Positions 1 through 64,000 of a stretch of 64,000 nt of DNA are shown piece by piece. Position 1 is the stretch's first letter, and each line of letters opens with the position of its first letter. Position numbers and translations under genes: made by a program. Location: positions 1 through 64,000 of the forward strand of contig JAPHSX010000013.1 of assembly GCA_026196575.1 (NCBI GenBank). The letters are read 5' to 3'. The notes under the pieces are model-generated. The model searched no databases and had not been told where the DNA came from. It worked only from the letters and a program-made list of their open reading frames with translations. This DNA is from Gammaproteobacteria bacterium. Lineage in GTDB: Bacteria > Pseudomonadota > Gammaproteobacteria > Thiohalomonadales > Thiohalomonadaceae.

Positions 1-753
<753 letters not shown>

Positions 754-754
<1 letters not shown>

Positions 755-2187
755 TGGGGCAGGAGATCCAGGGCGGCCACTTTCACAAGGAGGATTTTGC
801 CCGCTTTAACCGTCGCCTGAGCGAGGAGAGCGCGCTGCTGTCACGACTGTTCGAGGAGCAGGCGCTATCGTCGCGTCACGGCTGCGGCGGCTTTGAACTG
901 GAGGCGTGGCTGGTGGACGGGGCGGGGATTCCGGCGCCGGTTAATGAGCCGTTCCTGGCGCTGCTGGGCGACGGGGCGCTCTACAGCCCCGAACTCTCCC
1001 GCTTCAATGTTGAGCTCAACTCCACGCCGCTGGCGCTAACGGGGGATGCCCTGGCGCGGATGCAGCGGGAGTTGCAGGCCAACTGGGATCAGGGGCGGCG
1101 CGCGGCGCAGCGGCTCGACGCCGATTTGGTGATGGTGGGGATTCTGCCCACGCTGCGCGAGGAGATGCTGACCCTCAAGCAGATGTCAAATATGGCGCGT
1201 TACCGTGCCCTTAACGAGCAGGTGCTCAGGTTGCGCCAGGGGCGGCCGTTGCGGCTCGATATTCAGGGGCACGACCACCTGCACACCGAGCATGGCGATG
1301 TGATGCTGGAGGCGGCCACCACCTCGTTCCAGCTCCATCTGCAGGTGGATCAGCGCCGCGCGATGCGTTATTACAATGCGATGCAGATCCTCTCCGCGCT
1401 GATGGTGGCCGTGAGTGCCAATTCGCCACTGCTCTTCGGCAAGCGGTTGTGGCAGGAGACGCGCATCCCGTTGTTTGAGCAGGCGGTGGCGGTGGGCGGT
1501 TTTGCCGGGGCCGCCAGCGGGCCGTTGCGGCGGGTCTCGTTTGGCAGCGGCTATGCCCGCCACTCGCTGATGGAGATCTTCGACGAAAACCGCGACCACT
1601 TTCCGCTGCTGTTGCCGGTGGAGCTGGGCGGGGAGGCGGCACAGTTGAACCATCTGCGACTGCACAACGGCACCATCTGGCGCTGGAATCGTCCGTTGGT
1701 AGGCTTTGATGCGGATGGGACGCCGCACCTGCGCATCGAGCACCGGGTGATCCCCGCCGGCCCGACGGTGCTGGATACCATCGCCAATAGCGCCCTCTTC
1801 TTCGGTCTGGTGCACAGTCTGGCGGAGCAGCCGGAGCCTCCCGAACAGCTGCTTGATTTTGCCCGTGCCCGCGACAATTTCTACCGGGCAGCACGGCTGG
1901 GGCTGGCGGCGCCGGTGGACTGGATTGATGGCCGTCATGGCCGCATCGCCGAGCTGTTGTCGACGCTGCTGCCACGGGCCCGTGAAGGGTTGCAACGTCA
2001 GGGGTGCGACGAGGCCGATATCGACCTCTATCTGGGGGTGATTGCGGCGCGGCTGCGAAGTGGACAGACCGGCGCCGCCTGGCAGCTGGGGTGGTTGGAT
2101 CGCCACGGAGAGGAGATGGCGGCACTGGTCGCCGCCTATCGCGAGCGCCAGGATAGCGGCGAGCCGGTACATCGCTGGCGCTACTGA
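754..2187 (+). CDS. GCS2-family glutamate-cysteine ligase-like protein
   Basis: The 477-residue protein carries hallmarks of the GCS2 carboxylate-amine ligase family: FELEAWLVD near residue 47, a FNVELNSTP strand, a TTSFQLHLQV segment near residue 190, and RIEHRVIPAGPT near residue 328. The family joins an amine to the gamma-carboxyl of glutamate with ATP, as in glutathione synthesis or YbdK-like side reactions. The substrate here cannot be read from sequence. The gene starts on the last base of the stop codon of the MurU-like gene and is followed after 19 bases by a deacylase-like gene, so the three probably form one transcript. No glutathione synthetase lies nearby, so a role outside glutathione synthesis is possible. 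Confidence 0.75.
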
Positions 2188-2206
2188 GTTCAATAATGAG
2201 GGTGTA

Positions 2207-3205
2207 ATGCTAAGAGAGTTGACTGCCATTCCCGAGGGGCTGCTGGCACTGCCCGCGACAGCGCTGCACCAGCGGCTCGATGGGCCGACCCTCATCCATC
2301 TGCCGGGACGCAACCCCGAGCCGCTGTTTGTCTCGGTCCTGCTGCACGGCAATGAGGATAGCGGCTGGGAGGCGATGCGCGAGCTGCTGGCGCACTGCCA
2401 GGGGCGGGAGCTGCCGCGTGCCCTGTCACTCTTTATCGGCAATGTCACGGCGGCGCGGCAGGGGGTGCGGCGCCTGGATGGGCAGCACGACTATAACCGC
2501 ATCTGGAAGGGCAGTGGCGGTGCCGAACACCAGATGGCGCGACAGATCATCGAGACGATGCGCCGGCGCCGGGTCTTTGCCAGTATCGATATCCACAACA
2601 ACACCGGTCTCAATCCGCACTACGCCTGCATCAATCGACAGGATCACCGTTTTCTCCACCTGGCGCTCCTCTTCAGCCGCACCGTAGTCTATTTCACCCA
2701 GCCCGATGCGGTGCAGTCGATGGCCTTTAGCGCGCTCTGTCCGGCGGTGACGGTGGAGTGCGGCAAGGTGGGGCAGCACCACGCCACCGCGCATGCGCGG
2801 CAGCTGGTGGAGGCCGCGTTGCATCTGGATCACTTTCCCGAACACCCGGTCAGCGCGCACGATTACGATCTGTTTCACACTGTGGCCACGGTCAAGGTGC
2901 CGGAGTCGGTGACCTTTGGTTTTGGTGATGAGGGCGGTGAGCTTGCCTTTACCCCCGATCTGGATCACCTCAATTTTCGTGAGCTGCCAGGCGGCACGCT
3001 GCTGGCGCGGTTGCACAGCGAGGCGGCGCGACTGCAGGCGTGGGATGAGTCCGGGCGGGATGTGGCGGAACGCTTTTTTGTCAGGGATAACAGCGGCCTG
3101 AAGACCCGCCTGCCGTTGATGCCCTCGATGCTGACACTCAATGCGGAGGTGATCCGCCAGGATTGCCTCTGCTATCTGATGGAGCGGCTGCCGGCCATTG
3201 ATTGA
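2207..3205 (+). CDS. succinylglutamate desuccinylase/aspartoacylase-family (M14-like) zinc hydrolase
   Basis: The 332-residue protein has the zinc-binding HGNE motif (VLLHGNEDSG, near residue 45), the substrate-region DIHNNTG near residue 127, and TVECGKVGQ near residue 181, whose glutamate matches the family. AstE/AspA enzymes remove acyl groups from amino acids, and M14 relatives cleave C-terminal or amide bonds. The ATG at 2207 is chosen because the upstream part of the frame overlaps the GCS2 gene and lacks family features. Pairing with a GCS2 ligase suggests a make-and-break pair acting on a glutamyl amide or peptide. That is inference; plain aspartoacylase-like activity is equally possible. 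Confidence 0.75.
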   Translation: MLRELTAIPEGLLALPATALHQRLDGPTLIHLPGRNPEPLFVSVLLHGNEDSGWEAMRELLAHCQGRELPRALSLFIGNVTAARQGVRRLDGQHDYNRIWKGSGGAEHQMARQIIETMRRRRVFASIDIHNNTGLNPHYACINRQDHRFLHLALLFSRTVVYFTQPDAVQSMAFSALCPAVTVECGKVGQHHATAHARQLVEAALHLDHFPEHPVSAHDYDLFHTVATVKVPESVTFGFGDEGGELAFTPDLDHLNFRELPGGTLLARLHSEAARLQAWDESGRDVAERFFVRDNSGLKTRLPLMPSMLTLNAEVIRQDCLCYLMERLPAID

Positions 3206-3395
3206 TGTTGTTGCACGGCATGATGGTTGCGGTGAGTCCGCGATGCGCCAGGGTTTGTGCACCAGTTCACAATAGCCGCGCTAGTCGGCAGTGGCCACGG
3301 CAATTTGAACACTGGGTCACAGAAAAGCGGTACGGCGACAACCATTATCACTCACAGGCCGGAGCGAATCCGGGAGGGCCAGGGGAGAGCACAAG

Positions 3396-3746
3396 ATGAA
3401 TAAGCCATATGTGGTGATTTTTACCGGGGAGATCACCCCCTCCGTCGATGTCGACACCGTAAAGAGTAATCTCGTACTCTCCACCGGCATCTCCGATGCC
3501 AAGGCGGCCAAGTTGTTTGGCCGTGGTGAGGTGGTGCTCAAGCACTACGCCACCACCGCCGAGGCGGAGCGCCTGGCAGACAAGTTCTACCAGGCGGGGG
3601 CCATCTGCGATATTCGTGATAGTCGCCTTGGCTCGAAGAACCCTGGCGCCGAGGTGGGTGGCGAGAGCTCGCTGGTGCGTATGCTCAAACACTTTACCGG
3701 CAGCAGCAAGCGCCACAGCAGCATCAACAGGCAGCGCCAGGCCTGA
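3396..3746 (+). CDS. small hypothetical protein with a zinc-free alpha/beta domain found at the N-terminus of larger proteins
   Basis: This 116-residue protein begins VVIFTGEITPSVD and continues with a helix ending in LFGRGEVVLKHY, then a helix and AGAICDIRD. The pattern resembles a roughly 70-residue domain that, from memory, sits at the N-terminus of several gammaproteobacterial membrane proteins (for example with DUF805 or GYF_2-type partners). Here it stands alone with a basic, Ser/Arg-rich tail from about residue 92 and no membrane segment. The start is supported by a GGGGAG stretch about 9 bases upstream. No function is assigned. Confidence 0.6.
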   Translation: MNKPYVVIFTGEITPSVDVDTVKSNLVLSTGISDAKAAKLFGRGEVVLKHYATTAEAERLADKFYQAGAICDIRDSRLGSKNPGAEVGGESSLVRMLKHFTGSSKRHSSINRQRQA

Positions 3747-3913
3747 ATCCCTCCCCTCGCGGCGGGAGGCCACCCGCCCGCCGCCGCATCTCCCCCCTGA
3801 TCGCCTGATCCCCCCGCGCTGCTCCGCAATATCGCCCTCGCGGGCGAGGTTTTGCGTCTGTTTACCTTGGCCGATAGCCGTTATAGAGTGGTGCAAAGCG
3901 TGGAGGGTAAAAG

Positions 3914-4729
3914 ATGAGAGAAAAATGGCTTGGCGGGTTATTGGCCCTCTGTCTGTTACTGCCGGGTGTGGCGGCGGCGGAGGTACTGGTGCTGATTCAG
4001 GGCTATCTGGGAGAGGATGACCCGTGGCGTCGCAGCGGCATCTCCACCGTGATCCAGCGGGCCGGCTGGCAGGATGGCGGCCACCTGCTGGAGGGGTCCG
4101 ATGGGGTCAGGCGCAACGGCCCCGAACGCCGCGCTGCGAAGAGTTTTTATACGCTGGCGCTGCCGACCGAGGCACCGCTGCTGCTTCAGGTGCGCCACCT
4201 GGAGCGTTATATGGCCTACCTGCTGGCGCGCCATGAGGGGGAGTCGGTCTATCTTATCGGCCACTCCGCCGGGGGGGTGCTGGCACGCCTCTACATGGTG
4301 CAGCACCCGACGGTGCGTATTAGTGCCCTGATCACGATTGCCACGCCACACCTGGGAACCGGCACTGCCGAGGCGGGGCTGATGGCCAGCCAGAGTCCGT
4401 TCGGCTGGGTGGCGCCGTTGATGGGTGCGGGAAGCATCAACCGTTCACGGGGACTCTATCATGATCTCTCACGCGAACAGCCTGGCACACTGCTCTTCTG
4501 GCTGAATCGTCAGCCGCATCCGGCATCGCGCTATGTGGCGGTTATCCACACCGGTGGCGGACTGTTTGGCCTGGGCGATTTGGTGGTGCCTGAGTGGAGC
4601 CAGGATATGAACAATGTGGACGCCCTGCGCGGCGCGGTGGTGAGTGTGCCGGTATCGGGCGAGCACACACTGAATGCCACCGACGGTTCGCTGGTGTTGG
4701 ATCTGTTGCGCCGCCTGCAGGCCTCTTGA
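3914..4729 (+). CDS. secreted alpha/beta-hydrolase, lipase/esterase-like
   Basis: The 271-residue protein starts with a signal peptide (hydrophobic run about residues 7-20, then AAA cleavage region). It carries the nucleophile elbow GHSAGG with Ser118 and a plausible catalytic His in SGEHTLNATDG near residue 252. The GHSxGG elbow followed by a helix holding LARLYMVQHP is usual in triacylglycerol-lipase and PGAP1-like families. The likely site is the periplasm or outside the cell, with ester hydrolysis as the reaction; the substrate is unknown. A GGAGGG ribosome site lies just upstream of the ATG. The gene stands alone between intergenic gaps. Confidence 0.75.
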   Translation: MREKWLGGLLALCLLLPGVAAAEVLVLIQGYLGEDDPWRRSGISTVIQRAGWQDGGHLLEGSDGVRRNGPERRAAKSFYTLALPTEAPLLLQVRHLERYMAYLLARHEGESVYLIGHSAGGVLARLYMVQHPTVRISALITIATPHLGTGTAEAGLMASQSPFGWVAPLMGAGSINRSRGLYHDLSREQPGTLLFWLNRQPHPASRYVAVIHTGGGLFGLGDLVVPEWSQDMNNVDALRGAVVSVPVSGEHTLNATDGSLVLDLLRRLQAS

Positions 4730-4896
4730 GCGGGGATGGTGTCAAAAGGAGGTTGCTATTTTTCAGTTCGCCCCCATCTTGCCGGGGAGAGTATCGGTCT
4801 GAATCGTGGGCGCGGCTCAACCCTGAACGCCTCTGTGGCTGATCGGTGCCACCCCCTGTTCCGGCTCTTTTCCGAACCAAATCAAGGAGATATAAT

Positions 4897-5502
4897 ATGG
4901 GCGTACTTGTAGGCCGTCCGGCCCCCGATTTTACCGCCAACGCCGTGCTGGGCAATGGCGAGATTATTCCGAATTTCAACCTGAAGGAGAGGATCAGCGG
5001 CAAGTACGCGGTGCTCTTTTTCTATCCGCTCGATTTTACCTTCGTCTGCCCCTCGGAGCTGATCGCCTTCGATCACCGCCTGGAGGAGTTCAAAAAGCGT
5101 AACGTGGAGGTGATCGGCGTCTCCATCGACTCCCACTATACCCACAATGCCTGGCGCAACACCCCGGTCAACAATGGGGGTATTGGCCAGGTGGCTTACC
5201 CGTTGGTTGCCGATATTAACCATGCCATCTGCCAGTCCTACGACGTGGAGCACCCGCAGGCCGGTGTCGCCTTTCGCGCCTCTTTCCTCATCGACCTTGC
5301 GGGTACCGTTCGCCATCAGGTGGTGAATGATCTGCCGCTGGGCCGTAACATCGATGAGATGCTGCGCATGATCGACGCCCTGCAGTTTACCGAGGAGCAC
5401 GGTGAGGTCTGCCCCGCCGGGTGGCACAAGGGCGACAAGGGCATGAAGGCGACCACCAGTGGCGTAGCCGAGTATCTGGCGGACAATGCCGATAAGCTGT
5501 AG
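4897..5502 (+). CDS. 2-Cys peroxiredoxin (AhpC/Prx1 type)
   Basis: The 201-residue protein has the peroxidatic cysteine motif DFTFVCPSE (Cys51) and the resolving cysteine in GEVCPAGW (Cys172), the layout of typical dimeric 2-Cys peroxiredoxins. The GGIG segment near residue 94 occupies the loop linked to overoxidation sensitivity in eukaryotic relatives, but the C-terminal YF motif is absent, which in known enzymes gives resistance to overoxidation. It reduces hydrogen peroxide and organic hydroperoxides in the cytoplasm with a thioredoxin or AhpF-type donor; none of these lies next door. The ATG at 4897 follows a clear AAGGAGA site, whereas the upstream in-frame extension is not family-like. 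Confidence 0.92.
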   Translation: MGVLVGRPAPDFTANAVLGNGEIIPNFNLKERISGKYAVLFFYPLDFTFVCPSELIAFDHRLEEFKKRNVEVIGVSIDSHYTHNAWRNTPVNNGGIGQVAYPLVADINHAICQSYDVEHPQAGVAFRASFLIDLAGTVRHQVVNDLPLGRNIDEMLRMIDALQFTEEHGEVCPAGWHKGDKGMKATTSGVAEYLADNADKL

Positions 5503-5686
5503 GTGCCGATTCGCCGCTGCTGCAGAGCGGGCGGACGGCGTTATCACGGGGCTGTATGGGTGTGTAGTGCCTCGCCCCGTGTTTTATCTGGGGGCAATTG
5601 CGGCTAGAATGCAGCTCTCTTTGGCCCTGGTTGAAAGGACGCGGACGATGCGCGGCTGAGTAAGACCGTTAACGGAGTATTTCTTT

Positions 5687-5926
5687 ATGTTTGGCGAACA
5701 CCATGATTTGGCCCACGAACTCCCCGAGTATCGTGAAAAGATCCATGAAATGAAGCTTGGCAACGCCCATTTTGCCAAACTGTTTGATGAGTACAATGAG
5801 GTGGAACACGAGGTGCATCGTATCGAACAGGGGGTTGAGACCCCCTCTGATGAGTACACCGAAGAGTTGAAAAAGAGGCGCCTGGCGCTAAAGGACGAGC
5901 TCTACCAGATGTTGCAGGCGGCTTGA
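5687..5926 (+). CDS. YdcH/DUF465 family protein
   Basis: This 79-residue, strongly charged helical protein matches the DUF465 pattern: a Phe-rich start, HxLxxELPEY, then a long helix KIHEMKLGNAHFAKLFDEYN and a second helix ending in LKDELYQML. DUF465 proteins are short helical hairpins of unknown function, common in Proteobacteria. The gene has its own upstream gap of about 180 bases and a clear terminator right after it, so it is probably monocistronic. Confidence 0.85.
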   Translation: MFGEHHDLAHELPEYREKIHEMKLGNAHFAKLFDEYNEVEHEVHRIEQGVETPSDEYTEELKKRRLALKDELYQMLQAA

Positions 5927-5954
5927 GGTCGTCGCCGGCCGCAGCTGGCAAAAG

Positions 5955-5988
5955 AGGGGGGTGTCGTGATGGCACCCCCCTTTTTTTC
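5955..5988. terminator. rho-independent terminator between the DUF465 gene and mutH
   Basis: A GC-rich inverted repeat (GGGGGGTGTC ... GGCACCCCCC) is followed on the plus strand by a run of seven T. It ends the DUF465 transcript and lies just past the stop of convergent mutH, where a weaker T stretch on the minus strand (AAAAG on the plus strand) may let it act both ways. Confidence 0.85.
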
Positions 5989-5999
5989 GATCAGGTGGG

Positions 6000-6677
6000 T
6001 CACGGCACCAGACCGTGGCGCCGCAGGATGGCGTGGGTAAAGGCGGGGCGCAGATAGTAACCGCGTGGGTGGGTGAGGATCGCCTCGCCGTCGGCACCGA
6101 TGCTGTGGCAGCGCACCCGGGAGTGGGCGGCCTTGGGTCGAATCTGCAATACGTTGCCCATGCGCGCGGTGATGAACTCCAGCTCGCCCATTCGTATCAT
6201 CTCCCCCAGCTCCTCCCAATCCTGTTGCAGCGCCTCTCTCTCCCCGTCGTTGGGGCTCCAGAGCAGCGGGGTGCCGATCCGCCGTTCGGGCAACGGGATC
6301 TCGGGTTGCGCCTCTACCGGCAACCACAACACGCGTGACAGCTTGCGACATGCCCAGCTCTCCTCCCAGCTCGGCTCCAGCCCCGCATCCAGCGGCACGG
6401 CGCAGACGTAGGTTGACTCGCACGGCTTGCCGTTGTGATCGAGGGGCAGGGTCTTCATCTCCACCCCTATGGCACGAAAGTCGGGCTCGGGCAGTGACTC
6501 GGCGTCGGCCCCCAGGGCCTGCTCCAGCAGCTGCCCTACCCAGCCCTTGTGTCGGCTGAGGTTGTGCGGTACCGCCAACCCCATCTCCCCGGCAATGGCG
6601 CCGAGACACTGCCCGGCCAGGGCGTGGGCGCGGTGCATCAGCTCCTCTTCGCTTTGTGGTGGTTGTGGACAGGGCAT
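6000..6677 (-). CDS. mutH: DNA mismatch repair endonuclease MutH
   Basis: The 225-residue protein matches MutH in length (about 229 in E. coli). Its metal-binding triad reads PDFRAIGVEMKT, giving Asp66, Glu73 and Lys75 in the D-x6-E-x-K spacing of the PD-(D/E)xK fold. MutH nicks the unmethylated strand at hemimethylated GATC sites after activation by MutS and MutL, so its presence implies Dam-directed repair. The frame stays open far upstream (to 7691) only because it runs antisense to rutE and the MlaC-like gene; the ATG at 6677 gives the family length. Confidence 0.93.
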   Translation of the reverse strand: MPCPQPPQSEEELMHRAHALAGQCLGAIAGEMGLAVPHNLSRHKGWVGQLLEQALGADAESLPEPDFRAIGVEMKTLPLDHNGKPCESTYVCAVPLDAGLEPSWEESWACRKLSRVLWLPVEAQPEIPLPERRIGTPLLWSPNDGEREALQQDWEELGEMIRMGELEFITARMGNVLQIRPKAAHSRVRCHSIGADGEAILTHPRGYYLRPAFTHAILRRHGLVP

Positions 6678-6815
6678 GACAGCAGCTTTGTTGTGCAAAG
6701 CGTTGAGTGTAACGGCTGTGTGACCGTGCTGCATCCTTGGTTTAGGGACAAACCTTGATGTTGTTGCTGAACCGCATAACAATGAGCTGCGACCAACAAC
6801 ATGAATGGAGTGGAT

Positions 6816-7406
6816 ATGAATCAGCCCCTGGATAGTAAGGCACTTGAGCAGCTCTTTAGCGAGGCCCGCAGTTTTAATGCCTGGCGGCCCGAGACGGTTA
6901 GTGATGAGCAGTTGCACCGGCTTTATGAGCTGATGAAGTGGGGGCCGACCGCGGCCAACAGTTGTCCGGCGCGCATCGTCTTCGTCAAGAGCGAGGAGGC
7001 GAAGCAGCGGCTCAAACCCTGCCTGGCCGAGGGTAACGTGGAGAAGTCGATGAGCGCCCCGGTGGTGGCGATCATCGGCATGGATCTGGAGTTTTATGAA
7101 CAGCTGCCCAAGCTGTTTCCCCATACCGATGCCCGCTCCTGGTTTGTCAGCAAGCCCGACAGTATCCTGGAGAGCGCGTTGCGCAACAGCTCGCTGCAGG
7201 GGGGCTATCTTATCCTGGCGGCGCGCAGTCTGGGGCTGGACTGCGGGCCGATGTCCGGTTTTGACTATCCCGCGCTGGAGGCAGTGTTTTTTCCCGGTGG
7301 CAAGGTGAAGGCGAATTTCATCTGTGCTCTGGGGTATGGCAGTCAGGAGAAGCTCTACCCGCGCGGTCCGCGGCTTGACTTCGATGAGGCATGCCGTATC
7401 GAATAA
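6816..7406 (+). CDS. rutE: RutE-type nitroreductase (malonic semialdehyde reductase family)
   Basis: The 196-residue protein equals E. coli RutE in length. It shows SEARSFNAWRPETVSDEQL at the N-terminus, WGPTAANSCPARIVFV for FMN contacts and GLDCGPMSGFD near residue 145. The RutE/HadB branch of nitroreductases reduces malonic semialdehyde or related aldehydes and quinones with NAD(P)H. No other rut gene is present, so a role in pyrimidine breakdown is not supported by context. Start at 6816 is preferred over the ATG at 6801 because GGAGTGG lies at the right distance and the RutE length fits. Confidence 0.85.
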   Translation: MNQPLDSKALEQLFSEARSFNAWRPETVSDEQLHRLYELMKWGPTAANSCPARIVFVKSEEAKQRLKPCLAEGNVEKSMSAPVVAIIGMDLEFYEQLPKLFPHTDARSWFVSKPDSILESALRNSSLQGGYLILAARSLGLDCGPMSGFDYPALEAVFFPGGKVKANFICALGYGSQEKLYPRGPRLDFDEACRIE

Positions 7407-7505
7407 TGGCTGTGGTAAGCTCCGGGGTGTCACCGCACTCAGGCGGTCGCTTTTAACGCTACGCTGCAACCGGCGTGCCGGTTTCCATGGACAAGTTTTG
7501 GGGGA

Positions 7506-8111
7506 ATGATGAAAAAGATTGCTCTGTTGATGCTGTTTTTCTGGCTGCCATTCATGGCGCAGGCCACGGGTTACTCCGCGCCGCAGGAGCTCTCCGGTCT
7601 GGAGGAGCCGGCGCGGGTGTTGCGGGGTGGGGTGGAGAGCCTCACCGGTTATCTCGGTGATAATCAGGGGGTTCCCCCGGAGAGGCTGCACGCCTTTCTG
7701 GAGCAGGAGATCGCCCCCTATTTCGATTTTGACCGCATGGCCTTCTGGGCGGCGGGCGAGACCAATCGCTATCTTGATCCCGGGCAGCGGCAGCAGTTGA
7801 CGGTGATGTTACGGGAGCGCTTTTTGCAGACGATGGCCCAGCAGCTGAGTGGCTACAAGCAGAGTCGCATTCAATATCTGCGTCCGCGCGGCAATCCGCG
7901 TCGCGGTGATGTGACCCTTGGGGTGCGGGTGTTTGGCGCCGAGAGTTACCCGGTGCAGATTGATTTCAAGCTCTATCGTGGCAGGGCGGGGTGGAAGGTT
8001 TACGACGTGGTGGCCAACGGGGTGAGCGCCGTCGCCCATTATCGCAGCGAATTCGCACAGCTGGTGAACCGCTACGGGGTGGAGGGTTTTCTTGCCGGCC
8101 TGGCAAGATAG
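7506..8111 (+). CDS. MlaC/Tgt2-family phospholipid-binding protein
   Basis: The product (about 200 residues) has a signal peptide ending AQA and the MlaC pattern: FLEQEIAPYFDFDRMAFWA, RERFLQTMAQQLSGYK, then VQIDFKLYRGRAGWKVYDVV and a C-terminal YRSEFAQLVNRYG. MlaC carries phospholipids across the periplasm between the outer-membrane MlaA complex and the inner-membrane MlaFEDB transporter. No mlaA, B, D, E or F gene is adjacent, so this is a solitary paralogue that may serve another lipid or hopanoid carrier. Two ATG codons are adjacent (7506 and 7509); the GGGGGA site is better spaced for 7509. Confidence 0.82.
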   Translation: MMKKIALLMLFFWLPFMAQATGYSAPQELSGLEEPARVLRGGVESLTGYLGDNQGVPPERLHAFLEQEIAPYFDFDRMAFWAAGETNRYLDPGQRQQLTVMLRERFLQTMAQQLSGYKQSRIQYLRPRGNPRRGDVTLGVRVFGAESYPVQIDFKLYRGRAGWKVYDVVANGVSAVAHYRSEFAQLVNRYGVEGFLAGLAR

Positions 8112-8121
8112 CGCGCAGTAA

Positions 8122-8143
8122 GCGGGCGCTTATCCGCGCCCGC
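8122..8143. terminator. GC-rich hairpin between convergent genes
   Basis: A perfect 8-bp inverted repeat (GCGGGCGC / GCGCCCGC) with a 6-base loop lies between the stop of the MlaC-like gene and the stop of the small minus-strand peptide gene, overlapping the latter. No T tract follows on either strand, so it is a possible weak terminator or mRNA-end stabiliser only. Confidence 0.4.
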
Positions 8144-8243
8144 AGCGGCTGCAACCCTGGGTCAGGCAGGTATGAATCAGGAAGATGGCTACCGCGGCGA
8201 CCGAGAGCAGCCCGCTTATCGTCAACGCGTCAAAATAGAGCAT
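8130..8243 (-). CDS. 37-residue single-pass membrane peptide with a Cys-rich tail
   Basis: Reading the minus strand from the ATG at 8243 gives a 37-residue frame to a TAA at 8130. The first part has one hydrophobic helix (about residues 5-25, LSVAAVAIFLIHTC), and the tail is CLTQGCSRCGRG with cysteines at residues 26, 31 and 34. A GAGGTG ribosome site lies 6 bases upstream and an AT-rich region suited to a promoter lies at about 8270-8315. The hydrophobic helix, the Cys spacing and the ribosome site support a real gene; no homologue is recognised. Possible roles are metal binding or a small subunit of a membrane complex, both speculative. Confidence 0.55.
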   Translation of the reverse strand: MLYFDALTISGLLSVAAVAIFLIHTCLTQGCSRCGRG

Positions 8244-8417
8244 GATCGACACCTCGTCAGTTTGGGGGAGAATTGGTGACAAGAATCATTAGATAGTAAT
8301 TATATACTGATTTGCAATAGGGGTTTGCCCTACTCCGGATGTTTCCAGGGCGAGATCGTACTACTTCTTATGTGGAAATTATGCGGTGTAAGTGATTGAT
8401 AGCGGGTCGTACGTCGT

Positions 8418-8900
8418 TCAGCGTGCGTTGCGTACCCAGTGCCCCGATTTGCCGCCAGCCTTCTCCAGCAGCCTTACCCCTCCCATCGTCATCCCCTTGT
8501 CCACCGCCTTGCACATGTCATAGATGGTGAGCAGGGTGACCTGTACGGCGGTCAGCGCCTCCATCTCCACCCCGGTCTGGCCGCTGGTCTGTACCGTGGC
8601 CAGGCAGTGCACGCGATCGCTCTGCGGTTGCGGCGTCAGCTCAATGGTGACGCTGGAGAGGGCCAGTGGGTGACACAGGGGGATCAGGTCGGCGGTGCGC
8701 TTGGCGGCCATAATACCGGCGATGCGTGCCACCCCCAGCACATCCCCCTTTTTTGCCTCACCCTTGAGGATGAGTTGCAGAGTGGCCGGCAGCATGGTGA
8801 TGTGCCCCTCGGCGGTAGCCGTGCGCTGGGTTATATCCTTGCCGCCGACATTGACCATGTGGGCCTCGCCTGCCTGGTTGAAGTGGGTCAGTTCGCTCAT
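8418..8900 (-). CDS. moaC: cyclic pyranopterin monophosphate synthase MoaC
   Basis: The 160-residue protein is the usual MoaC length and shows [37 protein letters not shown] split across the active site, [11 protein letters not shown] and [11 protein letters not shown] near the C-terminus. MoaC converts the MoaA product into cyclic pyranopterin monophosphate, the first stable intermediate of molybdenum cofactor. It faces away from moaDE across a gap of about 97 bases, so the region likely holds divergent promoters. Start at 8900 removes an N-terminal extension that is antisense to moaD. Confidence 0.95.
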
Positions 8901-8997
8901 CGGTGGAGGGTCCGTGGTTGCTGAAGATTGGTGGGAAATGGCATTCATGATAGGCTGCAGCGATGCGGTGCGCAAACCGCTTTTCGAGGGTAATAGC

Positions 8998-9231
8998 ATG
9001 ACGGTGAAGGTAAAGTTTTTCGCCAGCTTGAAGGAGCAGATGGGCTGTGACGGGGCTACGGTCGAGATCGGCGAGGTGGCAACAGCGGCCGATGTCTGGC
9101 TGCAGGCCTCGGGTGGCAAGGCGTTGCCCCCCAATGTGCTGGTGGCGGTGAATATGGAGTACACCGATCAGAATCAGACGGTCACGAACGGTGACGAGGT
9201 CGCCTTCTTTCCCCCCGTCACGGGTGGCTGA
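8998..9231 (+). CDS. moaD: molybdopterin synthase small subunit MoaD
   Basis: The 77-residue ubiquitin-like protein starts [16 protein letters not shown] and ends PPVTGG, the C-terminal Gly-Gly that is adenylated and converted to a thiocarboxylate. It donates sulfur inside the MoaD-MoaE heterotetramer that turns cyclic pyranopterin monophosphate into molybdopterin. The frame continues upstream antisense to moaC, but the ATG at 8998 gives the family length. moaE starts 2 bases after its stop, so the two are cotranscribed. Confidence 0.95.
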
Positions 9232-9233
9232 CG

Positions 9234-9683
9234 GTGCGGCTGGTCGTTGATAAGGCCCCCTTCTCTCCCTGGGAGAGCGTGGCGCGCTACGAGCGTGAGG
9301 TGGTGACCCCCTCCTTCCCCGGCAAGGTGGGGGCCGCCGCCACCTTTGTCGGTACCATGCGTGACTTTAACGAGGGCGATGAGGTGCGCGGCATGACCCT
9401 GGAGCACTATCCGGGTATGACCGAGCGGGAGCTGCAGCGCATTCTGGATGAGGCCGGTGGGCGCTGGACGCTGCTGGATGTGTTGCTGCACCACCGGGTC
9501 GGTGAGCTCAGTCCGCAGGAGCCGATCGTGCTGGTGGCGGTCTGGTCGGCCCACCGCAAGGAGGCCTTTGAGGCGTGCCGCCACATCATGGAGGCCCTCA
9601 AGTCGCGCGCCCCCTTCTGGAAAAAAGAGCAACTCGACGGCGGTCATCACCGCTGGGTAGAGAAGAATAGTGACGGCTACTAG
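9234..9683 (+). CDS. moaE: molybdopterin synthase catalytic subunit MoaE
   Basis: The 149-residue protein shows MoaE features: AAATFVGTMRDFNEGD, LEHYPGMTERELQ, LLHHRVGEL, VAVWSAHRKEAFEACRH and the lysine-containing PFWKKEQLDGGHHRW. MoaE binds the precursor and receives sulfur from the MoaD thiocarboxylate. The start is GTG, two bases after the moaD stop, with no in-frame ATG that would keep the N-terminal strand. No other cofactor genes (moaA, moaB, moeA, mog) are seen in this window. Confidence 0.95.
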   Translation: MRLVVDKAPFSPWESVARYEREVVTPSFPGKVGAAATFVGTMRDFNEGDEVRGMTLEHYPGMTERELQRILDEAGGRWTLLDVLLHHRVGELSPQEPIVLVAVWSAHRKEAFEACRHIMEALKSRAPFWKKEQLDGGHHRWVEKNSDGY

Positions 9684-9721
9684 ACTTCTCGTACAATTAG
9701 CCGTAGCCGTAAGGGTAAATC

Positions 9722-10117
9722 ATGAGCCATCTCAGTAGTGAACAACTCGTCCAGCTGCGCGAGCAAATCGAAGCGGAGCGCCGCCGTCTGCGTCAGGATA
9801 TTCGCGAGGAGCTCGCCCGCGGCGACAGCGAGCAGTATGCCGACCTGGCCGGTCAGGTGCACGATGCCGGCGAGGAGTCGGTGGCCGACCTGCTGAGTGA
9901 CATCAACGCCGCGGTATTGGGCAACACCATCAAGGCGTTGCGCGAGGTGGAGGCGGCGCAGGAGCGGTTGCGTCAGGGCACCTACGGGCGTTGCGAGGAG
10001 TGTGGTGAGGCGATCCCGCTGGCGCGCCTGCAGGCCTACCCCGCCGCCAGGCTCTGCCTCGCCGATCAGGAGCGCTACGAGGCGGCCCACCCGCAGGAGT
10101 CCCATCCCGGGCTCTAA
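9722..10117 (+). CDS. DksA/TraR-family zinc-finger protein with one altered ligand
   Basis: The 131-residue protein has two long N-terminal helices (about residues 5-85) and a C-terminal finger: CEECGEAIPLARL (Cys91, Cys94), then RLCLADQERYE with Cys112 and Asp115 where the fourth Cys is expected. DksA-like proteins enter the RNA polymerase secondary channel and adjust initiation. The coiled coil contains DAGEESVADLL, and some short family members act differently from DksA, so the role is uncertain. An AAGGG site precedes the ATG. The Cys-to-Asp change could still bind zinc, or make the finger less redox-sensitive. Confidence 0.8.
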   Translation: MSHLSSEQLVQLREQIEAERRRLRQDIREELARGDSEQYADLAGQVHDAGEESVADLLSDINAAVLGNTIKALREVEAAQERLRQGTYGRCEECGEAIPLARLQAYPAARLCLADQERYEAAHPQESHPGL

Positions 10118-10137
10118 CCCCAGCAAAGGACAGCTGC

Positions 10138-11907
10138 ATGGATGTGCTCATTGTAGATGACTCGGAGACGGTACTTCTCCTGCTGCAAGAGGTCGTGGCG
10201 CAGCGGGGGCACCGGGTTACAGCCTGTATTCATCCGGCGTGTGCCCTGGAGGCCTTTCAAGAGGCGCCCTATCCGTTGGTGTTGATGGACTGGGTGATGC
10301 CCGGAATGAGCGGGTTGGAGCTTGCCGGTAAATTTCGCTCACTCCCCGGTGGAGAGAGCTGTTACATCCTGATGATAACCGGGCGGGCGGAGCCCGATGA
10401 CCTTGCCAGGGCGCTGGATGCCGGCGCCAATGACTATATCGTCAAGCCGTGTGATATTAGTGTGCTGAACGTGCGGCTCACTATCGCGGAAAAACAGAGC
10501 CGGCTCTTGGCGGATCGCTATCGCAGTGAGAAGGAGCTCGACAAGACGCTGGCGAAGTTGGCATCAAGCCACAATGATATGCGGGAGATTCTCAACCATA
10601 TCTGCATCGGCACGGTGTTGACGGGTGAGAGTGACGAAATACTCTTTGTCAGCAACACGGCCTGTTCGATGTTCGAGGCGGAGAATCAGCGCTGTCTGGG
10701 CAAGTCGTGGCAGCAAGCCTTCCCCTTTAAACACGCGGATATGCTGCAGATAACGGAAATGGCACGGCGCAAGGAGAGTGAGAGGGAGAAGCTGCACCTG
10801 CACCTGCGTACCCCGGGCAACCACTACTATTGGGTCGACCTGATGATTCGCGATGATCCACGCGGGGAGCGGAGCAGAATATTTCTGTTTCAGGACATGA
10901 CCGAGGTGCGGGACCTGCGCCAACGTCTGGATGACAAGTCGCAGTTTCAGGATATCGTTGGCAAGAGCCGGCCGATGATGCTGCTCTACCAGCAGATTCA
11001 TGAGATCGCCCCCTCCGACATCACGGTGTTGATTGATGGCGAAACGGGTGCCGGCAAGGAGATGGTGGCGCGCGCCATTCATGATTTAAGTCACCGCAAC
11101 AAAAACCCCTTTATTGCCGTTAACTGCGCCGGGCTTGCCGACGCACTGCTTACCAGTCAGCTTTTTGGTCATGTGCGCGGGGCATTTACCGGGGCGATTA
11201 AGGATCAGAAGGGGCTGTTCGAGGCGGCCGAGGGCGGCACCCTGTTCCTTGATGAGATTGGTGAGATCTCGGTGGCGATGCAGACGGCCCTGCTGCGTGC
11301 CCTGCAGGAGCGTGAGGTGACGCGCGTCGGCGAAAACCTGCCGCGCAAGGTGAATGTGCGAATTATTGCCGCCACCAACCGTGACTTGGACAAGGAGGTG
11401 GCGGCGGGCAATTTTCGTGCGGACCTGATGTACCGTATCCGTGTGGCCCATCTGCGGTTGCCGCCACTGCGTGAACGACTGGAGGATATCCCGTTGCTGG
11501 TTAATCTCTTTCTGGTTCGCTATCGTGCCGCCAGCGGCAAGGAGATGTTGCAGCTCGGCCAGTCAGCCCTGCGGCGGCTCACCGATTACTCCTGGCCCGG
11601 CAATGTGCGTGAACTGGAGAATGCCATTGAGGTGGCCGCGTTGCGCTGCAAGGGGCATGTGATTGAGGCGGCAGATCTGCCCCTGTCACTTCAAGACCAG
11701 AAGGCCCCCGCCAGAGAGGGGGCAACTATCCCCCTTGGTGCCGCCGCTGCGCCGCGAACGGCGCAGGCAGATGAGACGCCGGAGCGCCAGCGTATCCTCG
11801 ATGCCCTCACCCAAGCCAGGGGTAGCCGCAAGGAGGCGGCACGGTTGCTGGGGATGAGTCGCGCCACATTTTATCGCCGTGTCGAGCAGCACGAGATTGA
11901 ACTCTAG
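10138..11907 (+). CDS. sigma-54-dependent response regulator (receiver-PAS-AAA+-Fis HTH)
   Basis: The 589-residue protein has a receiver domain (residues 1-120: acidic pair Asp7/Asp8, phospho-acceptor Asp51 in LMDWVMPG, Lys103), a PAS-like region (about 150-262), and a sigma-54 AAA+ domain. The last carries Walker A GETGAGKE at 301-308, GAFTGA at 348-353 for sigma-54 contact and Walker B GTLFLDE at 367-373. A Fis-type helix-turn-helix ([19 protein letters not shown]) closes it. It activates sigma-54 promoters when phosphorylated, perhaps also reading a ligand through PAS. No histidine kinase is adjacent; the partner and targets are unknown. Confidence 0.9.
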
Positions 11908-11964
11908 CAGGCTGATACGGCGAAAAATTCACCGCGTAAGCCATCGCACCGCATCCTTGGGTCA

Positions 11965-12000
11965 CTTCTGCCGCTTCTGCCGCTTCTGCCGCTTCCGCGG
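11965..12000 (+). repeat. 9-bp tandem repeat (CTTCTGCCG)
   Basis: Three exact copies of CTTCTGCCG and a degenerate fourth stand in the 141-bp gap between two convergent genes. The array is non-coding and probably arose by slippage. Confidence 0.8.
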
Positions 12001-12048
12001 AGGGTGCGACCGCGCCTACCCTCTGGCTTGGGGTAAATGGCCGGCAAT

Positions 12049-14505
12049 TCACTCTGGCCAGTCACAAAAAGGGTCGAGCCCTTCGCCGCATGACGCTTTC
12101 CCTTTACTTCGAAGCCGCAGCTCCGCCAGCAGCGGCAGATGGTCGGAGGCAACGCGTGCCAGCTCCGTGGCGGGCACTTCGATGTGCCTTGCCTCCAGCC
12201 GCGGGCCGATAAAGATATGATCGATGCGCACGCGAGGAAAGCGGCTGGAAAAGGTTCCCTTGGGGCGGTGTTGCGGGGCGGCAATCTGCACGTCGCTGAG
12301 TCGGGTGGCGAGGTGGCGACAGATCGGCGAGGAGGGCAGGGCGTTAAAGTCGCCACACAGGATCACCGGATCCTGGCAGCGTTCATCCGCCAGCCAGTCG
12401 CGGCCCAACAGGGCCTCCACCTGTGCCAGCCGTTCGCTGGGGTATAGCCCCAGATGGGTGTTGATGACCTGCACCTCGGTGCCGTGCAGGTCGATGGCCA
12501 CCCACAGCGCGCCGCGCGGTTCGAGGCGTGGCCGTTGCGCCAGACCCGGCAGCAGTTTCGCCTTGACCAAGCGCAGTGGCAGGTGTGTGAGGATGGCGTC
12601 ACCGTAGCGCTCCTCGGCGAGGTGCAGTGCCGGGTGGAAGTGAAAATCCATCTCCAGGTAGCGGGCAATGAGGTGGGCCTGATCCATGCTGTCACTGCGT
12701 ACCCGTCCGACATCCAGCTCCTGCAGCGCGACCACGTCCGGTCTGGCACGGGCGATCACGCGGGCAATGCGCTCGACGTCGAGCTTGCCGTCCATGCCGA
12801 CACAACCGTGGACGTTGTAGGTCATGATGCGAAGGGTATCCGTTCGGCTGGTGGCGCTGCGTAGCGGGGCATCATGGCGTTGCGTTGTCGGGCGGCCCAG
12901 GTGATGCAGCGCTGCCTCGCGCAGCTGGCCGGGGCGCAGGTAGGGCATCGTGCGCGTTGCCAGGCGGGTGTCGGCGGGGAGCAGGGCAAAGGCGTTAGTC
13001 TCCTCCGGCGTTGCCCCCGCATGCGCGCCGTTCTCCTCGGCGAAGGTGAGCGGTGTCACGCCGTCGCACCAACCCAGCAGGGTAAAGTCACCGGCATCCG
13101 GGTGGGTACACAGGCGCTGCAGATCCTCGCCGAGCGCATCGAGGAACGGGTGTTGCGGGCCGAACACCATGGCGCGATCCCGCGGCAGCTGAAACTCCCC
13201 CGCCGCAGTATAGGCGCACAACCGATGCGGTCTCTTCATCGTCAGCACCAGCGGCACCTTGTGCCGCTGCACCAGTTCATGCACGACCACCTCACGCTCC
13301 TCAGCGCTCAAGGGTTGTGGCGCATAGATGTGCGCCACAGGCCCCAGCCCGGCGACGAGCGGTAGCGGCCCCGTGCCGTTCTCACCACTCATTCCCAGTA
13401 CCGAAAACAGGTGCTGGAACCCTGCGCCGCCGAGAAGCCGTACCCGCTGGGTCTGGATGGTGTCACTGGTGTGATTGCCACCCCCGGTTGGTGTGCTGCG
13501 CAGTTGCGCAAACACAGTGGCCACCGCCTCTTTCAGGCTATAGCCCTGTTGCTGGTGATAGCTTTGCACCGGCACCTGCCCGTGGTCGGAATAGATCCAG
13601 ACGTCGTAGTGGCGCCAGGCGGAGTGGTTGGCGGCACGCCACAGGCGGGTGATGGCATCGTCAATCCCCTTGAGCGACCAGTGGGCAAACAGCGAGTGCG
13701 GGCCGCGGCGGTGCGACTGCTCGTCATAACCCAGAAAGTTGAGGTGAATCACCGGCAGGCCGCGACTGATATCGATCTTGCCGCCGATGACGCAGAGCTC
13801 GCGCAGCAGGATGGCAATCGCGACCCGTGTCGGGATGAATTTCAGCTCCTTGGCAAGGTTGTGGCCGCCGACCAGGCCGCGCACAAAATCCCACAGCGCC
13901 AGCCCCACCTCCAACAGCAGCAACAGCGCAATGCGCAAGAAGCTGTAGAGATTGCTGAGCACAAAGGCGAGCAGCACCAGCGGATTGACCCCGCGCAGTG
14001 CCGGCCCCCAGCCCATGGCGGCGGGACAGAAGTGGGGCTCCGCCGCGCCGCCGGTAAAGACGTTCGCGTAGGCGCTGCCCCCCCGCAGGAGCGCCTCGTT
14101 GCCGCTGTGTGCCAGGAGTGCCTCGATGCGCGCGGCCGCGACCGGCTCGAACATGCGCACCAGCTGGCGCGAGGCGTGGTCCCGGTAGGCAAATGCCGGG
14201 ACCGCGCCCTTGATGCCGTAGAAGAGCTCCGCCTGCACCGCCGGGGTGGTCGACGGCAGGCCGGAGTAGAGGGTATGTTGCTGGTAGTGTTCGCGCCGGA
14301 TCAGCCGCTGCAGAAACGGCATTTCATTGTGCGCCAGGGCCTGTTCCAGTTGCGGTTGCGAGAGTCCATCGATCTGGATCAGGATGAGTCCCGCACGCGT
14401 CGACGCCCCCGCCGAGACGGGCAGATGCAACAGGCGCGCCAGCCAGACACTGCGACTGAGGTTGCGGCGCAGGCGCCGCAGGAGGGTCTCGATTCTCCCG
14501 AGCAT
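12049..14505 (-). CDS. fusion of an alkaline-phosphatase-superfamily domain with an endonuclease/exonuclease/phosphatase domain
   Basis: The 818-residue protein joins two hydrolases. Residues about 38-535 form an alkaline-phosphatase-superfamily domain with ILIQIDGLS for the first metal ligand, GLPSTTPAVQ holding the Thr nucleophile, LNFLGYDEQSHRRGP and IYSDHGQVP for further ligands; a hydrophobic stretch of about 35 residues near 195-230 may anchor it in a membrane. Residues about 555-805 form an EEP domain with MTYNVHG, VVALQELD, VINTHLGLY, LCGDFNALPSS and VASDHLPLLAEL, as in DNase I-like and endonuclease/phosphatase EEP proteins. Both act on phosphodiesters or phosphomonoesters, so sequential action on one lipid-linked substrate is plausible. 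Last gene of a four-gene operon. Confidence 0.85.
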   Translation of the reverse strand: MLGRIETLLRRLRRNLSRSVWLARLLHLPVSAGASTRAGLILIQIDGLSQPQLEQALAHNEMPFLQRLIRREHYQQHTLYSGLPSTTPAVQAELFYGIKGAVPAFAYRDHASRQLVRMFEPVAAARIEALLAHSGNEALLRGGSAYANVFTGGAAEPHFCPAAMGWGPALRGVNPLVLLAFVLSNLYSFLRIALLLLLEVGLALWDFVRGLVGGHNLAKELKFIPTRVAIAILLRELCVIGGKIDISRGLPVIHLNFLGYDEQSHRRGPHSLFAHWSLKGIDDAITRLWRAANHSAWRHYDVWIYSDHGQVPVQSYHQQQGYSLKEAVATVFAQLRSTPTGGGNHTSDTIQTQRVRLLGGAGFQHLFSVLGMSGENGTGPLPLVAGLGPVAHIYAPQPLSAEEREVVVHELVQRHKVPLVLTMKRPHRLCAYTAAGEFQLPRDRAMVFGPQHPFLDALGEDLQRLCTHPDAGDFTLLGWCDGVTPLTFAEENGAHAGATPEETNAFALLPADTRLATRTMPYLRPGQLREAALHHLGRPTTQRHDAPLRSATSRTDTLRIMTYNVHGCVGMDGKLDVERIARVIARARPDVVALQELDVGRVRSDSMDQAHLIARYLEMDFHFHPALHLAEERYGDAILTHLPLRLVKAKLLPGLAQRPRLEPRGALWVAIDLHGTEVQVINTHLGLYPSERLAQVEALLGRDWLADERCQDPVILCGDFNALPSSPICRHLATRLSDVQIAAPQHRPKGTFSSRFPRVRIDHIFIGPRLEARHIEVPATELARVASDHLPLLAELRLRSKGKASCGEGLDPFCDWPE

Positions 14506-14570
14506 GGGTCAACCTGTTATCCGCGTGAGCGGTGGTAGCGGCGGGTGATCATGAGCGTGCCGTGGCGCAC

Positions 14571-15860
14571 TCATTCGCGAAATCTTTCGTTAAAGAGGTG
14601 TGTGCACAGGGCCGCGTCACCGGCGCCGACGACGCTTTTCAGGATCTCCCACTCTGCCTTCATCCAGCTCGCGGCCTCCTCCCACTCCCTGGCGTCCCTC
14701 TTGGCCGCCGCAGGAAATTTTTCCGTGAGCATGGCGTAGCCGGCGAGGGCCTTGTCCGCGCAGCGCGGCATGGAGAAGGCCGCGGCGGTCTTGAGTGCGA
14801 CCCTTGTCAGTGCCCGCCGCCGCTCCGGCGGCAGGGTAACCACCCACTGCAATGCGGCGCTGAATGTCTCGGGCGTCGCCTCCGGCAGCAGGCGGCCGTT
14901 TACCCCGTCCCGCACCACCTCCCGCGTGCCGCCGCCATCGAGCGCGACCACCGGCAGCCCGGCCGCCATCGCCTCGATCAGCACTATCCCCTGCGTTTCA
15001 CTTTGCGAGGCGAAGGCAAACAGATCCATCGCGTGCAGGGCGTCGGCCAGTGGCTGCTGTTGCAGGATGCCGACGATGTGCAGCCTCGTGGCAACCCCGG
15101 CCTGCTCGACGATCTGCCGCAGTACCTCCTGGGCGGGGCCGCTACCGATAATGAGAAGATGCGCCTGCGGGTGTGTGGTGGCGAAAGCGGCGAGCGCCCG
15201 CGCGAGAAATTCCAGATTCTTTTCCGGGGCGAGACGCCCCAGATGGCCAGCCACGAAGGCCTCTTCGGGTATTCCCAGCTGGCGGCGAAAGGCGCGGCCG
15301 TCGCCCTGGGCAAAATGGTGCAGGGTGATGCCGGTGGGCACGACGGCAATCGGTGTGGTGACGCCGCGCTCCTGCAGCAGCGCGCGCAGGCTCTCGCTGG
15401 GGGCGAAGACCTTGTCGGTGAGGTTGGCATAACGGGTCGCCAGCGCGATGGCAAAGCGTTTCAGGGCAGGGGAGTCGCCGGGAACATAGTGGGTGTATTG
15501 CTCGTACAGGGTGTGGTGGGTGAAGACCAGCGGCAGCAAGCGCGAGCGCGCAATGCGCAGCGCCGTCATGCCCAGCAGGAAGGGGTGCTGGGAGTGCACG
15601 ATGTCAGGGCGGAAGTTATCCAGCCTTGCGCTGAGGCGTGGATGCAGCGGCAGCGCCACGGAGAACTCCGTGGCGTTGAAATTGCGGATTGCCGGGATGC
15701 GGATCACCCCCTCTTCGTGCGCCGGCATCCCGGAAAATTCGGGGGCGACAACCAGCACGCGGTGCCCGCGTTGGCGGTACTGCGCGCGAAAGGCCTCCAC
15801 CGAGCGGGCGACCCCGCCCACATGCGGGCTGAAGGTGTTGGTGAGCAGCAGGATATTCAT
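14571..15860 (-). CDS. GT4-family glycosyltransferase
   Basis: The 429-residue protein shows the GT-B fold of family GT4: NTFSPHVGGVARSVEAF at the N-terminus, VPTGITLHHF in the linker, GHLGRLAPEKNLEFL at the start of the C-domain, and the nucleotide-sugar motif SETQGIVLIEAMAAGLPVVA. Close relatives include diacylglycerol glucosyl- and mannosyltransferases, so a lipid acceptor is possible. It starts 3 bases after the glycosidase-like gene, without a strong ribosome site, implying coupling. The C-terminal 60 residues after AFSMPRCADKALAGY form an extra helical tail of unknown role. Confidence 0.87.
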   Translation of the reverse strand: MNILLLTNTFSPHVGGVARSVEAFRAQYRQRGHRVLVVAPEFSGMPAHEEGVIRIPAIRNFNATEFSVALPLHPRLSARLDNFRPDIVHSQHPFLLGMTALRIARSRLLPLVFTHHTLYEQYTHYVPGDSPALKRFAIALATRYANLTDKVFAPSESLRALLQERGVTTPIAVVPTGITLHHFAQGDGRAFRRQLGIPEEAFVAGHLGRLAPEKNLEFLARALAAFATTHPQAHLLIIGSGPAQEVLRQIVEQAGVATRLHIVGILQQQPLADALHAMDLFAFASQSETQGIVLIEAMAAGLPVVALDGGGTREVVRDGVNGRLLPEATPETFSAALQWVVTLPPERRRALTRVALKTAAAFSMPRCADKALAGYAMLTEKFPAAAKRDAREWEEAASWMKAEWEILKSVVGAGDAALCTHLFNERFRE

Positions 15861-15863
15861 GGC

Positions 15864-18110
15864 TCACGCCGGCCGTTTGACCGGCACCACGGCCTCCCTG
15901 CCATCGTCAACGGTTTCCGCCACAAAACCGGGCAGCCGGATCTCGATCGGCGGGGCGCCACGATGCCACGCCCCCTGCCAGGTGATGCGCGGGACACCGT
16001 CGCCAGCCGGGGTGATGGTGAGGGAGAGGGTGCCAAACGCCGTCGGTGCCGGGCCGAAACCTATCGGGCTCTCCTGCTCCAGCCAGCGTTCCGGAATGCC
16101 CGCGCAGAGGATGAGATGATCGCCCTCTTCGCGCACAAAACAGTTGCGCAGCATCAATAGCCACTCGGCGGCGGCCCACACATGGTGGCCATCACCCATG
16201 CAGCCGCCGCCGGTGCGCGGGTGGATCGCCTCCGGCCACTGCCCGGTCGGCGAGGCCAGGGCGGCAACCGCGTCCATCAGCTCCAGGTGGCGTGGATCAC
16301 CGGCGCGCAGCAGGATCTGCGCGATGTGCAGCGTGAGGTAGGCGTTGAGTCCGGAGTGGATCATGTCCTGATAGAAGGCGCCGTTGACACAGCAGCGTTC
16401 GAGCAGGAACTCGACCGTATCGAGTAGCCGGGGATCGTCCGGCGCACTGAGCTGCGTCGGATAGCCGAATGCCAGTGAGCCGATGGCGCCGGCATCCATG
16501 CGGCGATAGGGCGAGGCGGGCATCGCCGCGCGGCCGAGCCGCTGCGCGCACTGTGCCAGGCTGCGCTCCACAGCCGCCGTGTACGCCACCGCGCCCGCGC
16601 CAAACTCCTCCGCGCAGGCGGTATCTCCCGCTGCGCACAGGGAGACCGCGGCGCGCAGACCGGCTATCGCCCAGAAGTCATCCCAATAGTAATAGTCGTT
16701 GGGTCCCAGATGCTCGGCGCTGAAACCGGCCGGTAGCAGACCGGCGTGGGGGGCATTCAGATCGTCGCCGAGCCGCTTGTTAATCAACCAGCGGGCACCG
16801 CGCTGGATTGGCCCCGCCCACTGCGCAGGGGGCGGCTCGCCGGTCAGGGCGCAGTACCGCTGCAGGATCCACAGCACCTCGCCATTGGCATCCCACTCCC
16901 CCTCCTGGGAGCGGAAATAGCCCGCGGCGGTCTGCCGTTCGGGGAACCGCCCCAGCGCGCGTGCGGCACGCCCGGTGAGGCCGGCACAGAGCAGTGCGTG
17001 GATGATGAAGGCGGCATCGCGAAACCAGAACCGCTTGTAGGTGTAGGGGCCGGGATAGACCTCTCCGGGCGAGTGCAGGATGAGCGAGGTGATGGCGGCA
17101 TCGTAAAGAAACTGGTAACGCGGCTCCGGACAGCTCAGTTGGCAGTGACCGCGCCGCGCCGTCTCCCAGCCATCGTTCGCGGGCAGCCGGGTGGTGCCGT
17201 CCGCCAGCGCTATGGTGGCGGTGAGTTCGCCATCCGCACCGCCCTTCAGCGCAAACAGCGCCGCCGCGCTGAGCATGCCCACGTCGCAGCTCCCCGCGCC
17301 CTGATCCTCCAGATCCTGAAGGTGAATATGGACATCGCCATTGCGGTAATCGGAGAGATGGTGCCGCTCGGCGGGGGCGCTGAAGCGCACAGTCCGGTTG
17401 CCGTCCACCGTCCAGCCATCGCGCCCGGCAGAGAGGGCGACCTGGTGGATGAAGCTCACCCCTTCGGGGTTTTGCGGGCGCAAGGCGAGGATCAGCCAGC
17501 CGTCGCTATCGCTGCGCGCCTGCAGTCGCAGCGTGCACACCGGGAGTCCCGCCTCCAGCTTGACCCAGACGCTGCTGATGAGGGCCGCCCCCTCCATTTC
17601 GGTCTCGGTGGTGATACGCACCCCTGTACCCATCTCCTGGCGTTGGCGGCACGCGAGGCTGCGCGAGGGCAGCAGGCAGCGCCCATCCGCGGTCAGCAAC
17701 CAGCCGTCCAGCGACCAGCCATCGAGAAACGGTGTCAGCAGGCCGCGCGGGTCGACAATCGGCAACTCCGTGCAGTCCGGATAGCCGATGGCGGTCCAGT
17801 TGCGGTGGGTGAGATTGATATGCGTGATGGAGAAGGCGCGCGGGATAAAGGAGTCGCTGGTGGGGTCGAACTGGCGTTCGATCCAGTAGGGCCAGACCCA
17901 GTCCAGGTTGTGCTGGATGACTCGGCTGTTGATCAGCCCGCGTGCGTGAAATACCACCCCGGCACGCAGCAGCTCGATGGGCTCGCCCACCTCCGAGGGC
18001 TGGGCAAAGCCGTGCAGCCGCGCCAGCAGGGCGATGGGGTCGAGAAACCCTTGTTGGCGGGCGAGGCGGCGAATCACCAGGCGCCACGGCAGCCATTTCA
18101 GCCAGCTCAT
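15864..18110 (-). CDS. six-hairpin glycosidase-like protein
   Basis: The 748-residue protein has an N-terminal region (1-340) rich in beta structure and a C-terminal (alpha/alpha)6-barrel region (about 345-680) with YKRFWFRDAAFIIHALL, QEGEWDANGEVLWILQRY, NDYYYWDDFWAIAGLRAAV and a final QWPEAIHPRTGGGCMGDGHH. Acidic residues in RDA, WDANGE and WDD motifs are typical of inverting glycoside hydrolases of this fold (GH15/GH37/GH63-like). No signal peptide is evident, so action on a cytoplasmic or inner-face glycan is likely. The start overlaps the stop of the TVP38-like gene by 4 bases (ATGA) and has a GAGGAGGAT site. Confidence 0.75.
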   Translation of the reverse strand: MSWLKWLPWRLVIRRLARQQGFLDPIALLARLHGFAQPSEVGEPIELLRAGVVFHARGLINSRVIQHNLDWVWPYWIERQFDPTSDSFIPRAFSITHINLTHRNWTAIGYPDCTELPIVDPRGLLTPFLDGWSLDGWLLTADGRCLLPSRSLACRQRQEMGTGVRITTETEMEGAALISSVWVKLEAGLPVCTLRLQARSDSDGWLILALRPQNPEGVSFIHQVALSAGRDGWTVDGNRTVRFSAPAERHHLSDYRNGDVHIHLQDLEDQGAGSCDVGMLSAAALFALKGGADGELTATIALADGTTRLPANDGWETARRGHCQLSCPEPRYQFLYDAAITSLILHSPGEVYPGPYTYKRFWFRDAAFIIHALLCAGLTGRAARALGRFPERQTAAGYFRSQEGEWDANGEVLWILQRYCALTGEPPPAQWAGPIQRGARWLINKRLGDDLNAPHAGLLPAGFSAEHLGPNDYYYWDDFWAIAGLRAAVSLCAAGDTACAEEFGAGAVAYTAAVERSLAQCAQRLGRAAMPASPYRRMDAGAIGSLAFGYPTQLSAPDDPRLLDTVEFLLERCCVNGAFYQDMIHSGLNAYLTLHIAQILLRAGDPRHLELMDAVAALASPTGQWPEAIHPRTGGGCMGDGHHVWAAAEWLLMLRNCFVREEGDHLILCAGIPERWLEQESPIGFGPAPTAFGTLSLTITPAGDGVPRITWQGAWHRGAPPIEIRLPGFVAETVDDGREAVVPVKRPA

Positions 18111-18859
18111 GGCAGATCCTCCTCAATGGCACCCTCTTCGTGATAGCGATCCAGTGCCCGGTGTGCCAGCCGGTTGAGATAGATGACCGCGATTACGGTG
18201 GCTACAAATCCTGCGCCGTACAGGCCCCACTCCAGCGCGGAACGCTCCGTGTGTCGCGCCCCCAGCGTGGTGATATCGGCGGCGAGCGAGCCGAGATAGA
18301 CGCTGTGGACGGAGAAGGGGATAAAGCCGAGCAGCGAGCCGCCAAGGTAGCCGCGCAGCGAGAAGGAGGTCAGGCCAAAGAAGTAGTTGGAGATCTTGCT
18401 GGGGAAGAACGGGATCAAGCGGGTCAGCAGCACGATCTTCCACCCCTCGGGGGTCAGCTCATCGCTCACCAGTCGCAGGCGGGTGTGCGCCATGGTGAAC
18501 TCCCGCGCACGGGGTCCGAACAGGTGGCGCGCGATGAGAAAGGCCAGGGTGGCGCCGAGTGTGGTGCCGGCGATCACATAGAGCGAACCCTCCACTACCC
18601 CGAAGACAAAGCCGGCGCCGGTGGTCAGCAACACCCCCGGCAACACCAGCAGCACCACCGTCGCCATCAGCAGAATGAACAGTACCGGTGCCCATGCACC
18701 CTGTGCCTCGAACCACTGCAACAGCTGCAATACCTGCTCATGCACCCCGAGCCAGACCAGGAGTGCAAGGAGTGTTGCGACGAACAGAATGCTGGCGGCG
18801 ATGCCCCAGAGCGGGGATTGCGGGCGCGCGACGGGGTGCTGGAGCGCAGTCTGTTTCAT
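18107..18859 (-). CDS. TVP38/TMEM64 (DedA-like, VTT-domain) membrane protein
   Basis: The 250-residue protein has about five to six hydrophobic segments and the SNARE-associated/VTT signature FPSKISNYFFGLTSFSLRG followed by FIPFSVHSVYLG. VTT-domain proteins are linked to lipid movement between leaflets and envelope homeostasis. It is the first gene of a four-gene minus-strand operon with a glycosidase-like protein, a GT4 transferase and a phosphohydrolase fusion, which points to a lipid-linked sugar. The ATG at 18859 was chosen because the preceding 18 residues are not hydrophobic and lack family features. Confidence 0.87.
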   Translation of the reverse strand: MKQTALQHPVARPQSPLWGIAASILFVATLLALLVWLGVHEQVLQLLQWFEAQGAWAPVLFILLMATVVLLVLPGVLLTTGAGFVFGVVEGSLYVIAGTTLGATLAFLIARHLFGPRAREFTMAHTRLRLVSDELTPEGWKIVLLTRLIPFFPSKISNYFFGLTSFSLRGYLGGSLLGFIPFSVHSVYLGSLAADITTLGARHTERSALEWGLYGAGFVATVIAVIYLNRLAHRALDRYHEEGAIEEDLP

Positions 18860-19426
18860 TACTCGTAAAACAGTTGGTGGATACCGCTCATGCCAGCCAT
18901 CTCCCCGGTCCATTGGATTGGATACAGTACTTGCCGTCTCGCGCTGCGCCGGCAGGGAGGGGGCGTGAATGCCTGAGGTTCCTGGTGCTGCAGGGATACC
19001 GCGGGGTCCGGCCGATATTGCTGCCTACAGCGTAGACCAGTAAACGGCCGTTTCAAAGCCGTGGCACCGGTTGGCTCTCTAGCACGGCGTAGGAGCGGTC
19101 TGCGACCGCGAAAAAATCTGCCACCGCTGTTCGCGACTGAAGTCGCTCCTACGGGACGGTCCGGAAGGAAGAGGGGATTGCGCCTCATCCGCCCTCAAGC
19201 CACTATAATAGACTCCTCCGGCCCCGTTGCGTCATCTGCGGCGAGGTCTCATTAACAGTCGGCGCCGCACACCTCTTGCCTGGGTGCCAGGCGTGTTTCT
19301 GGTTGAATTGATGCGGTGACGTTGTTACAACAAACGTTTCCATTGCAACGAGGCGGAGCAGTTTCTGTTTCTCTTCTTGACGATTCCGCTTGCGTGGTGG
19401 TGTGGGCACATTATGGAGAGGTGGGG
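18860..19426. other. intergenic region with one repeat element
   Basis: This 567-base gap separates the four-gene minus operon from the plus-strand Crp/Fnr gene and should hold both promoters. Besides the repeat at 19088-19153 and the coding-like open frame at 19316 that extends the regulator upstream, nothing convincing was found; no clear -35/-10 pair stands out. Confidence 0.5.
19088..19153. repeat. REP-like palindromic element, copy 1
   Basis: The element is bounded by GTAGGAGCG and its complement CGCTCCTAC, and contains two internal short hairpins (CGGTC-TG-CGACCG and GCGACT-GA-AGTCGC). Copies with nearly the same sequence lie at 54019 and 54141, differing mainly in the 9-base middle (AAAAAATCT here). 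Confidence 0.85.
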
Positions 19427-20158
19427 ATGCAATCTTTAAGTGAAACGGAGTTGGCCTTGTGCCGGGTGCCGCTCTTTTGCGATGTGGCGCCGGAGGTGGT
19501 GCACAAGCTTAGTCTGGGGGCCTCTTTTGCCAGTTACGAGCCGGGTGAGTTTCTCTTCAAGGCGGGTGGCCGCCCCGATTATCTCTATATCCTGATGGAG
19601 GGGGCGGTAAAGATGACGGCGGGGCCGCTCGGTGGGCGGGAGTCGGTCATTGAGTTGCTGCAACCGGTGGATAATTTTCTCACGGCGGCGGTGTTGACCG
19701 ACAAACCCTATCTGATGTCGGCGCAGGCGGTTGATCACGTCAGGGTGTTGACCATTCCCGGTACGGTAGTGCGTCAGCTGGTCTCTGCCGAGCCGCAGCT
19801 GGCGTTGACGATGATTGCCTCGCTGGCCAACCAGTACCGACAAATGGTGCGCCATGTGAAGGATCTGCGTCTGCGTACGGCGGTACAGCGGCTTGGCATC
19901 TATCTGCTGGGTCTGGCCGAGAAGGAGGGGGGAGGTGACACCCTGGCGCTGCCGTTTGTTAAGAAGCTGATTGCCGCGCGCCTCAATATGACACCCGAAA
20001 ATCTGTCGCGGGCGATTGTGGCGTTACGCGCCGAGGGGGTCGATGTGCGTGATGACGAGGTACACCTGCGCGATATCCATGCGCTGCGCCGTTTCTGCAA
20101 CGTCGATACCCTGCTGGATGAGCTGGATGAGGAGTTTGTCGTACTCACCGAGCGTTGA
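19427..20158 (+). CDS. Crp/Fnr-family transcription regulator
   Basis: The 243-residue protein has a cyclic-nucleotide-binding-type fold (about residues 10-130: LFKAGGRPDYLYILMEGAVK, then GGRESVIELLQP), a dimer helix ALTMIASLANQYRQMVRHVKDL and a C-terminal winged helix (ARLNMTPENLSRAIVALRAEGV). There is no N-terminal Cys cluster, so it is not a classic FNR oxygen sensor; DNR-like or CooA-like sensing of NO, CO or redox remains possible. The ATG at 19427 with GGAGAGGTGGGG upstream gives a family-like N-terminus; the frame is open to 19316 but that stretch is not conserved-looking. Confidence 0.85.
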   Translation: MQSLSETELALCRVPLFCDVAPEVVHKLSLGASFASYEPGEFLFKAGGRPDYLYILMEGAVKMTAGPLGGRESVIELLQPVDNFLTAAVLTDKPYLMSAQAVDHVRVLTIPGTVVRQLVSAEPQLALTMIASLANQYRQMVRHVKDLRLRTAVQRLGIYLLGLAEKEGGGDTLALPFVKKLIAARLNMTPENLSRAIVALRAEGVDVRDDEVHLRDIHALRRFCNVDTLLDELDEEFVVLTER

Positions 20159-20179
20159 GTTGACGGCCCCGTGGGCTGG

Positions 20180-20205
20180 CTGGGCGTCTGATATCTGACG
20201 CCCAG
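20180..20205. terminator. hairpin between convergent genes
   Basis: A perfect 9-bp inverted repeat (CTGGGCGTC / GACGCCCAG) with an 8-base loop separates the Crp/Fnr gene from the convergent YebC-family gene. No T run follows, so termination strength is uncertain. Confidence 0.5.
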
Positions 20206-20227
20206 GCCGGTGTGTGTGTTACCCCGA

Positions 20228-20944
20228 TTAGTATTCTGCGTCGTGATAGACGTTCTGCACATCATCCAGATCGTTCAGCAGATCCAGGAACTTTTCGAAC
20301 ATCGCGATATCGTCAGCCGTAATGGGGGTGGTGCCCTTGGGGATGAACTGAATTTCATCCACCTCGAAGTCGATCTCGCCAAAGGCATCGGTCAGCGCCT
20401 GCCTGGCCTTGAAGTATTCGGTGTTGGGGGTAAAGACGGTGATCTTGCCGCTATCACTCTCCACGTCGCTGACATCGACGTCGGCCGTGAGCAGCGCCTC
20501 CAGGACGGCATCCTCGTCATCGCCGGCAAAGACAAAGATGGCGTCGTGGTCGAACATGTGACTGACGGTGCCGGGGGTGCCGATCTTGGCCTTGGTCTTG
20601 GTAAAGCACTGGCGCACCTCGGCAAAGGTACGGTTGGGGTTATCGGTGAGGCAGTCGACGATCACCATGCAGCCACCGGGGCCGAAACCCTCATAGCGGG
20701 CAAGGGCGTAATCCTCACCGCCACCGCCCTTGGCCTTGTCGAGCGCCTTCTCGATGACGTGGGTGGGTACCTGATCCTTCTTGGCCCGCTCTATCAGTCC
20801 GCGCAGCGCCAGATTGCCATTGGGGTCAACCCCCCCAGACTTGGCGACCACATAGATTTCACGCCCATATTTGCTGTAGACCTTGGTCTTGGCATCAGCC
20901 GTTTTGGCCATCGACTCTTTGCGGTTTTGATAGGCTCTGCCCAT
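20228..20944 (-). CDS. YebC/PmpR-family protein, YeeN type
   Basis: The 238-residue protein starts [20 protein letters not shown] and has [32 protein letters not shown] and [17 protein letters not shown], matching YeeN rather than YebC, whose N-terminus reads MAGHSKWANI. YebC-family proteins were first described as DNA-binding regulators, and more recently as factors that help ribosomes pass proline stretches. The acidic C-terminus ([15 protein letters not shown]) is usual. Start at 20944 matches YeeN; the open frame upstream is not conserved. Confidence 0.9.
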
Positions 20945-21108
20945 TGCGCAGTTGCTCCGTTGAATGTCACAAGGGGGCAAATTCTACAGCGAAATATCGG
21001 CTTAAGGAACCATCGCCACGTTGAACTTCTTTGTGCGCCATGCATGCTACATACTAGGCAATAGCGTACGTTGCCCCCTTTACCCTGCCATCAGGCCGAG
21101 TGCTGATT

Positions 21109-21744
21109 ATGGAATTCTGGACAGAATACAGCCGTTTTTTTGTCGCCATCCTGGTGATCCTCAACCCCTTTGCCGTGATCCCGGTATTCCTGAGCCTGAC
21201 GGCAAATCAAAGCCCAGCTGAGCGTAGCCGTGCCGTCTTGGTTGCCACGGTGGCGGTCTTCACGGTGCTCGTCATGGCCGCCATTTTTGGCGATGCGATG
21301 CTGGCGGTGCTGGGCACCAGCCTCCCCTCCTTTCGCGTCGGCGGCGGCATCGTGCTGCTGCTGATGGCCCTGTCGATGTTGCGCGCCCAACCCGACAATA
21401 TGCGAGCTACCCCGGCCGAGAAGGTGGCGGCCGAGCGCAGCGAGAGCGTGGCGGTGGTACCCATCGCTATTCCGTTGCTGGCGGGGCCCGGCTCCATTAG
21501 TACGGTGATCATCGAGATGCATCGTGCCGGGGCCACCTATCACCTGCTGTGGGTGGTGGCGGTGTTGTTGCTGGTCTCGCTGCTGCTGTGGCTGGTGTTG
21601 CGCCTCGCTACTCCCATCGGCAAGGCGTTGGGACCCATCGGATTGAATATTCTCAACCGCCTGTTTGGCCTTATCCTCTGCGCCATTGCCGTGGAGATCA
21701 TGGCCAATGGCCTGCGCGAGCTGTTTCCGGTATTAGTGGGTTGA
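21109..21744 (+). CDS. MarC-family integral membrane protein
   Basis: The 211-residue protein has six hydrophobic segments and the MarC features FVAILVILNPFAVIPVFLS, VGGGIVLLLMALSML, VAVVPIAIPLLAGPGSIS and GLNILNRLFGLILCAIAVE. The function of MarC proteins is not settled; the early link to multiple antibiotic resistance was later withdrawn. Start at 21109 (ATG) or the GTG at 21100 are both possible. The gene stands alone. Confidence 0.9.
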   Translation: MEFWTEYSRFFVAILVILNPFAVIPVFLSLTANQSPAERSRAVLVATVAVFTVLVMAAIFGDAMLAVLGTSLPSFRVGGGIVLLLMALSMLRAQPDNMRATPAEKVAAERSESVAVVPIAIPLLAGPGSISTVIIEMHRAGATYHLLWVVAVLLLVSLLLWLVLRLATPIGKALGPIGLNILNRLFGLILCAIAVEIMANGLRELFPVLVG

Positions 21745-21821
21745 GGGGGGGGTGATTGTGTCCTATATCTTTACCTCATTCCCGGTGATTCACGGGCATG
21801 ACTTAACCATGGAGAGCAGCG

Positions 21822-22253
21822 ATGAAGAGAGAGTTTAGGCATGAGGTGGTGCTGGCAGGCGTGGTGTTGATCTCACTGTTGTTGAGCGGTACGGCGCTGG
21901 CGGCAAGGATGGGGGCGCCGGGGGGTGGTGCTGACGCGACTATGAGCGACACCCAGGGTAAAGACGATGGCGAGCAGGCGCGCGACAAGGATCGCGACCG
22001 TGATCGCGACCAGGATCAGGATCGCGATGATGCCGAGGAGGAGGCCGCCGAGCAGCAGCGCAAGGCGAAGGAGAAAAAGTCAAAAAAGGAGAAGATGAAG
22101 GGCGCTGCCGAGGAGGAGGATGACGGACAGGGGCTGGAGAAGCAGCGCGAGAGGAAGACGGAGCAGGAGCGCAAGGAGCAGGGCAAGGGCTCTGAGCAGG
22201 GGCAGCAGATGCGCGAGGAGCATAGCCGCAAGTGGTGGCGTTTCTGGGAGTAG
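21822..22253 (+). CDS. secreted, highly charged low-complexity protein
   Basis: The 143-residue protein has a signal peptide (hydrophobic residues about 10-22, then AARMGAP) followed by a mature part that is almost entirely charged: DKDRDRDRDQDQDRDD, then KKSKKEKMKG, EEEDDG and EQERKEQGKG, ending in KWWRFWE. No fold or family is recognised; the DRDQ repeats and the aromatic C-terminus suggest a disordered periplasmic or surface-associated protein. It is convergent with the spermidine-synthase-like gene with 3 bases between the stops. Confidence 0.65.
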   Translation: MKREFRHEVVLAGVVLISLLLSGTALAARMGAPGGGADATMSDTQGKDDGEQARDKDRDRDRDQDQDRDDAEEEAAEQQRKAKEKKSKKEKMKGAAEEEDDGQGLEKQRERKTEQERKEQGKGSEQGQQMREEHSRKWWRFWE

Positions 22254-22256
22254 GGA

Positions 22257-22937
22257 TCAGCCCCCGCGCTGTGCCAGCCATATGGTGTGGCGCGCGCCCT
22301 TGCCGCCGTGGTGGGCTCGTACCTGATGCTCCTCCACCCCAAAGCCGACCTGCCGCAGCCGCTCGCTGAAGCGCTGATCAGGCCCCGCTGACCAGACCGC
22401 CAGCACGCCGTTGGCGCGTAGCGCGGCATAGGCGGCAAGCAGCCCCTTGGTGGTGTAGAGCTTGTCGTTCTCGCGCTGGGTCAGCCCCTCGGGGCCGTTG
22501 TCCACGTCGAGCAGGATGGCATCAAAGGCGCCGCGCCCCTTGCGGATGAGGGCGGCCACGTCGCCAAGGTGAACCGTGCTGCGCGAATCGTCCAGTGGCC
22601 GACCGGCAAAGGCACCCAGGTGGTCGCGGTTCCACTGCACCACCGCAGGGACCAGTTCGGCCACCACCACCTCGGCCTCTGGTCTCAGTTGCGTCAGTGC
22701 CGCCGCCAGGGTAAAGCCCATGCCCAGTCCGCCGATGAGCACTCGCGGCTGGGGCGTTGTGGCGAGGTGGCGGCAGCCCAGCTCGGCCAGGGCATCCTCC
22801 GAGCCGTGGATGCGGCTATTCATCAGCTCGCCGCCGCCGGCGATCATGATCGAGTACTCCGCGCCGCGCCGGTAGAGGCGCAGCTCGCCGCCACCGGCGG
22901 GGATCTCGCTGCTGTCGATCAGGTTCCAGGGGTTCAT
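22257..22937 (-). CDS. spermidine-synthase-like methyltransferase-fold protein
   Basis: The 226-residue protein has the nucleotide-binding motif VLIGGLGMGFTLAAAL, an acidic second-strand EVVVAELVPAVVQWNRD, DAILLDVDNGPEGLT in the active region, and LRANGVLAVWSAGPD. These belong to the spermidine synthase fold. It lacks the usual N-terminal beta domain, so aminopropyl transfer is not certain; a methyltransferase role is the alternative. An ornithine/lysine decarboxylase gene lies 1.6 kb downstream on the other strand, which makes a polyamine link tempting but unproven. Confidence 0.75.
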   Translation of the reverse strand: MNPWNLIDSSEIPAGGGELRLYRRGAEYSIMIAGGGELMNSRIHGSEDALAELGCRHLATTPQPRVLIGGLGMGFTLAAALTQLRPEAEVVVAELVPAVVQWNRDHLGAFAGRPLDDSRSTVHLGDVAALIRKGRGAFDAILLDVDNGPEGLTQRENDKLYTTKGLLAAYAALRANGVLAVWSAGPDQRFSERLRQVGFGVEEHQVRAHHGGKGARHTIWLAQRGG

Positions 22938-23100
22938 CGTCTTGGGGCGGTCTCGGGTTTGTGGCGGAAGCGGGGCACGCGGGCATTCTACAGCATGCGC
23001 CGCGCTGTGTGAGCCGCTACCACGTCCGGGGTGCGTTTGCTGTTATCATGCGCCCATCGCCGCCGCCACGGCCCCCACCCGCAAGCCCAAAGAGTTACCC

Positions 23101-24480
23101 ATGCAGACCAACTTCTCCATCCTCCAGCTCGCCCCGGCTATCCTTGCCAACCTCGAATCACTCGGCTATCTGCAGATGACGCCGATTCAGGCCGAGGGGC
23201 TGCCCCATGTGCTGGCCGGCCGGGACCTTATCGCCAAGGCGAAGACCGGCAGTGGCAAGACGGTGGCCTTCGGTCTGGGGCTGATTGAGGGGCTGAATCA
23301 GGCCCATTTTGCGGTGCAGGCGCTGGTGCTCTGCCCGACACGGGAGCTGGCGGATCAGGTGGCCAAGGAGCTGCGACGTCTGGCGCGCGCCAGCGCCAAC
23401 ACCAAGATCATCACCCTCTGTGGCGGCGCCCCCTTTGGGCCGCAGGTCGGCTCACTGGAGCACGGCGCGCATATCGTGGTCGGCACCCCGGGGCGCCTTC
23501 TCAAGCACCTGCAGAAGGGGACGCTGACCCTGGGGCAGGTGCGGGCGGTGGTGCTCGATGAGGCCGACCGCATGCTCGATATGGGTTTTTACGAGGATAT
23601 GGCGACGATCCTCTCGGCCACCCCGCCGCAGCGTCAGACCTTGCTCTTCTCCGCCACCTACCCCGATACCATCCGCCAGCTGAGCGGTGCCTTTCAGCGC
23701 GACCCGGTGGAGGTCTCGGTCGAGGCGCAGCACGGCGAACGGCAGATCAGCCAGCACTTCTACGAGGTGGAGAAGGGGCAGCGCACCAAGACCCTGGCGG
23801 CGATACTGGCGCAGTTCCGCCCCGTCTCGACGGTGGTCTTCTGCCACACCAAACAGCAGTGCCAGGAGGTAACCGAGGAGCTGCAGTTGCGCGGCATTCA
23901 GGCCCTTGCCCTGCACGGCGACCTGGAGCAGAAGGAGCGTGACCTGGTGCTGGTGCGCTTTGCCAACCGCAGCGTGCCGGTGCTGGTGGCCACCGATGTC
24001 GCCTCGCGCGGCCTCGACATCAAGGAGCTGGAGGCGGTAATCAACTTCGAGCTGCCGCGTGATCCCGAGATCTACATCCATCGCATCGGCCGCACCGGCC
24101 GGGCCGGCAACAAGGGGCAGGCCTTCAGCCTGTTTATCCCCTCCGAGGCCTACCGGGTCACCGCCATCGAGGCCTACCTGGGCAGCAAGGTGACACTGGA
24201 GGAGCTGCGCAGCCTTAACCTGCCGGAGGGCTTCAGTCTCACCCCGCCGATGGTGACCCTCTGCATCGATGGCGGACGCAAGGAGAAGGTGCGCCCCGGT
24301 GACATCCTCGGCGCCCTCACCGCCGATGAAGCGATCACCAGCGAGCGGGTGGGCAAGATCGATATTTTCGACCATGTGGCCTATGTCGCCATCGATCGTA
24401 ACGTGCGCAAAAAGGCGCTACGGGTGCTGACGGAGGGGAAGATCAAGGGGCGGCGCTTTCGTGCCCGGGCCATCCACTAA
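23101..24480 (+). CDS. dbpA: ATP-dependent RNA helicase DbpA
   Basis: The 459-residue protein has helicase motifs AKTGSGKTVAF, PTRELADQ, GTPGRLLKHL, VLDEADRMLDMGF, SATYP and HRIGRTGRAG, and a C-terminal domain (about 385-459) with VTLCIDGGRKEKVRPGDILGAL, the RNA-binding domain that directs DbpA to 23S rRNA hairpin 92. DbpA acts late in large-subunit assembly. The length matches E. coli (457). The ATG at 23101 begins FSILQLAPAILANLESLGY, the Q-motif region; the upstream in-frame extension is not part of the family. Confidence 0.95.
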   Translation: MQTNFSILQLAPAILANLESLGYLQMTPIQAEGLPHVLAGRDLIAKAKTGSGKTVAFGLGLIEGLNQAHFAVQALVLCPTRELADQVAKELRRLARASANTKIITLCGGAPFGPQVGSLEHGAHIVVGTPGRLLKHLQKGTLTLGQVRAVVLDEADRMLDMGFYEDMATILSATPPQRQTLLFSATYPDTIRQLSGAFQRDPVEVSVEAQHGERQISQHFYEVEKGQRTKTLAAILAQFRPVSTVVFCHTKQQCQEVTEELQLRGIQALALHGDLEQKERDLVLVRFANRSVPVLVATDVASRGLDIKELEAVINFELPRDPEIYIHRIGRTGRAGNKGQAFSLFIPSEAYRVTAIEAYLGSKVTLEELRSLNLPEGFSLTPPMVTLCIDGGRKEKVRPGDILGALTADEAITSERVGKIDIFDHVAYVAIDRNVRKKALRVLTEGKIKGRRFRARAIH

Positions 24481-24572
24481 TCGGCTGGCAAAAAGTCTAG
24501 CGAAAAAGCAACAAAAGAGTGATACATTCGCCAAAATTTCTCATTGATTAGCCTGACCTGGGACCCAGTAAT

Positions 24573-25736
24573 ATGCCGACACGAGTTGAAGACTACTATG
24601 CGCCAGAGACCTTTGAGCGCATTAAGCGGTTCGCCGATACCAAGGAGACCCCCTTTCTGGTGGTCGACACGGCTACGGTGAAGCAGCAGCTCGATGAGCT
24701 GATCGAGGGGTTCCCCTTCGCCAAGATCTACTACGCGGTCAAGGCCAATCCGGCACCGGAGATCCTGAGTCTGCTGCGTGATGCCGGGGCCAGCTTCGAT
24801 ATCGCCTCCATCTATGAGCTGGATCGCGTACTGTCGCTCGGCGTCAGCGGCGATCGCATCAGTTACGGCAATACCATTAAGAAGAGCAAGGATATTCGCT
24901 ACTTCTACGAAAAGGGGGTGCGCCTCTACGCCACCGACTCCGAGGCGGACCTGCGCATTATCGCCAAGGCAGCCCCCGGCTCCAAAGTCTATGTGCGCAT
25001 CCTCACCGAGGGGACGGATACCGCCGACTGGCCACTGTCGCGCAAGTTCGGCTGCCAGCCAGACATGGCGATGGATTTGATGATCATGGCCCGCGACCTG
25101 GGGCTGGAGCCCTACGGCGTCTCCTTCCATGTCGGCTCGCAGCAGCGTGACATCGGTGCCTGGGACGCGGTTATCGCCAAGGTCAAGGTGATCTTCGAGC
25201 GCCTGCGCGAGGAGAGCGATATTCAGCTGAAGATGATCAACATGGGCGGCGGTTTTCCTGCCAATTATGTTACCCGTACCAATGAGCTGCAGACCTATGC
25301 CGAGGAGATCACGCGCTTTCTGGAGGAGGATTTCGGTGGCGAGCTGCCGGAGATCATCCTAGAGCCGGGCCGCTCGCTCATCGCCAACGCCGGCGTACTG
25401 GTGAGCGAGGTGGTGCTCATCTCGCGCAAGTCACGCACCGCGCTCAATCGTTGGGTCTTCACCGACGTGGGCAAGTTTTCCGGTCTCATCGAGACCATGG
25501 ACGAGTCGATAAAATTCCCCATCTATACCGAGAAGAATGGCGAGCTGGAGGAGGTGGTGATCGCCGGTCCCACCTGTGACAGCGCCGACATTATGTATGA
25601 AAATTATATGTACGGCCTGCCGCTCAACCTCGCCATCGGCGATCGCCTCTACTGGTTCACCACCGGCGCCTACACCAGCAGCTACAGCGCGATAGAGTTT
25701 AACGGTTTTCCGCCGCTGAAGACCTATTTCATCTGA
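24573..25736 (+). CDS. ornithine/lysine decarboxylase, alanine-racemase-fold (type III PLP)
   Basis: The 387-residue protein has the PLP lysine in YYAVKANP (Lys57), HVGSQQRD, NMGGGFPANY, LEPGRSLIANAG and the subunit-bridging CDSAD with Cys335. This is the fold-type III ornithine decarboxylase family also used for lysine. It makes putrescine or cadaverine, feeding polyamine synthesis in the cytoplasm. Whether it prefers ornithine or lysine cannot be read from these motifs. It lies between two DEAD-box helicase genes on the same strand. The ribosome site is weak (GGGACCC). Confidence 0.9.
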   Translation: MPTRVEDYYAPETFERIKRFADTKETPFLVVDTATVKQQLDELIEGFPFAKIYYAVKANPAPEILSLLRDAGASFDIASIYELDRVLSLGVSGDRISYGNTIKKSKDIRYFYEKGVRLYATDSEADLRIIAKAAPGSKVYVRILTEGTDTADWPLSRKFGCQPDMAMDLMIMARDLGLEPYGVSFHVGSQQRDIGAWDAVIAKVKVIFERLREESDIQLKMINMGGGFPANYVTRTNELQTYAEEITRFLEEDFGGELPEIILEPGRSLIANAGVLVSEVVLISRKSRTALNRWVFTDVGKFSGLIETMDESIKFPIYTEKNGELEEVVIAGPTCDSADIMYENYMYGLPLNLAIGDRLYWFTTGAYTSSYSAIEFNGFPPLKTYFI

Positions 25737-25744
25737 GTGTGGTG

Positions 25745-25776
25745 ACGGGAGCGGGCGCCAAGCTGTCCGCTCCCGT
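25745..25776 (+). terminator. inverted repeat after the decarboxylase gene
   Basis: A 10-bp stem (ACGGGAGCGG / CCGCTCCCGT) with a 12-base loop lies 9 bases after the stop. Only a short TT follows, so termination may be partial. Confidence 0.5.
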
Positions 25777-25869
25777 TGGCACCGGCTGACACGCCACACC
25801 TCATACGCAAGCGCTCACCGTCGTCCGCGCACGGCGGTTGCCGGGTGGGAGCAGGTTGCTTCTGCCCAC

Positions 25870-27156
25870 GTGGTTCCATCACACGAGTTACCGGAGATCC
25901 CGCCGTTGTTTTCCCAGTTCGAACTGCATAAATCCCTTCAGCTCGCGATCCAGGAGCTCGGCTACCAGCAGCCGACCCCGGTGCAGGAGGCGGTGATCCC
26001 GCTGGCGCTGGAGCAGGCCGACCTGCGCATCACTGCCGAAACCGGTAGCGGCAAGACCGCCGCCTTCCTGCTCCCCATCCTGCAGCAGCTGCTGAGCCGT
26101 CGCTTTAGCGGCTGCGGCGCCCGCGCCCTGGTGCTGGTGCCCACCCGCGAACTGGCCGCACAGGTCTATGCCCACTGCCGGGAGCTGACGCGCCACACCA
26201 ATCTGAAGCAGGTGCTGATCACCGGTGGCGACAACTTCGGTCTGCAGATGAAGCTGCTGGAGCCGCAACCCGAGGTGGTGATCGCCACGCCGGGGCGGCT
26301 GGTCAAACTGCTGGATCAGGGCAGCGCCGACTTCTCGCACCTGGAGGTGCTGGTGCTGGACGAGGCCGACCGCATGCTCGACATGGGCTTTAGCGATGCG
26401 GTGATGACCATCGTCGGGCAGTGCAGCCCCAACCGCCAGAGCATCCTGCTCTCCGCCACCCTGGCCAACAAGCGGCTGCACGGTCTGGCCGAGGCGGTGC
26501 TGACCGAGCCGGAGGTCATTACCCTGAGCACGGTGCAGGAGAGGCACTCCACCATTCGCCATCAGGTGGTGCTGGCCGACGATGTGGAACACAAACTGAA
26601 GCTGCTCTCCTGGCTGCTGGCAAACGAGGGCTACCAGCGTTGTATCGTCTTTGCCAACAGTCGCGAACATGCCGACAGGATCGGCGGTTACCTGGTCACC
26701 AACGGGCGACGCGTTGGCGTGCTGCATGGCGAGAAGGATCAGGCACAGCGCAATCGGGTGATGTCACTGCTCTACGCCAAGGCCTTTGATGTGCTGGTGG
26801 CCACCGACGTGGCGGCCCGTGGGCTGGATATCGAGGGGGTGGATCTGGTGATCAACTTTGACATGCCGCGTCGTGGCGATGGTTATGTGCATCGCACCGG
26901 GCGCACCGGGCGGGCCGGTCACGAGGGGCTGGCCATCAGCCTCATCAGCCCGCTGGAGTGGAACCTGATGGCCAGCATCGAGCGCTACCTGTGTCAACGG
27001 TTTGAGCGGCGTGGTATCAAAGAGTTGCGTGGCAGCTACAGCGGGCCGAAAAAACTCAAGGCCTCGGGCAAGGCGGCGGGGAGCAAGAAGAGAAAGAAGG
27101 ACGGTAAAAAAACAGCGGTGAGCAAGGCACGACGGCCAAAGAAGAGCGCCAGCTGA
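25870..27156 (+). CDS. DEAD-box RNA helicase, SrmB-like
   Basis: The protein of about 417-428 residues has helicase motifs AETGSGKTAAF, PTRELAAQ, ATPGRLVKLL, VLDEADRMLDMGF, SATLANKR and HRTGRTGRAG. DDVEHKLKLLSWLL matches the SrmB spacing region better than RhlE. A lysine-rich tail (GKAAGSKKRKKDGKK, then KARRPKKSAS) suits rRNA binding. Two starts are possible: GTG at 25870, or TTG at 25906 with GGAG 9 bases upstream, which begins at the Q-motif phenylalanine and looks better. SrmB works in early 50S assembly at low temperature. Confidence 0.88.
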   Translation: MVPSHELPEIPPLFSQFELHKSLQLAIQELGYQQPTPVQEAVIPLALEQADLRITAETGSGKTAAFLLPILQQLLSRRFSGCGARALVLVPTRELAAQVYAHCRELTRHTNLKQVLITGGDNFGLQMKLLEPQPEVVIATPGRLVKLLDQGSADFSHLEVLVLDEADRMLDMGFSDAVMTIVGQCSPNRQSILLSATLANKRLHGLAEAVLTEPEVITLSTVQERHSTIRHQVVLADDVEHKLKLLSWLLANEGYQRCIVFANSREHADRIGGYLVTNGRRVGVLHGEKDQAQRNRVMSLLYAKAFDVLVATDVAARGLDIEGVDLVINFDMPRRGDGYVHRTGRTGRAGHEGLAISLISPLEWNLMASIERYLCQRFERRGIKELRGSYSGPKKLKASGKAAGSKKRKKDGKKTAVSKARRPKKSAS

Positions 27157-27241
27157 AAGACGCACCGGTAAAAGGGGGGCATCGGCTTTTGCGACAGGTT
27201 ACGATGGCACTCTGTACACAGCCTGGGCCACCTTTCGTAAT

Positions 27242-27517
27242 ATGAAAAGTTCACCGGAAAAACTTCTTGATGCTCACCGCGAACTGGTGCATTCAACGAT
27301 GCAGCAGGTGCGCTCGCATGTGCAGCGCGAGGCGGGCCTCTGGATCATCAATACCCTGATGATTGAGGGCTGTAGCGCCCCCTTTCGTTACCGGCGCAAG
27401 GAGCGCTATAAAAGCCTGCAGGGCCAGCGCGTCAATCTGACCTATTACTGCAGTAGTGAGTCGGTGGCCGGAATGAGTGTCGAGGTGATGAAGGTGGTGC
27501 GGGTGAAGATCGCTTAA
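27242..27517 (+). CDS. conserved small hypothetical protein
   Basis: This 91-residue protein starts with a helix (PEKLLDAHRELVHSTMQQVRS), then WIINTLMIEGCSAPFRYRRKERYKSLQ and ends in strands TYYCSS ... VEVMKVVRVKIA. The three parts look like a small alpha/beta fold. It lies on its own between the helicase and the SPOR gene. No family is recognised and no function is proposed. Confidence 0.6.
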   Translation: MKSSPEKLLDAHRELVHSTMQQVRSHVQREAGLWIINTLMIEGCSAPFRYRRKERYKSLQGQRVNLTYYCSSESVAGMSVEVMKVVRVKIA

Positions 27518-27627
27518 GTCCGGTGGGCGGGATGATTTGCTGCCGGTGGCGGGTTGTGGCCATAATGAGGCGGCAGCGGGGGTGAAAAACGTGATAATGA
27601 AAATACGATTTGCTATGGAGAGATCGC

Positions 27628-28938
27628 ATGAGTGACGAGCTTGAGCCACGGGTGGAGCCGAGATCGGATGAAGACGAGGCGTTAATGAGCGACTTCGCCG
27701 ATCTTTTTACCGGGGAGGAGGGCGAGGGCGAGGCGACGGCGGGTGAAGCGGCGCCGGGTGACGCTGATGAGGGCATGCTGGATGAGCTGGATGCCTTTCT
27801 CGACACCTTCGAAAAGGATCTCGAGCTGCCGGATGCCGGGGATTTCGATGAGATGAATGTTGCCGAGGACACAGACGAGGAGCTGGTCATGCCAGGGGAG
27901 GCGGAACGTGCGGTCGCCCTGGAGAGTGCCGAGCTGGATCTGGCCATGGGGCGGGATGAAGAGCTCGCTGCCGACGAGGCGCAGAGCGAAGAGGTCGAGA
28001 CAGCTGGCGCCCTCGGTGATGATGATTGGGTCGATGAGCTGGGGCAGGGCGATGAGTTATCGGACCTGGATGTAATGCTGGATGAGGAGTCAGAGCCAGA
28101 GCCAGAGCCAAAGTCAGAACCGGAACCGGAACCCTCTATCACCCCGGCGCAGGCCGATTTGCCGCTGGATCTGCCCGAGATGGCCGCCGTTGCGGCAGCT
28201 GCCGCAACCACCGCTGCCGGTGCGGCGGATGGCGTCTCTTCCCGTGGCCGTATTCCCCCGCCCGCGGCAACTCCCGCCCTCTCTCGGACGCAACTGATCG
28301 GCGGGGCGGTTGCGCTCTCGCTGACCCTGTTGCTCTCCCTGGTGGCGCTGTGGCTGGGGTGGGGAATGGCGACGCAGATCGATACCCTGAATCAAAACGT
28401 AAGCGAACTGCAGCAGCGGGTGCTTGCGCAGTCGCGTCGCGGTACCCTCGCGCCGCAGGCACAGCTGCTGGGCGACCAACTCAACCGGCTGGGTGAGCGG
28501 GTAAGCGAGCTGGCGGTGATCGTTGAGGGGCCGGTGAGCCACCTGCGCGAGAGCAATCAGCAGGAGTTGCAGGCGTTAAACCAGCGCCTTGAGCGGCTGG
28601 AGCGGGGCGCGCCGTCACACGAGCCTGCCGCCGTTGTGACCACCAGGGCGCCGGTGCAGAGGGTTGCCACCACGCCAGCCGCCACCTCACCGGCGGTGAA
28701 GGGTGGTGGCTGGGTGATTAACCTGTTGTCGGTAACCAGCGCCAAGAGCGCCAGCGAGGAGCTGGCGCGTCTGCGCCAGCAGGGGCTTCGCGCCGAGCAA
28801 CAGAAGGTGAGCGAGGCGGGACGCACCTGGTACCGTCTGCGGATCACCGGCTTTGACAGCTACGCCGGGGCCAAGGCCTATATCGAGACGATTGAGCAAC
28901 AGACCGGCTTCCGCTCGGCCTGGGTGGCGAAAGAGTAG
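27628..28938 (+). CDS. SPOR-domain protein with a long acidic cytoplasmic region
   Basis: The 436-residue protein has an acidic, repeat-poor N-terminus (1-180, Asp/Glu-rich with an EPEPEPKSEPEPEP stretch), one transmembrane helix (about 225-250), a coiled coil (about 252-310) and a C-terminal SPOR domain (about 361-436: GGWVINLLSVTSAKSASEEL and TWYRLRITGFDSYAGAKAYIE). SPOR domains bind glycan strands without stem peptides at the division site. The layout (type II single-pass, periplasmic SPOR) suggests a division or septal-wall role, but the gene is not next to ftsN or damX. GGAGAG precedes the ATG. Confidence 0.85.
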   Translation: MSDELEPRVEPRSDEDEALMSDFADLFTGEEGEGEATAGEAAPGDADEGMLDELDAFLDTFEKDLELPDAGDFDEMNVAEDTDEELVMPGEAERAVALESAELDLAMGRDEELAADEAQSEEVETAGALGDDDWVDELGQGDELSDLDVMLDEESEPEPEPKSEPEPEPSITPAQADLPLDLPEMAAVAAAAATTAAGAADGVSSRGRIPPPAATPALSRTQLIGGAVALSLTLLLSLVALWLGWGMATQIDTLNQNVSELQQRVLAQSRRGTLAPQAQLLGDQLNRLGERVSELAVIVEGPVSHLRESNQQELQALNQRLERLERGAPSHEPAAVVTTRAPVQRVATTPAATSPAVKGGGWVINLLSVTSAKSASEELARLRQQGLRAEQQKVSEAGRTWYRLRITGFDSYAGAKAYIETIEQQTGFRSAWVAKE

Positions 28939-28964
28939 TTCAGCGGAGCGCCGGGCGGGCGGTC

Positions 28965-29351
28965 TTACTGCTTCCAGTTCTGGGTGCAGTCGAGGATCCC
29001 CCACACCCGTCCCATCCCGTGCAGTCCGTCGTCGAGCATGATCCTCAGTGGGATCCCCCTCAGCTGCTTGTTGCGGTGGGTGAGCCAGAACAGGGGCATA
29101 TTGTGGTTGCGTGGGTAGACCCTGTGCAGCGATTCCTGAATCCCGAGGATATGCTCGGCGTGGCTGAGAACGGTCTCATCGGGCGGCAGCGGGGTGCCGC
29201 GTTTGAAGCGACTCAGTTCGCGCCCCTTGCTGCCCTCCGGCATGCCAAGCAGTGAGAGCGACTCTTCCGTGGTAAGTTTCCACTCGGCCAGGATGGCGGA
29301 GACCAGTCGCGCCAACTGCACACGTTCATCTTCATTCAACAGTTTTGACAA
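28965..29351 (-). CDS. Xre/MbcA/ParS-like antitoxin-family protein without a partner toxin
   Basis: The 128-residue protein has an N-terminal helical region with a possible HTH (LAEWKLTTEESLSLLGMP, then GRELSRFKRG) and a C-terminal part (HAEHILGIQESLHRVYP, then FWLTHRNKQLRGIPLRIMLDDGLHGM) resembling the DUF2384 region of MbcA/ParS antitoxins. Such antitoxins pair with RES-domain toxins, which are usually adjacent; neither neighbour here is one. It may be a free-standing regulator or a relic. Start is TTG at 29351 with AGGGGAAG upstream. Confidence 0.7.
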   Translation of the reverse strand: MSKLLNEDERVQLARLVSAILAEWKLTTEESLSLLGMPEGSKGRELSRFKRGTPLPPDETVLSHAEHILGIQESLHRVYPRNHNMPLFWLTHRNKQLRGIPLRIMLDDGLHGMGRVWGILDCTQNWKQ

Positions 29352-29438
29352 GGGCTTCCCCTGATTGCGAACGGGAACTCATTATCCAGTCTCTGCATAG
29401 CGGGGTCAAAATGGCGGAAAATAAACGGTACGAAAGAG

Positions 29439-29786
29439 ATGGCCAATGACCATGACAGTGAGGTGATCGACAGTGCGGCCGCGCTGCAAGCCTTTATCCA
29501 TGCCCACGCGGCGGCGGCAATCTACTTTGCGGGGGCCAATTGTGGCGTCTGCCAGGTGCTGGAGCCGAAGCTGAGGGCGCTGTTGCGCGAGTCGTTTCCG
29601 CGCCTCGCCTTCGCCCGCATCGCCACGGAGCAGGCCGTCGAGCTGGCGGCGCAGCAGGGGGTGTTCGCGGTGCCAACGCTGTTGCTCTTCTTTGATGGGC
29701 GCGAGACTCTTCGTTACACCCGCAACTTCAGTATTGGCGAGGTCGGGCGGGATATTGCCCGCCCCTACGCCCTTCTCTTTGAGTAA
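29439..29786 (+). CDS. small thioredoxin-like protein with a CGVC active site
   Basis: The 115-residue protein has a single thioredoxin domain with active-site Cys35 and Cys38 (ANCGVCQVL) and the cis-proline in VFAVPTLLLF (Pro79). There is no signal peptide, so it is probably cytoplasmic. CGVC is unusual compared with CGPC, which may change the redox potential. Thiol exchange is the likely role, but a partner cannot be named. Confidence 0.8.
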   Translation: MANDHDSEVIDSAAALQAFIHAHAAAAIYFAGANCGVCQVLEPKLRALLRESFPRLAFARIATEQAVELAAQQGVFAVPTLLLFFDGRETLRYTRNFSIGEVGRDIARPYALLFE

Positions 29787-29794
29787 CCAAATGG

Positions 29795-30973
29795 CTACAG
29801 CGTGGCAAAACGGCGCCGCGCATCGAGCACCTTGACCAGATAGCGACGCGTCTCATCCCGCGAATGCTGCTCGTGCAGCTTGCGGTAGACCTCGGCGGGG
29901 GGGAGGCGGTTGATGCGCCGGGCGGCCTCGTCGCGGTCGGCGGCAAAGAGGGTAAAAACATTGCCGGCACCACCGTTGTAGGCGGCGATGGTGCAGTACT
30001 CGCGGCTCAGCGGATCGCTGATGGCGACCAGGTAGCGGCGGTCGAGCAGGCTCAGGTAGGCGGTACCCAGCTCGATATTGTTCTCGGCGTTGAACAGATA
30101 CTCCTTGCTTGGGGTGTGGTCATGCCCCTTGGCGTAACTGTAGGCGTCGCGGCCGCCGGTGGCGGGCACCAGCTGCATCAGCCCGTAGGCGGGGGCGGCA
30201 CTGACGGCGAACGGGTTAAAGGCGCTCTCGGTCTTGATGATGGCGTAGATCAGGCTGCGGCTGACGCCGTACTTTTTCGCCTGTTGGGCCACCGTCTTCT
30301 GGTAGTGGCGGGCCTGGCGGTTTTCAAAGTCATTCACCATCTTCAGTCTGACGAACAACACCTGCTGTTCACCCTGCGCCGTTCTTAGCGCGCGCCGTTC
30401 GCCCCCCTGGTCGAGCAGGTGGTCGGCGTAGCGTTCGGCGCGCCACGGGGTGGCGATCGCCTTGTGTTCGTGATCCTCCAGCAGCCCATGAAGGTAGGGA
30501 GTGCCGCTGAGTGTTATCCCCTTGTCGGAGTAGAGGTCGACGGCGCGTGGGTCATCCGGGGTCAGCAGGGTGGTGACGATGGCACTCTTCAGGCTCTGCC
30601 GTGGCGCCGCTTGATCCAGGGTCTCTATCAGCACCGTACCCGTGTCGAAATTGACGATGGCGCGGCTTTTGTAGTTTTGTGTGTATTTGACGTAGCGCTT
30701 GTTGTCGGCGGTGATCACCTCGCCCTGTCCCCAGCTCTTGCCGACCTCGCCACGTAGCAGTGACAGCAATTGTTCGTAGTGCCGCTGCGCCTGTTTAAGG
30801 TCGTTGACCAGACGCAGCGGGTTGGTCGTGTAACTCTCGGCCCGATTGCGCGCCATGCTGTTGATGGCCGTGGAGGGATCGCGGCTCACCGCCACCTGCA
30901 TCACATCGGTTACGGAGCAGCCGCTGAGCAGCAGTATGCAGAGCGAATGGAGGAGGGTCTCTCTTGTGCACAT
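29795..30973 (-). CDS. mltC: MltC-like membrane-bound lytic transglycosylase
   Basis: The 392-residue protein begins with a lipoprotein signal (LLLSGCS), a DUF3393-like N-terminal domain (to about residue 200), and a C-terminal SLT domain with IYAIIKTESAFNPFAVSAAPAYGLMQLVP split over the active site (catalytic Glu in KTES) and YCTIAAYNGGAGNVFTLF. The order and motifs match E. coli MltC. It cleaves the MurNAc-GlcNAc bond in the periplasm, forming 1,6-anhydro ends. No mutY or YggX-like gene lies next to it, unlike in enterics. Confidence 0.87.
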   Translation of the reverse strand: MCTRETLLHSLCILLLSGCSVTDVMQVAVSRDPSTAINSMARNRAESYTTNPLRLVNDLKQAQRHYEQLLSLLRGEVGKSWGQGEVITADNKRYVKYTQNYKSRAIVNFDTGTVLIETLDQAAPRQSLKSAIVTTLLTPDDPRAVDLYSDKGITLSGTPYLHGLLEDHEHKAIATPWRAERYADHLLDQGGERRALRTAQGEQQVLFVRLKMVNDFENRQARHYQKTVAQQAKKYGVSRSLIYAIIKTESAFNPFAVSAAPAYGLMQLVPATGGRDAYSYAKGHDHTPSKEYLFNAENNIELGTAYLSLLDRRYLVAISDPLSREYCTIAAYNGGAGNVFTLFAADRDEAARRINRLPPAEVYRKLHEQHSRDETRRYLVKVLDARRRFATL

Positions 30974-31130
30974 GAGGCCAGCATACCTGAATCGTCAGGG
31001 AACAGGAAAAGCAGGCGCTGTTGCGCTGGCGTCAACAGCAGGGAGGCGATCCTGTCAGGTCGTGCGGGAGAGCGTATGGTTCGCCTGGCCGATGATGATC
31101 GGTCTTGATTATCGGAAGGGCGCTGAGTGA

Positions 31131-31156
31131 AAGAAAGGGCCGGTAAGGCCCTTTCT
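31131..31156 (-). terminator. terminator of the DUF3365 heme-protein gene
   Basis: A 9-bp stem (GAAAGGGCC / GGCCCTTTC) with a 5-base loop is followed on the minus strand by TTTC. It lies 22 bases after the stop of the heme protein gene. Confidence 0.65.
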
Positions 31157-31177
31157 CAAGTTACTCTCAGATGATTT

Positions 31178-31759
31178 TCAGTTGAGCGGTTTGGTGAGGG
31201 TGAAGGCGCCGCGGATCTGGCCCGCTTTGTAACCACGTGCCTTGTCCTCGGGATAGAGTTCGTCGAGCTTGGCGGTGATCTTGGCATCGATGTTCTCGCC
31301 GTGACACTTGAGGCAGGGCATCTGCTCAAGCGGCGGCATACCAATCGCCTTCATAAAGCGGAAGTTTTTCTCTCCGTTCTGCTCGATCACCTCGAAGTAG
31401 GCCATCTCCGCCGGGTTCTCGCCGGCGGCGCGGCGCTCCTCGAACTTTTGCAGTACCTTCTCTTCCCAGGCGTCGGGGGCGTTCTTGCTGTTGCGGGTCT
31501 TGAGGCTGGTACGTGCCACCTTCATGCCGTGCTTCTCGGAGAGGCTCTGGGCGATGGCGGGGGCTGTTTTGTTGCAGACCTCAATGGTGGCGACCGGGCC
31601 ATCGGCCTTCATCGACTTGCCCAGCTCTCCCTTGAGCTGCTCAAAAAATTCCTTGACCACGGCCTTGCTCTCGGCGGCATATTTTTTGGCGTCATCGTCG
31701 GCAAAGCTGGCCGACAGTGGCATGGTGCATAGTAGTGCGGCACTGATTATTTTTTTCAT
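31178..31759 (-). CDS. DUF3365 (Tll0287-like) c-type heme protein
   Basis: The 193-residue protein has a signal peptide (residues 1-20), a sensor-like helical region with FFEQLKGELGKSMKADGPV and EVCNKTAPAIAQSL, and one c-type heme site CLKCH (Cys149, Cys152, His153). DUF3365 domains bind heme in sensor or electron-transfer roles; the stand-alone periplasmic form is common in sulfur and photosynthetic proteobacteria. A GGGGGAG site precedes the ATG. It stands alone, so the electron partner is unknown. Confidence 0.85.
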   Translation of the reverse strand: MKKIISAALLCTMPLSASFADDDAKKYAAESKAVVKEFFEQLKGELGKSMKADGPVATIEVCNKTAPAIAQSLSEKHGMKVARTSLKTRNSKNAPDAWEEKVLQKFEERRAAGENPAEMAYFEVIEQNGEKNFRFMKAIGMPPLEQMPCLKCHGENIDAKITAKLDELYPEDKARGYKAGQIRGAFTLTKPLN

Positions 31760-31959
31760 CTTGCTCCCCCTGTTGCTGCGGTTAAAAAATTAACGGTGTA
31801 GATATATAGCAGCGGTGTCGCGAGTTCAAGCTCTATTAAGAAAGGCTAATATTGTGGGGATGAAGTGGGCGGGCTGGCTCAAGGGGTGTATTCAATCCCA
31901 TATATCGCTATCATGGCGCTACGGTTTTTCGGACAGTCAGCTTGAGCGGGAGAGGGTGG

Positions 31960-32526
31960 ATGATGAAGTTACCAACAACGATGGCGCTGTTGTGCGCTTG
32001 TACGGCAATGCCGGTGCTGGCCGATAGTATCGATATCAATCTGCACGACGATGCCATCCGCGGCACCTACACCATGCAGTTGCAGAGTACCAAGGGGCTG
32101 AGTGCCGAGGCGGGACTGCTCTATGCCGAGGATCGTCACAACAACAGCGAAACATTGCTGCACGGAGGGGTGCTGGTCTCCGGTGAGAACTGGAGCAAGT
32201 CAGGCACCTTCGATATCGCCCTGGGCGGTCGCCTGGTTTACGCCAGCCCCGCTGATCTGGATATGCTGGCGGTGGCCTTTGGGGGGCGTCTGCGCTTCTC
32301 GCCGGTGCCGCGTCTTGGTATTGGCGGCCACCTCTACTACGCCCCCGATATCACCGCCTTTATGGATGCCGAAGGGTATCAGGAGGTGGGTGTACGCCTC
32401 GATTATCAGGTGATGCCGCAGGCGTTCGTCTACCTCGGCCACCGCAATATCAAGGTGGATTTCGGCGGCCCCCAGGAGTGGGAGATGGATGATGAGGTGC
32501 ATATCGGGTTTAAAATGACCTTCTAG
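31960..32526 (+). CDS. YfaZ-family outer-membrane protein
   Basis: The protein of about 188 residues has a signal peptide (about 1-20, ending VLAD) and then alternating strands with ETLLHGGVLVSGENW, ALGGRLVY, AVAFGGRLRF and LGIGGHLYY, ending HIGFKMTF with the terminal aromatic residue of outer-membrane beta-barrels. The small eight-strand size suits the YfaZ family, whose function is unknown. Two ATG codons occur (31960 and 31963) after GAGAGGG. A strong terminator follows. Confidence 0.82.
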   Translation: MMKLPTTMALLCACTAMPVLADSIDINLHDDAIRGTYTMQLQSTKGLSAEAGLLYAEDRHNNSETLLHGGVLVSGENWSKSGTFDIALGGRLVYASPADLDMLAVAFGGRLRFSPVPRLGIGGHLYYAPDITAFMDAEGYQEVGVRLDYQVMPQAFVYLGHRNIKVDFGGPQEWEMDDEVHIGFKMTF

Positions 32527-32547
32527 GATCAGGTCGTCGCTACAGAT

Positions 32548-32577
32548 AAAAAACCGGTATTCGTACCGGTTTTTTTT
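32548..32577 (+). terminator. strong rho-independent terminator with a UUCG loop
   Basis: An A-rich and T-rich flanked stem (AAAACCGGTA / TACCGGTTTT) closes on the extra-stable TTCG tetraloop and is followed by a run of T. It ends the YfaZ-like transcript. Confidence 0.9.
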
Positions 32578-32635
32578 ATGGCTGGAGAGGCTGGGTAAAG
32601 CGTGTGAATGTCAGCATGTAATAACGGTGTTTCCA

Positions 32636-32702
32636 TAGGAGCGGCTCCGCCGCGATACGCGGTAAGTGTGCCACCATACTCGCGCCAAAGGATGCTCCTA
32701 CG
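32636..32702. repeat. REP-like element, diverged copy
   Basis: Bounded by TAGGAGCGG and GCTCCTACGG with an internal GCCGCGATACGCGG segment, this resembles the elements at 19088 and 54019 in outer ends but differs in the middle. It lies between the YfaZ terminator and the CBS gene. Confidence 0.65.
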
Positions 32703-32731
32703 GGCAGCAGTTTTCCAAGCGGCGGTGGCTG

Positions 32732-33334
32732 TCAGGCGTTGACCCGAAGCGCCTCTTCCAGTTCGGCGAAGGTGTGGGCAATCTCGGCGGTGTCGATCTT
32801 GATGCCCATCTGTGTGCTGATCTGTTTGGTGGAGAAGATCCCACGCAGGGTTTGATTGCCGTCGTTATCTTCCTCCACCACCAAGGCGTGCTGGCGGCCG
32901 ACGCGCTTCAGGGTGGCGACAATGTCGCCCACCATCACCTTCTCCACATCCCTCATGCGCAGCACATCCAGCTTGTCGGCGGGGGTCATGATGTCTTGCA
33001 GAAAGATATCGTCGCGTTTGCCACCGACCTTTTGCAGAAATTTAATCGGCCGATCACCCTGAATGTCGGTGGCGGTAATAATGCCGAGGATCCTGTTCGA
33101 CTGTTCGGTGATCAGTAGCAGCCGCACATTACTGGCGATCATCCGCTTTTCGGCGTCGCTGATGGTGGCGCAGGGGCCGATGGTGATGGCCGCCATGCGG
33201 GTAAAGTCGGTCATCACATCGACGGCCGGACTGTTGGCACTCACCCGTTCGGGCAGCGACTGCAATGGGCGGTGGTAGGTGGTGTTTGGCCTGAGGGTGG
33301 TGTGGGCGATTGCCTCGTAGTTATCGGTATTCAT
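32732..33334 (-). CDS. CBS-domain protein
   Basis: The 200-residue protein carries a pair of CBS modules: the first spans about residues 39-95 (DFTRMAAITIGPCATISDAE, LLLITEQSNRILGIITATDI), the second about 112-170 (QDIMTPADKLDVLRM, HALVVEEDNDG, LRGIFSTKQI). CBS pairs bind adenosyl ligands such as AMP, ATP or SAM and regulate an attached or partner protein. No catalytic domain is fused. GGAGGG precedes the ATG. The target is unknown. Confidence 0.87.
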   Translation of the reverse strand: MNTDNYEAIAHTTLRPNTTYHRPLQSLPERVSANSPAVDVMTDFTRMAAITIGPCATISDAEKRMIASNVRLLLITEQSNRILGIITATDIQGDRPIKFLQKVGGKRDDIFLQDIMTPADKLDVLRMRDVEKVMVGDIVATLKRVGRQHALVVEEDNDGNQTLRGIFSTKQISTQMGIKIDTAEIAHTFAELEEALRVNA

Positions 33335-33513
33335 CAGTCCCTCCGCTATGGGTGTTTACAACAGTCGCTATCAATAAATCATGCGGGAGTCGATTACAAT
33401 TGGCGGACAGCAGAATGTTTTTCGTCTTCTATCAGTTAAATGAATGAAAGTAACTGCTTATAAAGTAATACGGCAACCCCTCACCCCTCACCCCTCCCAG
33501 GGGGCGTCAGAAC

Positions 33514-33585
33514 TGTAGTGTGGGCACTGCCCACCAAAACGGGGGTTTGCGGTGGCCTATAGAGGTGGGCAGTGCCCACCCTACA
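33514..33585. repeat. 72-bp inverted repeat, MITE/REP-like
   Basis: Arms TGTAGTGTGGGCACTGCCCACC and GGTGGGCAGTGCCCACCCTACA are near-perfect complements around a 28-base loop, and each arm is itself partly palindromic (GGGCACTGCCC). Similar GTAGGGTGGGCA repeats are widespread in gammaproteobacterial genomes (from memory). Confidence 0.75.
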
Positions 33586-33701
33586 TTTGATCATGCATAC
33601 ACAACAAAGCCGTAGGGAGGGGAAGGGGCGTAGTGCGTTGAATTTTGCGGGGCGCTGGTCGAGCGTCAGGGGGTATCCCCTGAGAGGGGGTGATCGCCGT
33701 G

Positions 33702-33731
33702 TAAAAAAGAAGGGGGCTTCACGCCCCCTTC
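33702..33731 (-). terminator. terminator of the HU-like gene
   Basis: A 9-bp stem (GAAGGGGGC / GCCCCCTTC) with a 5-base loop is followed on the minus strand by six T. It lies 28 bases after the stop of the HU-like gene. Confidence 0.85.
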
Positions 33732-33758
33732 ACTTTCAACTGGCCTGAACCGTGCGGT

Positions 33759-34193
33759 TTAACCGGCCATATCCTTCAGTTTCTTCAGTGGCAGGACTTT
33801 AACCACGGTGTGGGCCGGCTTGGCCTTGAACATCGTCTCTTCCTTGGTGAAGGGGTTGATGCCCTTGCGCGCCTTTTGTGCCGGCTTGCGGATGGTTTTG
33901 ACCTTCATCAGGCCGGGAATGGTGCAAAAACCCACGGCGCCCTTCTTGACGTGGGCCTCGATGACGTTGCCCAGCGTGTCGAGCACGGCGGCGACATCCT
34001 TCTTGTTCACACCCGACTGCTCGGCGATGGTCGCCAGCATGGCGGTCTTGGTCATCGCCTCCTTGACGGCGGTGAGTTTCTTCGGTGCGGCGGCCTTCGG
34101 CGCGGCGGTCTTTTTGGCGGGTGCGGTTTTTGTGGCGGCGGCTACCTTCTTGGCGGGTGCTTTTTTAGCGGCTGCTTTCTTTTTTGCGACCAT
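33759..34193 (-). CDS. HU-family DNA-binding protein with a lysine/alanine-rich N-terminal tail
   Basis: The 144-residue protein has an N-terminal tail of about 42 residues made of KKAAAKKAPAKK-type repeats, then an HU/IHF domain (about 46-144: TKTAMLATIAEQSGVNKKDV, VLDTLGNVIEAHVKKG, INPFTKEETMFKAKPAHTV). The tail resembles eukaryotic histone H1 C-termini and the AlgP/H1-like proteins of bacteria. It likely packs DNA or bridges strands. AGGAG precedes the ATG at 34193; the longer open frame to 34286 lacks support. Confidence 0.85.
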   Translation of the reverse strand: MVAKKKAAAKKAPAKKVAAATKTAPAKKTAAPKAAAPKKLTAVKEAMTKTAMLATIAEQSGVNKKDVAAVLDTLGNVIEAHVKKGAVGFCTIPGLMKVKTIRKPAQKARKGINPFTKEETMFKAKPAHTVVKVLPLKKLKDMAG

Positions 34194-34484
34194 CGTAATT
34201 CTCCTGAACGTTTGAACGTTGTAACGGGTGGGTGATAACAGCTCGATATCGTCACAAATTCTGTATCGCTCCCGGATAAAACACAAGAAAAAACGGTGGA
34301 AAACTGCGGTTTTTCTCTGCTTTATTTACATTTTTGGCCAAATCGTGCCGATATCCGCCGGTGAGTATGCGTGAGCAAAGTCGCATCGCCTGGCGACGTC
34401 CACGGCTTTTCTGTCGCCAGCGCAAAGGTGATAGCATATTCGCACTGGAATACCGCTCAATTTTTAGTGTTCTTGGAGGGCGTC

Positions 34485-34892
34485 ATGGTTGAAGAGTTGT
34501 TGCTTGCCGCTGGCCGTCAGGGGCTGCATGAGATCACCCGCGAGGTGGCGGCACTGGTGCGCGAGGCGGGACTGGAGACGGGGCTCTGCACCCTCTTTCT
34601 GCAGCACACCTCGGCCAGTTTGCTGGTTCAGGAGAACGCCGATCCGGCCGCGCGGCGTGATCTGGAGCAGTGGCTCAACCGGCTGGTGCCAGAGCATGAC
34701 CCGCTCTTTACCCACATCCAGGAGGGGCCGGACGACATGCCATCCCACATCAAGAGCACCCTCACCGCCACCTCGCTCTCCATCCCCATCCTGCACGGGC
34801 GCCTTGCCCTTGGCACCTGGCAGGGGATCTTCCTGTGGGAGCATCGCCAGGGTGCCGGCCCGCGTCGTCTCATTGTCCATCTGGGCGAGTAA
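34485..34892 (+). CDS. YjbQ/UPF0047 family protein
   Basis: The 135-residue protein shows the YjbQ hallmarks GLCTLFLQHTSASLLVQENADP, DMPSHIKSTLTATSLSIPI, LALGTWQGIFLWEHR. The family includes proteins with thiamine phosphate synthase activity found in genetic tests, but the normal role is unsettled. Start at 34485 fits the family length and has TTGGAGGG upstream; the frame opens further upstream without support. The next gene begins 6 bases after its stop. Confidence 0.9.
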   Translation: MVEELLLAAGRQGLHEITREVAALVREAGLETGLCTLFLQHTSASLLVQENADPAARRDLEQWLNRLVPEHDPLFTHIQEGPDDMPSHIKSTLTATSLSIPILHGRLALGTWQGIFLWEHRQGAGPRRLIVHLGE

Positions 34893-34898
34893 GCGTCG

Positions 34899-35813
34899 AT
34901 GTATGGGGTGATCCTGCAGACCGCCGGCCTCATCCTCTGCGGCGTGCTGTGGCGCCTCTTCACCCCGCAGGGGCTGGAGGCCGATGTGCTGCGCCGCAGC
35001 CTCACTACCCTGGTCTATGTGCTGTTGCTGCCGGCGCTGGTGCTGGTGGTGTTGTGGCGCGCACCGCTCAGTCTCGATGCGGTGCGGGTGGCGGTGCTGG
35101 CGGCGCTTGGGGTGGGTGTGGGTCTGGGGGCGGCGTGGCTCTGGTTTCTGCGCCGCCGGCCGGCGGGGCCGGCGCTGGGCGCCCTGCTGCTGGCGGCCGC
35201 CTTTCCCAATGCCACCTACATGGGGCTGCCGGTGCTGGAGGCGACACTGGGAAGCTGGGCGCGCAGCGTCGCGGTGCAGTATGACCTCTTCGCCTGCACC
35301 CCGCTGCTGCTCAGTGTGGGGGTAACGCTGGCCTACCATTTTGGCGAGGGGGCGGAGAAGGTGCATCCGCTGCGCAATCTGTTGCAGGTGCCGCCGCTGT
35401 GGGCGGCGCTTGTTGGTGTCGCGCTCAATCTTGCGGGGGTGCCGCTGCCCAACGTGCTGGGTGGCATGCTCGACCTGCTGGCGGCGGGGGTGGTGCCGCT
35501 GATGCTCTTCTCGCTGGGACTTGGGTTGAGCTGGAGTGCAGGCTGGGGCGCGCGCCTCCACCTGGTATTACCGGTGGTGGTGATTCAGCTGCTGCTGACG
35601 CCGCTTCTCATCTGGGGGGCGAGCGACCTGGTTGGACTTGGTGGTGGGCTGCGTACCGCCGTGGTGCTGGAGGCGGCGATGCCCAGCATGGTGCTGGGCA
35701 TTGTGCTCTGCGATCGCTACCGCCTCGACAGCCCCCTCTACGCGATGGCGGTCACCCTCAGTACCGCCCTTAGCATCATCACCCTGCCGATCTGGTTTGG
35801 TTTGCTGGGGTAG
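34899..35813 (+). CDS. AEC-family transporter (auxin efflux carrier type)
   Basis: The 304-residue protein has about ten hydrophobic segments in two five-helix halves, with FPNATYMGLPVLEAT in the first half and MPSMVLGIVLCDRYRLD in the second, as in the AEC/BASS fold. Members move organic anions such as malate or malonate; the substrate here is unknown. It follows yjbQ by 6 bases and is probably cotranscribed. The long low-complexity Leu/Val/Gly composition is usual for this family. Confidence 0.87.
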   Translation: MYGVILQTAGLILCGVLWRLFTPQGLEADVLRRSLTTLVYVLLLPALVLVVLWRAPLSLDAVRVAVLAALGVGVGLGAAWLWFLRRRPAGPALGALLLAAAFPNATYMGLPVLEATLGSWARSVAVQYDLFACTPLLLSVGVTLAYHFGEGAEKVHPLRNLLQVPPLWAALVGVALNLAGVPLPNVLGGMLDLLAAGVVPLMLFSLGLGLSWSAGWGARLHLVLPVVVIQLLLTPLLIWGASDLVGLGGGLRTAVVLEAAMPSMVLGIVLCDRYRLDSPLYAMAVTLSTALSIITLPIWFGLLG

Positions 35814-35912
35814 CCTGAAGCTGGAGTAATTTCGATAAAAATCCGGTAACTATATGTTTTTTTAAAGAATATGATAGGATATCAGGCAAATAACAGAGTC
35901 AAGTGATAACTC

Positions 35913-36500
35913 ATGCGAAATGGATGGCTAAAAACACTCCTCTTGTTGCTGCTTTGCCAGGGAGCGCACGCGGCGCAAACCCTCTATGTGCATGATCAGT
36001 TGCGCCTTGGCGTGCGCCCCTCCCCCGACTCTGCCGGAAGCTCCATCGCCGTGGTCACCACCGGTGATGCCCTGACCGTACTGGGTGAGCAGGAGAGTTT
36101 TGTGCGCATTCGCACCGAACGTGGCGTCGAGGGGTGGGTCAGTCGCAGTTACCTGAGTGACGAGCCGCCCGCGCGCAGCCAGTTGGAGCAGTTGCAACAG
36201 ACGCACCAGGCACTGCAGCAGGCGCACGAGGAGTTGCAGCAACAGCTGACGCAGGGCCAGCAGCAGGCCGGGGAGCAGGCGGTACGGCAGACGCAAGAGA
36301 TCGAGCTGTTGCAGCGCGACCAGGCGCTGCTGCAGCAACAGCTGGCCCGTTACACCCGTATCAACCCCGGCCTGTATGAAAAATATCGCTGGCCCGCGCT
36401 GCTGTTTCTGCTGCTCGCCTGCTTTATTGCCGGCTTTATTGCCGGTATGCGCAACAAGGCGCGGCAGGTGGCTGAACGTATCGGTGGATTGGAGATATAG
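35913..36500 (+). CDS. TIGR04211-like SH3 and coiled-coil membrane protein
   Basis: The 195-residue protein has a signal peptide (1-20), a bacterial SH3 domain (about 25-88: LYVHDQLRLGVRPSPDSAGS, GVEGWVSRSYL), a Gln-rich coiled coil (about 92-145) and one C-terminal transmembrane helix (about 157-175, ALLFLLLACFIAGFIAGMR). This order matches a family of gammaproteobacterial SH3 proteins (TIGR04211) of unknown function, probably facing the periplasm. The gene is monocistronic. Confidence 0.87.
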   Translation: MRNGWLKTLLLLLLCQGAHAAQTLYVHDQLRLGVRPSPDSAGSSIAVVTTGDALTVLGEQESFVRIRTERGVEGWVSRSYLSDEPPARSQLEQLQQTHQALQQAHEELQQQLTQGQQQAGEQAVRQTQEIELLQRDQALLQQQLARYTRINPGLYEKYRWPALLFLLLACFIAGFIAGMRNKARQVAERIGGLEI

Positions 36501-36501
36501 C

Positions 36502-37158
36502 CTACCCGCCGAACCGTTTGGCGCCGTAACCGCCGCTGGCACTGATGTGCGCACGATAGAGTTGCGGCAGCTCCGCCACCACCGAGTTTTTGACCGAGGG
36601 TCGCGCCAGCAGTTTCTTTGACCACGCCTGCATCTTCTCCAGCCCCTCCAGCAGCCCCATCGGCTGCCACTGCTCCAGCAGCGCCAGACGCATGAAGAGC
36701 GGGGCGTAGGCGGCATCCACCAGCGCAAACGCCTCACCATTGAAAAACGGCCCCCTCAGCTGCGCGTCCACCAGTTTCAGCTTGTCGCGCAGCTCCTGTT
36801 CGGCGCCCTCGCAGGCCGTCTGTTCCTGGGCCATCACCATATTGAACTGGGCCATCAGCAGCGCCGAGGCGAACTCGATCCAGGCGCGGTTGTGCGCCTT
36901 GCGCAGCGGGTCTAGTGGATGCAGCGAGGGCGGATAGACCTCATCCAGGTACTCCATGATCACCGCCGACTCGAACACCACCTCATCCCCCACCCTGAGC
37001 AGCGGCACCTTGCCCAGCGGCGAGATCGCCTTGAACCACTCCGGCGGCTCTTTGAGGTTGATGTAGGTGATGTCGTAGTCGACCCCCTTCTCCTGCAGCA
37101 CGATCACCGAGCGCTGTACAAAGGGGCAGATCCTGAAGCTGACGAGTTGCGGTTTCAT
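36502..37158 (-). CDS. glutathione S-transferase, omega-like
   Basis: The 218-residue protein has an N-terminal thioredoxin-like domain with FRICPFVQRS (Cys near residue 11), SPLGKVPLL and FESAVIMEYLDEVYPP, and a C-terminal helical domain. A cysteine at the active site, as in CPFVQR, marks omega and related thiol-transferase classes rather than Ser/Tyr classes. Reduction of glutathionyl or dehydroascorbate-type substrates is the likely role. The start at 37158 with AGGAG upstream is preferred over the longer frame. Confidence 0.87.
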   Translation of the reverse strand: MKPQLVSFRICPFVQRSVIVLQEKGVDYDITYINLKEPPEWFKAISPLGKVPLLRVGDEVVFESAVIMEYLDEVYPPSLHPLDPLRKAHNRAWIEFASALLMAQFNMVMAQEQTACEGAEQELRDKLKLVDAQLRGPFFNGEAFALVDAAYAPLFMRLALLEQWQPMGLLEGLEKMQAWSKKLLARPSVKNSVVAELPQLYRAHISASGGYGAKRFGG

Positions 37159-37264
37159 GGCGGGCTCCTGCAAAGTGGCTGGCCCCCACTATAGAAAGCG
37201 GGTCGGCGAAAGGCAACTTCGGGGTGGGGTGGGTGAATGGTGTGGGGTGTAGCGGGAGGGGGTT

Positions 37265-37287
37265 CCCCCACCCGTTGCGGGTGGGGG
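37265..37287. terminator. GC-rich hairpin after the cytochrome-porin gene
   Basis: A perfect 10-bp stem (CCCCCACCCG / CGGGTGGGGG) with a TTG loop lies 14 bases past the stop of the cytochrome-porin gene. No T run follows on the minus strand, so it may protect the mRNA end as much as terminate. Confidence 0.5.
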
Positions 37288-37300
37288 AGGCCGGTTGGCC

Positions 37301-38566
37301 TTAGAAGGCCCAGAGTGCCTGCAGCAGGGTTTCGCTGTAGTCGTCACCGGTATCGACATCGATACTGGATTGCTCCAGCGAGAAGCGGACGTTGTCGGCG
37401 TAGTTGTAGTTCACGCCGAGGCTGGTGGTGGTGTAGTCATTGGCGCTGGCGTTGTTGTCGCTGACGTTCATCTGGCCAAGACGGATACCCCACGCGGCGG
37501 TGGGCATGATCTGCATCTCCAGCGAGGTGGCTGTCAGATCCGAGTTCACCATGGTCATGGTATCAGCCTCGTTTTTGATCTTGAATTCGTAGCCACCGAC
37601 GTTGGTGAGTAGGATCTGGGTGTTCATACCGGCGATCGCACCCTGCAGCTGCAGGTCGAAACCGTTGCTGGTCACCTCGTGATTATTTACGTTGCCATAC
37701 CAAGGCGCGGCGCTGAAGGGTACCGTAATGTTCTCGAACATCTTGGAGGTGGTGCCGGTAGTGGTGCCACTGATGCCAAAGGCGCCCACCGAGAGGTTCC
37801 AGCCCGCCATTTCCGGGGCATCGTAGGTGACGCGGTAGAGGGAGCCACTGCTGCCGTCGGTGTCCAGCCCTTTGTTGCCGTAAATGGTGTTATAGCCGAG
37901 GGTTTGCATCCCCAGCGCCACCTTCAGGCCGCTGCCGCCGTAAAAGGCGACCAGACCGGAGGAGGGACCCTTGCCCAGACCCATGCCCACTGCCTGGGCG
38001 GCATTGGTGCGGGGACTGTTGTCGAACATCGCCAGCTCCTTGTGCAGACCGGTGTTGTGGCTCTCCACCGCGATAAAGGCGCCGTGCCCCTGGGTGCCGT
38101 AGAGGGAGGCACCGATATGGCCCGCGCCGATGGGCTTGGAGTAGGTGCCCTGGAAGTGGATGAGGCCGTCGTAGTTCCAGAGGGTGTTGACCCCCATGTT
38201 CTCGGCCGCCTTGCCGCTGATCATGATGGCGCTGCCGGCGGGGACGGAGTAGGTGTCGCGGGCGCCGGTTTGGTCGGTGCTCAGGTTGTTGGCCTTGATG
38301 CCGATACCGGCATTGACTGCCAGCGGTACCGAGGTGCCGAGGTCACCGCCGGTGATCATCGACTTGTTGCCGGCGGTCATGGTGTAGCCGGAGAGTTTGA
38401 ATTGACGGCCGAAGGCGTTAAGCATCGGCAGGCTCTGGTTGTGGCAGGCGAAGCAGTTCATCTCCATCTGGCGGGCGAAGGCCGGGGTGGCCTGTGCCTC
38501 GAACGCGACCGCAGTGAGGCCGACGATGGCCGCCAGCGGGGCGAGCAGTTTTTTGGTTGGTAACAT
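37301..38566 (-). CDS. monoheme c-type cytochrome fused to an outer-membrane beta-barrel, Cyc2-like
   Basis: The 421-residue protein has a signal peptide (1-26), then TPAFARQMEMNCFACHNQ with one heme site (Cys38, Cys41, His42) and LNAFGRQFKLSGYTM, followed by about 350 residues of alternating strands ending LLQALWAF, with a terminal Phe as in outer-membrane barrels. A single N-terminal CxxCH fused to a porin with an FGRxFKLxGY segment is the design of Cyc2, the outer-membrane iron oxidase, and of related uncharacterised fusions. It would carry electrons through the outer membrane from an external donor. No other electron-transfer gene lies near it, so the donor is open. The start has AAGGAGA upstream. 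Confidence 0.72.
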   Translation of the reverse strand: MLPTKKLLAPLAAIVGLTAVAFEAQATPAFARQMEMNCFACHNQSLPMLNAFGRQFKLSGYTMTAGNKSMITGGDLGTSVPLAVNAGIGIKANNLSTDQTGARDTYSVPAGSAIMISGKAAENMGVNTLWNYDGLIHFQGTYSKPIGAGHIGASLYGTQGHGAFIAVESHNTGLHKELAMFDNSPRTNAAQAVGMGLGKGPSSGLVAFYGGSGLKVALGMQTLGYNTIYGNKGLDTDGSSGSLYRVTYDAPEMAGWNLSVGAFGISGTTTGTTSKMFENITVPFSAAPWYGNVNNHEVTSNGFDLQLQGAIAGMNTQILLTNVGGYEFKIKNEADTMTMVNSDLTATSLEMQIMPTAAWGIRLGQMNVSDNNASANDYTTTSLGVNYNYADNVRFSLEQSSIDVDTGDDYSETLLQALWAF

Positions 38567-38598
38567 TGGATACGTCTCCTTGATAGCTATTATTGGTG

Positions 38599-38626
38599 TT
38601 TATAGTTTTTTACTGGATCCAGTAAA
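38599..38626 (-). promoter_or_regulatory. promoter of the cytochrome-porin gene with an 18-bp perfect palindrome
   Basis: On the minus strand TTTACT (38626-38621) and TATAAA (38604-38599) form a -35/-10 pair with a 16-base spacer. The -35 and half the spacer are an exact palindrome TTTACTGGA/TCCAGTAAA (38609-38626). Such a site over the -35 suits repression by a dimeric regulator. The regulator is not recognised from the sequence. Confidence 0.6.
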
Positions 38627-38793
38627 CCTCCGGTGTCGTGGCGTTGCACCATGACGGTAGAGGTGGCCCTACTGTAAGGGATTACCCTATGAAAATAAAT
38701 AGCGTTCTTTGCCTCTCTGGTAAGGGGCGATAAAACCGTGGGAGCGCCTCTGGCGCGATGGGTTGGTGGTATCCGTCACCCTTTATCGCGGCA

Positions 38794-38866
38794 GAGCCGC
38801 TCCTACGAAGTTATTGCGGCCGAGCCGCTCCTACGAAGTTATTGCGGCCGAGCCGTTCCAACGAGG
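38794..38866. repeat. 28-bp tandem repeat with REP-like ends
   Basis: Two exact 28-bp units beginning GAGCCGCTCCTACGAAG stand at 38794-38821 and 38822-38849, then a partial third with two changes. Upstream, GTGGGAGCGCCTCTGGCGCGAT (from 38739) complements the AGCCGCTCC end, giving a large inverted structure of the REP type. Confidence 0.8.
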
Positions 38867-38956
38867 GGGTGCCGTGTGGGAATGACCCAGTTGGAATATC
38901 TGGGGTTGACGGGGGAAGGCTGATAAAATCGCCGCTTTTCCGCCGGACAGAGAGCT

Positions 38957-40288
38957 ATGTCGCGCACCATTCCCAAGGTAGGTTTTGTCAGTCTTGGTTG
39001 CCCCAAGGCGACCGTCGATGCCGAGCGCATCCTTACCCGCCTGCGTGCCGAGGGCTATGCGATCGCCCCCAGCTACGAGGAGGCCGAGCTGGTGATCGTC
39101 AACACCTGCGGCTTTATCGATGCCGCGGTGGAGGAGTCGCTGGAGACCATCGGCGAGGCGCTGGCGGAGAACGGTCGGGTGATCGTCACCGGTTGTCTCG
39201 GTGCCAAGGAGGGGGTGATTAAGAGCGCCCACCCGCAGGTGCTGGCGGTGACCGGTCCCGATTCCCTGGAGCAGACGATGGCGGCAATCCACCAGCAGCT
39301 GCCGCCGAGCCACGACCCCTTCATGGACCTGGTGCCCGAGGGGGGGATCAAGCTCACCCCGCCGCACTATGCCTACATCAAGATCGCCGAGGGGTGTAAC
39401 CAGGCGTGCAGCTTCTGCATCATCCCCTCGATGCGCGGCAGGCTGGTGAGCCGCCCCATTGGCGAGATCCTCGATGAGGCGGAGAAGCTGGTGAACGACG
39501 GGGTGCAGGAGCTGCTCATCGTCGCCCAGGACACCGCCGCCTATGGGGTTGATGTGAAGTACCGTACCGACTTCTGGGAGGGGCGCCCGCTCAGGACCGA
39601 CATCGAGACCCTGGTGCGTCAGCTGGCCAATCTCGGCGTCTGGCTGCGGCTGCACTACGTCTATCCCTATCCCAGGGTCGACCAGCTGGTGGCGCTGATG
39701 GCCGAGGGGCTGCTGCTCCCCTATCTCGATATCCCGCTGCAGCATGCCAGCCCCAAAATCCTCAAGGCGATGCGTCGCCCCGGCGATGTGGAGGGGGTCC
39801 TCAAGCGTATCGCAGGGTGGCGCGAGCAGATCCCCGAGATCGCCCTGCGCTCCACCTTTATCGTCGGCTTCCCCGGCGAGAGCGAAGAGGATTTCGAGCT
39901 GCTGCTCGACTTCCTGCGTGAGGCGAAACTCGACCGTGCCGGGGCCTTCACCTACTCCCCGGTGGAGGGGGCGGCGGCCAATGAGCTGGCCGAGCCGGTG
40001 CCCGAGGAGGTAAAGCAGCAGCGGCTGGAACGTTTTATGGCGGTGCAGGGGGAGATTAGCGCCGAGAAGTTGCAGCAGCGCATTGGCAACAACTACACGG
40101 TGATTATCGATGAGGTGGTCGACGGCGAGGCGATTGGCCGCAGCTATGCCGAGTCGCCCGAGATTGACGGGGTGGTGGTGATCGAAGGCGGCGAGGGGCT
40201 ACAGCCGGGGGATGTGGTGGATGCCACCATCATCGCGGCGGATGAGCACGACCTCTTCGCGCGGCTGGAGGAGGATGGGGGAGTGTAA
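38957..40288 (+). CDS. rimO: ribosomal protein S12 methylthiotransferase RimO
   Basis: The 443-residue protein has an N-terminal UPF0004 domain with cysteines in [20 protein letters not shown] and [10 protein letters not shown], a radical-SAM core with [15 protein letters not shown], and a C-terminal TRAM domain (about 375-440). RimO adds a methylthio group to Asp88 of ribosomal protein S12. The VDAE ... NTCGF and [10 protein letters not shown] sequence favour RimO over MiaB. It is monocistronic and ends at a strong bidirectional terminator. Confidence 0.95.
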
Positions 40289-40308
40289 CGTGGTTTGCCG
40301 GGTGGCAT

Positions 40309-40339
40309 AAAAAAAGGCCCGTCGCGACGGGCCTTTTTT
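40309..40339. terminator. bidirectional terminator between rimO and phosphoribulokinase
   Basis: AAAAAAAGGCCCGTC and GACGGGCCTTTTTT pair around a GC loop, giving A and T runs on both sides. It serves both rimO (plus) and the convergent phosphoribulokinase gene (minus). Confidence 0.93.
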
Positions 40340-40357
40340 GATCCAGCCGCAGGGCGT

Positions 40358-41260
40358 TTAGCTGTTGCGGCTCTTCTCGATCATCTCGTGGATGATGGGG
40401 GCGAGGATCAGCTCCATGGCGAAGCCCATCTTGCCGCCGGGCACCACGATGGTGTTGGGGCGCGACATGAAGGAGTCGCTGATCATGTTGAGCAGGGTAG
40501 GGAAGTCGACGCCAAACTTCTTCGGATCGCGGAAGCGGATGACGATGAAGCTCTCATCCGGGGTGGGGATATCGCGCGAGATGAAGGGGTTGGAGGTGTC
40601 GACCGTGGCCACGCGCTGGAAGTTGATGTCGGTACGCGAGAACTGCGGGGTGATGTGGTTCACGTAGTCGGGCATGCGGCGCAGGATGGTGTCGACGATC
40701 ACATCGGCGCTGTAGCCGCGCTCGGCACCGTCGCGGTGGATCTTCTGAATCCACTCCAGGTTGACGATCGGTACCACGCCGACACCCAGGTCGACATGGG
40801 CGGCGACATTGGCGTCGTCGGTCTTCACCAGTCCGTGCAGTCCCTCATAGAAGAGCACGTCGGTCTGTTCGGTGATCGCCTCCCACGGGGTGAACTGGCC
40901 CGGCTTGTAGGTGTTGCCGTCGTTAATGCGGGCGCTGTGGTGTGCCGACTCCTCATCGCTGTGGATGTAGTAGCGACGCTTGCACTGGCCACTCTCGCCA
41001 TAGGACTTGAAGGTCTCGGCGAGGATGTCGAAGTGGTTGGCCGCGGGGCCGAAGTGGCTGAAGTTGTTGTTGCCCTCCGCCTCGGCCTTGGTCACGGCCT
41101 CCTTGAAGGCGGCACGATCCAGGCTGTGGTAGCTGTCGCCCTCGACGATCAGCGGCTGGATCTTCTCGCGAACGAAGATGTGCTCAAAGGCACGCTTTAC
41201 AGTGGTGGTGCCGGCGCCAGAAGAGCCGGTGACCGCGATAACAGGGTGTTTGATAGACAT
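40358..41260 (-). CDS. prkB: phosphoribulokinase (proteobacterial class I)
   Basis: The 300-residue protein has a P-loop GSSGAGTTTVKRAF (from about residue 12), VEGDSYHSLDR, YFIHSDEESAHH-like YYIHSDEESAHH, GLHGLVKTDDANV and DTILRRMPDYV, all typical of octameric bacterial phosphoribulokinase (about 290 residues). It phosphorylates ribulose-5-phosphate to the Rubisco substrate in the Calvin cycle. Rubisco, cbbR and other cycle genes are not in this window, so the gene is separated from any cbb operon here. The start has GGAG upstream. Confidence 0.95.
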   Translation of the reverse strand: MSIKHPVIAVTGSSGAGTTTVKRAFEHIFVREKIQPLIVEGDSYHSLDRAAFKEAVTKAEAEGNNNFSHFGPAANHFDILAETFKSYGESGQCKRRYYIHSDEESAHHSARINDGNTYKPGQFTPWEAITEQTDVLFYEGLHGLVKTDDANVAAHVDLGVGVVPIVNLEWIQKIHRDGAERGYSADVIVDTILRRMPDYVNHITPQFSRTDINFQRVATVDTSNPFISRDIPTPDESFIVIRFRDPKKFGVDFPTLLNMISDSFMSRPNTIVVPGGKMGFAMELILAPIIHEMIEKSRNS

Positions 41261-41406
41261 GGCCTACTCCGAAAAGGAACTTAAATTCTTTTATTTCAGT
41301 AGCTTAAAAATCTGGACCGGTAATTTTAGCCGAAAATGCGGGGTGAAGTCTCGGAAAATCTGCGTTTAATCCCCACTTCTCGGCTTGTCGGTTGATTTGT
41401 AAAGGA

Positions 41407-42693
41407 TTATTCCGTCTCGCGGGCGATGGCGCGGTAGCCGATGTCGTGGCGTATGAACATTCCGGGCCAGCTGATCCGTTCTGCCAGGGCGTAGGCCCGC
41501 TGCTGTGCCTCGCCGACGCTCTGACCCAGGGCGGTGGCGCAGAGGACGCGGCCGCCGGCGGTGACCACTTGGCCATCGCGCTCGGCGGTGCCGGCGTGGA
41601 AGATTTTGGCATCGACCGAGTCGGCCCCCTGCAGCCCGGCGATCACCTCGCCCTTGGCATAGTCGCCGGGGTAGCCACCAGCGGCCAGCACCACCCCCAC
41701 GGCGGCGCGCGCGTCCCACTCGGCGCTCACGCGGTCGAGCCGACGATCGAGGGCGGCGTTGCAGAGCGCCACCAGGTCGGATTTGAGGCGCAGCATGATC
41801 GGCTGGGTCTCCGGGTCGCCGAAGCGGCAGTTGAATTCGATCACCCGGGGGGTGCCATCGGCGCCGATCATCAGACCGGCGTAGAGAAAGCCGGTGTAGG
41901 GGTTGCCCTCGGCGGCCATCCCCGCGACGGTCGGTTCGATCACCTCGCGCATGATGCGATCAAAGATCGCCGGGGTGACCACCGGGGCGGGAGAGTAGGC
42001 CCCCATGCCACCGGTGTTGGGGCCAGTGTCGCCGTCGCCGACCCGCTTGTGATCCTGTGAGGTGGCCATTGGCAGGATGTGCTCGCCGTCGACCATGACG
42101 ATGAAGCTCGCCTCCTCGCCCTCGAGGAACTGCTCGATCACCACGAGGTGGCCCGCCTCGCCAAAGGCGTTGCCGGCGAGCATGTCACGCACCGCCGCCT
42201 CGGCCTCGGCCAGGGTCATGGCGACGATCACCCCCTTGCCGGCGGCCAACCCGTCGGCCTTGATGACGATGGGGGCACCCTGCTCGTGCAGGTAGGCGAG
42301 TGCCGGTTCGATGGCGGTGAAGTTGGCGTAGGCGGCGGTGGGAATGCGGTGGCGGGCAAGGAACTCCTTGGCGAAGGCCTTGGAGCCCTCCAGCTGGGCG
42401 GCCCCCCGGTGCGGGCCAAAGCAGCGCAGACCGGCGGCCTCGAAGGCGTCGACCACGCCCAGCACCAGCGGCACCTCGGGGCCGACGATGGTCAGCGTGA
42501 TGGCATTCTCACGGGCAAAGGCGACCAGTCCGTCGATATCCTCCACCTTGATGGCGACATTCTCCACCTTCACCTCGCAGGCGGTGCCGGCATTGCCGGG
42601 GGCGACGTAGACCCGCTCCACCTCGGGCGACTGCGCCGCCTTCCAGGCCAGGGCGTGCTCGCGCCCGCCGCTGCCGATCACCAGTATCTTCAT
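41407..42693 (-). CDS. purD: phosphoribosylamine-glycine ligase PurD
   Basis: The 428-residue protein begins MKILVIGSGGREHALAWKAA and has GPEVPLVLGVVDAFE, DGLAAGKGVIVAMT in the ATP-grasp domain, and NCRFGDPETQPIM near residue 290. PurD is the second enzyme of purine synthesis. Its start overlaps the stop of the LTA-synthase-like gene by 4 bases (ATGA), which couples a purine gene to an envelope gene. In related genomes purH usually precedes it directly. Confidence 0.96.
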   Translation of the reverse strand: MKILVIGSGGREHALAWKAAQSPEVERVYVAPGNAGTACEVKVENVAIKVEDIDGLVAFARENAITLTIVGPEVPLVLGVVDAFEAAGLRCFGPHRGAAQLEGSKAFAKEFLARHRIPTAAYANFTAIEPALAYLHEQGAPIVIKADGLAAGKGVIVAMTLAEAEAAVRDMLAGNAFGEAGHLVVIEQFLEGEEASFIVMVDGEHILPMATSQDHKRVGDGDTGPNTGGMGAYSPAPVVTPAIFDRIMREVIEPTVAGMAAEGNPYTGFLYAGLMIGADGTPRVIEFNCRFGDPETQPIMLRLKSDLVALCNAALDRRLDRVSAEWDARAAVGVVLAAGGYPGDYAKGEVIAGLQGADSVDAKIFHAGTAERDGQVVTAGGRVLCATALGQSVGEAQQRAYALAERISWPGMFIRHDIGYRAIARETE

Positions 42694-44735
42694 TTCTCTC
42701 CCCTTGTGTTGGTGCCGCCCGCGGCAACCGCTTCGCCCCGTGCGATGTGTGGATTGTTGTTGCTGATGTAGCGGGCGCTCTCGTAGAGGCCACGGGTCAG
42801 CCGCTCCAGCCGCTCTGCCTGTTGCGGGTAGTGGTCGAGCAGGTTCTGCCGTGGCTCATCGCTGTGGATGCGGTGCAGCGATTTGCCACTGCCCTGTAAA
42901 GGCATCTGGAAATAGAACTCTTCATCGACCACACCGATCGTGGTGTTGGCGGCGTGGCGAATGATAAAGGCGTGGCGCTCGTTGTCATAGGCCGGGTTGA
43001 AGAGATCGCGCCCCAGGGTGGTGTTGATGTGGGGTTGGCCGCTGAGGCTGGCCAGCGAGGTCATGACATCCACCTCGCTGGCGACGGTGTCGAGCACCCG
43101 GCCCTCGGGGATGAGTGCCGGGGCGTAGATGACGAAGGGGACGCGGTTCTGCCCCAGCCCGAGCTGGGTGTCGGCCTTGTGGGTGTGGATGCCGGCGTTA
43201 CCGGCGATGCCGTGGTCGCCGAAGAAGGCAAAGAGGGTGTTATCGAAGTAGCCCGCCCGTTTTACCTCCTGCATGAACCAGCCGATGCTGTGATCCATGA
43301 AGCGGTAGGAGTTGAACTCCTCCTCTGACTCAAAGCCGTAGCGGGCCAGATCCTCGGCCGAGGCGCTCTTTAGCTCGAAGCCTTCGTTCTCTTCGGGGAT
43401 GGTATAGGGGCGGTGGTTGCCCGAGGTCTGAATCACGGCGATAAAGGGCTTCCGCTCGTGTTGCAGCACCTTGTGCGCCTCCTTGAAGAGGTCGAGATCG
43501 GAGATCCCCCAGACATCGATCACCGGCGAGTCGTAGCTCCCCTCCTCGTGGAGTTGCAGGCCGCGGATGTTGCTGGCCAGCAGGCCGCGAATGTTGCCCC
43601 AGCTGGCGCTGCCGCCAAGGAAATAGTAGCGCGCATAGTCGGTGAATTGATCCATGATCACCTGCTGATTGACCACCTTGGGGTTGCGCGAGGAGGTCTT
43701 GACCGGCTCAACGTCGGGGAGGCCGGTGATGGCGGCGAAGACCGAACGGGCGGTGCCGGTGCTGGGGGTGTAGAAGTTTCTGAAGTAGAGGCCATCGGCG
43801 GCCAGCGCGGCGAAGTTGGGGGTTGGTTGGAGCGGGTTGCCGGAGAGCCCCGATTTGTAGGCGGCAAAGGACTCCAGGATCACCACCACGACGTTATAGG
43901 GGTGCGAGGGGCGGTGCATGGGCTCTACCCGGCGGCTGAAGTTGAGTCGGGTCGCGTCGGGTTGCGTAGCCCCCAGCCAGTCGGCCAGCTGCGGATAGAG
44001 CTGGCGGGTCGCCTCTTCGTCATAGGGCTGGCCGTTGTATTTGTAGGTTTCGTAAAAATAGAGCAGCGGGTTGGAGGCCAGCGCGGAGACAAAGCCGTGG
44101 GTGCTGAAGAAGGCGTCGGACCAGCGCAACGGATAGGCCGAGAGTTTGCCGTAGAGACCGAACAGCACGACAAAAAAGGTGGCGGTAACCATGCCCGCCT
44201 TGCGCCAGCCACGCAGTGGCTGGTGCGTGGTGGTGGCGCAGAGGGAGAGCATGCGGCGCCACCACCATGCTGTTGCCGCAAAGAGCAGCAGCAGGGCGAT
44301 GGACCAGGGGAGCACCGGGTAACTCTGCCACACCATCTCCATCGAGATCAGCGGATTGGCGAGAAAACGCAGGGCACTGGAGTCGAGTCGGGTCTGCAGG
44401 TAGGCGAAGTGACCGAAGTCGCTAACGTAGAAGGCGGTCACCACGAGGGTGGCGAGCAGCAGATAGCCCTGCCACAGGGTGCGCGCGGTGTGGCTCGCAA
44501 AGGGGTTGAGCGGGCGTAGCCAGCCGAGCAGCAGCAGCGGCAGGACGATGAGCAGCGCCAGGCGCAGATCGAACTTCAGTCCAAGATAGAGGGCCTGCAG
44601 CAGGTCGTCGCCGGTCAGCGGGTCATTGGGGTTGTCGAAGAGCTGCCAGAAGGCCAGTCGTGCCGCGGAGAAGGCGAGTGTATAGCTCAATGCGATGAGG
44701 GCGGCAAAACGGGTCAGGCGGGGAATACGGTTCAT
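42690..44735 (-). CDS. LTA-synthase-like membrane sulfatase-fold phosphoglycerol transferase
   Basis: The 681-residue protein has five transmembrane helices within the first 200 residues and a periplasmic sulfatase-fold domain (about 275-620). That domain has NVVVVILESFAAYKSG for the first metal site, FYTPSTGTARSVFA holding the nucleophilic Thr near residue 324, and ALFAFFGDHGIAGN for the metal-binding Asp-His. The family (LtaS, MdoB/OpgB, EptA relatives) transfers phosphoglycerol or phosphoethanolamine from phospholipids to sugars. In a Gram-negative cell the likely acceptor is an osmoregulated glucan or a glycolipid. A GAGGTAG site precedes the ATG. Confidence 0.85.
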   Translation of the reverse strand: MNRIPRLTRFAALIALSYTLAFSAARLAFWQLFDNPNDPLTGDDLLQALYLGLKFDLRLALLIVLPLLLLGWLRPLNPFASHTARTLWQGYLLLATLVVTAFYVSDFGHFAYLQTRLDSSALRFLANPLISMEMVWQSYPVLPWSIALLLLFAATAWWWRRMLSLCATTTHQPLRGWRKAGMVTATFFVVLFGLYGKLSAYPLRWSDAFFSTHGFVSALASNPLLYFYETYKYNGQPYDEEATRQLYPQLADWLGATQPDATRLNFSRRVEPMHRPSHPYNVVVVILESFAAYKSGLSGNPLQPTPNFAALAADGLYFRNFYTPSTGTARSVFAAITGLPDVEPVKTSSRNPKVVNQQVIMDQFTDYARYYFLGGSASWGNIRGLLASNIRGLQLHEEGSYDSPVIDVWGISDLDLFKEAHKVLQHERKPFIAVIQTSGNHRPYTIPEENEGFELKSASAEDLARYGFESEEEFNSYRFMDHSIGWFMQEVKRAGYFDNTLFAFFGDHGIAGNAGIHTHKADTQLGLGQNRVPFVIYAPALIPEGRVLDTVASEVDVMTSLASLSGQPHINTTLGRDLFNPAYDNERHAFIIRHAANTTIGVVDEEFYFQMPLQGSGKSLHRIHSDEPRQNLLDHYPQQAERLERLTRGLYESARYISNNNPHIARGEAVAAGGTNTRGEK

Positions 44736-44898
44736 CTACCTCGGTCACTTTCGGTTGGTGTCAGGCGGCACTGACATGGCCGCCGGGATTGTATCATAGG
44801 GTCGCATGGCGGTATGGTTTGCGAGGCGTGCGCGGCGCGTCCTACAGAAAATTGGGCACGGGAATGGGATGGAAGTTCCCGGCAGAGAGGAGTGGCGT

Positions 44899-46230
44899 GT
44901 GAATAGCGGGTGGCGGCGTGGTGGACGTTGGGTGCTTGGGGGGCTGTTGCTCCTGCTCCTGTTGCTTGCCCTTGGGCGTGCGGGGCAGGTCTATCTCGAC
45001 AGCCGCCTGCAGGGGGCGCGTGGCCCCTATCTGCAGATGCCGGCGCCGGATGCCATCACCATTCGCTGGCAGACCCTGAGGCCACAGGCAGGGGTGGTAC
45101 GGTATGGCACCGCAGCGGATCGGCTGGAGCAGCAGGCCGCGGGTGGCCACGCCACCGTCCACGAGGTGCGCATCACCAGCCTGCAACCCGACACCCGCTA
45201 TTACTACAGCGTGGAGCGTGCGGTCCATTCGTTTCGCACCGCACCGTTACCGGGTGCCGCGCGCTCGCTGCGCCTCTGGGTGCAGGGGGATGCGGGGCGT
45301 GCCATTCCCACCACCCTGCAGGGGCGCGATGCGGCGCTACAGTGGGCCGCCGACCACCCGCGTGAGGGGCTGCCGCCCATCGATCTCTGGCTCACCACCG
45401 GCGATAACGCCTACCGCTCCGGCAAGGATGGGGAGTTCCAGCGGCACCTCTTTGCGGCCTATCCCGAGCTGTTGCCCACGACCCCCTATCTGCCGGTCTA
45501 CGGTAATCACGATGCACGGCGCAACGCCTTCCACAAGCTATTCACCTTCCCCGAAGAGGGCGAGCTGGGGGGGCTTCCCTCCGGCTCCGAGCACTACTTC
45601 TCCATCGACTATGGCCAGGCGCACCTGATCTTCCTCGATTCCGAAGAGGGGGGGCTGGGCGAGGGGAGCGCCATGCTGCAGTGGCTGCAGCGGGACCTGG
45701 CGGCCACCCGTCAGCCGTGGCTCATCGCCCTGCTGCACCATCCCGCCTACACCAAGGGGTCGCACGACTCCGATGATGGGCGTGACAGCCGGGGACGGAT
45801 GCGCCGGGTGCGGGAGAATGTGCTGCCGCTGCTGGAGCGCGGCGGGGTTGACCTGGCACTCTTCGGCCACAGCCACGTCTACGAGCGCAGTCACCTGATG
45901 GCCTGCCACTACGGTGGGTCGGCAAGTTTTCGCGAGGAGTTCAATCGCCAGCAGAGCGCCGAGGGTCACTACCGCAAGTCGGTTTCACGCCAACCCTACG
46001 GGGGCACCCTCTACAACGTGGTTGGCTCCAGTGCCTATGCCGATAACGGCCCGCTGGATCACCCGGCGATGGCGGTGGCGATGAGCAAGGCCGGTTCGCT
46101 GATGATTGATATTGCGAACGGCCGCCTCGGCGCCACATTTATCGGGCATGACGGAACGGTACTGGATCGCTATACGATCACCAAAGAGGCCAATCGTCCT
46201 GCCGCCGTGGCCCCCTGCGCCGCCCCCTGA
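44899..46230 (+). CDS. membrane-anchored metallophosphoesterase, purple-acid-phosphatase-like
   Basis: The 443-residue protein has a membrane anchor (about residues 10-27), a fibronectin-type-III-like part (about 35-115: [30 protein letters not shown]) and a calcineurin-like phosphoesterase domain with [24 protein letters not shown] and FGHSHVYER as metal ligands. The layout matches purple acid phosphatases. Phosphomonoester hydrolysis in the periplasm is likely. GTG at 44899 follows GAGAGGAG and starts right before the anchor; an ATG at 44869 is the alternative. Confidence 0.85.
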
Positions 46231-46249
46231 GGAGGGCGCAGCAGCATCC

Positions 46250-47809
46250 TTAGTGGCGGAAGTGGCGCATCCCGGTGAAGACCATCGCCATGCCGTGTTC
46301 GTCGGCGGCGGCGATCACCTCCTCGTCGCGCATCGAACCACCGGGCTGGATCACCGCGGCAATGCCCGCCTCGGCGGCGCTGTCGATGCCGTCGCGGAAG
46401 GGGAAGAAGGCGTCGCTCGCCATCACTGAGCCCTTGACGGTGAGGCCGGCGTGCTCGGCCTTGATACCGGCGATGCGTGCCGAGTTGATGCGGCTCATCT
46501 GCCCGGCGCCGACACCGATGGTCATGTTCTCGCTGCCGTAGACGATGGCGTTGGACTTGACGAACTTGGCGACGCGCCAGGAGAAGAGCAGGTCCTTCAT
46601 CTCCTGCTCGCTGGGGGGGCGTTTGCTCACTACCTTGATCTCGCTGGTCAGCAGCAGGTCGCTGGTCTGTACCAGCAGGCCGCCGTTGACCCGTTTGAAG
46701 TCGAGGGTCTCAAGGGAGCCGTCCCAGTTGCCGCACTCCAGCACGCGCACATTCTTTTTATCGGCAAGGACCTCGAGCGCCTCCTGCGAGACGCTGGGTG
46801 CGATGATCACCTCGACGAACTGGCGCTCGATGATGGTCCTGGCGGTGTGGCCGTCGAGCTCGCCGTTAAAGGCGATGATGCCGCCGAAGGCCGATTCGGG
46901 GTCGGTACTGTAGGCGCGGTCATAGGCGGTAACCAGATCCGGGCCGATGGCCACGCCGCAGGGGTTGGCGTGCTTGACGATGACACAGGCGGGGCCTTCG
47001 TTGAACTGCTTGACGCACTCCAGTGCCGCGTCGGTGTCGCCGATGTTGTTGTAGCTGAGCTCCTTGCCCTGCAGCTGGCGCGCGGTGGAGATGGAGCCGG
47101 CGGGGGCATTCTGCTCGATGAAGAAGGCGGCCTTCTGGTGCGGGTTCTCGCCGTAACGCATGGTCTGTACCTGCTGCACCTGCAGGTTGAAGGTGCGTGG
47201 GAAATCGGCGGGTTCATTGCCGCCGACCAGCTTGCCCAGATGATTGGCGATCATGCCGTCGTAGCGGGCGGTGTGCTCGTAGGTCTTCACCGCGAGGTCG
47301 AAGCGGGTCTCGTGGGTGGTGGCGTTGTCGTTCGCCTTCATCTCGGCAAGGACGCGGCCATAGTCGGCGCTATCGACCACGACGGTGACGTCCCGGTGGT
47401 TCTTCGCCGCGGCGCGAATCATGGTGGGACCGCCGATGTCGATGTTCTCGATCGCCTCCTCCAGGGTGCAGTCCGGTTTGGCCACGGTCTGTTCGAAGGG
47501 GTAGAGGTTGACCACCACCAGGTCGATGCCGCCGATGTTGTGATCGCGCATCACCGCGTCATCGGTGCCGCGCCGCCCGAGGATGCCGCCGTGGATCTTC
47601 GGGTGGAGGGTCTTCACCCGCCCGTCCATCATCTCGGGAAAGCCGGTGTAGTCGCCGACCTCGATCACCGCGATGCCGCTCTCGGTAAGCAGCTTGGCGG
47701 TGCCGCCGGTGGAGAGCAACTCCACGCCGAGGGCGCTGAGTTCGCGGGCGAAGTCGACGATGCCGCTCTTGTCGGAGACGCTGAGGAGGGCGCGCTGGAT
47801 CTGGTTCAT
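46250..47809 (-). CDS. purH: bifunctional AICAR transformylase/IMP cyclohydrolase PurH
   Basis: The 519-residue protein has the IMP cyclohydrolase domain (1-200: [43 protein letters not shown]) and the formyltransferase domain with [12 protein letters not shown] and [11 protein letters not shown]. It performs the last two steps of IMP synthesis. AAGGAATC precedes the ATG. fis lies 84 bases upstream; purD, its usual next gene, is displaced by an inserted pair. Confidence 0.97.
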
Positions 47810-47892
47810 GATGATTCCTTGAAATGAAAAATAATTTTTTGCAAACAGGCAGGTTGATATAACCGCCTCTGCGCCTTTGCGCGAAAAGGGGG

Positions 47893-48141
47893 CTATTTGT
47901 CGAGACTGTACTGCACCAGCTTCTTGCGCAGGGTGCCGCGATTGATGCCGAGGATCTCGGCCGCCCGGGTCTGGTTGCCCCGGGCCTCTTGCATCACCTT
48001 CTCCAGCAGCGGTTGCTCCATCTCGCTGAGGATGAGCTGGTAGAGTTCGCCGGCGGGGTGGTCGCCGAGGTCATTGAAATAGTTGTCCAGCGCCTTGCGC
48101 ACGCAGCCGTTGAGCGGGCTGCCGCATTGATGATCGCTCAT
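47893..48141 (-). CDS. fis: DNA-binding protein Fis
   Basis: The 82-residue protein has a dimerisation helix region ([21 protein letters not shown]) and a C-terminal HTH ([19 protein letters not shown]) as in Fis, slightly shorter than E. coli (98). Fis bends DNA and regulates rRNA promoters and nucleoid structure. Its ATG overlaps the dusB stop by 4 bases, as in the conserved dusB-fis operon. Confidence 0.95.
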
Positions 48142-49127
48142 GCGGCCATCTCCCTGATGTCGATAAGTTGATCGAAAAAGTCATTCACCATGATGAGTTG
48201 TTGTGCGCTGCTCTCGACATGGTTGACCGCCTGGCGGAAGGCGCCGCCGTGGCGCTGCCCCTTGCTGTACCAGCTGATGTGTTTGCGTGCCATGCGCACG
48301 CCCATGTACTCGCCGTAAAAGTCGTAGAGATTACCGAGGTGGCCGAGCAGAATTGTGCGTACCTCCTCCAGCGAGGGTTCGGGCAGTCTCTTGCCCGTTT
48401 GCAGGTAGTGGGTGATCTCGCGGAAGATCCAGGGGCGCCCCTGGGCGGCGCGGCCAATCATCACCGCGTCGGCGCCGGTGGCATCCAGCACCTGCTGCGC
48501 CTTCTGCGGGGTGGTGATGTCGCCGTTGGCAATCACCGGGATGGCGAGGGCGGCCTTGATCGCGGCGATGGTCTCATACTCTGCCTCACCCTTATAGGCG
48601 TCGGCACGGGTGCGGCCATGTACCGCCAGCGCCTGGATGCCGGCGCCCTCGGCGATCCGGCCGATGGCGACGCCATTGCGCTGCTCGTGATCCCAGCCGG
48701 TGCGGATCTTCAGGGTCACCGGCACCTCGGGCACCGCCGCGACCACCGCATCAAGGATGCGCCCCACCAGCAGCTCGTCGCGTAGCAGCGCCGAACCGGC
48801 CTGCACGTTGCACACCTTCTTTGCCGGGCAGCCCATGTTGATGTCGATGATCTGTGCGCCGTTGTCGACGTTGTAACGTGCCGCCTCGGCCATCAGTGCG
48901 GGGTCGGCCCCCATGATCTGCACCGAGCGCGGCTCAATCTCGCCCTCGTGGTTGGCGCGGCGCAGGGTCTTGTCGCTGCCCCACAGCAGCGAGTTGGAGG
49001 AGACCATCTCGGAGACGGCCATCCCCGCCCCCAGCTCCTTGCAGAGCTGGCGAAAGGGGCGGTCGGTGATCCCGGCCATCGGGGCCAGTACCAGGTTGTT
49101 GGCGAGTGTATAGGGGCCGATTCGCAT
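48138..49127 (-). CDS. dusB: tRNA-dihydrouridine synthase B
   Basis: The 329-residue protein has the FMN-barrel motifs VLAPMAGITDRPFRQLC, INMGCPAKKVCNVQAGSALL with the catalytic Cys (in KKVCN), TLKIRTGWDHEQRN, HGRTRADAYKGEA and MIGRAAQGRPWIF. DusB reduces U17 in tRNA. Together with fis it forms the typical gammaproteobacterial pair. Start at 49127 removes an unsupported N-terminal extension. Confidence 0.96.
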   Translation of the reverse strand: MRIGPYTLANNLVLAPMAGITDRPFRQLCKELGAGMAVSEMVSSNSLLWGSDKTLRRANHEGEIEPRSVQIMGADPALMAEAARYNVDNGAQIIDINMGCPAKKVCNVQAGSALLRDELLVGRILDAVVAAVPEVPVTLKIRTGWDHEQRNGVAIGRIAEGAGIQALAVHGRTRADAYKGEAEYETIAAIKAALAIPVIANGDITTPQKAQQVLDATGADAVMIGRAAQGRPWIFREITHYLQTGKRLPEPSLEEVRTILLGHLGNLYDFYGEYMGVRMARKHISWYSKGQRHGGAFRQAVNHVESSAQQLIMVNDFFDQLIDIREMAA

Positions 49128-49201
49128 GACTGTTGCCGATCGATCTAATTCAAAGAGCCGATGATGATACCGATTTAGGGCGGTGGTATAAAGCGCCGTG
49201 G

Positions 49202-51025
49202 TCAATAAAAGCGGAATTCGAAGCCGACCGCCTGGTTGCCCGGATCGAGCACCTCCAGCAGCAGTGCCACCTCGCTGTTGGCGGCAAACCGGTCGCCCTC
49301 GTGGTAGTTGGTGAGGTATTGGGCGGGGGGGAAGCGGCGGCGTGCCACCACCCGCTGTTCGATATCGGTCATCACCACCTCCACCAGCGGGTAGGGCTGG
49401 GCGAAGCCGGCGCGATTGGCCAGGGTGGCGCTCAGCAGCAGGCTCTGTTCATAGTTGGGGTGGAACTGCATCAGGTGATCGCGCAGTTCGATGCGCCCCA
49501 GGTCGCGGCGTGGCGGTAGCTGGCAGTCGCCAAGCTCGCACAGGGCGGTGAGCAGTGGCCGTAGCCGCGGGTTTTCCACCAGTTGCAGCCGGTGGTAGTA
49601 AAGGTATTGCAGCGCCAGCACGGCACAGAGCAGCACCACGCCTACCCCCCACAACAGCGGGGCCGCCCCTGAGCCTGGCCTGGCCTGTGTCATCAGCTCG
49701 GCGCGCAGGTCGTAGTCGATGGTGGGAGGCGGGGTGGACTCCTCTACGGTCGGGCTCTCCTCGTCGGCAAGATCCAGCTCCGCAGGGGCGTGGGGGACGT
49801 CACGGTTTAACGCCTCCTCCTCGGCGGCCTGTTTTTCGGTGGGCGAGAGCAGACTCTCCAGTTGCGCCTCGGAGAAGGGGGCGAGCGGGTCGGGTGCCTC
49901 GGCTGGCGGTGCTGTCGAGGTTAGTGGGGCTGGCGGCGGTGGCGGTTCTGTTGATTCGATCGGCGTTTCATCGGAGGGCGTCTCGTTCAACAGCGCCTCG
50001 CCGGGTTGCCGTGTCTCGGCCGGCGAGGCGTCGGGGGCAGGTGTGGCAGGTTCTGTGAAGAAGACATCCATGTCGGCCTGCGTGAGGCTGTCAAAGGAGT
50101 CCGGCTCTCTCTTCGCGACATCAGTCGCCACCTCATCCACCAATTCATCCATGAGGGGGGTGTCATACGGGATGTCGGGTTCGACCTCGTCGAGGAAGGC
50201 GTCGAATAGCGCCTCATCGACGACGGGCTCTTCTATTGGTGCATCTGGCGCATCTGCCGTATCGGGGGCAGCGGACTCTTCGAAGATCGTCGCGAAGTCA
50301 TCGGCGGGTGTGGTGTCAAGGGACTCCTCGAAGAGGTCACCGGTGATGTCGCCCGGCGCCTCGTCCTCTGCGGTGGTGATGGCCTCCTCGAAGAGGTCGT
50401 CGGTGATGTCCTCCGGCGCCTCGTCCTCTGCGGTGGTGATGGCCTCCTCGAAGAGGTCGTCGGTGGTGTCCTCCGGCACCTCGCCCTCTGCGGTGGTGAT
50501 GGCCTCCTCGAAGAGGTCGTCGGTGATGTCCTCCGACGCCTCGTCCTCTGCGGTGGTGATGGCCTCCTCGAAGAGGTCGTCGAGGGTATCGCCGGGCTCC
50601 TGCGCCGTATCGTCCTCGCGGATCACCTCGACGGTGGTGGTTGGCAGTGCGTCCCGCCCGGTCTCATCGTCCTCTTGCGTGACATTAATGGCGTCGAGGG
50701 CGGTGGTGATGAGGCTGGCGGGTTGTGCGGCGTTGTCATCTGGCGCGGTAGCGTCCGGCTGGCTGATACCGCACTCCAGCTCATTGATTAAGGCGTCGAG
50801 GGCATCCGTTTCGCCAGGCGGAGTGGTGACGGCGGCGCTCTCTCCGCTCCCCTCGGTGCGCGGTGCCGGCGGCGGTTCCTCGGCGGGCGGTGAGGGTTCG
50901 ACGAGGTGATCCAGGGCATTGAAGGCGGTGTGGCAGCGACTGCACCGCACCTTGCCGGCGGCGGCCTGTAGTTGACGCACATGAAGGCGAAAGGTGGTGT
51001 TGCACTCTGGGCACTGGGTCAGCAT
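49202..51025 (-). CDS. MJ0042 zinc-ribbon/DUF3426 membrane protein with 20-residue tandem repeats
   Basis: The 607-residue protein has an N-terminal zinc ribbon (Cys5, Cys8, Cys28, Cys31: CPEC ... CSRC), a long acidic, Pro-rich cytoplasmic part including four 20-residue repeats of DDLFEEAITTAEDEAPEDIT type (about residues 149-228), one transmembrane helix (about 450-470) and a C-terminal DUF3426 domain (ALCELGDCQLPPRRDLGRIE, PYPLVEVVMTD, QYLTNYHEG). DUF3426 proteins next to dusB or prmA are common in gammaproteobacteria; function is unknown. The acidic middle is much longer than usual and is where the repeats sit. Confidence 0.85.
   Translation of the reverse strand: MLTQCPECNTTFRLHVRQLQAAAGKVRCSRCHTAFNALDHLVEPSPPAEEPPPAPRTEGSGESAAVTTPPGETDALDALINELECGISQPDATAPDDNAAQPASLITTALDAINVTQEDDETGRDALPTTTVEVIREDDTAQEPGDTLDDLFEEAITTAEDEASEDITDDLFEEAITTAEGEVPEDTTDDLFEEAITTAEDEAPEDITDDLFEEAITTAEDEAPGDITGDLFEESLDTTPADDFATIFEESAAPDTADAPDAPIEEPVVDEALFDAFLDEVEPDIPYDTPLMDELVDEVATDVAKREPDSFDSLTQADMDVFFTEPATPAPDASPAETRQPGEALLNETPSDETPIESTEPPPPPAPLTSTAPPAEAPDPLAPFSEAQLESLLSPTEKQAAEEEALNRDVPHAPAELDLADEESPTVEESTPPPTIDYDLRAELMTQARPGSGAAPLLWGVGVVLLCAVLALQYLYYHRLQLVENPRLRPLLTALCELGDCQLPPRRDLGRIELRDHLMQFHPNYEQSLLLSATLANRAGFAQPYPLVEVVMTDIEQRVVARRRFPPAQYLTNYHEGDRFAANSEVALLLEVLDPGNQAVGFEFRFY
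50340..50582 (-). repeat. 60-bp in-frame tandem repeat in the DUF3426 gene (about 4 copies)
   Basis: The unit, read on the plus strand, contains CTCGTCCTCTGCGGTGGTGA and CTCCTCGAAGAGGTCGTCGG and recurs with a 60-base period. Copies differ at a few bases that change residues (D/G, A/V, S/P). Its length keeps the reading frame, so copy number can change freely. Confidence 0.92.
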
Positions 51026-51334
51026 GTGATGGTAAGCCGCTGTCGGTTCCGTGTCTGATGGGGTAAGGCGTCGGTGTCAACACTGTTGGAACGACAACTT
51101 AGCCTATTTTGTGCTCCCTTCCAAGCATTTGCCACTGCCGCTCCGGTTGCCGGGATGGCCTCTGTCGCCGGGTGAAACAAGGTTGTGGCCGGGCATGGCA
51201 GCTGCCGTTTGGCGGTCGCTCATTGACAGTTGATTCATCGGGTGCTGTTATGCAAGAGGGGGTGCAATTAATTATAACAAGGCCCCGGGGTCGCCTTGCT
51301 GTGGAACGGGCTGGAAGAGAGGATGGGGGAAGCG
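51026..51334. other. intergenic region between divergent DUF3426 and chemoreceptor genes
   Basis: This 309-base gap holds the chemoreceptor promoter at 51223-51251 and presumably the DUF3426 promoter nearer 51030-51110. No repeat or extra gene was seen. Confidence 0.6.
51223..51251 (+). promoter_or_regulatory. sigma-70 promoter of the chemoreceptor gene
   Basis: TTGACA (51223-51228) and TGTTAT (51246-51251) are separated by 17 bases. The -35 is a perfect match and the -10 matches four of six. Transcription would start near 51258, leaving a 5' leader of about 75 bases. Confidence 0.65.
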
Positions 51335-52945
51335 ATGAAAAATATTACGTTGATCAGGAAGTTTATGGTGCTGGGCGCCTTTTTTCTGCTGGTGGTGGTG
51401 GCGGCACTGGCGGTGCTGGTCTCCAGTGTCTCGCAGGTCAGTGATGACAGTGATGCGCTATCACAGCGGTTGATCCCGATCCTGCATGCCGGTCATGAGC
51501 TGAAGCTGACGGTGGTGCAGGTGCAGCAGTGGCTTACCGACATCAGTGCTACCCGCGGGCTGGACGGGCTTAATGATGGCTTTGATGAGGCGGCGGCGAA
51601 TGCCCGGCGCTTCGGTGAGCTGGTGGCCGAGTTGTCGCGGCTCGACCCGCAGAACAGCTCCCAGTACGAGGCGTTGCGCCCTACCTTTGATGCCTACTAT
51701 CAGGTGGGAAGGAAGATGGCGCAGGCCTATGTTGATGAGGGACCTGCTGGCGGCAACAGGATGATGGGGGAGTTTGATGAGGTGGCGGGGGAGATCGCCC
51801 GGCAGGTCGATACGCTGCTCACGGATCTCTCCGGGCGCAGTGATGCGCTGTTGCGTGACCAGGCGGCCAATCTTGGCACTATGCAGGGCCGGGTGTTCGG
51901 TTCGCTAATCGTGCTGGTGGTGTTGGCACTGCTGAACTTTTACATCATCTACCGTGCCATACGACTGCTGCCGCTGGTGGTGGCGGAGATGCGCCGCATT
52001 GCCGATGGCGATCTGGGGGAGGAGCAACGGATTACCGACAGTAATGATGAGATCGGCATGTTGTGTGAGGGACTCTCCGGGATGAAGGGGCAGCTCAAAT
52101 CGTTGCTGACGGAGGTTCACACCACGTCGCAACGGCTGGCCACATCGGCGGAGGAGATGACCGCCATCACCGGGCAGACCCTTGAGTCGATCTCGCGCCA
52201 GCAGATGGACATTAGTCAAATTGCCACGGCAATGCATGAGATGACCGCCACCTCCCACGAGGTGGCGCAAAACGCCGGCCTTACCTCGGAGTCGGCGCGA
52301 AAGGCAAATGATGAGGCACAGGGCGGTAGCCGCGTGGTGCAGTCGTCGGTTAGAGGCATTCAGGGGCTGGCGGGTGATGTGAAGCGTGCGGCCGAGGTGA
52401 TTGGGCAACTGGAGGTGCAGAGCGAAAATATCGGCTCCATTCTCGGCGTGATTCGTGGTATTGCCGAACAGACCAATCTGCTCGCCCTGAATGCAGCGAT
52501 TGAGGCGGCCAGGGCCGGGGAGCAGGGGCGCGGCTTTGCCGTGGTGGCCGATGAGGTGCGTACCCTCGCCTCGCGCACGCAGGAGTCGACCCGCGAGATT
52601 CAGCAGATGATCGAGCAGTTGCAGCAGGGGACGCGCCGCGCGGTGGAGGTGATGGGAGAGGGGCGTGAGAAGTCGGTGCAGAGCGTAACCCAGGTTGAGG
52701 AGGCGGGTTCTCGCCTTAACTCCATTACCGCTGCGGTAGAGAGCATCACCGAGATGAATATGCAGATTGCCACCGCCGCCGAGGAGCAGAGTAGTGTGGC
52801 CGACGAAATGGCGCATCGCATCGCCGATATCAGCAGCGTCACCGAGGAGACGGCGCTGGGGGCGCAACACACCACAGATGTTTCGCAACAACTGGCGCTG
52901 CTCTCCTCGCAACTGCAGACCCTGGTGGGGCGCTTCAAAATGTAG
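51335..52945 (+). CDS. methyl-accepting chemotaxis protein
   Basis: The 536-residue protein has a transmembrane helix (about 10-30), a periplasmic helical sensor domain (about 32-185, four-helix-bundle type with [13 protein letters not shown]), a second helix (about 187-208), a HAMP domain (about 210-262) and the signalling domain, whose hairpin tip reads [21 protein letters not shown] from about residue 374, followed by [13 protein letters not shown]. It signals to CheA/CheW. The ligand is unknown; [13 protein letters not shown] hints at a small-ligand or redox bundle. No che gene is near. An LbtU-like porin follows by about 40 bases. Confidence 0.92.
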
Positions 52946-52986
52946 GGTGGTTGAACTGTTAGAAATCGGCATCAAGGAGTAACGGG

Positions 52987-54000
52987 ATGAAAAATAAAAA
53001 CGGGTTTACCGTTGCCGCGCTTGCCGCTCTCCTCAGCGCGCCGGTTTATGCTACTGACGTGGCGTTCTCCGGTCAGGTGGAGGTGGAGGCCGGTATGGCG
53101 GAGGATTATGACGGTACTACTACCACTGATCTGGTGCTGGCAAAGGCGGTGCTGTTGGCGGATGTCGCCATCAGTGAGCCACTCTCGGCCCACCTTGCCC
53201 TGCTTTACGAGGAGGATGGGGAGGCGTTTGATGGCACCACCTTCGGCCTGGAGGAGGGGTATGTCACCCTGCAGCTCAGCGATGCGATGGCGCTGGTTGC
53301 CGGGCGCATGTTCGTACCGTTTGGCCGCTTTGAGAGCAATATGGTCTCCGATCCGCTGACCAAGGAGCTGGGTGAAAGCTCCGAGACCGCTGTCGTGCTG
53401 GAGATGACGGGCGGTAACCTTGGTGCCTCCCTCTACACCTTTAATGGTGATGCCGATGAGACCACCAGCAGCGCGGACAACGACACCCTCTCCTTTGGTG
53501 CCCGTCTCGGTTTTGCCAACGACAACTTCTCACTGGGGGCGAGCTACATCAGCAATCTGGCCGATAGTGATTTTCTGCAGGCGACAACCCCCGGCACGTT
53601 AAAGTCGGCGGTGGCCGGCTATGGGGTCAATTTCGGCTGGCGCGTGAATAACGTCTCTCTCATCGCCGAGTACCTGGCGGCGGCAGAGGGATTCAGCAAT
53701 GGCGATGTTCTGACTGCGGGTGATGTTCCTGTTGCAAGTCAGGAGCAGCCCTCCGCCAGTAATCTTGAGCTCGCCTTTGAGAGCGGCAATGCCACCTTCG
53801 CGGTGGCCTATCAGATGACTACGGAGGCCGCCTTCCTCGGCCTGCCCGAGACGGTTGCTTCGGCCGCGGTCTCCTTTGCGGTGATGGAGGGGGCATCGAT
53901 CGGTGCTGAATATGCCACCATGGCGGACTATGCAGTGGTGGATGGCGGTGGCGGTGAGAGCGCCTCCGCCCTCACCCTGAAACTGGTCGTCGAGTTTTGA
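52987..54000 (+). CDS. LbtU-like outer-membrane porin
   Basis: The 337-residue protein has a signal peptide (about 1-22, ending VYA) and a beta-barrel with strand pairs such as SAHLALLYEEDGEAF, MALVAGRMFVPFGRFESN, LGASLYTFNGD and VSFAVMEGASIGAEYAT, ending LTLKLVVEF with a terminal Phe. The FVPFGRFESNMVSDPLTKEL part resembles the LbtU family described for legiobactin uptake. Siderophore or small-solute passage is possible. It lies 41 bases after the chemoreceptor gene, suggesting a shared transcript and linked sensing and uptake. Confidence 0.75.
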   Translation: MKNKNGFTVAALAALLSAPVYATDVAFSGQVEVEAGMAEDYDGTTTTDLVLAKAVLLADVAISEPLSAHLALLYEEDGEAFDGTTFGLEEGYVTLQLSDAMALVAGRMFVPFGRFESNMVSDPLTKELGESSETAVVLEMTGGNLGASLYTFNGDADETTSSADNDTLSFGARLGFANDNFSLGASYISNLADSDFLQATTPGTLKSAVAGYGVNFGWRVNNVSLIAEYLAAAEGFSNGDVLTAGDVPVASQEQPSASNLELAFESGNATFAVAYQMTTEAAFLGLPETVASAAVSFAVMEGASIGAEYATMADYAVVDGGGGESASALTLKLVVEF

Positions 54001-54018
54001 TGGTCAGCGCTGCCCGAT

Positions 54019-54083
54019 CGTAGGAGCGGTCTGCGACCGCGGAGAATCTGCCACCGCTGTTCGCGACTGAAGTCGCTCCTACG
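54019..54083. repeat. REP-like palindromic element, copy 2
   Basis: Same family as 19088-19153, with middle GGAGAATCT. It stands 19 bases after the porin stop and about 57 bases before copy 3, forming a pair in the same orientation. Confidence 0.9.
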
Positions 54084-54140
54084 GGACGGGGCCTAACGGG
54101 GATTGACCTGTTTATGTCGGCTGTTCAAATGAACAACCGT

Positions 54141-54203
54141 GTAGGAGCGGTCTGCGACCGCGAAGAGTCTGCCACCGCTGTTCGCGACTGAAGTCGCTCC
54201 TAC
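54141..54203. repeat. REP-like palindromic element, copy 3, overlapping the prmA stop codon
   Basis: Same family as copies at 19088 and 54019, with middle GAAGAGTCT. Its terminal CTCCTAC contains the complement of TAG at 54200-54202, which is the stop codon of prmA on the minus strand. Confidence 0.9.
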
Positions 54204-55090
54204 GATTCCGTTGGCGAGCGGCGTACCCCCTCCAGCCGTATCCAGCCATCCAGTTCGGTGGCGGAGGCCATCTTGAACCATTCACCATAGACCTCGCGCA
54301 GCCCCTCGGCCTGCTCCGGCAAAATACCCGAGAGTACCAGTCCGCCCCCCGACTTAACGCGCTGGGCAAACAGCGACGCCAGCTCCGCCAGCGGCCCGGC
54401 CAGGATGTTGGCCAGCAGCAGGTCGACGGGTTCCGTCGGCTCGTGCCCCGGCAGGCAGGCGGCAATTTGCGCACGCACCGTATTGCGATGCGCATTTTCC
54501 TTGGTGGCGGTGATCGCCTGCGGGTCGTTGTCGACGCCAACCACTGCGGCGGCACCCAGCAGCGCCGCGGCAATGGCGAGGATCCCCGAGCCGCAGCCGT
54601 AGTCGATCACCCGCTTGCCTGCGATGTCGTGACCATCCAGCCACTCCAGACAGAGGCGCGTGGTGGGGTGGGTGCCGGTGCCGAAGGCGAGCCCCGGGTC
54701 GAGCAGGATGTTGACACCGCCGGTATCGGGTGCCTCGCTCCAGCTCGGCACGATCCAGAGTCGCCTGCCAAAGCGCATCGGTTTGAAATCGTCCATCCAG
54801 GCCCGCTCCCACGCCTGATCGGCCAGCAGCTCCAGACGGTACTCCGGCAGGGCTGCGCCATAGTCGGCGCGCAGGGCGGCGAGCACCCCGTCCACGTTGG
54901 CCTCCTCCTCGAACAGCCCTACCACATTGGTCAGCTGCCATAGCGGCGTGGCCCCCGGCGGCGGTTCGTAGAGCGGCTGATCGGCCGCATCCTGCATCGT
55001 CACCGAGACCGCGCCGAGTCGCTCCAGCCGTTCGAGCAGTGTCTCGGCGTTCTCCTTGGTGGTGAAGAGGGTGAGCTGGTGCCAGGGCAT
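54200..55090 (-). CDS. prmA: ribosomal protein L11 methyltransferase PrmA
   Basis: The 296-residue protein has DPGLAFGTGTHPTTRLCLEWL, VIDYGCGSGILAIAAALLGA and DLLLANILAGPLAELA, the SAM-binding and substrate motifs of PrmA. It trimethylates ribosomal protein L11. Start at 55090 matches the family (MPWHQLTLFTTKENAE). The last residues (VRRSPTES) run into a REP-like element that provides the stop. accC, accB and aroQ lie upstream in the same direction. Confidence 0.95.
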   Translation of the reverse strand: MPWHQLTLFTTKENAETLLERLERLGAVSVTMQDAADQPLYEPPPGATPLWQLTNVVGLFEEEANVDGVLAALRADYGAALPEYRLELLADQAWERAWMDDFKPMRFGRRLWIVPSWSEAPDTGGVNILLDPGLAFGTGTHPTTRLCLEWLDGHDIAGKRVIDYGCGSGILAIAAALLGAAAVVGVDNDPQAITATKENAHRNTVRAQIAACLPGHEPTEPVDLLLANILAGPLAELASLFAQRVKSGGGLVLSGILPEQAEGLREVYGEWFKMASATELDGWIRLEGVRRSPTES

Positions 55091-55142
55091 GGGGTAGTCT
55101 CTGTATGGTTTTGATGTGGCGAGTTTATCACTACGAGCGTGG

Positions 55143-55167
55143 CGTAGGAGCGGTGTGCTCACCGCGA
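55143..55167. repeat. single REP-like hairpin
   Basis: GTAGGAGCGGTGTGCTCACCGCGA folds as one short hairpin with the family's GTAGGAGCGG end. It lies between prmA and accC. Confidence 0.6.
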
Positions 55168-55250
55168 AGGGCATCGTGTCGGATCTATCGGATAAAACAA
55201 AAAAGGACAGCTAAAAGACTGTCCTCTTTTCAATAACTACAAACCCCCTG

Positions 55251-56591
55251 TCACAAGCCGAGCTTCTTCTCCAGATAGTGGATGTTGGTGCCGCCAAGCT
55301 GGAAGTTGGCATCGTCGATGATCTTGCGGTGCAGGGCGATGTTGGTCTTGATCCCCTCGATGATGGTCTCGTCCAGCGCGGTACGCATGCGCGCAAGGGC
55401 GGTGTCGCGGCTCGGGCCGAAGGCGATGAGCTTGCCGATCATCGAGTCGTAGTGAGGCGGTACGGTGTAGCCGTTGTAGATGTGGGAGTCGACACGGATG
55501 CCAAGACCGCCGGCCATGTGGGCCCGTTCGATCTTCCCCGGCGAGGGCATGAAGGAGACGGGGTCCTCGGCGTTGAGGCGGCACTCGACGGCGTGGCCGC
55601 GGATCTGGATCTGCCCCTGGGTGTAGCTGAGTTTCTCGCCGGAGGCGATAAGCAGCTGCTCGCGCACGATGTCGACGCCGGTGATCATCTCGGTGACCGG
55701 GTGCTCAACCTGCACGCGAGTGTTCATCTCGATAAAGTAGAACTCGCCGTTTTCGTAGAGGAACTCGAAGGTGCCGGCGCCACGGTAGCCGATATCGATG
55801 CAGGCCTGGGCGCAGCGCCCGCCGATCTCGTTGCGCAGCTCCTCGCTGATGCCGGGGGCCGGGGCCTCCTCCACCACCTTCTGGTGGCGGCGCTGCATCG
55901 AGCAGTCGCGCTCGCCCAGGTGGATGGCGTTGCCGTGGGTGTCGGCCAGCACCTGAATCTCGATGTGACGCGGGTTTTCCAGGTACTTCTCCATATAGAC
56001 CATGTCGTTGCCGAAGAAGGAGCCGGCCTCGGACTTGGTCAGGGAGATGGCGTTGAGCAGGCTCCCCTCGGCATGCACCACGCGCATACCGCGCCCGCCG
56101 CCGCCACCGGCCGCCTTGATGATGATCGGGTAGCCGATGCGCCGGGCCAGCATCATGTTGGTCTCGTCATCGCTGCCCAGCGGGCCGTCGGAACCGGGCA
56201 CGGTGGGAACGCCCGCCTTTTTCATCGCCTCGATGGCGGCCACCTTGTCGCCCATCTGGCGGATGGTCTCGCCCCTGGGGCCGATGAAGGTAAAGCCGCT
56301 CTCCTCCACCCGCTCGGCAAAGTCGGCATTCTCGCTAAGGAAGCCGTAGCCGGGGTGAATGGCCTCGGCATCGGTCACCTCGGCGGCGCTGATGATCGCC
56401 GGGATGTTGAGGTAGCTGGCGCTGGAGGGGGGCGGGCCGATGCAGACCGACTCGTCGGCGAGGCGGACGTGCTTCAAATCCTTGTCGGCGGTGGAGTGCA
56501 CCGCAACGGTCTTTACGCCCAGCTCGCGGCAGGCGCGCAGGATGCGCAGGGCGATCTCGCCCCGGTTGGCAATCACTATTTTGTCAAACAT
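55251..56591 (-). CDS. accC: acetyl-CoA carboxylase biotin carboxylase subunit
   Basis: The 446-residue protein has [20 protein letters not shown], the ATP-grasp glycine-rich loop [59 protein letters not shown] and [14 protein letters not shown]. It carboxylates biotin on AccB. accB lies 32 bases upstream and the two are cotranscribed. Confidence 0.97.
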
Positions 56592-56623
56592 GGCTTGTCG
56601 CAGATTCCGTGGCAGAAGGGAGA

Positions 56624-57079
56624 TTATTCAATGATAAAGAGCGGTTGACCGTACTCAATCGGGTCGCCGCTCTTGGCCAGGATGGCCTTGATCACCCCGG
56701 CCTTGTCGGCCTCGATCTGGTTCATGATCTTCATCGCCTCGATGATGCAGAGGGTGTCACCGACGTTGACGCTGGAGCCCACCTCGACGAACGGTTTGGC
56801 GTTCGGCGAGGGGGAACTGTAGAAGCTGCCGACGATGGGCGAGGTGACCTGGTGTCCGCTGGGTGTGGCGGGGGCGTTCGCTTCGGCGGCGGGTGCCGCC
56901 GTCGCTGCCGGGGCAGCGACCGGGGCGGGGGCATACTGAGGCGCGGCGGCGATCATGGTCGGTTGCGTGTGGATGGCACGGCTGATGCGTACCGACTCCT
57001 CACCCTCGTGGATCTCAATTTCGGCAATGCCGGACTCCTCCAGCAGTTCGATCAGTTTCTTTACTTTGCGAATATCCAT
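56624..57079 (-). CDS. accB: biotin carboxyl carrier protein AccB
   Basis: The 151-residue protein begins [20 protein letters not shown], has an Ala/Pro linker (about 45-75) and the biotinyl domain with EAMKIMN, where Lys117 is the biotin site. It carries carboxyl-biotin between AccC and AccA/AccD. The order aroQ-accB-accC is the conserved one. Confidence 0.97.
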
Positions 57080-57103
57080 GGTGGTATTACCTATTGATTT
57101 GCG

Positions 57104-57544
57104 TTATTTGGAGAGGCGACGGACGACTGCCGCCAGTGCCAGCTCGTAACCCTGTGACCCAAGGCCGCTGATCACGCCGCTGGCGATATCGGAAAAGAAG
57201 GAGTGGCGCCGGAACTCCTCGCGTGCGTGGACGTTCGACAGGTGCACCTCGATAAACGGGATGGCCACCGCGCTCAGGGCATCGCGCAGCGCGACGCTGG
57301 TGTGGGTGAAGGCGGCAGGGTTGATGATGATCCAGGCGACGGCCTGCACGCGTGCCTGGTGGATGCGCTCCAGCAGCGCATGTTCGGCGTTGCTCTGGAA
57401 GGTCTCCAGTTGGTGGCCCGCCGCCTCGGCCTGTGCCACGAGGCGGGCATTGATGCCCTCCAGGTCGTCGTTGCCGTAGTGGCCCGGTTCGCGCACGCCG
57501 AGCAGATTGAGGTTGGGACCGTTGAGTAGCAGTATTGTGGCCAT
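57104..57544 (-). CDS. aroQ: type II 3-dehydroquinate dehydratase
   Basis: The 146-residue protein has [21 protein letters not shown] with the active Tyr in [38 protein letters not shown] and [18 protein letters not shown]. It forms 3-dehydroshikimate in the shikimate pathway as a dodecamer. Start at 57544 matches the family; a GTG seven codons upstream is less likely. accB starts 24 bases after its stop. Confidence 0.96.
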
Positions 57545-57808
57545 CGTGCGAATTTCCGCCTTCACCCTTCGTAAGGTCGAGTCGCATGTCGTTTCTTTAT
57601 TGTTTGCGACGGTTTAATCCTGATTGCGTCAATTTCGGCCATGTTCAGCGGAGATTGGCCAATCAATGGCGTTAACGGGCGCCATTTTGCCTGATGGCGT
57701 GGGCTGTTGTCCAGAGCCGCCGGGTTTCGCGCAAGATAAGCGACGATGTTTACACGATTGCCACTATTTGCCGTGATGGTGGTCACGGAACCTCTTTGGG
57801 ACTTACCG

Positions 57809-60073
57809 CTAAAGGTCCAGGGCGCGCTGAATGTGGCTGGCAAAGGCCGGGGCCGCCAGGTAGCCGACCACCCGGTAGTCGCTCAGCTCCTCACCGGCAC
57901 GATCATAAAAGATGATGCCCGGCGGGCCGATAAGGCGGAATTTCTGCAGCAACTGCTGATCGGCCTCGTCGTTGGCGGTGACATCGGCCTGCAGCGTGAT
58001 GGTGTTTGCCAGTGCCGCCAGCACCTGCGGGTCGGTGAAGACATACTTTTCGAACTCCTTGCAGGAGATACACCAGTCGGCGTAGAAGTCGAGCATGACC
58101 GTTTTGCCGGCGGCGCTGGCGGCCTTGACCTCCTGCTCCAGCTGGGCCACGGTCTTGATCTTTTTGAACTGCAGGTGCGGTTGCGCCGTGCTGCCGGAGA
58201 GGGCCAGCCCCTTGAGCGGTTGCAACGGGTCGGTGCCGCCGCCGGCCAGTCCAGCCAGCATCAGGCCGCCGTAAATCAGCAGCACTACCCCCAGACCCTT
58301 CCACAGTTTGTGCCAGCCGGAGGCCCCCTCCCTGATGGCGTCGAGCGCCCCCAGATAGATCGCCGAGAGGATGGCCAGCAGGGCCCACAGCAGCAGGGTG
58401 ATGGCGGCGGGCAGGATGCGCTCCAGCATCCATACCGCCACCGCCAGCAGCAATACGCCGAATACCGCCTTCACCGCATCCATCCAGCCGCCGGCGCGCG
58501 GCAGGTACTTGCCCGCCGAGACGCCGATGGCAAGCAGCGGTGCCCCCATGCCCAGGGAGAGGGCGAACAGAGCCAGGCCGCCGAGCAGTGCATCACCGGT
58601 CTGGCCGATGTAGATCAGCGCACCCATCAGCGGCGGCGCCACGCAGGGGCCGACGATAAGGGCCGAGAGCAGTCCCATAATGGCGACCCCGGTAAGGGTA
58701 CCCCCCCGCTGCTGGTTGCTGATGGTGGCTAGCTTGCTCTGCAGCGCCGAGGGGAGCTGCAGCTCGTAGAAGCCGAACATGGAGAGGGAGAGTGCGACGA
58801 AGATCGCGGCGAAGCTGGAGAGGATCCAGGGGTTCTGGAATGCCGCCTGCAGATTGGCGCCAAACAGTCCGGCGACGACACCGGCCACGGTGTAGGTGAG
58901 GGCCATCGCCAGCACATAGACCAGCGACAGGGTGAAGGCGCGGCGGGTGGTGAGCCCCGCGCCCTGGCCGACGATGATGCTGGAGAGGATGGGAATCATC
59001 GGGAAGACACAGGGGGTGAAGGCGAGCAGCAGCCCCATGCCGAAGAAGAGGGCGATGGTGGCAAAGGTGTTGCCGGTGGCCAGCGAGGCGGCAAGGCTGT
59101 CCTGCTCCGAGAGTGGTGCCCGCGCCTTGTTCACCGGCATGGGGGCGGCGGCGTTGTCTGCGGCCACGGCGTTGCCGGCGGGCAGCTTAAGGGTGATGCG
59201 CTGCTTCTGTGGCGGGTAGCAGATGCCGATGTCGGCACATCCCTGGTAGCCCACCTTGAGGGTCACCTCGATGGGGTCAAGGGTCTCGCGCTGTAGCGGC
59301 AGGATGACCTCGATGGGGTGGTGGTAGACCTCGATGCGGCCGAAAAACTCATCCTCCTTCTCCTCGCCCTGGGGCAGTTGCGGCTGGCCGAGGGTGATGC
59401 CGGCGCCCTCCTCCAGGCTGAAGCTGAGCTTGTTCCTATATAAGTAGTGGCCGGGGGTGATGTTCCAGCGGGCGACCAGGGTGTTGCCGTCCAGTACCAG
59501 GGCCTCGAAGGGGAAGGCCTGCTCGGCGCTGAGCACCTCCTGTTCGCCTCTGCCATCCAGTCCCAGGCTGGTGCCGAGACTGCCCAAACCCTTCAGGCTG
59601 CCCGACCCGCTTGAAACGGGGGGCGGCGTGCTGGCAAGGGAGGCGGGCAGCGCCACCTCCAGGGTCTGGCGCTGCGGCGGATAGCAGACCCCGATATCGG
59701 CGCACCCCTGCGAGGTGACGGTAAGGCTGATATGGTCGGCCGCTCCGCCCAACCACTCGATGGGGAGTCGCGCCTCGATGTCGTGGCGGTAGGTCTCGAC
59801 CGCGCCGAAAAACTCATCCTGCTTCACCTTGCCGGGAGGCAGTTGCGCCTCGCCCAGCGCCGCGCCGGGGGTGTTGCTCTGGAACGTGAGTTTGCTGCGA
59901 TAGAGGTAGTACCCCTCGGCGATCTGCCAGCGGGCGATGAGGGTGGTGCTGTCCACCGCCTCGATGCTCAGGGCGAAGGCCACCTCGGGGTCGAGTAGCT
60001 CTTCCTCCTCGGCGGTGACAAACGGTGAGAGCAGCAGTAACAGACTCAGCAGGAGAGGGGGGAGTTTATTCAT
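57809..60073 (-). CDS. dsbD: thiol:disulfide interchange protein DsbD with duplicated N-terminal domain
   Basis: The 754-residue protein is about 190 residues longer than usual DsbD because the N-terminal alpha domain occurs twice: residues about 25-145 with GCADIGVCYPP (Cys124, Cys130) and about 180-300 with GCADIGICYPP (Cys279, Cys285). The membrane domain (about 335-605) holds TPCVFP (Cys355) and VGPCVAPP (Cys476), and the C-terminal thioredoxin domain has DWCISCKEF (Cys667, Cys670). DsbD passes electrons from cytoplasmic thioredoxin to periplasmic partners. Both alpha domains keep their cysteine pair, so both may be active. The start overlaps the cutA stop by 4 bases. Confidence 0.93.
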   Translation of the reverse strand: MNKLPPLLLSLLLLLSPFVTAEEEELLDPEVAFALSIEAVDSTTLIARWQIAEGYYLYRSKLTFQSNTPGAALGEAQLPPGKVKQDEFFGAVETYRHDIEARLPIEWLGGAADHISLTVTSQGCADIGVCYPPQRQTLEVALPASLASTPPPVSSGSGSLKGLGSLGTSLGLDGRGEQEVLSAEQAFPFEALVLDGNTLVARWNITPGHYLYRNKLSFSLEEGAGITLGQPQLPQGEEKEDEFFGRIEVYHHPIEVILPLQRETLDPIEVTLKVGYQGCADIGICYPPQKQRITLKLPAGNAVAADNAAAPMPVNKARAPLSEQDSLAASLATGNTFATIALFFGMGLLLAFTPCVFPMIPILSSIIVGQGAGLTTRRAFTLSLVYVLAMALTYTVAGVVAGLFGANLQAAFQNPWILSSFAAIFVALSLSMFGFYELQLPSALQSKLATISNQQRGGTLTGVAIMGLLSALIVGPCVAPPLMGALIYIGQTGDALLGGLALFALSLGMGAPLLAIGVSAGKYLPRAGGWMDAVKAVFGVLLLAVAVWMLERILPAAITLLLWALLAILSAIYLGALDAIREGASGWHKLWKGLGVVLLIYGGLMLAGLAGGGTDPLQPLKGLALSGSTAQPHLQFKKIKTVAQLEQEVKAASAAGKTVMLDFYADWCISCKEFEKYVFTDPQVLAALANTITLQADVTANDEADQQLLQKFRLIGPPGIIFYDRAGEELSDYRVVGYLAAPAFASHIQRALDL

Positions 60074-60393
60074 TGTTGATTATCCAGTTGGGCGTCGATC
60101 CAGTCTAAATAGGGGGGCAGTCCATCTGCAATAGGGACAGCGACAAGCTCGGGTAGTTCGTAACTGTGGTTGGCCAGCAGCAGCGCCTGCAGCGCGGCAA
60201 GGTGCTCGCTGCGGCTCTTGATCAGCAGCATAAACTCCTGCTCGCGCTGCAGTGCGCCCTGCCACTCGTAGAGCGAAAGTACCCCCGGCACGATATTGAT
60301 GCAGGCGGCCAGCCGTGCCGCCAGCAGCTTCTCGCCCAGTGCCTCGGCCTCGGCCATGGAGGGGCAGGTGGTGATCATCAGGCAGTAGCCCAT
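60070..60393 (-). CDS. cutA: divalent-cation tolerance protein CutA
   Basis: The 107-residue protein has MITTCPSMAEAEALGEKLL, LAACINIVPGVLSLYEW, EFMLLIKSRSEHLAAL and HSYELPELVAVPI, the pattern of trimeric CutA. The family binds copper and other divalent ions, and its true role is debated. The cutA-dsbD order with overlap is common in gammaproteobacteria. Confidence 0.95.
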   Translation of the reverse strand: MGYCLMITTCPSMAEAEALGEKLLAARLAACINIVPGVLSLYEWQGALQREQEFMLLIKSRSEHLAALQALLLANHSYELPELVAVPIADGLPPYLDWIDAQLDNQQ

Positions 60394-60497
60394 CTTCTCG
60401 GTTCCCGTATTGTCGCTGGTACCCGTTGCGGGGTCGCATGGTGGTACGCCGGTGGGAGGGGTATACTACCGGCCTTTACGCAAAGTTGGCCAGAAGC

Positions 60498-60938
60498 TTG
60501 TTCCGCATACTCTTTATCCTGTTTCTCTCGATCCCGCTGCTGGAGATCTATCTGCTGATTAAGGTCGGCAGCGCCATTGGCGCCTGGCCTACCGTGTTGC
60601 TGGTGCTCCTTACCGCCGTGCTGGGGGCATTTCTGCTGCGCCTGCAGGGGCTCATCACCCTGAACAAGGTGCAGCTGGCGATGGCCCGCGGCGAGCTGCC
60701 TACCCTGGCGATGCTGGAGGGGGTGGTGCTGCTGTTGTGCGGTGTGCTGCTGCTGACCCCCGGCTTCTTTACCGATGCCCTCGGCTTTCTCGGCCTGGTG
60801 CCGCCGCTGCGCCAGGGGCTGATCCGCTGGCTGCTGAGTCGCGGTGTGGTCAACGCCATGGGCGGGGCCTACAGCCGGCGCCATTCGCATGATGCGCCCC
60901 GTACCCTGGATGGTGAATACCGGCGCGAGGACGACTGA
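60498..60938 (+). CDS. fxsA: FxsA-family membrane protein
   Basis: The protein of about 146 residues has FLSIPLLEIYLLIKVGSAIGAW, LLVLLTAVLGAFLLRLQG and LLLTPGFFTDALGFLGLVPPLRQ, matching FxsA (suppressor of F exclusion of T7). It has about three hydrophobic segments and a basic, Arg-rich tail. The start is uncertain: TTG at 60498 begins FRILFILF and fits the family, with no strong ribosome site; an in-frame TTG at 60486 is possible. It lies upstream of groESL, as in E. coli. Confidence 0.88.
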   Translation: MFRILFILFLSIPLLEIYLLIKVGSAIGAWPTVLLVLLTAVLGAFLLRLQGLITLNKVQLAMARGELPTLAMLEGVVLLLCGVLLLTPGFFTDALGFLGLVPPLRQGLIRWLLSRGVVNAMGGAYSRRHSHDAPRTLDGEYRREDD

Positions 60939-60988
60939 GGGGCTACCCCCTCCGGCCCGTTACCCCTTTGCTCTCTCCCTCTTCCCCC

Positions 60989-61016
60989 TTGACTATTCTG
61001 CTTGCGCCATTATTAT
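60989..61016 (+). promoter_or_regulatory. sigma-70-type promoter of groESL
   Basis: TTGACT and TATTAT are separated by 16 bases, with a sigma-32-like CTTGA and CCATTAT arrangement overlapping. The start of transcription would fall inside the CIRCE element. Confidence 0.75.
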
Positions 61017-61042
61017 TAGCACTCACTCGAGGGGAGTGCTAA
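61016..61042. promoter_or_regulatory. CIRCE operator (HrcA-binding site) of groESL
   Basis: TTAGCACTC, nine bases, GAGTGCTAA: both 9-base arms are exact matches to the CIRCE consensus. HrcA binds this inverted repeat and represses chaperonin genes until heat or unfolded protein draws GroEL away. hrcA itself is not in the window. Confidence 0.97.
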
Positions 61043-61125
61043 CAGCTGCGCCTCTCCCGATGACCCGCCGTCAACTGGCGGCCGGGTGTCGTTTTTACTT
61101 TATGACGTTTTGTAAGGAGCAATAA

Positions 61126-61416
61126 ATGAACATTCGTCCGTTGCATGACCGTGTGCTTGTCCGCCGCGTGGAAGAGGAGACCACCACCGCCGGCGGTATC
61201 GTGCTGCCCGGCTCTGCTGCTGAAAAACCCAACAAGGGTAAGGTGCTGGCCGCCGGCAAGGGCAAGATCCTGGAAAATGGCGAGGTGCGCCAGATGGACG
61301 TCAAGGTCGGTGACCAGGTGCTGTTCGGTCAGTACTCTGGCACCGCCGTCAAGGTGAATGGCGAGGAGCTGCTGATGATGCGCGAAGAGGACATCATGGG
61401 TGTCATCGAGGGCTAA
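61126..61416 (+). CDS. groS: co-chaperonin GroES
   Basis: The 96-residue protein begins [19 protein letters not shown], has the mobile loop [19 protein letters not shown] and ends [11 protein letters not shown]. It caps GroEL rings as a heptamer in the cytoplasm. AAGGAGC precedes the ATG, and groEL follows after 46 bases in the same operon. Confidence 0.98.
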
Positions 61417-61450
61417 GCGCCCCGCCTCCATCAACCACAAGATTTCTTAG

Positions 61451-63109
<1,659 letters not shown>

Positions 63110-63132
63110 TTCGCCCCACCCGATCTATCCCC

Positions 63133-63165
63133 AAAAGCCCCGCCGGTAACGGCGGGGCTTTTTTG
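63133..63165 (+). terminator. terminator of groESL
   Basis: AAAAGCCCCGCCG and CGGCGGGGCTTTT pair around GTAA and are followed by a T run. This is a strong rho-independent terminator. Confidence 0.93.
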
Positions 63166-63232
63166 TGGTGGCGCCCGCAAGACTCCCGTATCACCCTTAC
63201 TCTCTTCTTATCTCTTCTTGCCCGGTGGACGC

Positions 63233-63238
63233 TATAAT
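63233..63238 (+). promoter_or_regulatory. -10 element upstream of the MotA/TolQ/ExbB-like gene
   Basis: A perfect TATAAT stands 50 bases before the ATG at 63288. A good -35 at 16-18 bases is lacking, so this is a candidate only. Confidence 0.4.
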
Positions 63239-63287
63239 CCTGCGCTACTGCGTGCCTCTACTTACTTTACCCGTCACAGGTGTTTAC

Positions 63288-64000
63288 ATGATCGACCTCT
63301 CCGTGAACCATAGCCGTCGGGTGCTGCTGCACCTGCTGATGTTGTTGCTGCTGGCCGTGGCGCTGGTGGTGCTTGGCCTGCGGGAGATCAGCGAGGTCTA
63401 CTTCAGTAACCAGCTGACGGATACCGGTCTTATTATCAACGGTTTTATCGTTGCCCTGTTTGTCTTCGGTACGCTGAAGATTGTCTGGGTGCTGGCGGGT
63501 TATCAGGGGGAGGAGGCGGCGCTGCGGCGTGTTACCGAGGCGCTGGAGGCGGGGGACTATCAGCCCGAGAGCGAGGTCTCGCCACGGCGCCTCATCGCCC
63601 AGCGGCTGGCGGCGCTGCGTTCACTGAGCCGGCGCAACGCCCTCATCGACCACAGTGCACTGGCGGCGACCCTGCTGGCGAACGAGAGCACCCGCCTCAG
63701 TTTTCCCCGTTTCGTCAACAACACCCTGATCCTGAGCGGTGTCTTCGGCACCATCGTCTCCCTCTCCATGGCCCTGGTGGGGGCCTCCAATCTGCTTGGT
63801 AATGTGGAGAGCATGGCCGGCATGGAGCAGGTGATCCATGGCATGTCGACCGCCCTCTCCACCACCATGACGGCGATCGTCTGCTACCTCTTCTTCAGCT
63901 ACTTCTTTCTCAAACTTGGTGATGTGCAGACGCGGCTGTTGAGCGCCATCGAGCAGGTGACCACCATCCATCTGTTGCCGCAGTACGCCCACTCCAGCGA
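63288..64000 (+). CDS. MotA/TolQ/ExbB-family proton-channel-like membrane protein (3' truncated by window edge)
   Basis: From the ATG at 63288 the frame is open to the window edge (237 codons). It shows two early transmembrane helices (about 10-30 and 47-67), a cytoplasmic helical stretch (about 70-140), then LILSGVFGTIVSLSMALVGASNLL (about 145-170) and TTMTAIVCYLFFSYFFLKL (about 185-205). The last two resemble the pore helices of MotA/TolQ/ExbB. These proteins pair with a B-type subunit to use the proton gradient. The rest of the gene and any partner lie outside the window, so motor, Tol or Zor-like use cannot be told apart. Confidence 0.7.
   Translation, partial: MIDLSVNHSRRVLLHLLMLLLLAVALVVLGLREISEVYFSNQLTDTGLIINGFIVALFVFGTLKIVWVLAGYQGEEAALRRVTEALEAGDYQPESEVSPRRLIAQRLAALRSLSRRNALIDHSALAATLLANESTRLSFPRFVNNTLILSGVFGTIVSLSMALVGASNLLGNVESMAGMEQVIHGMSTALSTTMTAIVCYLFFSYFFLKLGDVQTRLLSAIEQVTTIHLLPQYAHSS

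Follow-up and report, generated by a model that had tools for sequence, protein, structure and literature searches.

The gene cyc2 is used as a marker of microbial iron oxidation, and a cyc2-like gene in an organism for which we know of no Fe(II) physiology raises the question of what such a gene can say about its host. One such gene lies in the window, a 64,000-nucleotide stretch of a contig from a member of the Thiohalomonadaceae. A first-pass annotation described it as a Cyc2-like cytochrome-porin fusion lacking neighboring electron-transfer genes, through which the cell could take electrons from Fe(II), another reduced metal or a sulfur source and, together with phosphoribulokinase (PRK), feed carbon fixation. 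We therefore ask whether the product belongs to the Cyc2 superfamily and which electron donor it might serve.

The signal peptide, single CFACH, FGRQFKLSGYT and terminal phenylalanine on which that description was based are all found at 37301-38566, in an open reading frame with the following features.

37301..38566, minus strand: Cyc2-like monoheme cytochrome-porin gene, 421 amino acids (open reading frame, full-length homologs, AlphaFold2 16-stranded barrel)
38576..38581, minus strand: ribosome-binding site AAGGAG, 9 nt 5' of the ATG, read from the sequence
38489..38566, minus strand: signal peptide, residues 1-26, with cleavage at AFEAQA/TPAF (AQA/TPAF) placed by inspection only
38369..38488, minus strand: heme segment, residues 27-66 (TPAFARQMEMNCFACHNQSLPMLNAFGRQFKLSGYTMTAG), delimited by conservation and the Cyc2 signature of PMC8406198
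38441..38455, minus strand: CFACH heme-binding site, residues 38-42, from the sequence and conserved in homologs
38420..38428, minus strand: PML (PXL motif), residues 47-49, 4 residues past CFACH (spacer tabulated)
37307..38311, minus strand: 16-stranded beta-barrel, residues 86-420, from AlphaFold2 secondary structure, Foldseek and the conservation count
38609..38626, no strand: perfect 18-bp palindrome TTTACTGGATCCAGTAAA, about 43 bp 5' of the start codon, a possible operator

The frame opens with ATG and contains one CXXCH (CFACH) and GRQFKLSGYT; from the N-terminus the protein reads MLPTKKLLAPLAAIVGLTAVAFEAQA-TPAFARQMEMN-CFACH-NQSL-PML-NAFGRQFKLSGYT, and it ends in ALWAF. The A-x-A ahead of TPAFARQ is kept in 93-98% of relatives, both cysteines and the histidine of CFACH are invariant across 56 homologs, as is the core of the heme segment, and the P and L of the PXL motif are likewise invariant in the homologs. 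The gene is present as a single copy in the window's genome. An intrinsic terminator and a sigma-70 promoter were sought for it, and neither was found. The palindrome was considered as a regulon marker and dropped, its core 14-mer occurring exactly once in the genome and its matches with two mismatches being about as numerous as those of the control. Short GC-rich repeated units (GAGCCGCTCCTACGAAGTT, twice) occupy positions 38741-38850 between the gene and rimO.

Cyc2 proteins are recognized by a signal peptide, one CXXCH with AXPXFAR[Q/K][T/Y] upstream and PXL downstream, a length of at least 365 amino acids and a barrel of 16 strands similar to the porins OprP/OprO (Keffer et al. 2021, PMC8406198). 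The protein examined here has its single CXXCH near the N-terminus after a signal-peptide-like leader (assigned by inspection) and a PXL about four residues further on (CFACH-NQSL-PML), and its ATPAFARQM matches 6 of the 7 specified upstream positions, with M in place of T/Y and with spacing as in relatives. Its 421 residues include 16 long strands in the AlphaFold2 model, and OprP and OprO are among its top PDB matches. Homologs align over nearly the whole length, with E-values of 1.5e-23 among the genome's relatives and 2e-28 among named genomes, at 20-31% identity to relatives. They are Cyc2-type proteins, for the most part from Gallionellaceae and further oxidizers of iron or sulfur. Across the genome's relatives and the named genomes, where the best 80 of 341 confirmed candidate loci were retained, the sources are Gallionella, Sideroxydans, Ferrigenium, Thiobacillus-labelled bins, lucinid symbionts, Nitrospirota, Myxococcota and Gammaproteobacteria. 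Labels among the named relatives include Thiohalomonas denitrificans and Chromatiales bacterium, which would put the host probably near Thiohalomonadales. Sequence searches of Pfam, NCBIfam and the PDB returned no match, so the family was assigned through the homologs and the published definition. No close relative was found when genome contigs were scanned with the protein's own peptides or when viral contigs were scanned, and a plasmid scan gave only four weak matches, three of them annotated 'cytochrome C'.

The AlphaFold2 model (56-row alignment; mean pLDDT 74.8, pTM 0.77) consists of a short helical heme segment followed by 16 long strands spanning residues 86-420. Foldseek placed OprP (2o4v, TM 0.52) and OprO (4rjw, TM 0.46) near the top, in a range where many porins score alike and TM values are modest. 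These phosphate porins share the barrel architecture at a TM of about 0.5, but they are heme-free and have no significant sequence similarity to the protein. L050, a canonical relative of the same genus, was modeled as a yardstick and reached a pLDDT of 81.5 with similar architecture and an OprP match of its own. Because the residues immediately ahead of CXXCH are of low confidence in both models, the position of the heme segment at the barrel mouth is taken from the published model. Chance resemblance is excluded by the near full-length homologs, the heme core invariant across 56 homologs and the 16 long predicted strands. On this evidence the product is a genuine, divergent protein of the Cyc2 superfamily, predicted to be an outer-membrane porin with one built-in heme, and the description of a cytochrome-porin fusion holds. 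Grouping with non-respiratory porins, which the first-pass annotation had named as incompatible with its view, was not observed.

Placement within the superfamily was evaluated with three maximum-likelihood trees and AU constraint tests, in a sequence set containing no verified PV-1, A. ferrooxidans or Leptospirillum sequence. Each of the three trees gives the protein a solitary branch, 1.8-2.0 changes per column long, close to the base of the clade in which four residues separate CH from PxL (Gallionellaceae type) and apart from the three-residue clade, although the protein's exact position is unsure because of long-branch effects. Constraining it to the gammaproteobacterial clade that includes its own family's cyc2 was rejected (AU p 0.009), which disfavors a displaced family ortholog, long-branch effects being acknowledged here also. 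Placement inside the Gallionellaceae-type crown was rejected as well (AU p 0.027, with the caveats of the long branch and the absent PV-1 reference), and a position as sister to the three-residue-spacer clade (CHTVFPELT type) was compatible with the data (p 0.164). Since every cyc2-bearing iron oxidizer of the Gallionellaceae has a Cluster 1 copy (PMC10734462), the Gallionellaceae-type crown, in trees that hold no verified reference protein, likely corresponds to Cluster 1. The comparison with Clusters 1-3 proposed in the first-pass annotation thus puts the protein outside a Cluster 1-like crown, in a tree from which Cluster 2 and 3 references are absent. The three-residue-spacer proteins, from Ralstonia and others, may correspond to Clusters 2/3, cluster names that no verified sequence anchors in this set; they too are monoheme cytochrome-porins, and differ from the protein in spacer length and barrel insertions. 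The length of the CXXCH-to-PxL spacer (4 or 3 residues) tracks the split into the two main Cyc2 clades, which might make it a quick cluster marker. A further group of proteins with CXXCH and a barrel-like part (L011, L012, L014, L116; FARKYxxSCNTCH...PRLNxFGxxF) forms a long branch, and one of them belongs to the window's family.

Conservation is distributed very unevenly along the protein. When a position is counted as conserved if at least 80% of 55 relatives share its residue, the heme segment (to residue 66) keeps 24 of 29 such positions. Past residue 66 the barrel keeps 29 of 67 (43%) and differs at 38, a loss that misalignment at such divergence could inflate; among the relatives, the share of these barrel positions that is kept has a median of 90% and a minimum of 66%. 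Most conserved barrel charges are lost, as in E72T, R93N, D110A, E111G, E129L, K139Q, D159Q, R179A and R246V. Gallionellaceae-type Cyc2 (Gallionella, Sideroxydans, Ferrigenium) shares with the protein the signal peptide, the order AxPxFARQ-CxxCH-PxLNxFGRxFK-GYT, the four-residue CH-P spacer, the 16-stranded barrel and the single heme, and is also often stand-alone, whereas here M replaces T/Y after ARQ, the invariant G35 is E, and those barrel charges are missing. As judged from these alignments, the part that carries the heme is maintained and the one through which a donor would enter is altered. Retention of the heme segment despite a changed barrel supports a heme function and is what use of the heme would predict; the changed barrel means that an Fe(II) substrate should not be assumed and that Fe(II) oxidation is not inherited by homology.

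The location of the gene has also changed. An SspA-like GST, an aldo/keto reductase and rimO occur in conserved order in a genome of the same genus (G001) and in G002, G010, G015 and G016, and the reductase likewise adjoins rimO in G007; in the window the cyc2-like gene fills the reductase slot between GST and rimO, with the strand unchanged. The family's other cyc2 genes lie elsewhere. In G001, G017 and G018, cyc2 is paired with a gene for a diheme cytochrome c in the dtd region, close to the gene for a ccoI-like Cu-ATPase; in G001 the pair is flanked by dtd and the gene for a PEGA-like lipoprotein. The diheme cytochrome is directly 3' of cyc2 in these three genomes and in G013. In the window's genome (contig C55), dtd adjoins the PEGA-like lipoprotein gene at a distance of about 20 bp and the dtd-cyc2-cytc operon is absent. 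Because the arrangement is found in two genera, this pattern suggests that the operon was lost in the window's lineage rather than gained elsewhere. The cyc2 genes of this operon (L050 in G001, L037 in G017, L054 in G018, L017 in G013) belong to the same superfamily and taxonomic family as the gene in the window, but differ from it in locus (dtd-PEGA, as seen in G001, G017 and G018, against GST-rimO), in having a partner and in clade. The diheme gene behind cyc2, a candidate Cyc1-like partner, occupies 9333-9971 in L050, 9317-9973 in L037, 9239-9895 in L054 and 9284-9946 in L026, all gammaproteobacterial relatives. Among the inspected c-cytochrome loci of the window's genome, no full-length match to this type of diheme cytochrome exceeded about 29% identity.

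Two neighboring genes bear on electron transfer and carbon fixation.

31178-31759, minus strand: Tll0287-like (PF11845) periplasmic c-type heme protein with CLKCH near its C-terminus, the nearest such protein, 5.5 kb off
40358..41260, minus strand: phosphoribulokinase (PF00485, E 3e-66), in rimO-PRK-purD synteny

Within 5.5 kb of the cyc2-like gene there is no further gene for a CXXCH protein, so the reported lack of electron-transfer neighbors is correct over about that distance. Such isolation is ordinary for cyc2, stand-alone genes being common: a CXXCH gene is missing within 4 kb in 39 of the 67 relatives and follows immediately downstream in just 10. The proximity of PRK reflects old synteny, because the rimO-PRK-purD block is kept in relatives without cyc2 at that site, and a functional PRK-cyc2 linkage was rejected on this ground. 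The association with carbon fixation made in the first-pass annotation is supported in that the genome has both PRK and RuBisCO and could fix CO2 with imported electrons, but does not extend to a link between the two neighboring genes.

Statements on the wider genome are based on targeted searches and stretches. The RuBisCO large subunit is divided between two contig ends (L121 and L122; G000:C2 and C69), probably by an assembly break and not in a broken gene. Two COX1-family proteins are encoded, one with a ccoP-like neighbor (cbb3-type) and one NorB-like and adjoining NorC; NirS-like genes lie near the latter pair, all of these names being given by inspection. There are 27 matches to the cytochrome_CBB3 domain. 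The dsrA gene and those downstream of it follow the dsrABEFHC order typical of sulfur oxidizers (L174, G000:C27), a cluster of the reverse-Dsr type of sulfur oxidation. An Mtr/Pio conduit was tested as an alternative electron route, and no MtrB/PioB match was found in the genome. From this gene content the host is best read as an autotrophic sulfur oxidizer with a denitrification branch, and sulfur is the obvious alternative electron donor. RuBisCO, PRK, dsr, the cbb3-type oxidase, the NorBC/NirS-like genes and the c cytochromes together make it plausible that electron uptake feeds CO2 fixation.

The reading we favor, with modest confidence, is that the gene encodes an orphan, divergent member of the Cyc2 superfamily, a monoheme cytochrome-porin of the outer membrane that takes up electrons. 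The signal peptide would direct the protein to the periplasm, heme would be attached at CFACH, and the barrel would insert in the outer membrane, leaving the small heme segment at its periplasmic mouth, in keeping with the published Cyc2 model and the predicted fold. A small reduced solute, most likely dissolved Fe2+ and possibly other reduced species, would enter the barrel and reduce the heme; the electron would pass to one of many periplasmic c-type cytochromes and on to either the cbb3-type oxidase or the chain for denitrification, and reverse transport would supply the Calvin cycle with NAD(P)H. Uptake of electrons through the heme appears on balance probable, given the Cyc2 signature at the right spacing, the kept heme segment and the lack of an MtrB/PioB match; counted against it are the low identity, the barrel substitutions, the lack of an adjoining partner cytochrome, dsr as another source of electrons, and the absence of Pfam, NCBIfam or PDB sequence matches as an anchor. 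Fe(II) as the physiological donor is a more tentative proposal, less likely than not. The role is probably similar to that of Cyc2 in a sulfur-oxidizing, carbon-fixing bacterium, with a donor that cannot be deduced from sequence.

Several other explanations need to be weighed against these observations. The protein could be a true Fe(II) oxidase on a par with Cluster 1 Cyc2, making the cell an unrecognized iron oxidizer that passes electrons from Fe(II) to O2 or nitrate. Its signature and fold are shared with Cyc2, its homologs come from known iron oxidizers, and the genome holds RuBisCO, PRK, a cbb3-type oxidase and NorBC/NirS-like genes. Iron is also a conceivable donor because Ca. Siderophilus, a related groundwater lineage near Thiohalomonadales that combines cyc2, CBB and nitrate reduction, is proposed, based on cyc2, to be a nitrate-reducing iron oxidizer (PMC10993476). 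Full equivalence is nonetheless doubtful for a protein placed outside both the Gallionellaceae-type crown (p 0.027) and its own family's cyc2 clade (p 0.009), with the conserved charges of its barrel lost, the family's cyc2-diheme operon missing and dsr sulfur-oxidation genes in the genome. The Fe(II)-driven carbon fixation envisaged in the first-pass annotation is possible, yet unproven.

A repurposed Cyc2, in which heme and barrel are kept to serve a different donor (sulfur species, nitrite/NO or organic redox shuttles), to release electrons or to act as a redox-gated porin, is rather unlikely. It would account for a kept heme segment beside the most changed barrel among the relatives used (43% kept, the next lowest being 66%) in a sulfur oxidizer and denitrifier, and many Cyc2 carriers are sulfur oxidizers whose iron use is unproven (PMC12442345); against it, no substrate-specific feature was identified in the protein, and neighboring or co-occurring genes point to no donor. 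A narrower and more speculative form would see a deep Cyc2 lineage that kept its heme segment and rebuilt its barrel charges, admitting a different reduced substrate (e.g. sulfur species) and replacing the electron entry of the lost cyc2-diheme operon. Decay under relaxed selection would fit a singleton with a branch length of 1.8-2.0 changes per column and low barrel conservation, but is improbable for an intact frame of 421 codons with a good ribosome-binding site, a GC3 of 0.84 that equals that of neighboring genes and is genome-like, and a signal peptide, heme motif and 16-strand barrel all present. Least probable is an ordinary heme-free porin with a chance CXXCH: the barrel is indeed like that of general porins, but the 24 of 29 conserved Cyc2 N-terminal positions are kept in order and extend beyond CXXCH alone.

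The favored reading, that of a divergent Cyc2-superfamily protein taking up electrons, bears directly on the use of the marker. A protein with most of the Cyc2 recognition rules, a rebuilt barrel and no adjoining partner cytochrome, in a sulfur-oxidizing host, provides a good test of whether Cyc2 predicts iron oxidation or merely general outer-membrane electron transfer, and setting it beside the canonical cyc2 found in its own genus would reveal the barrel residues that set the donor.
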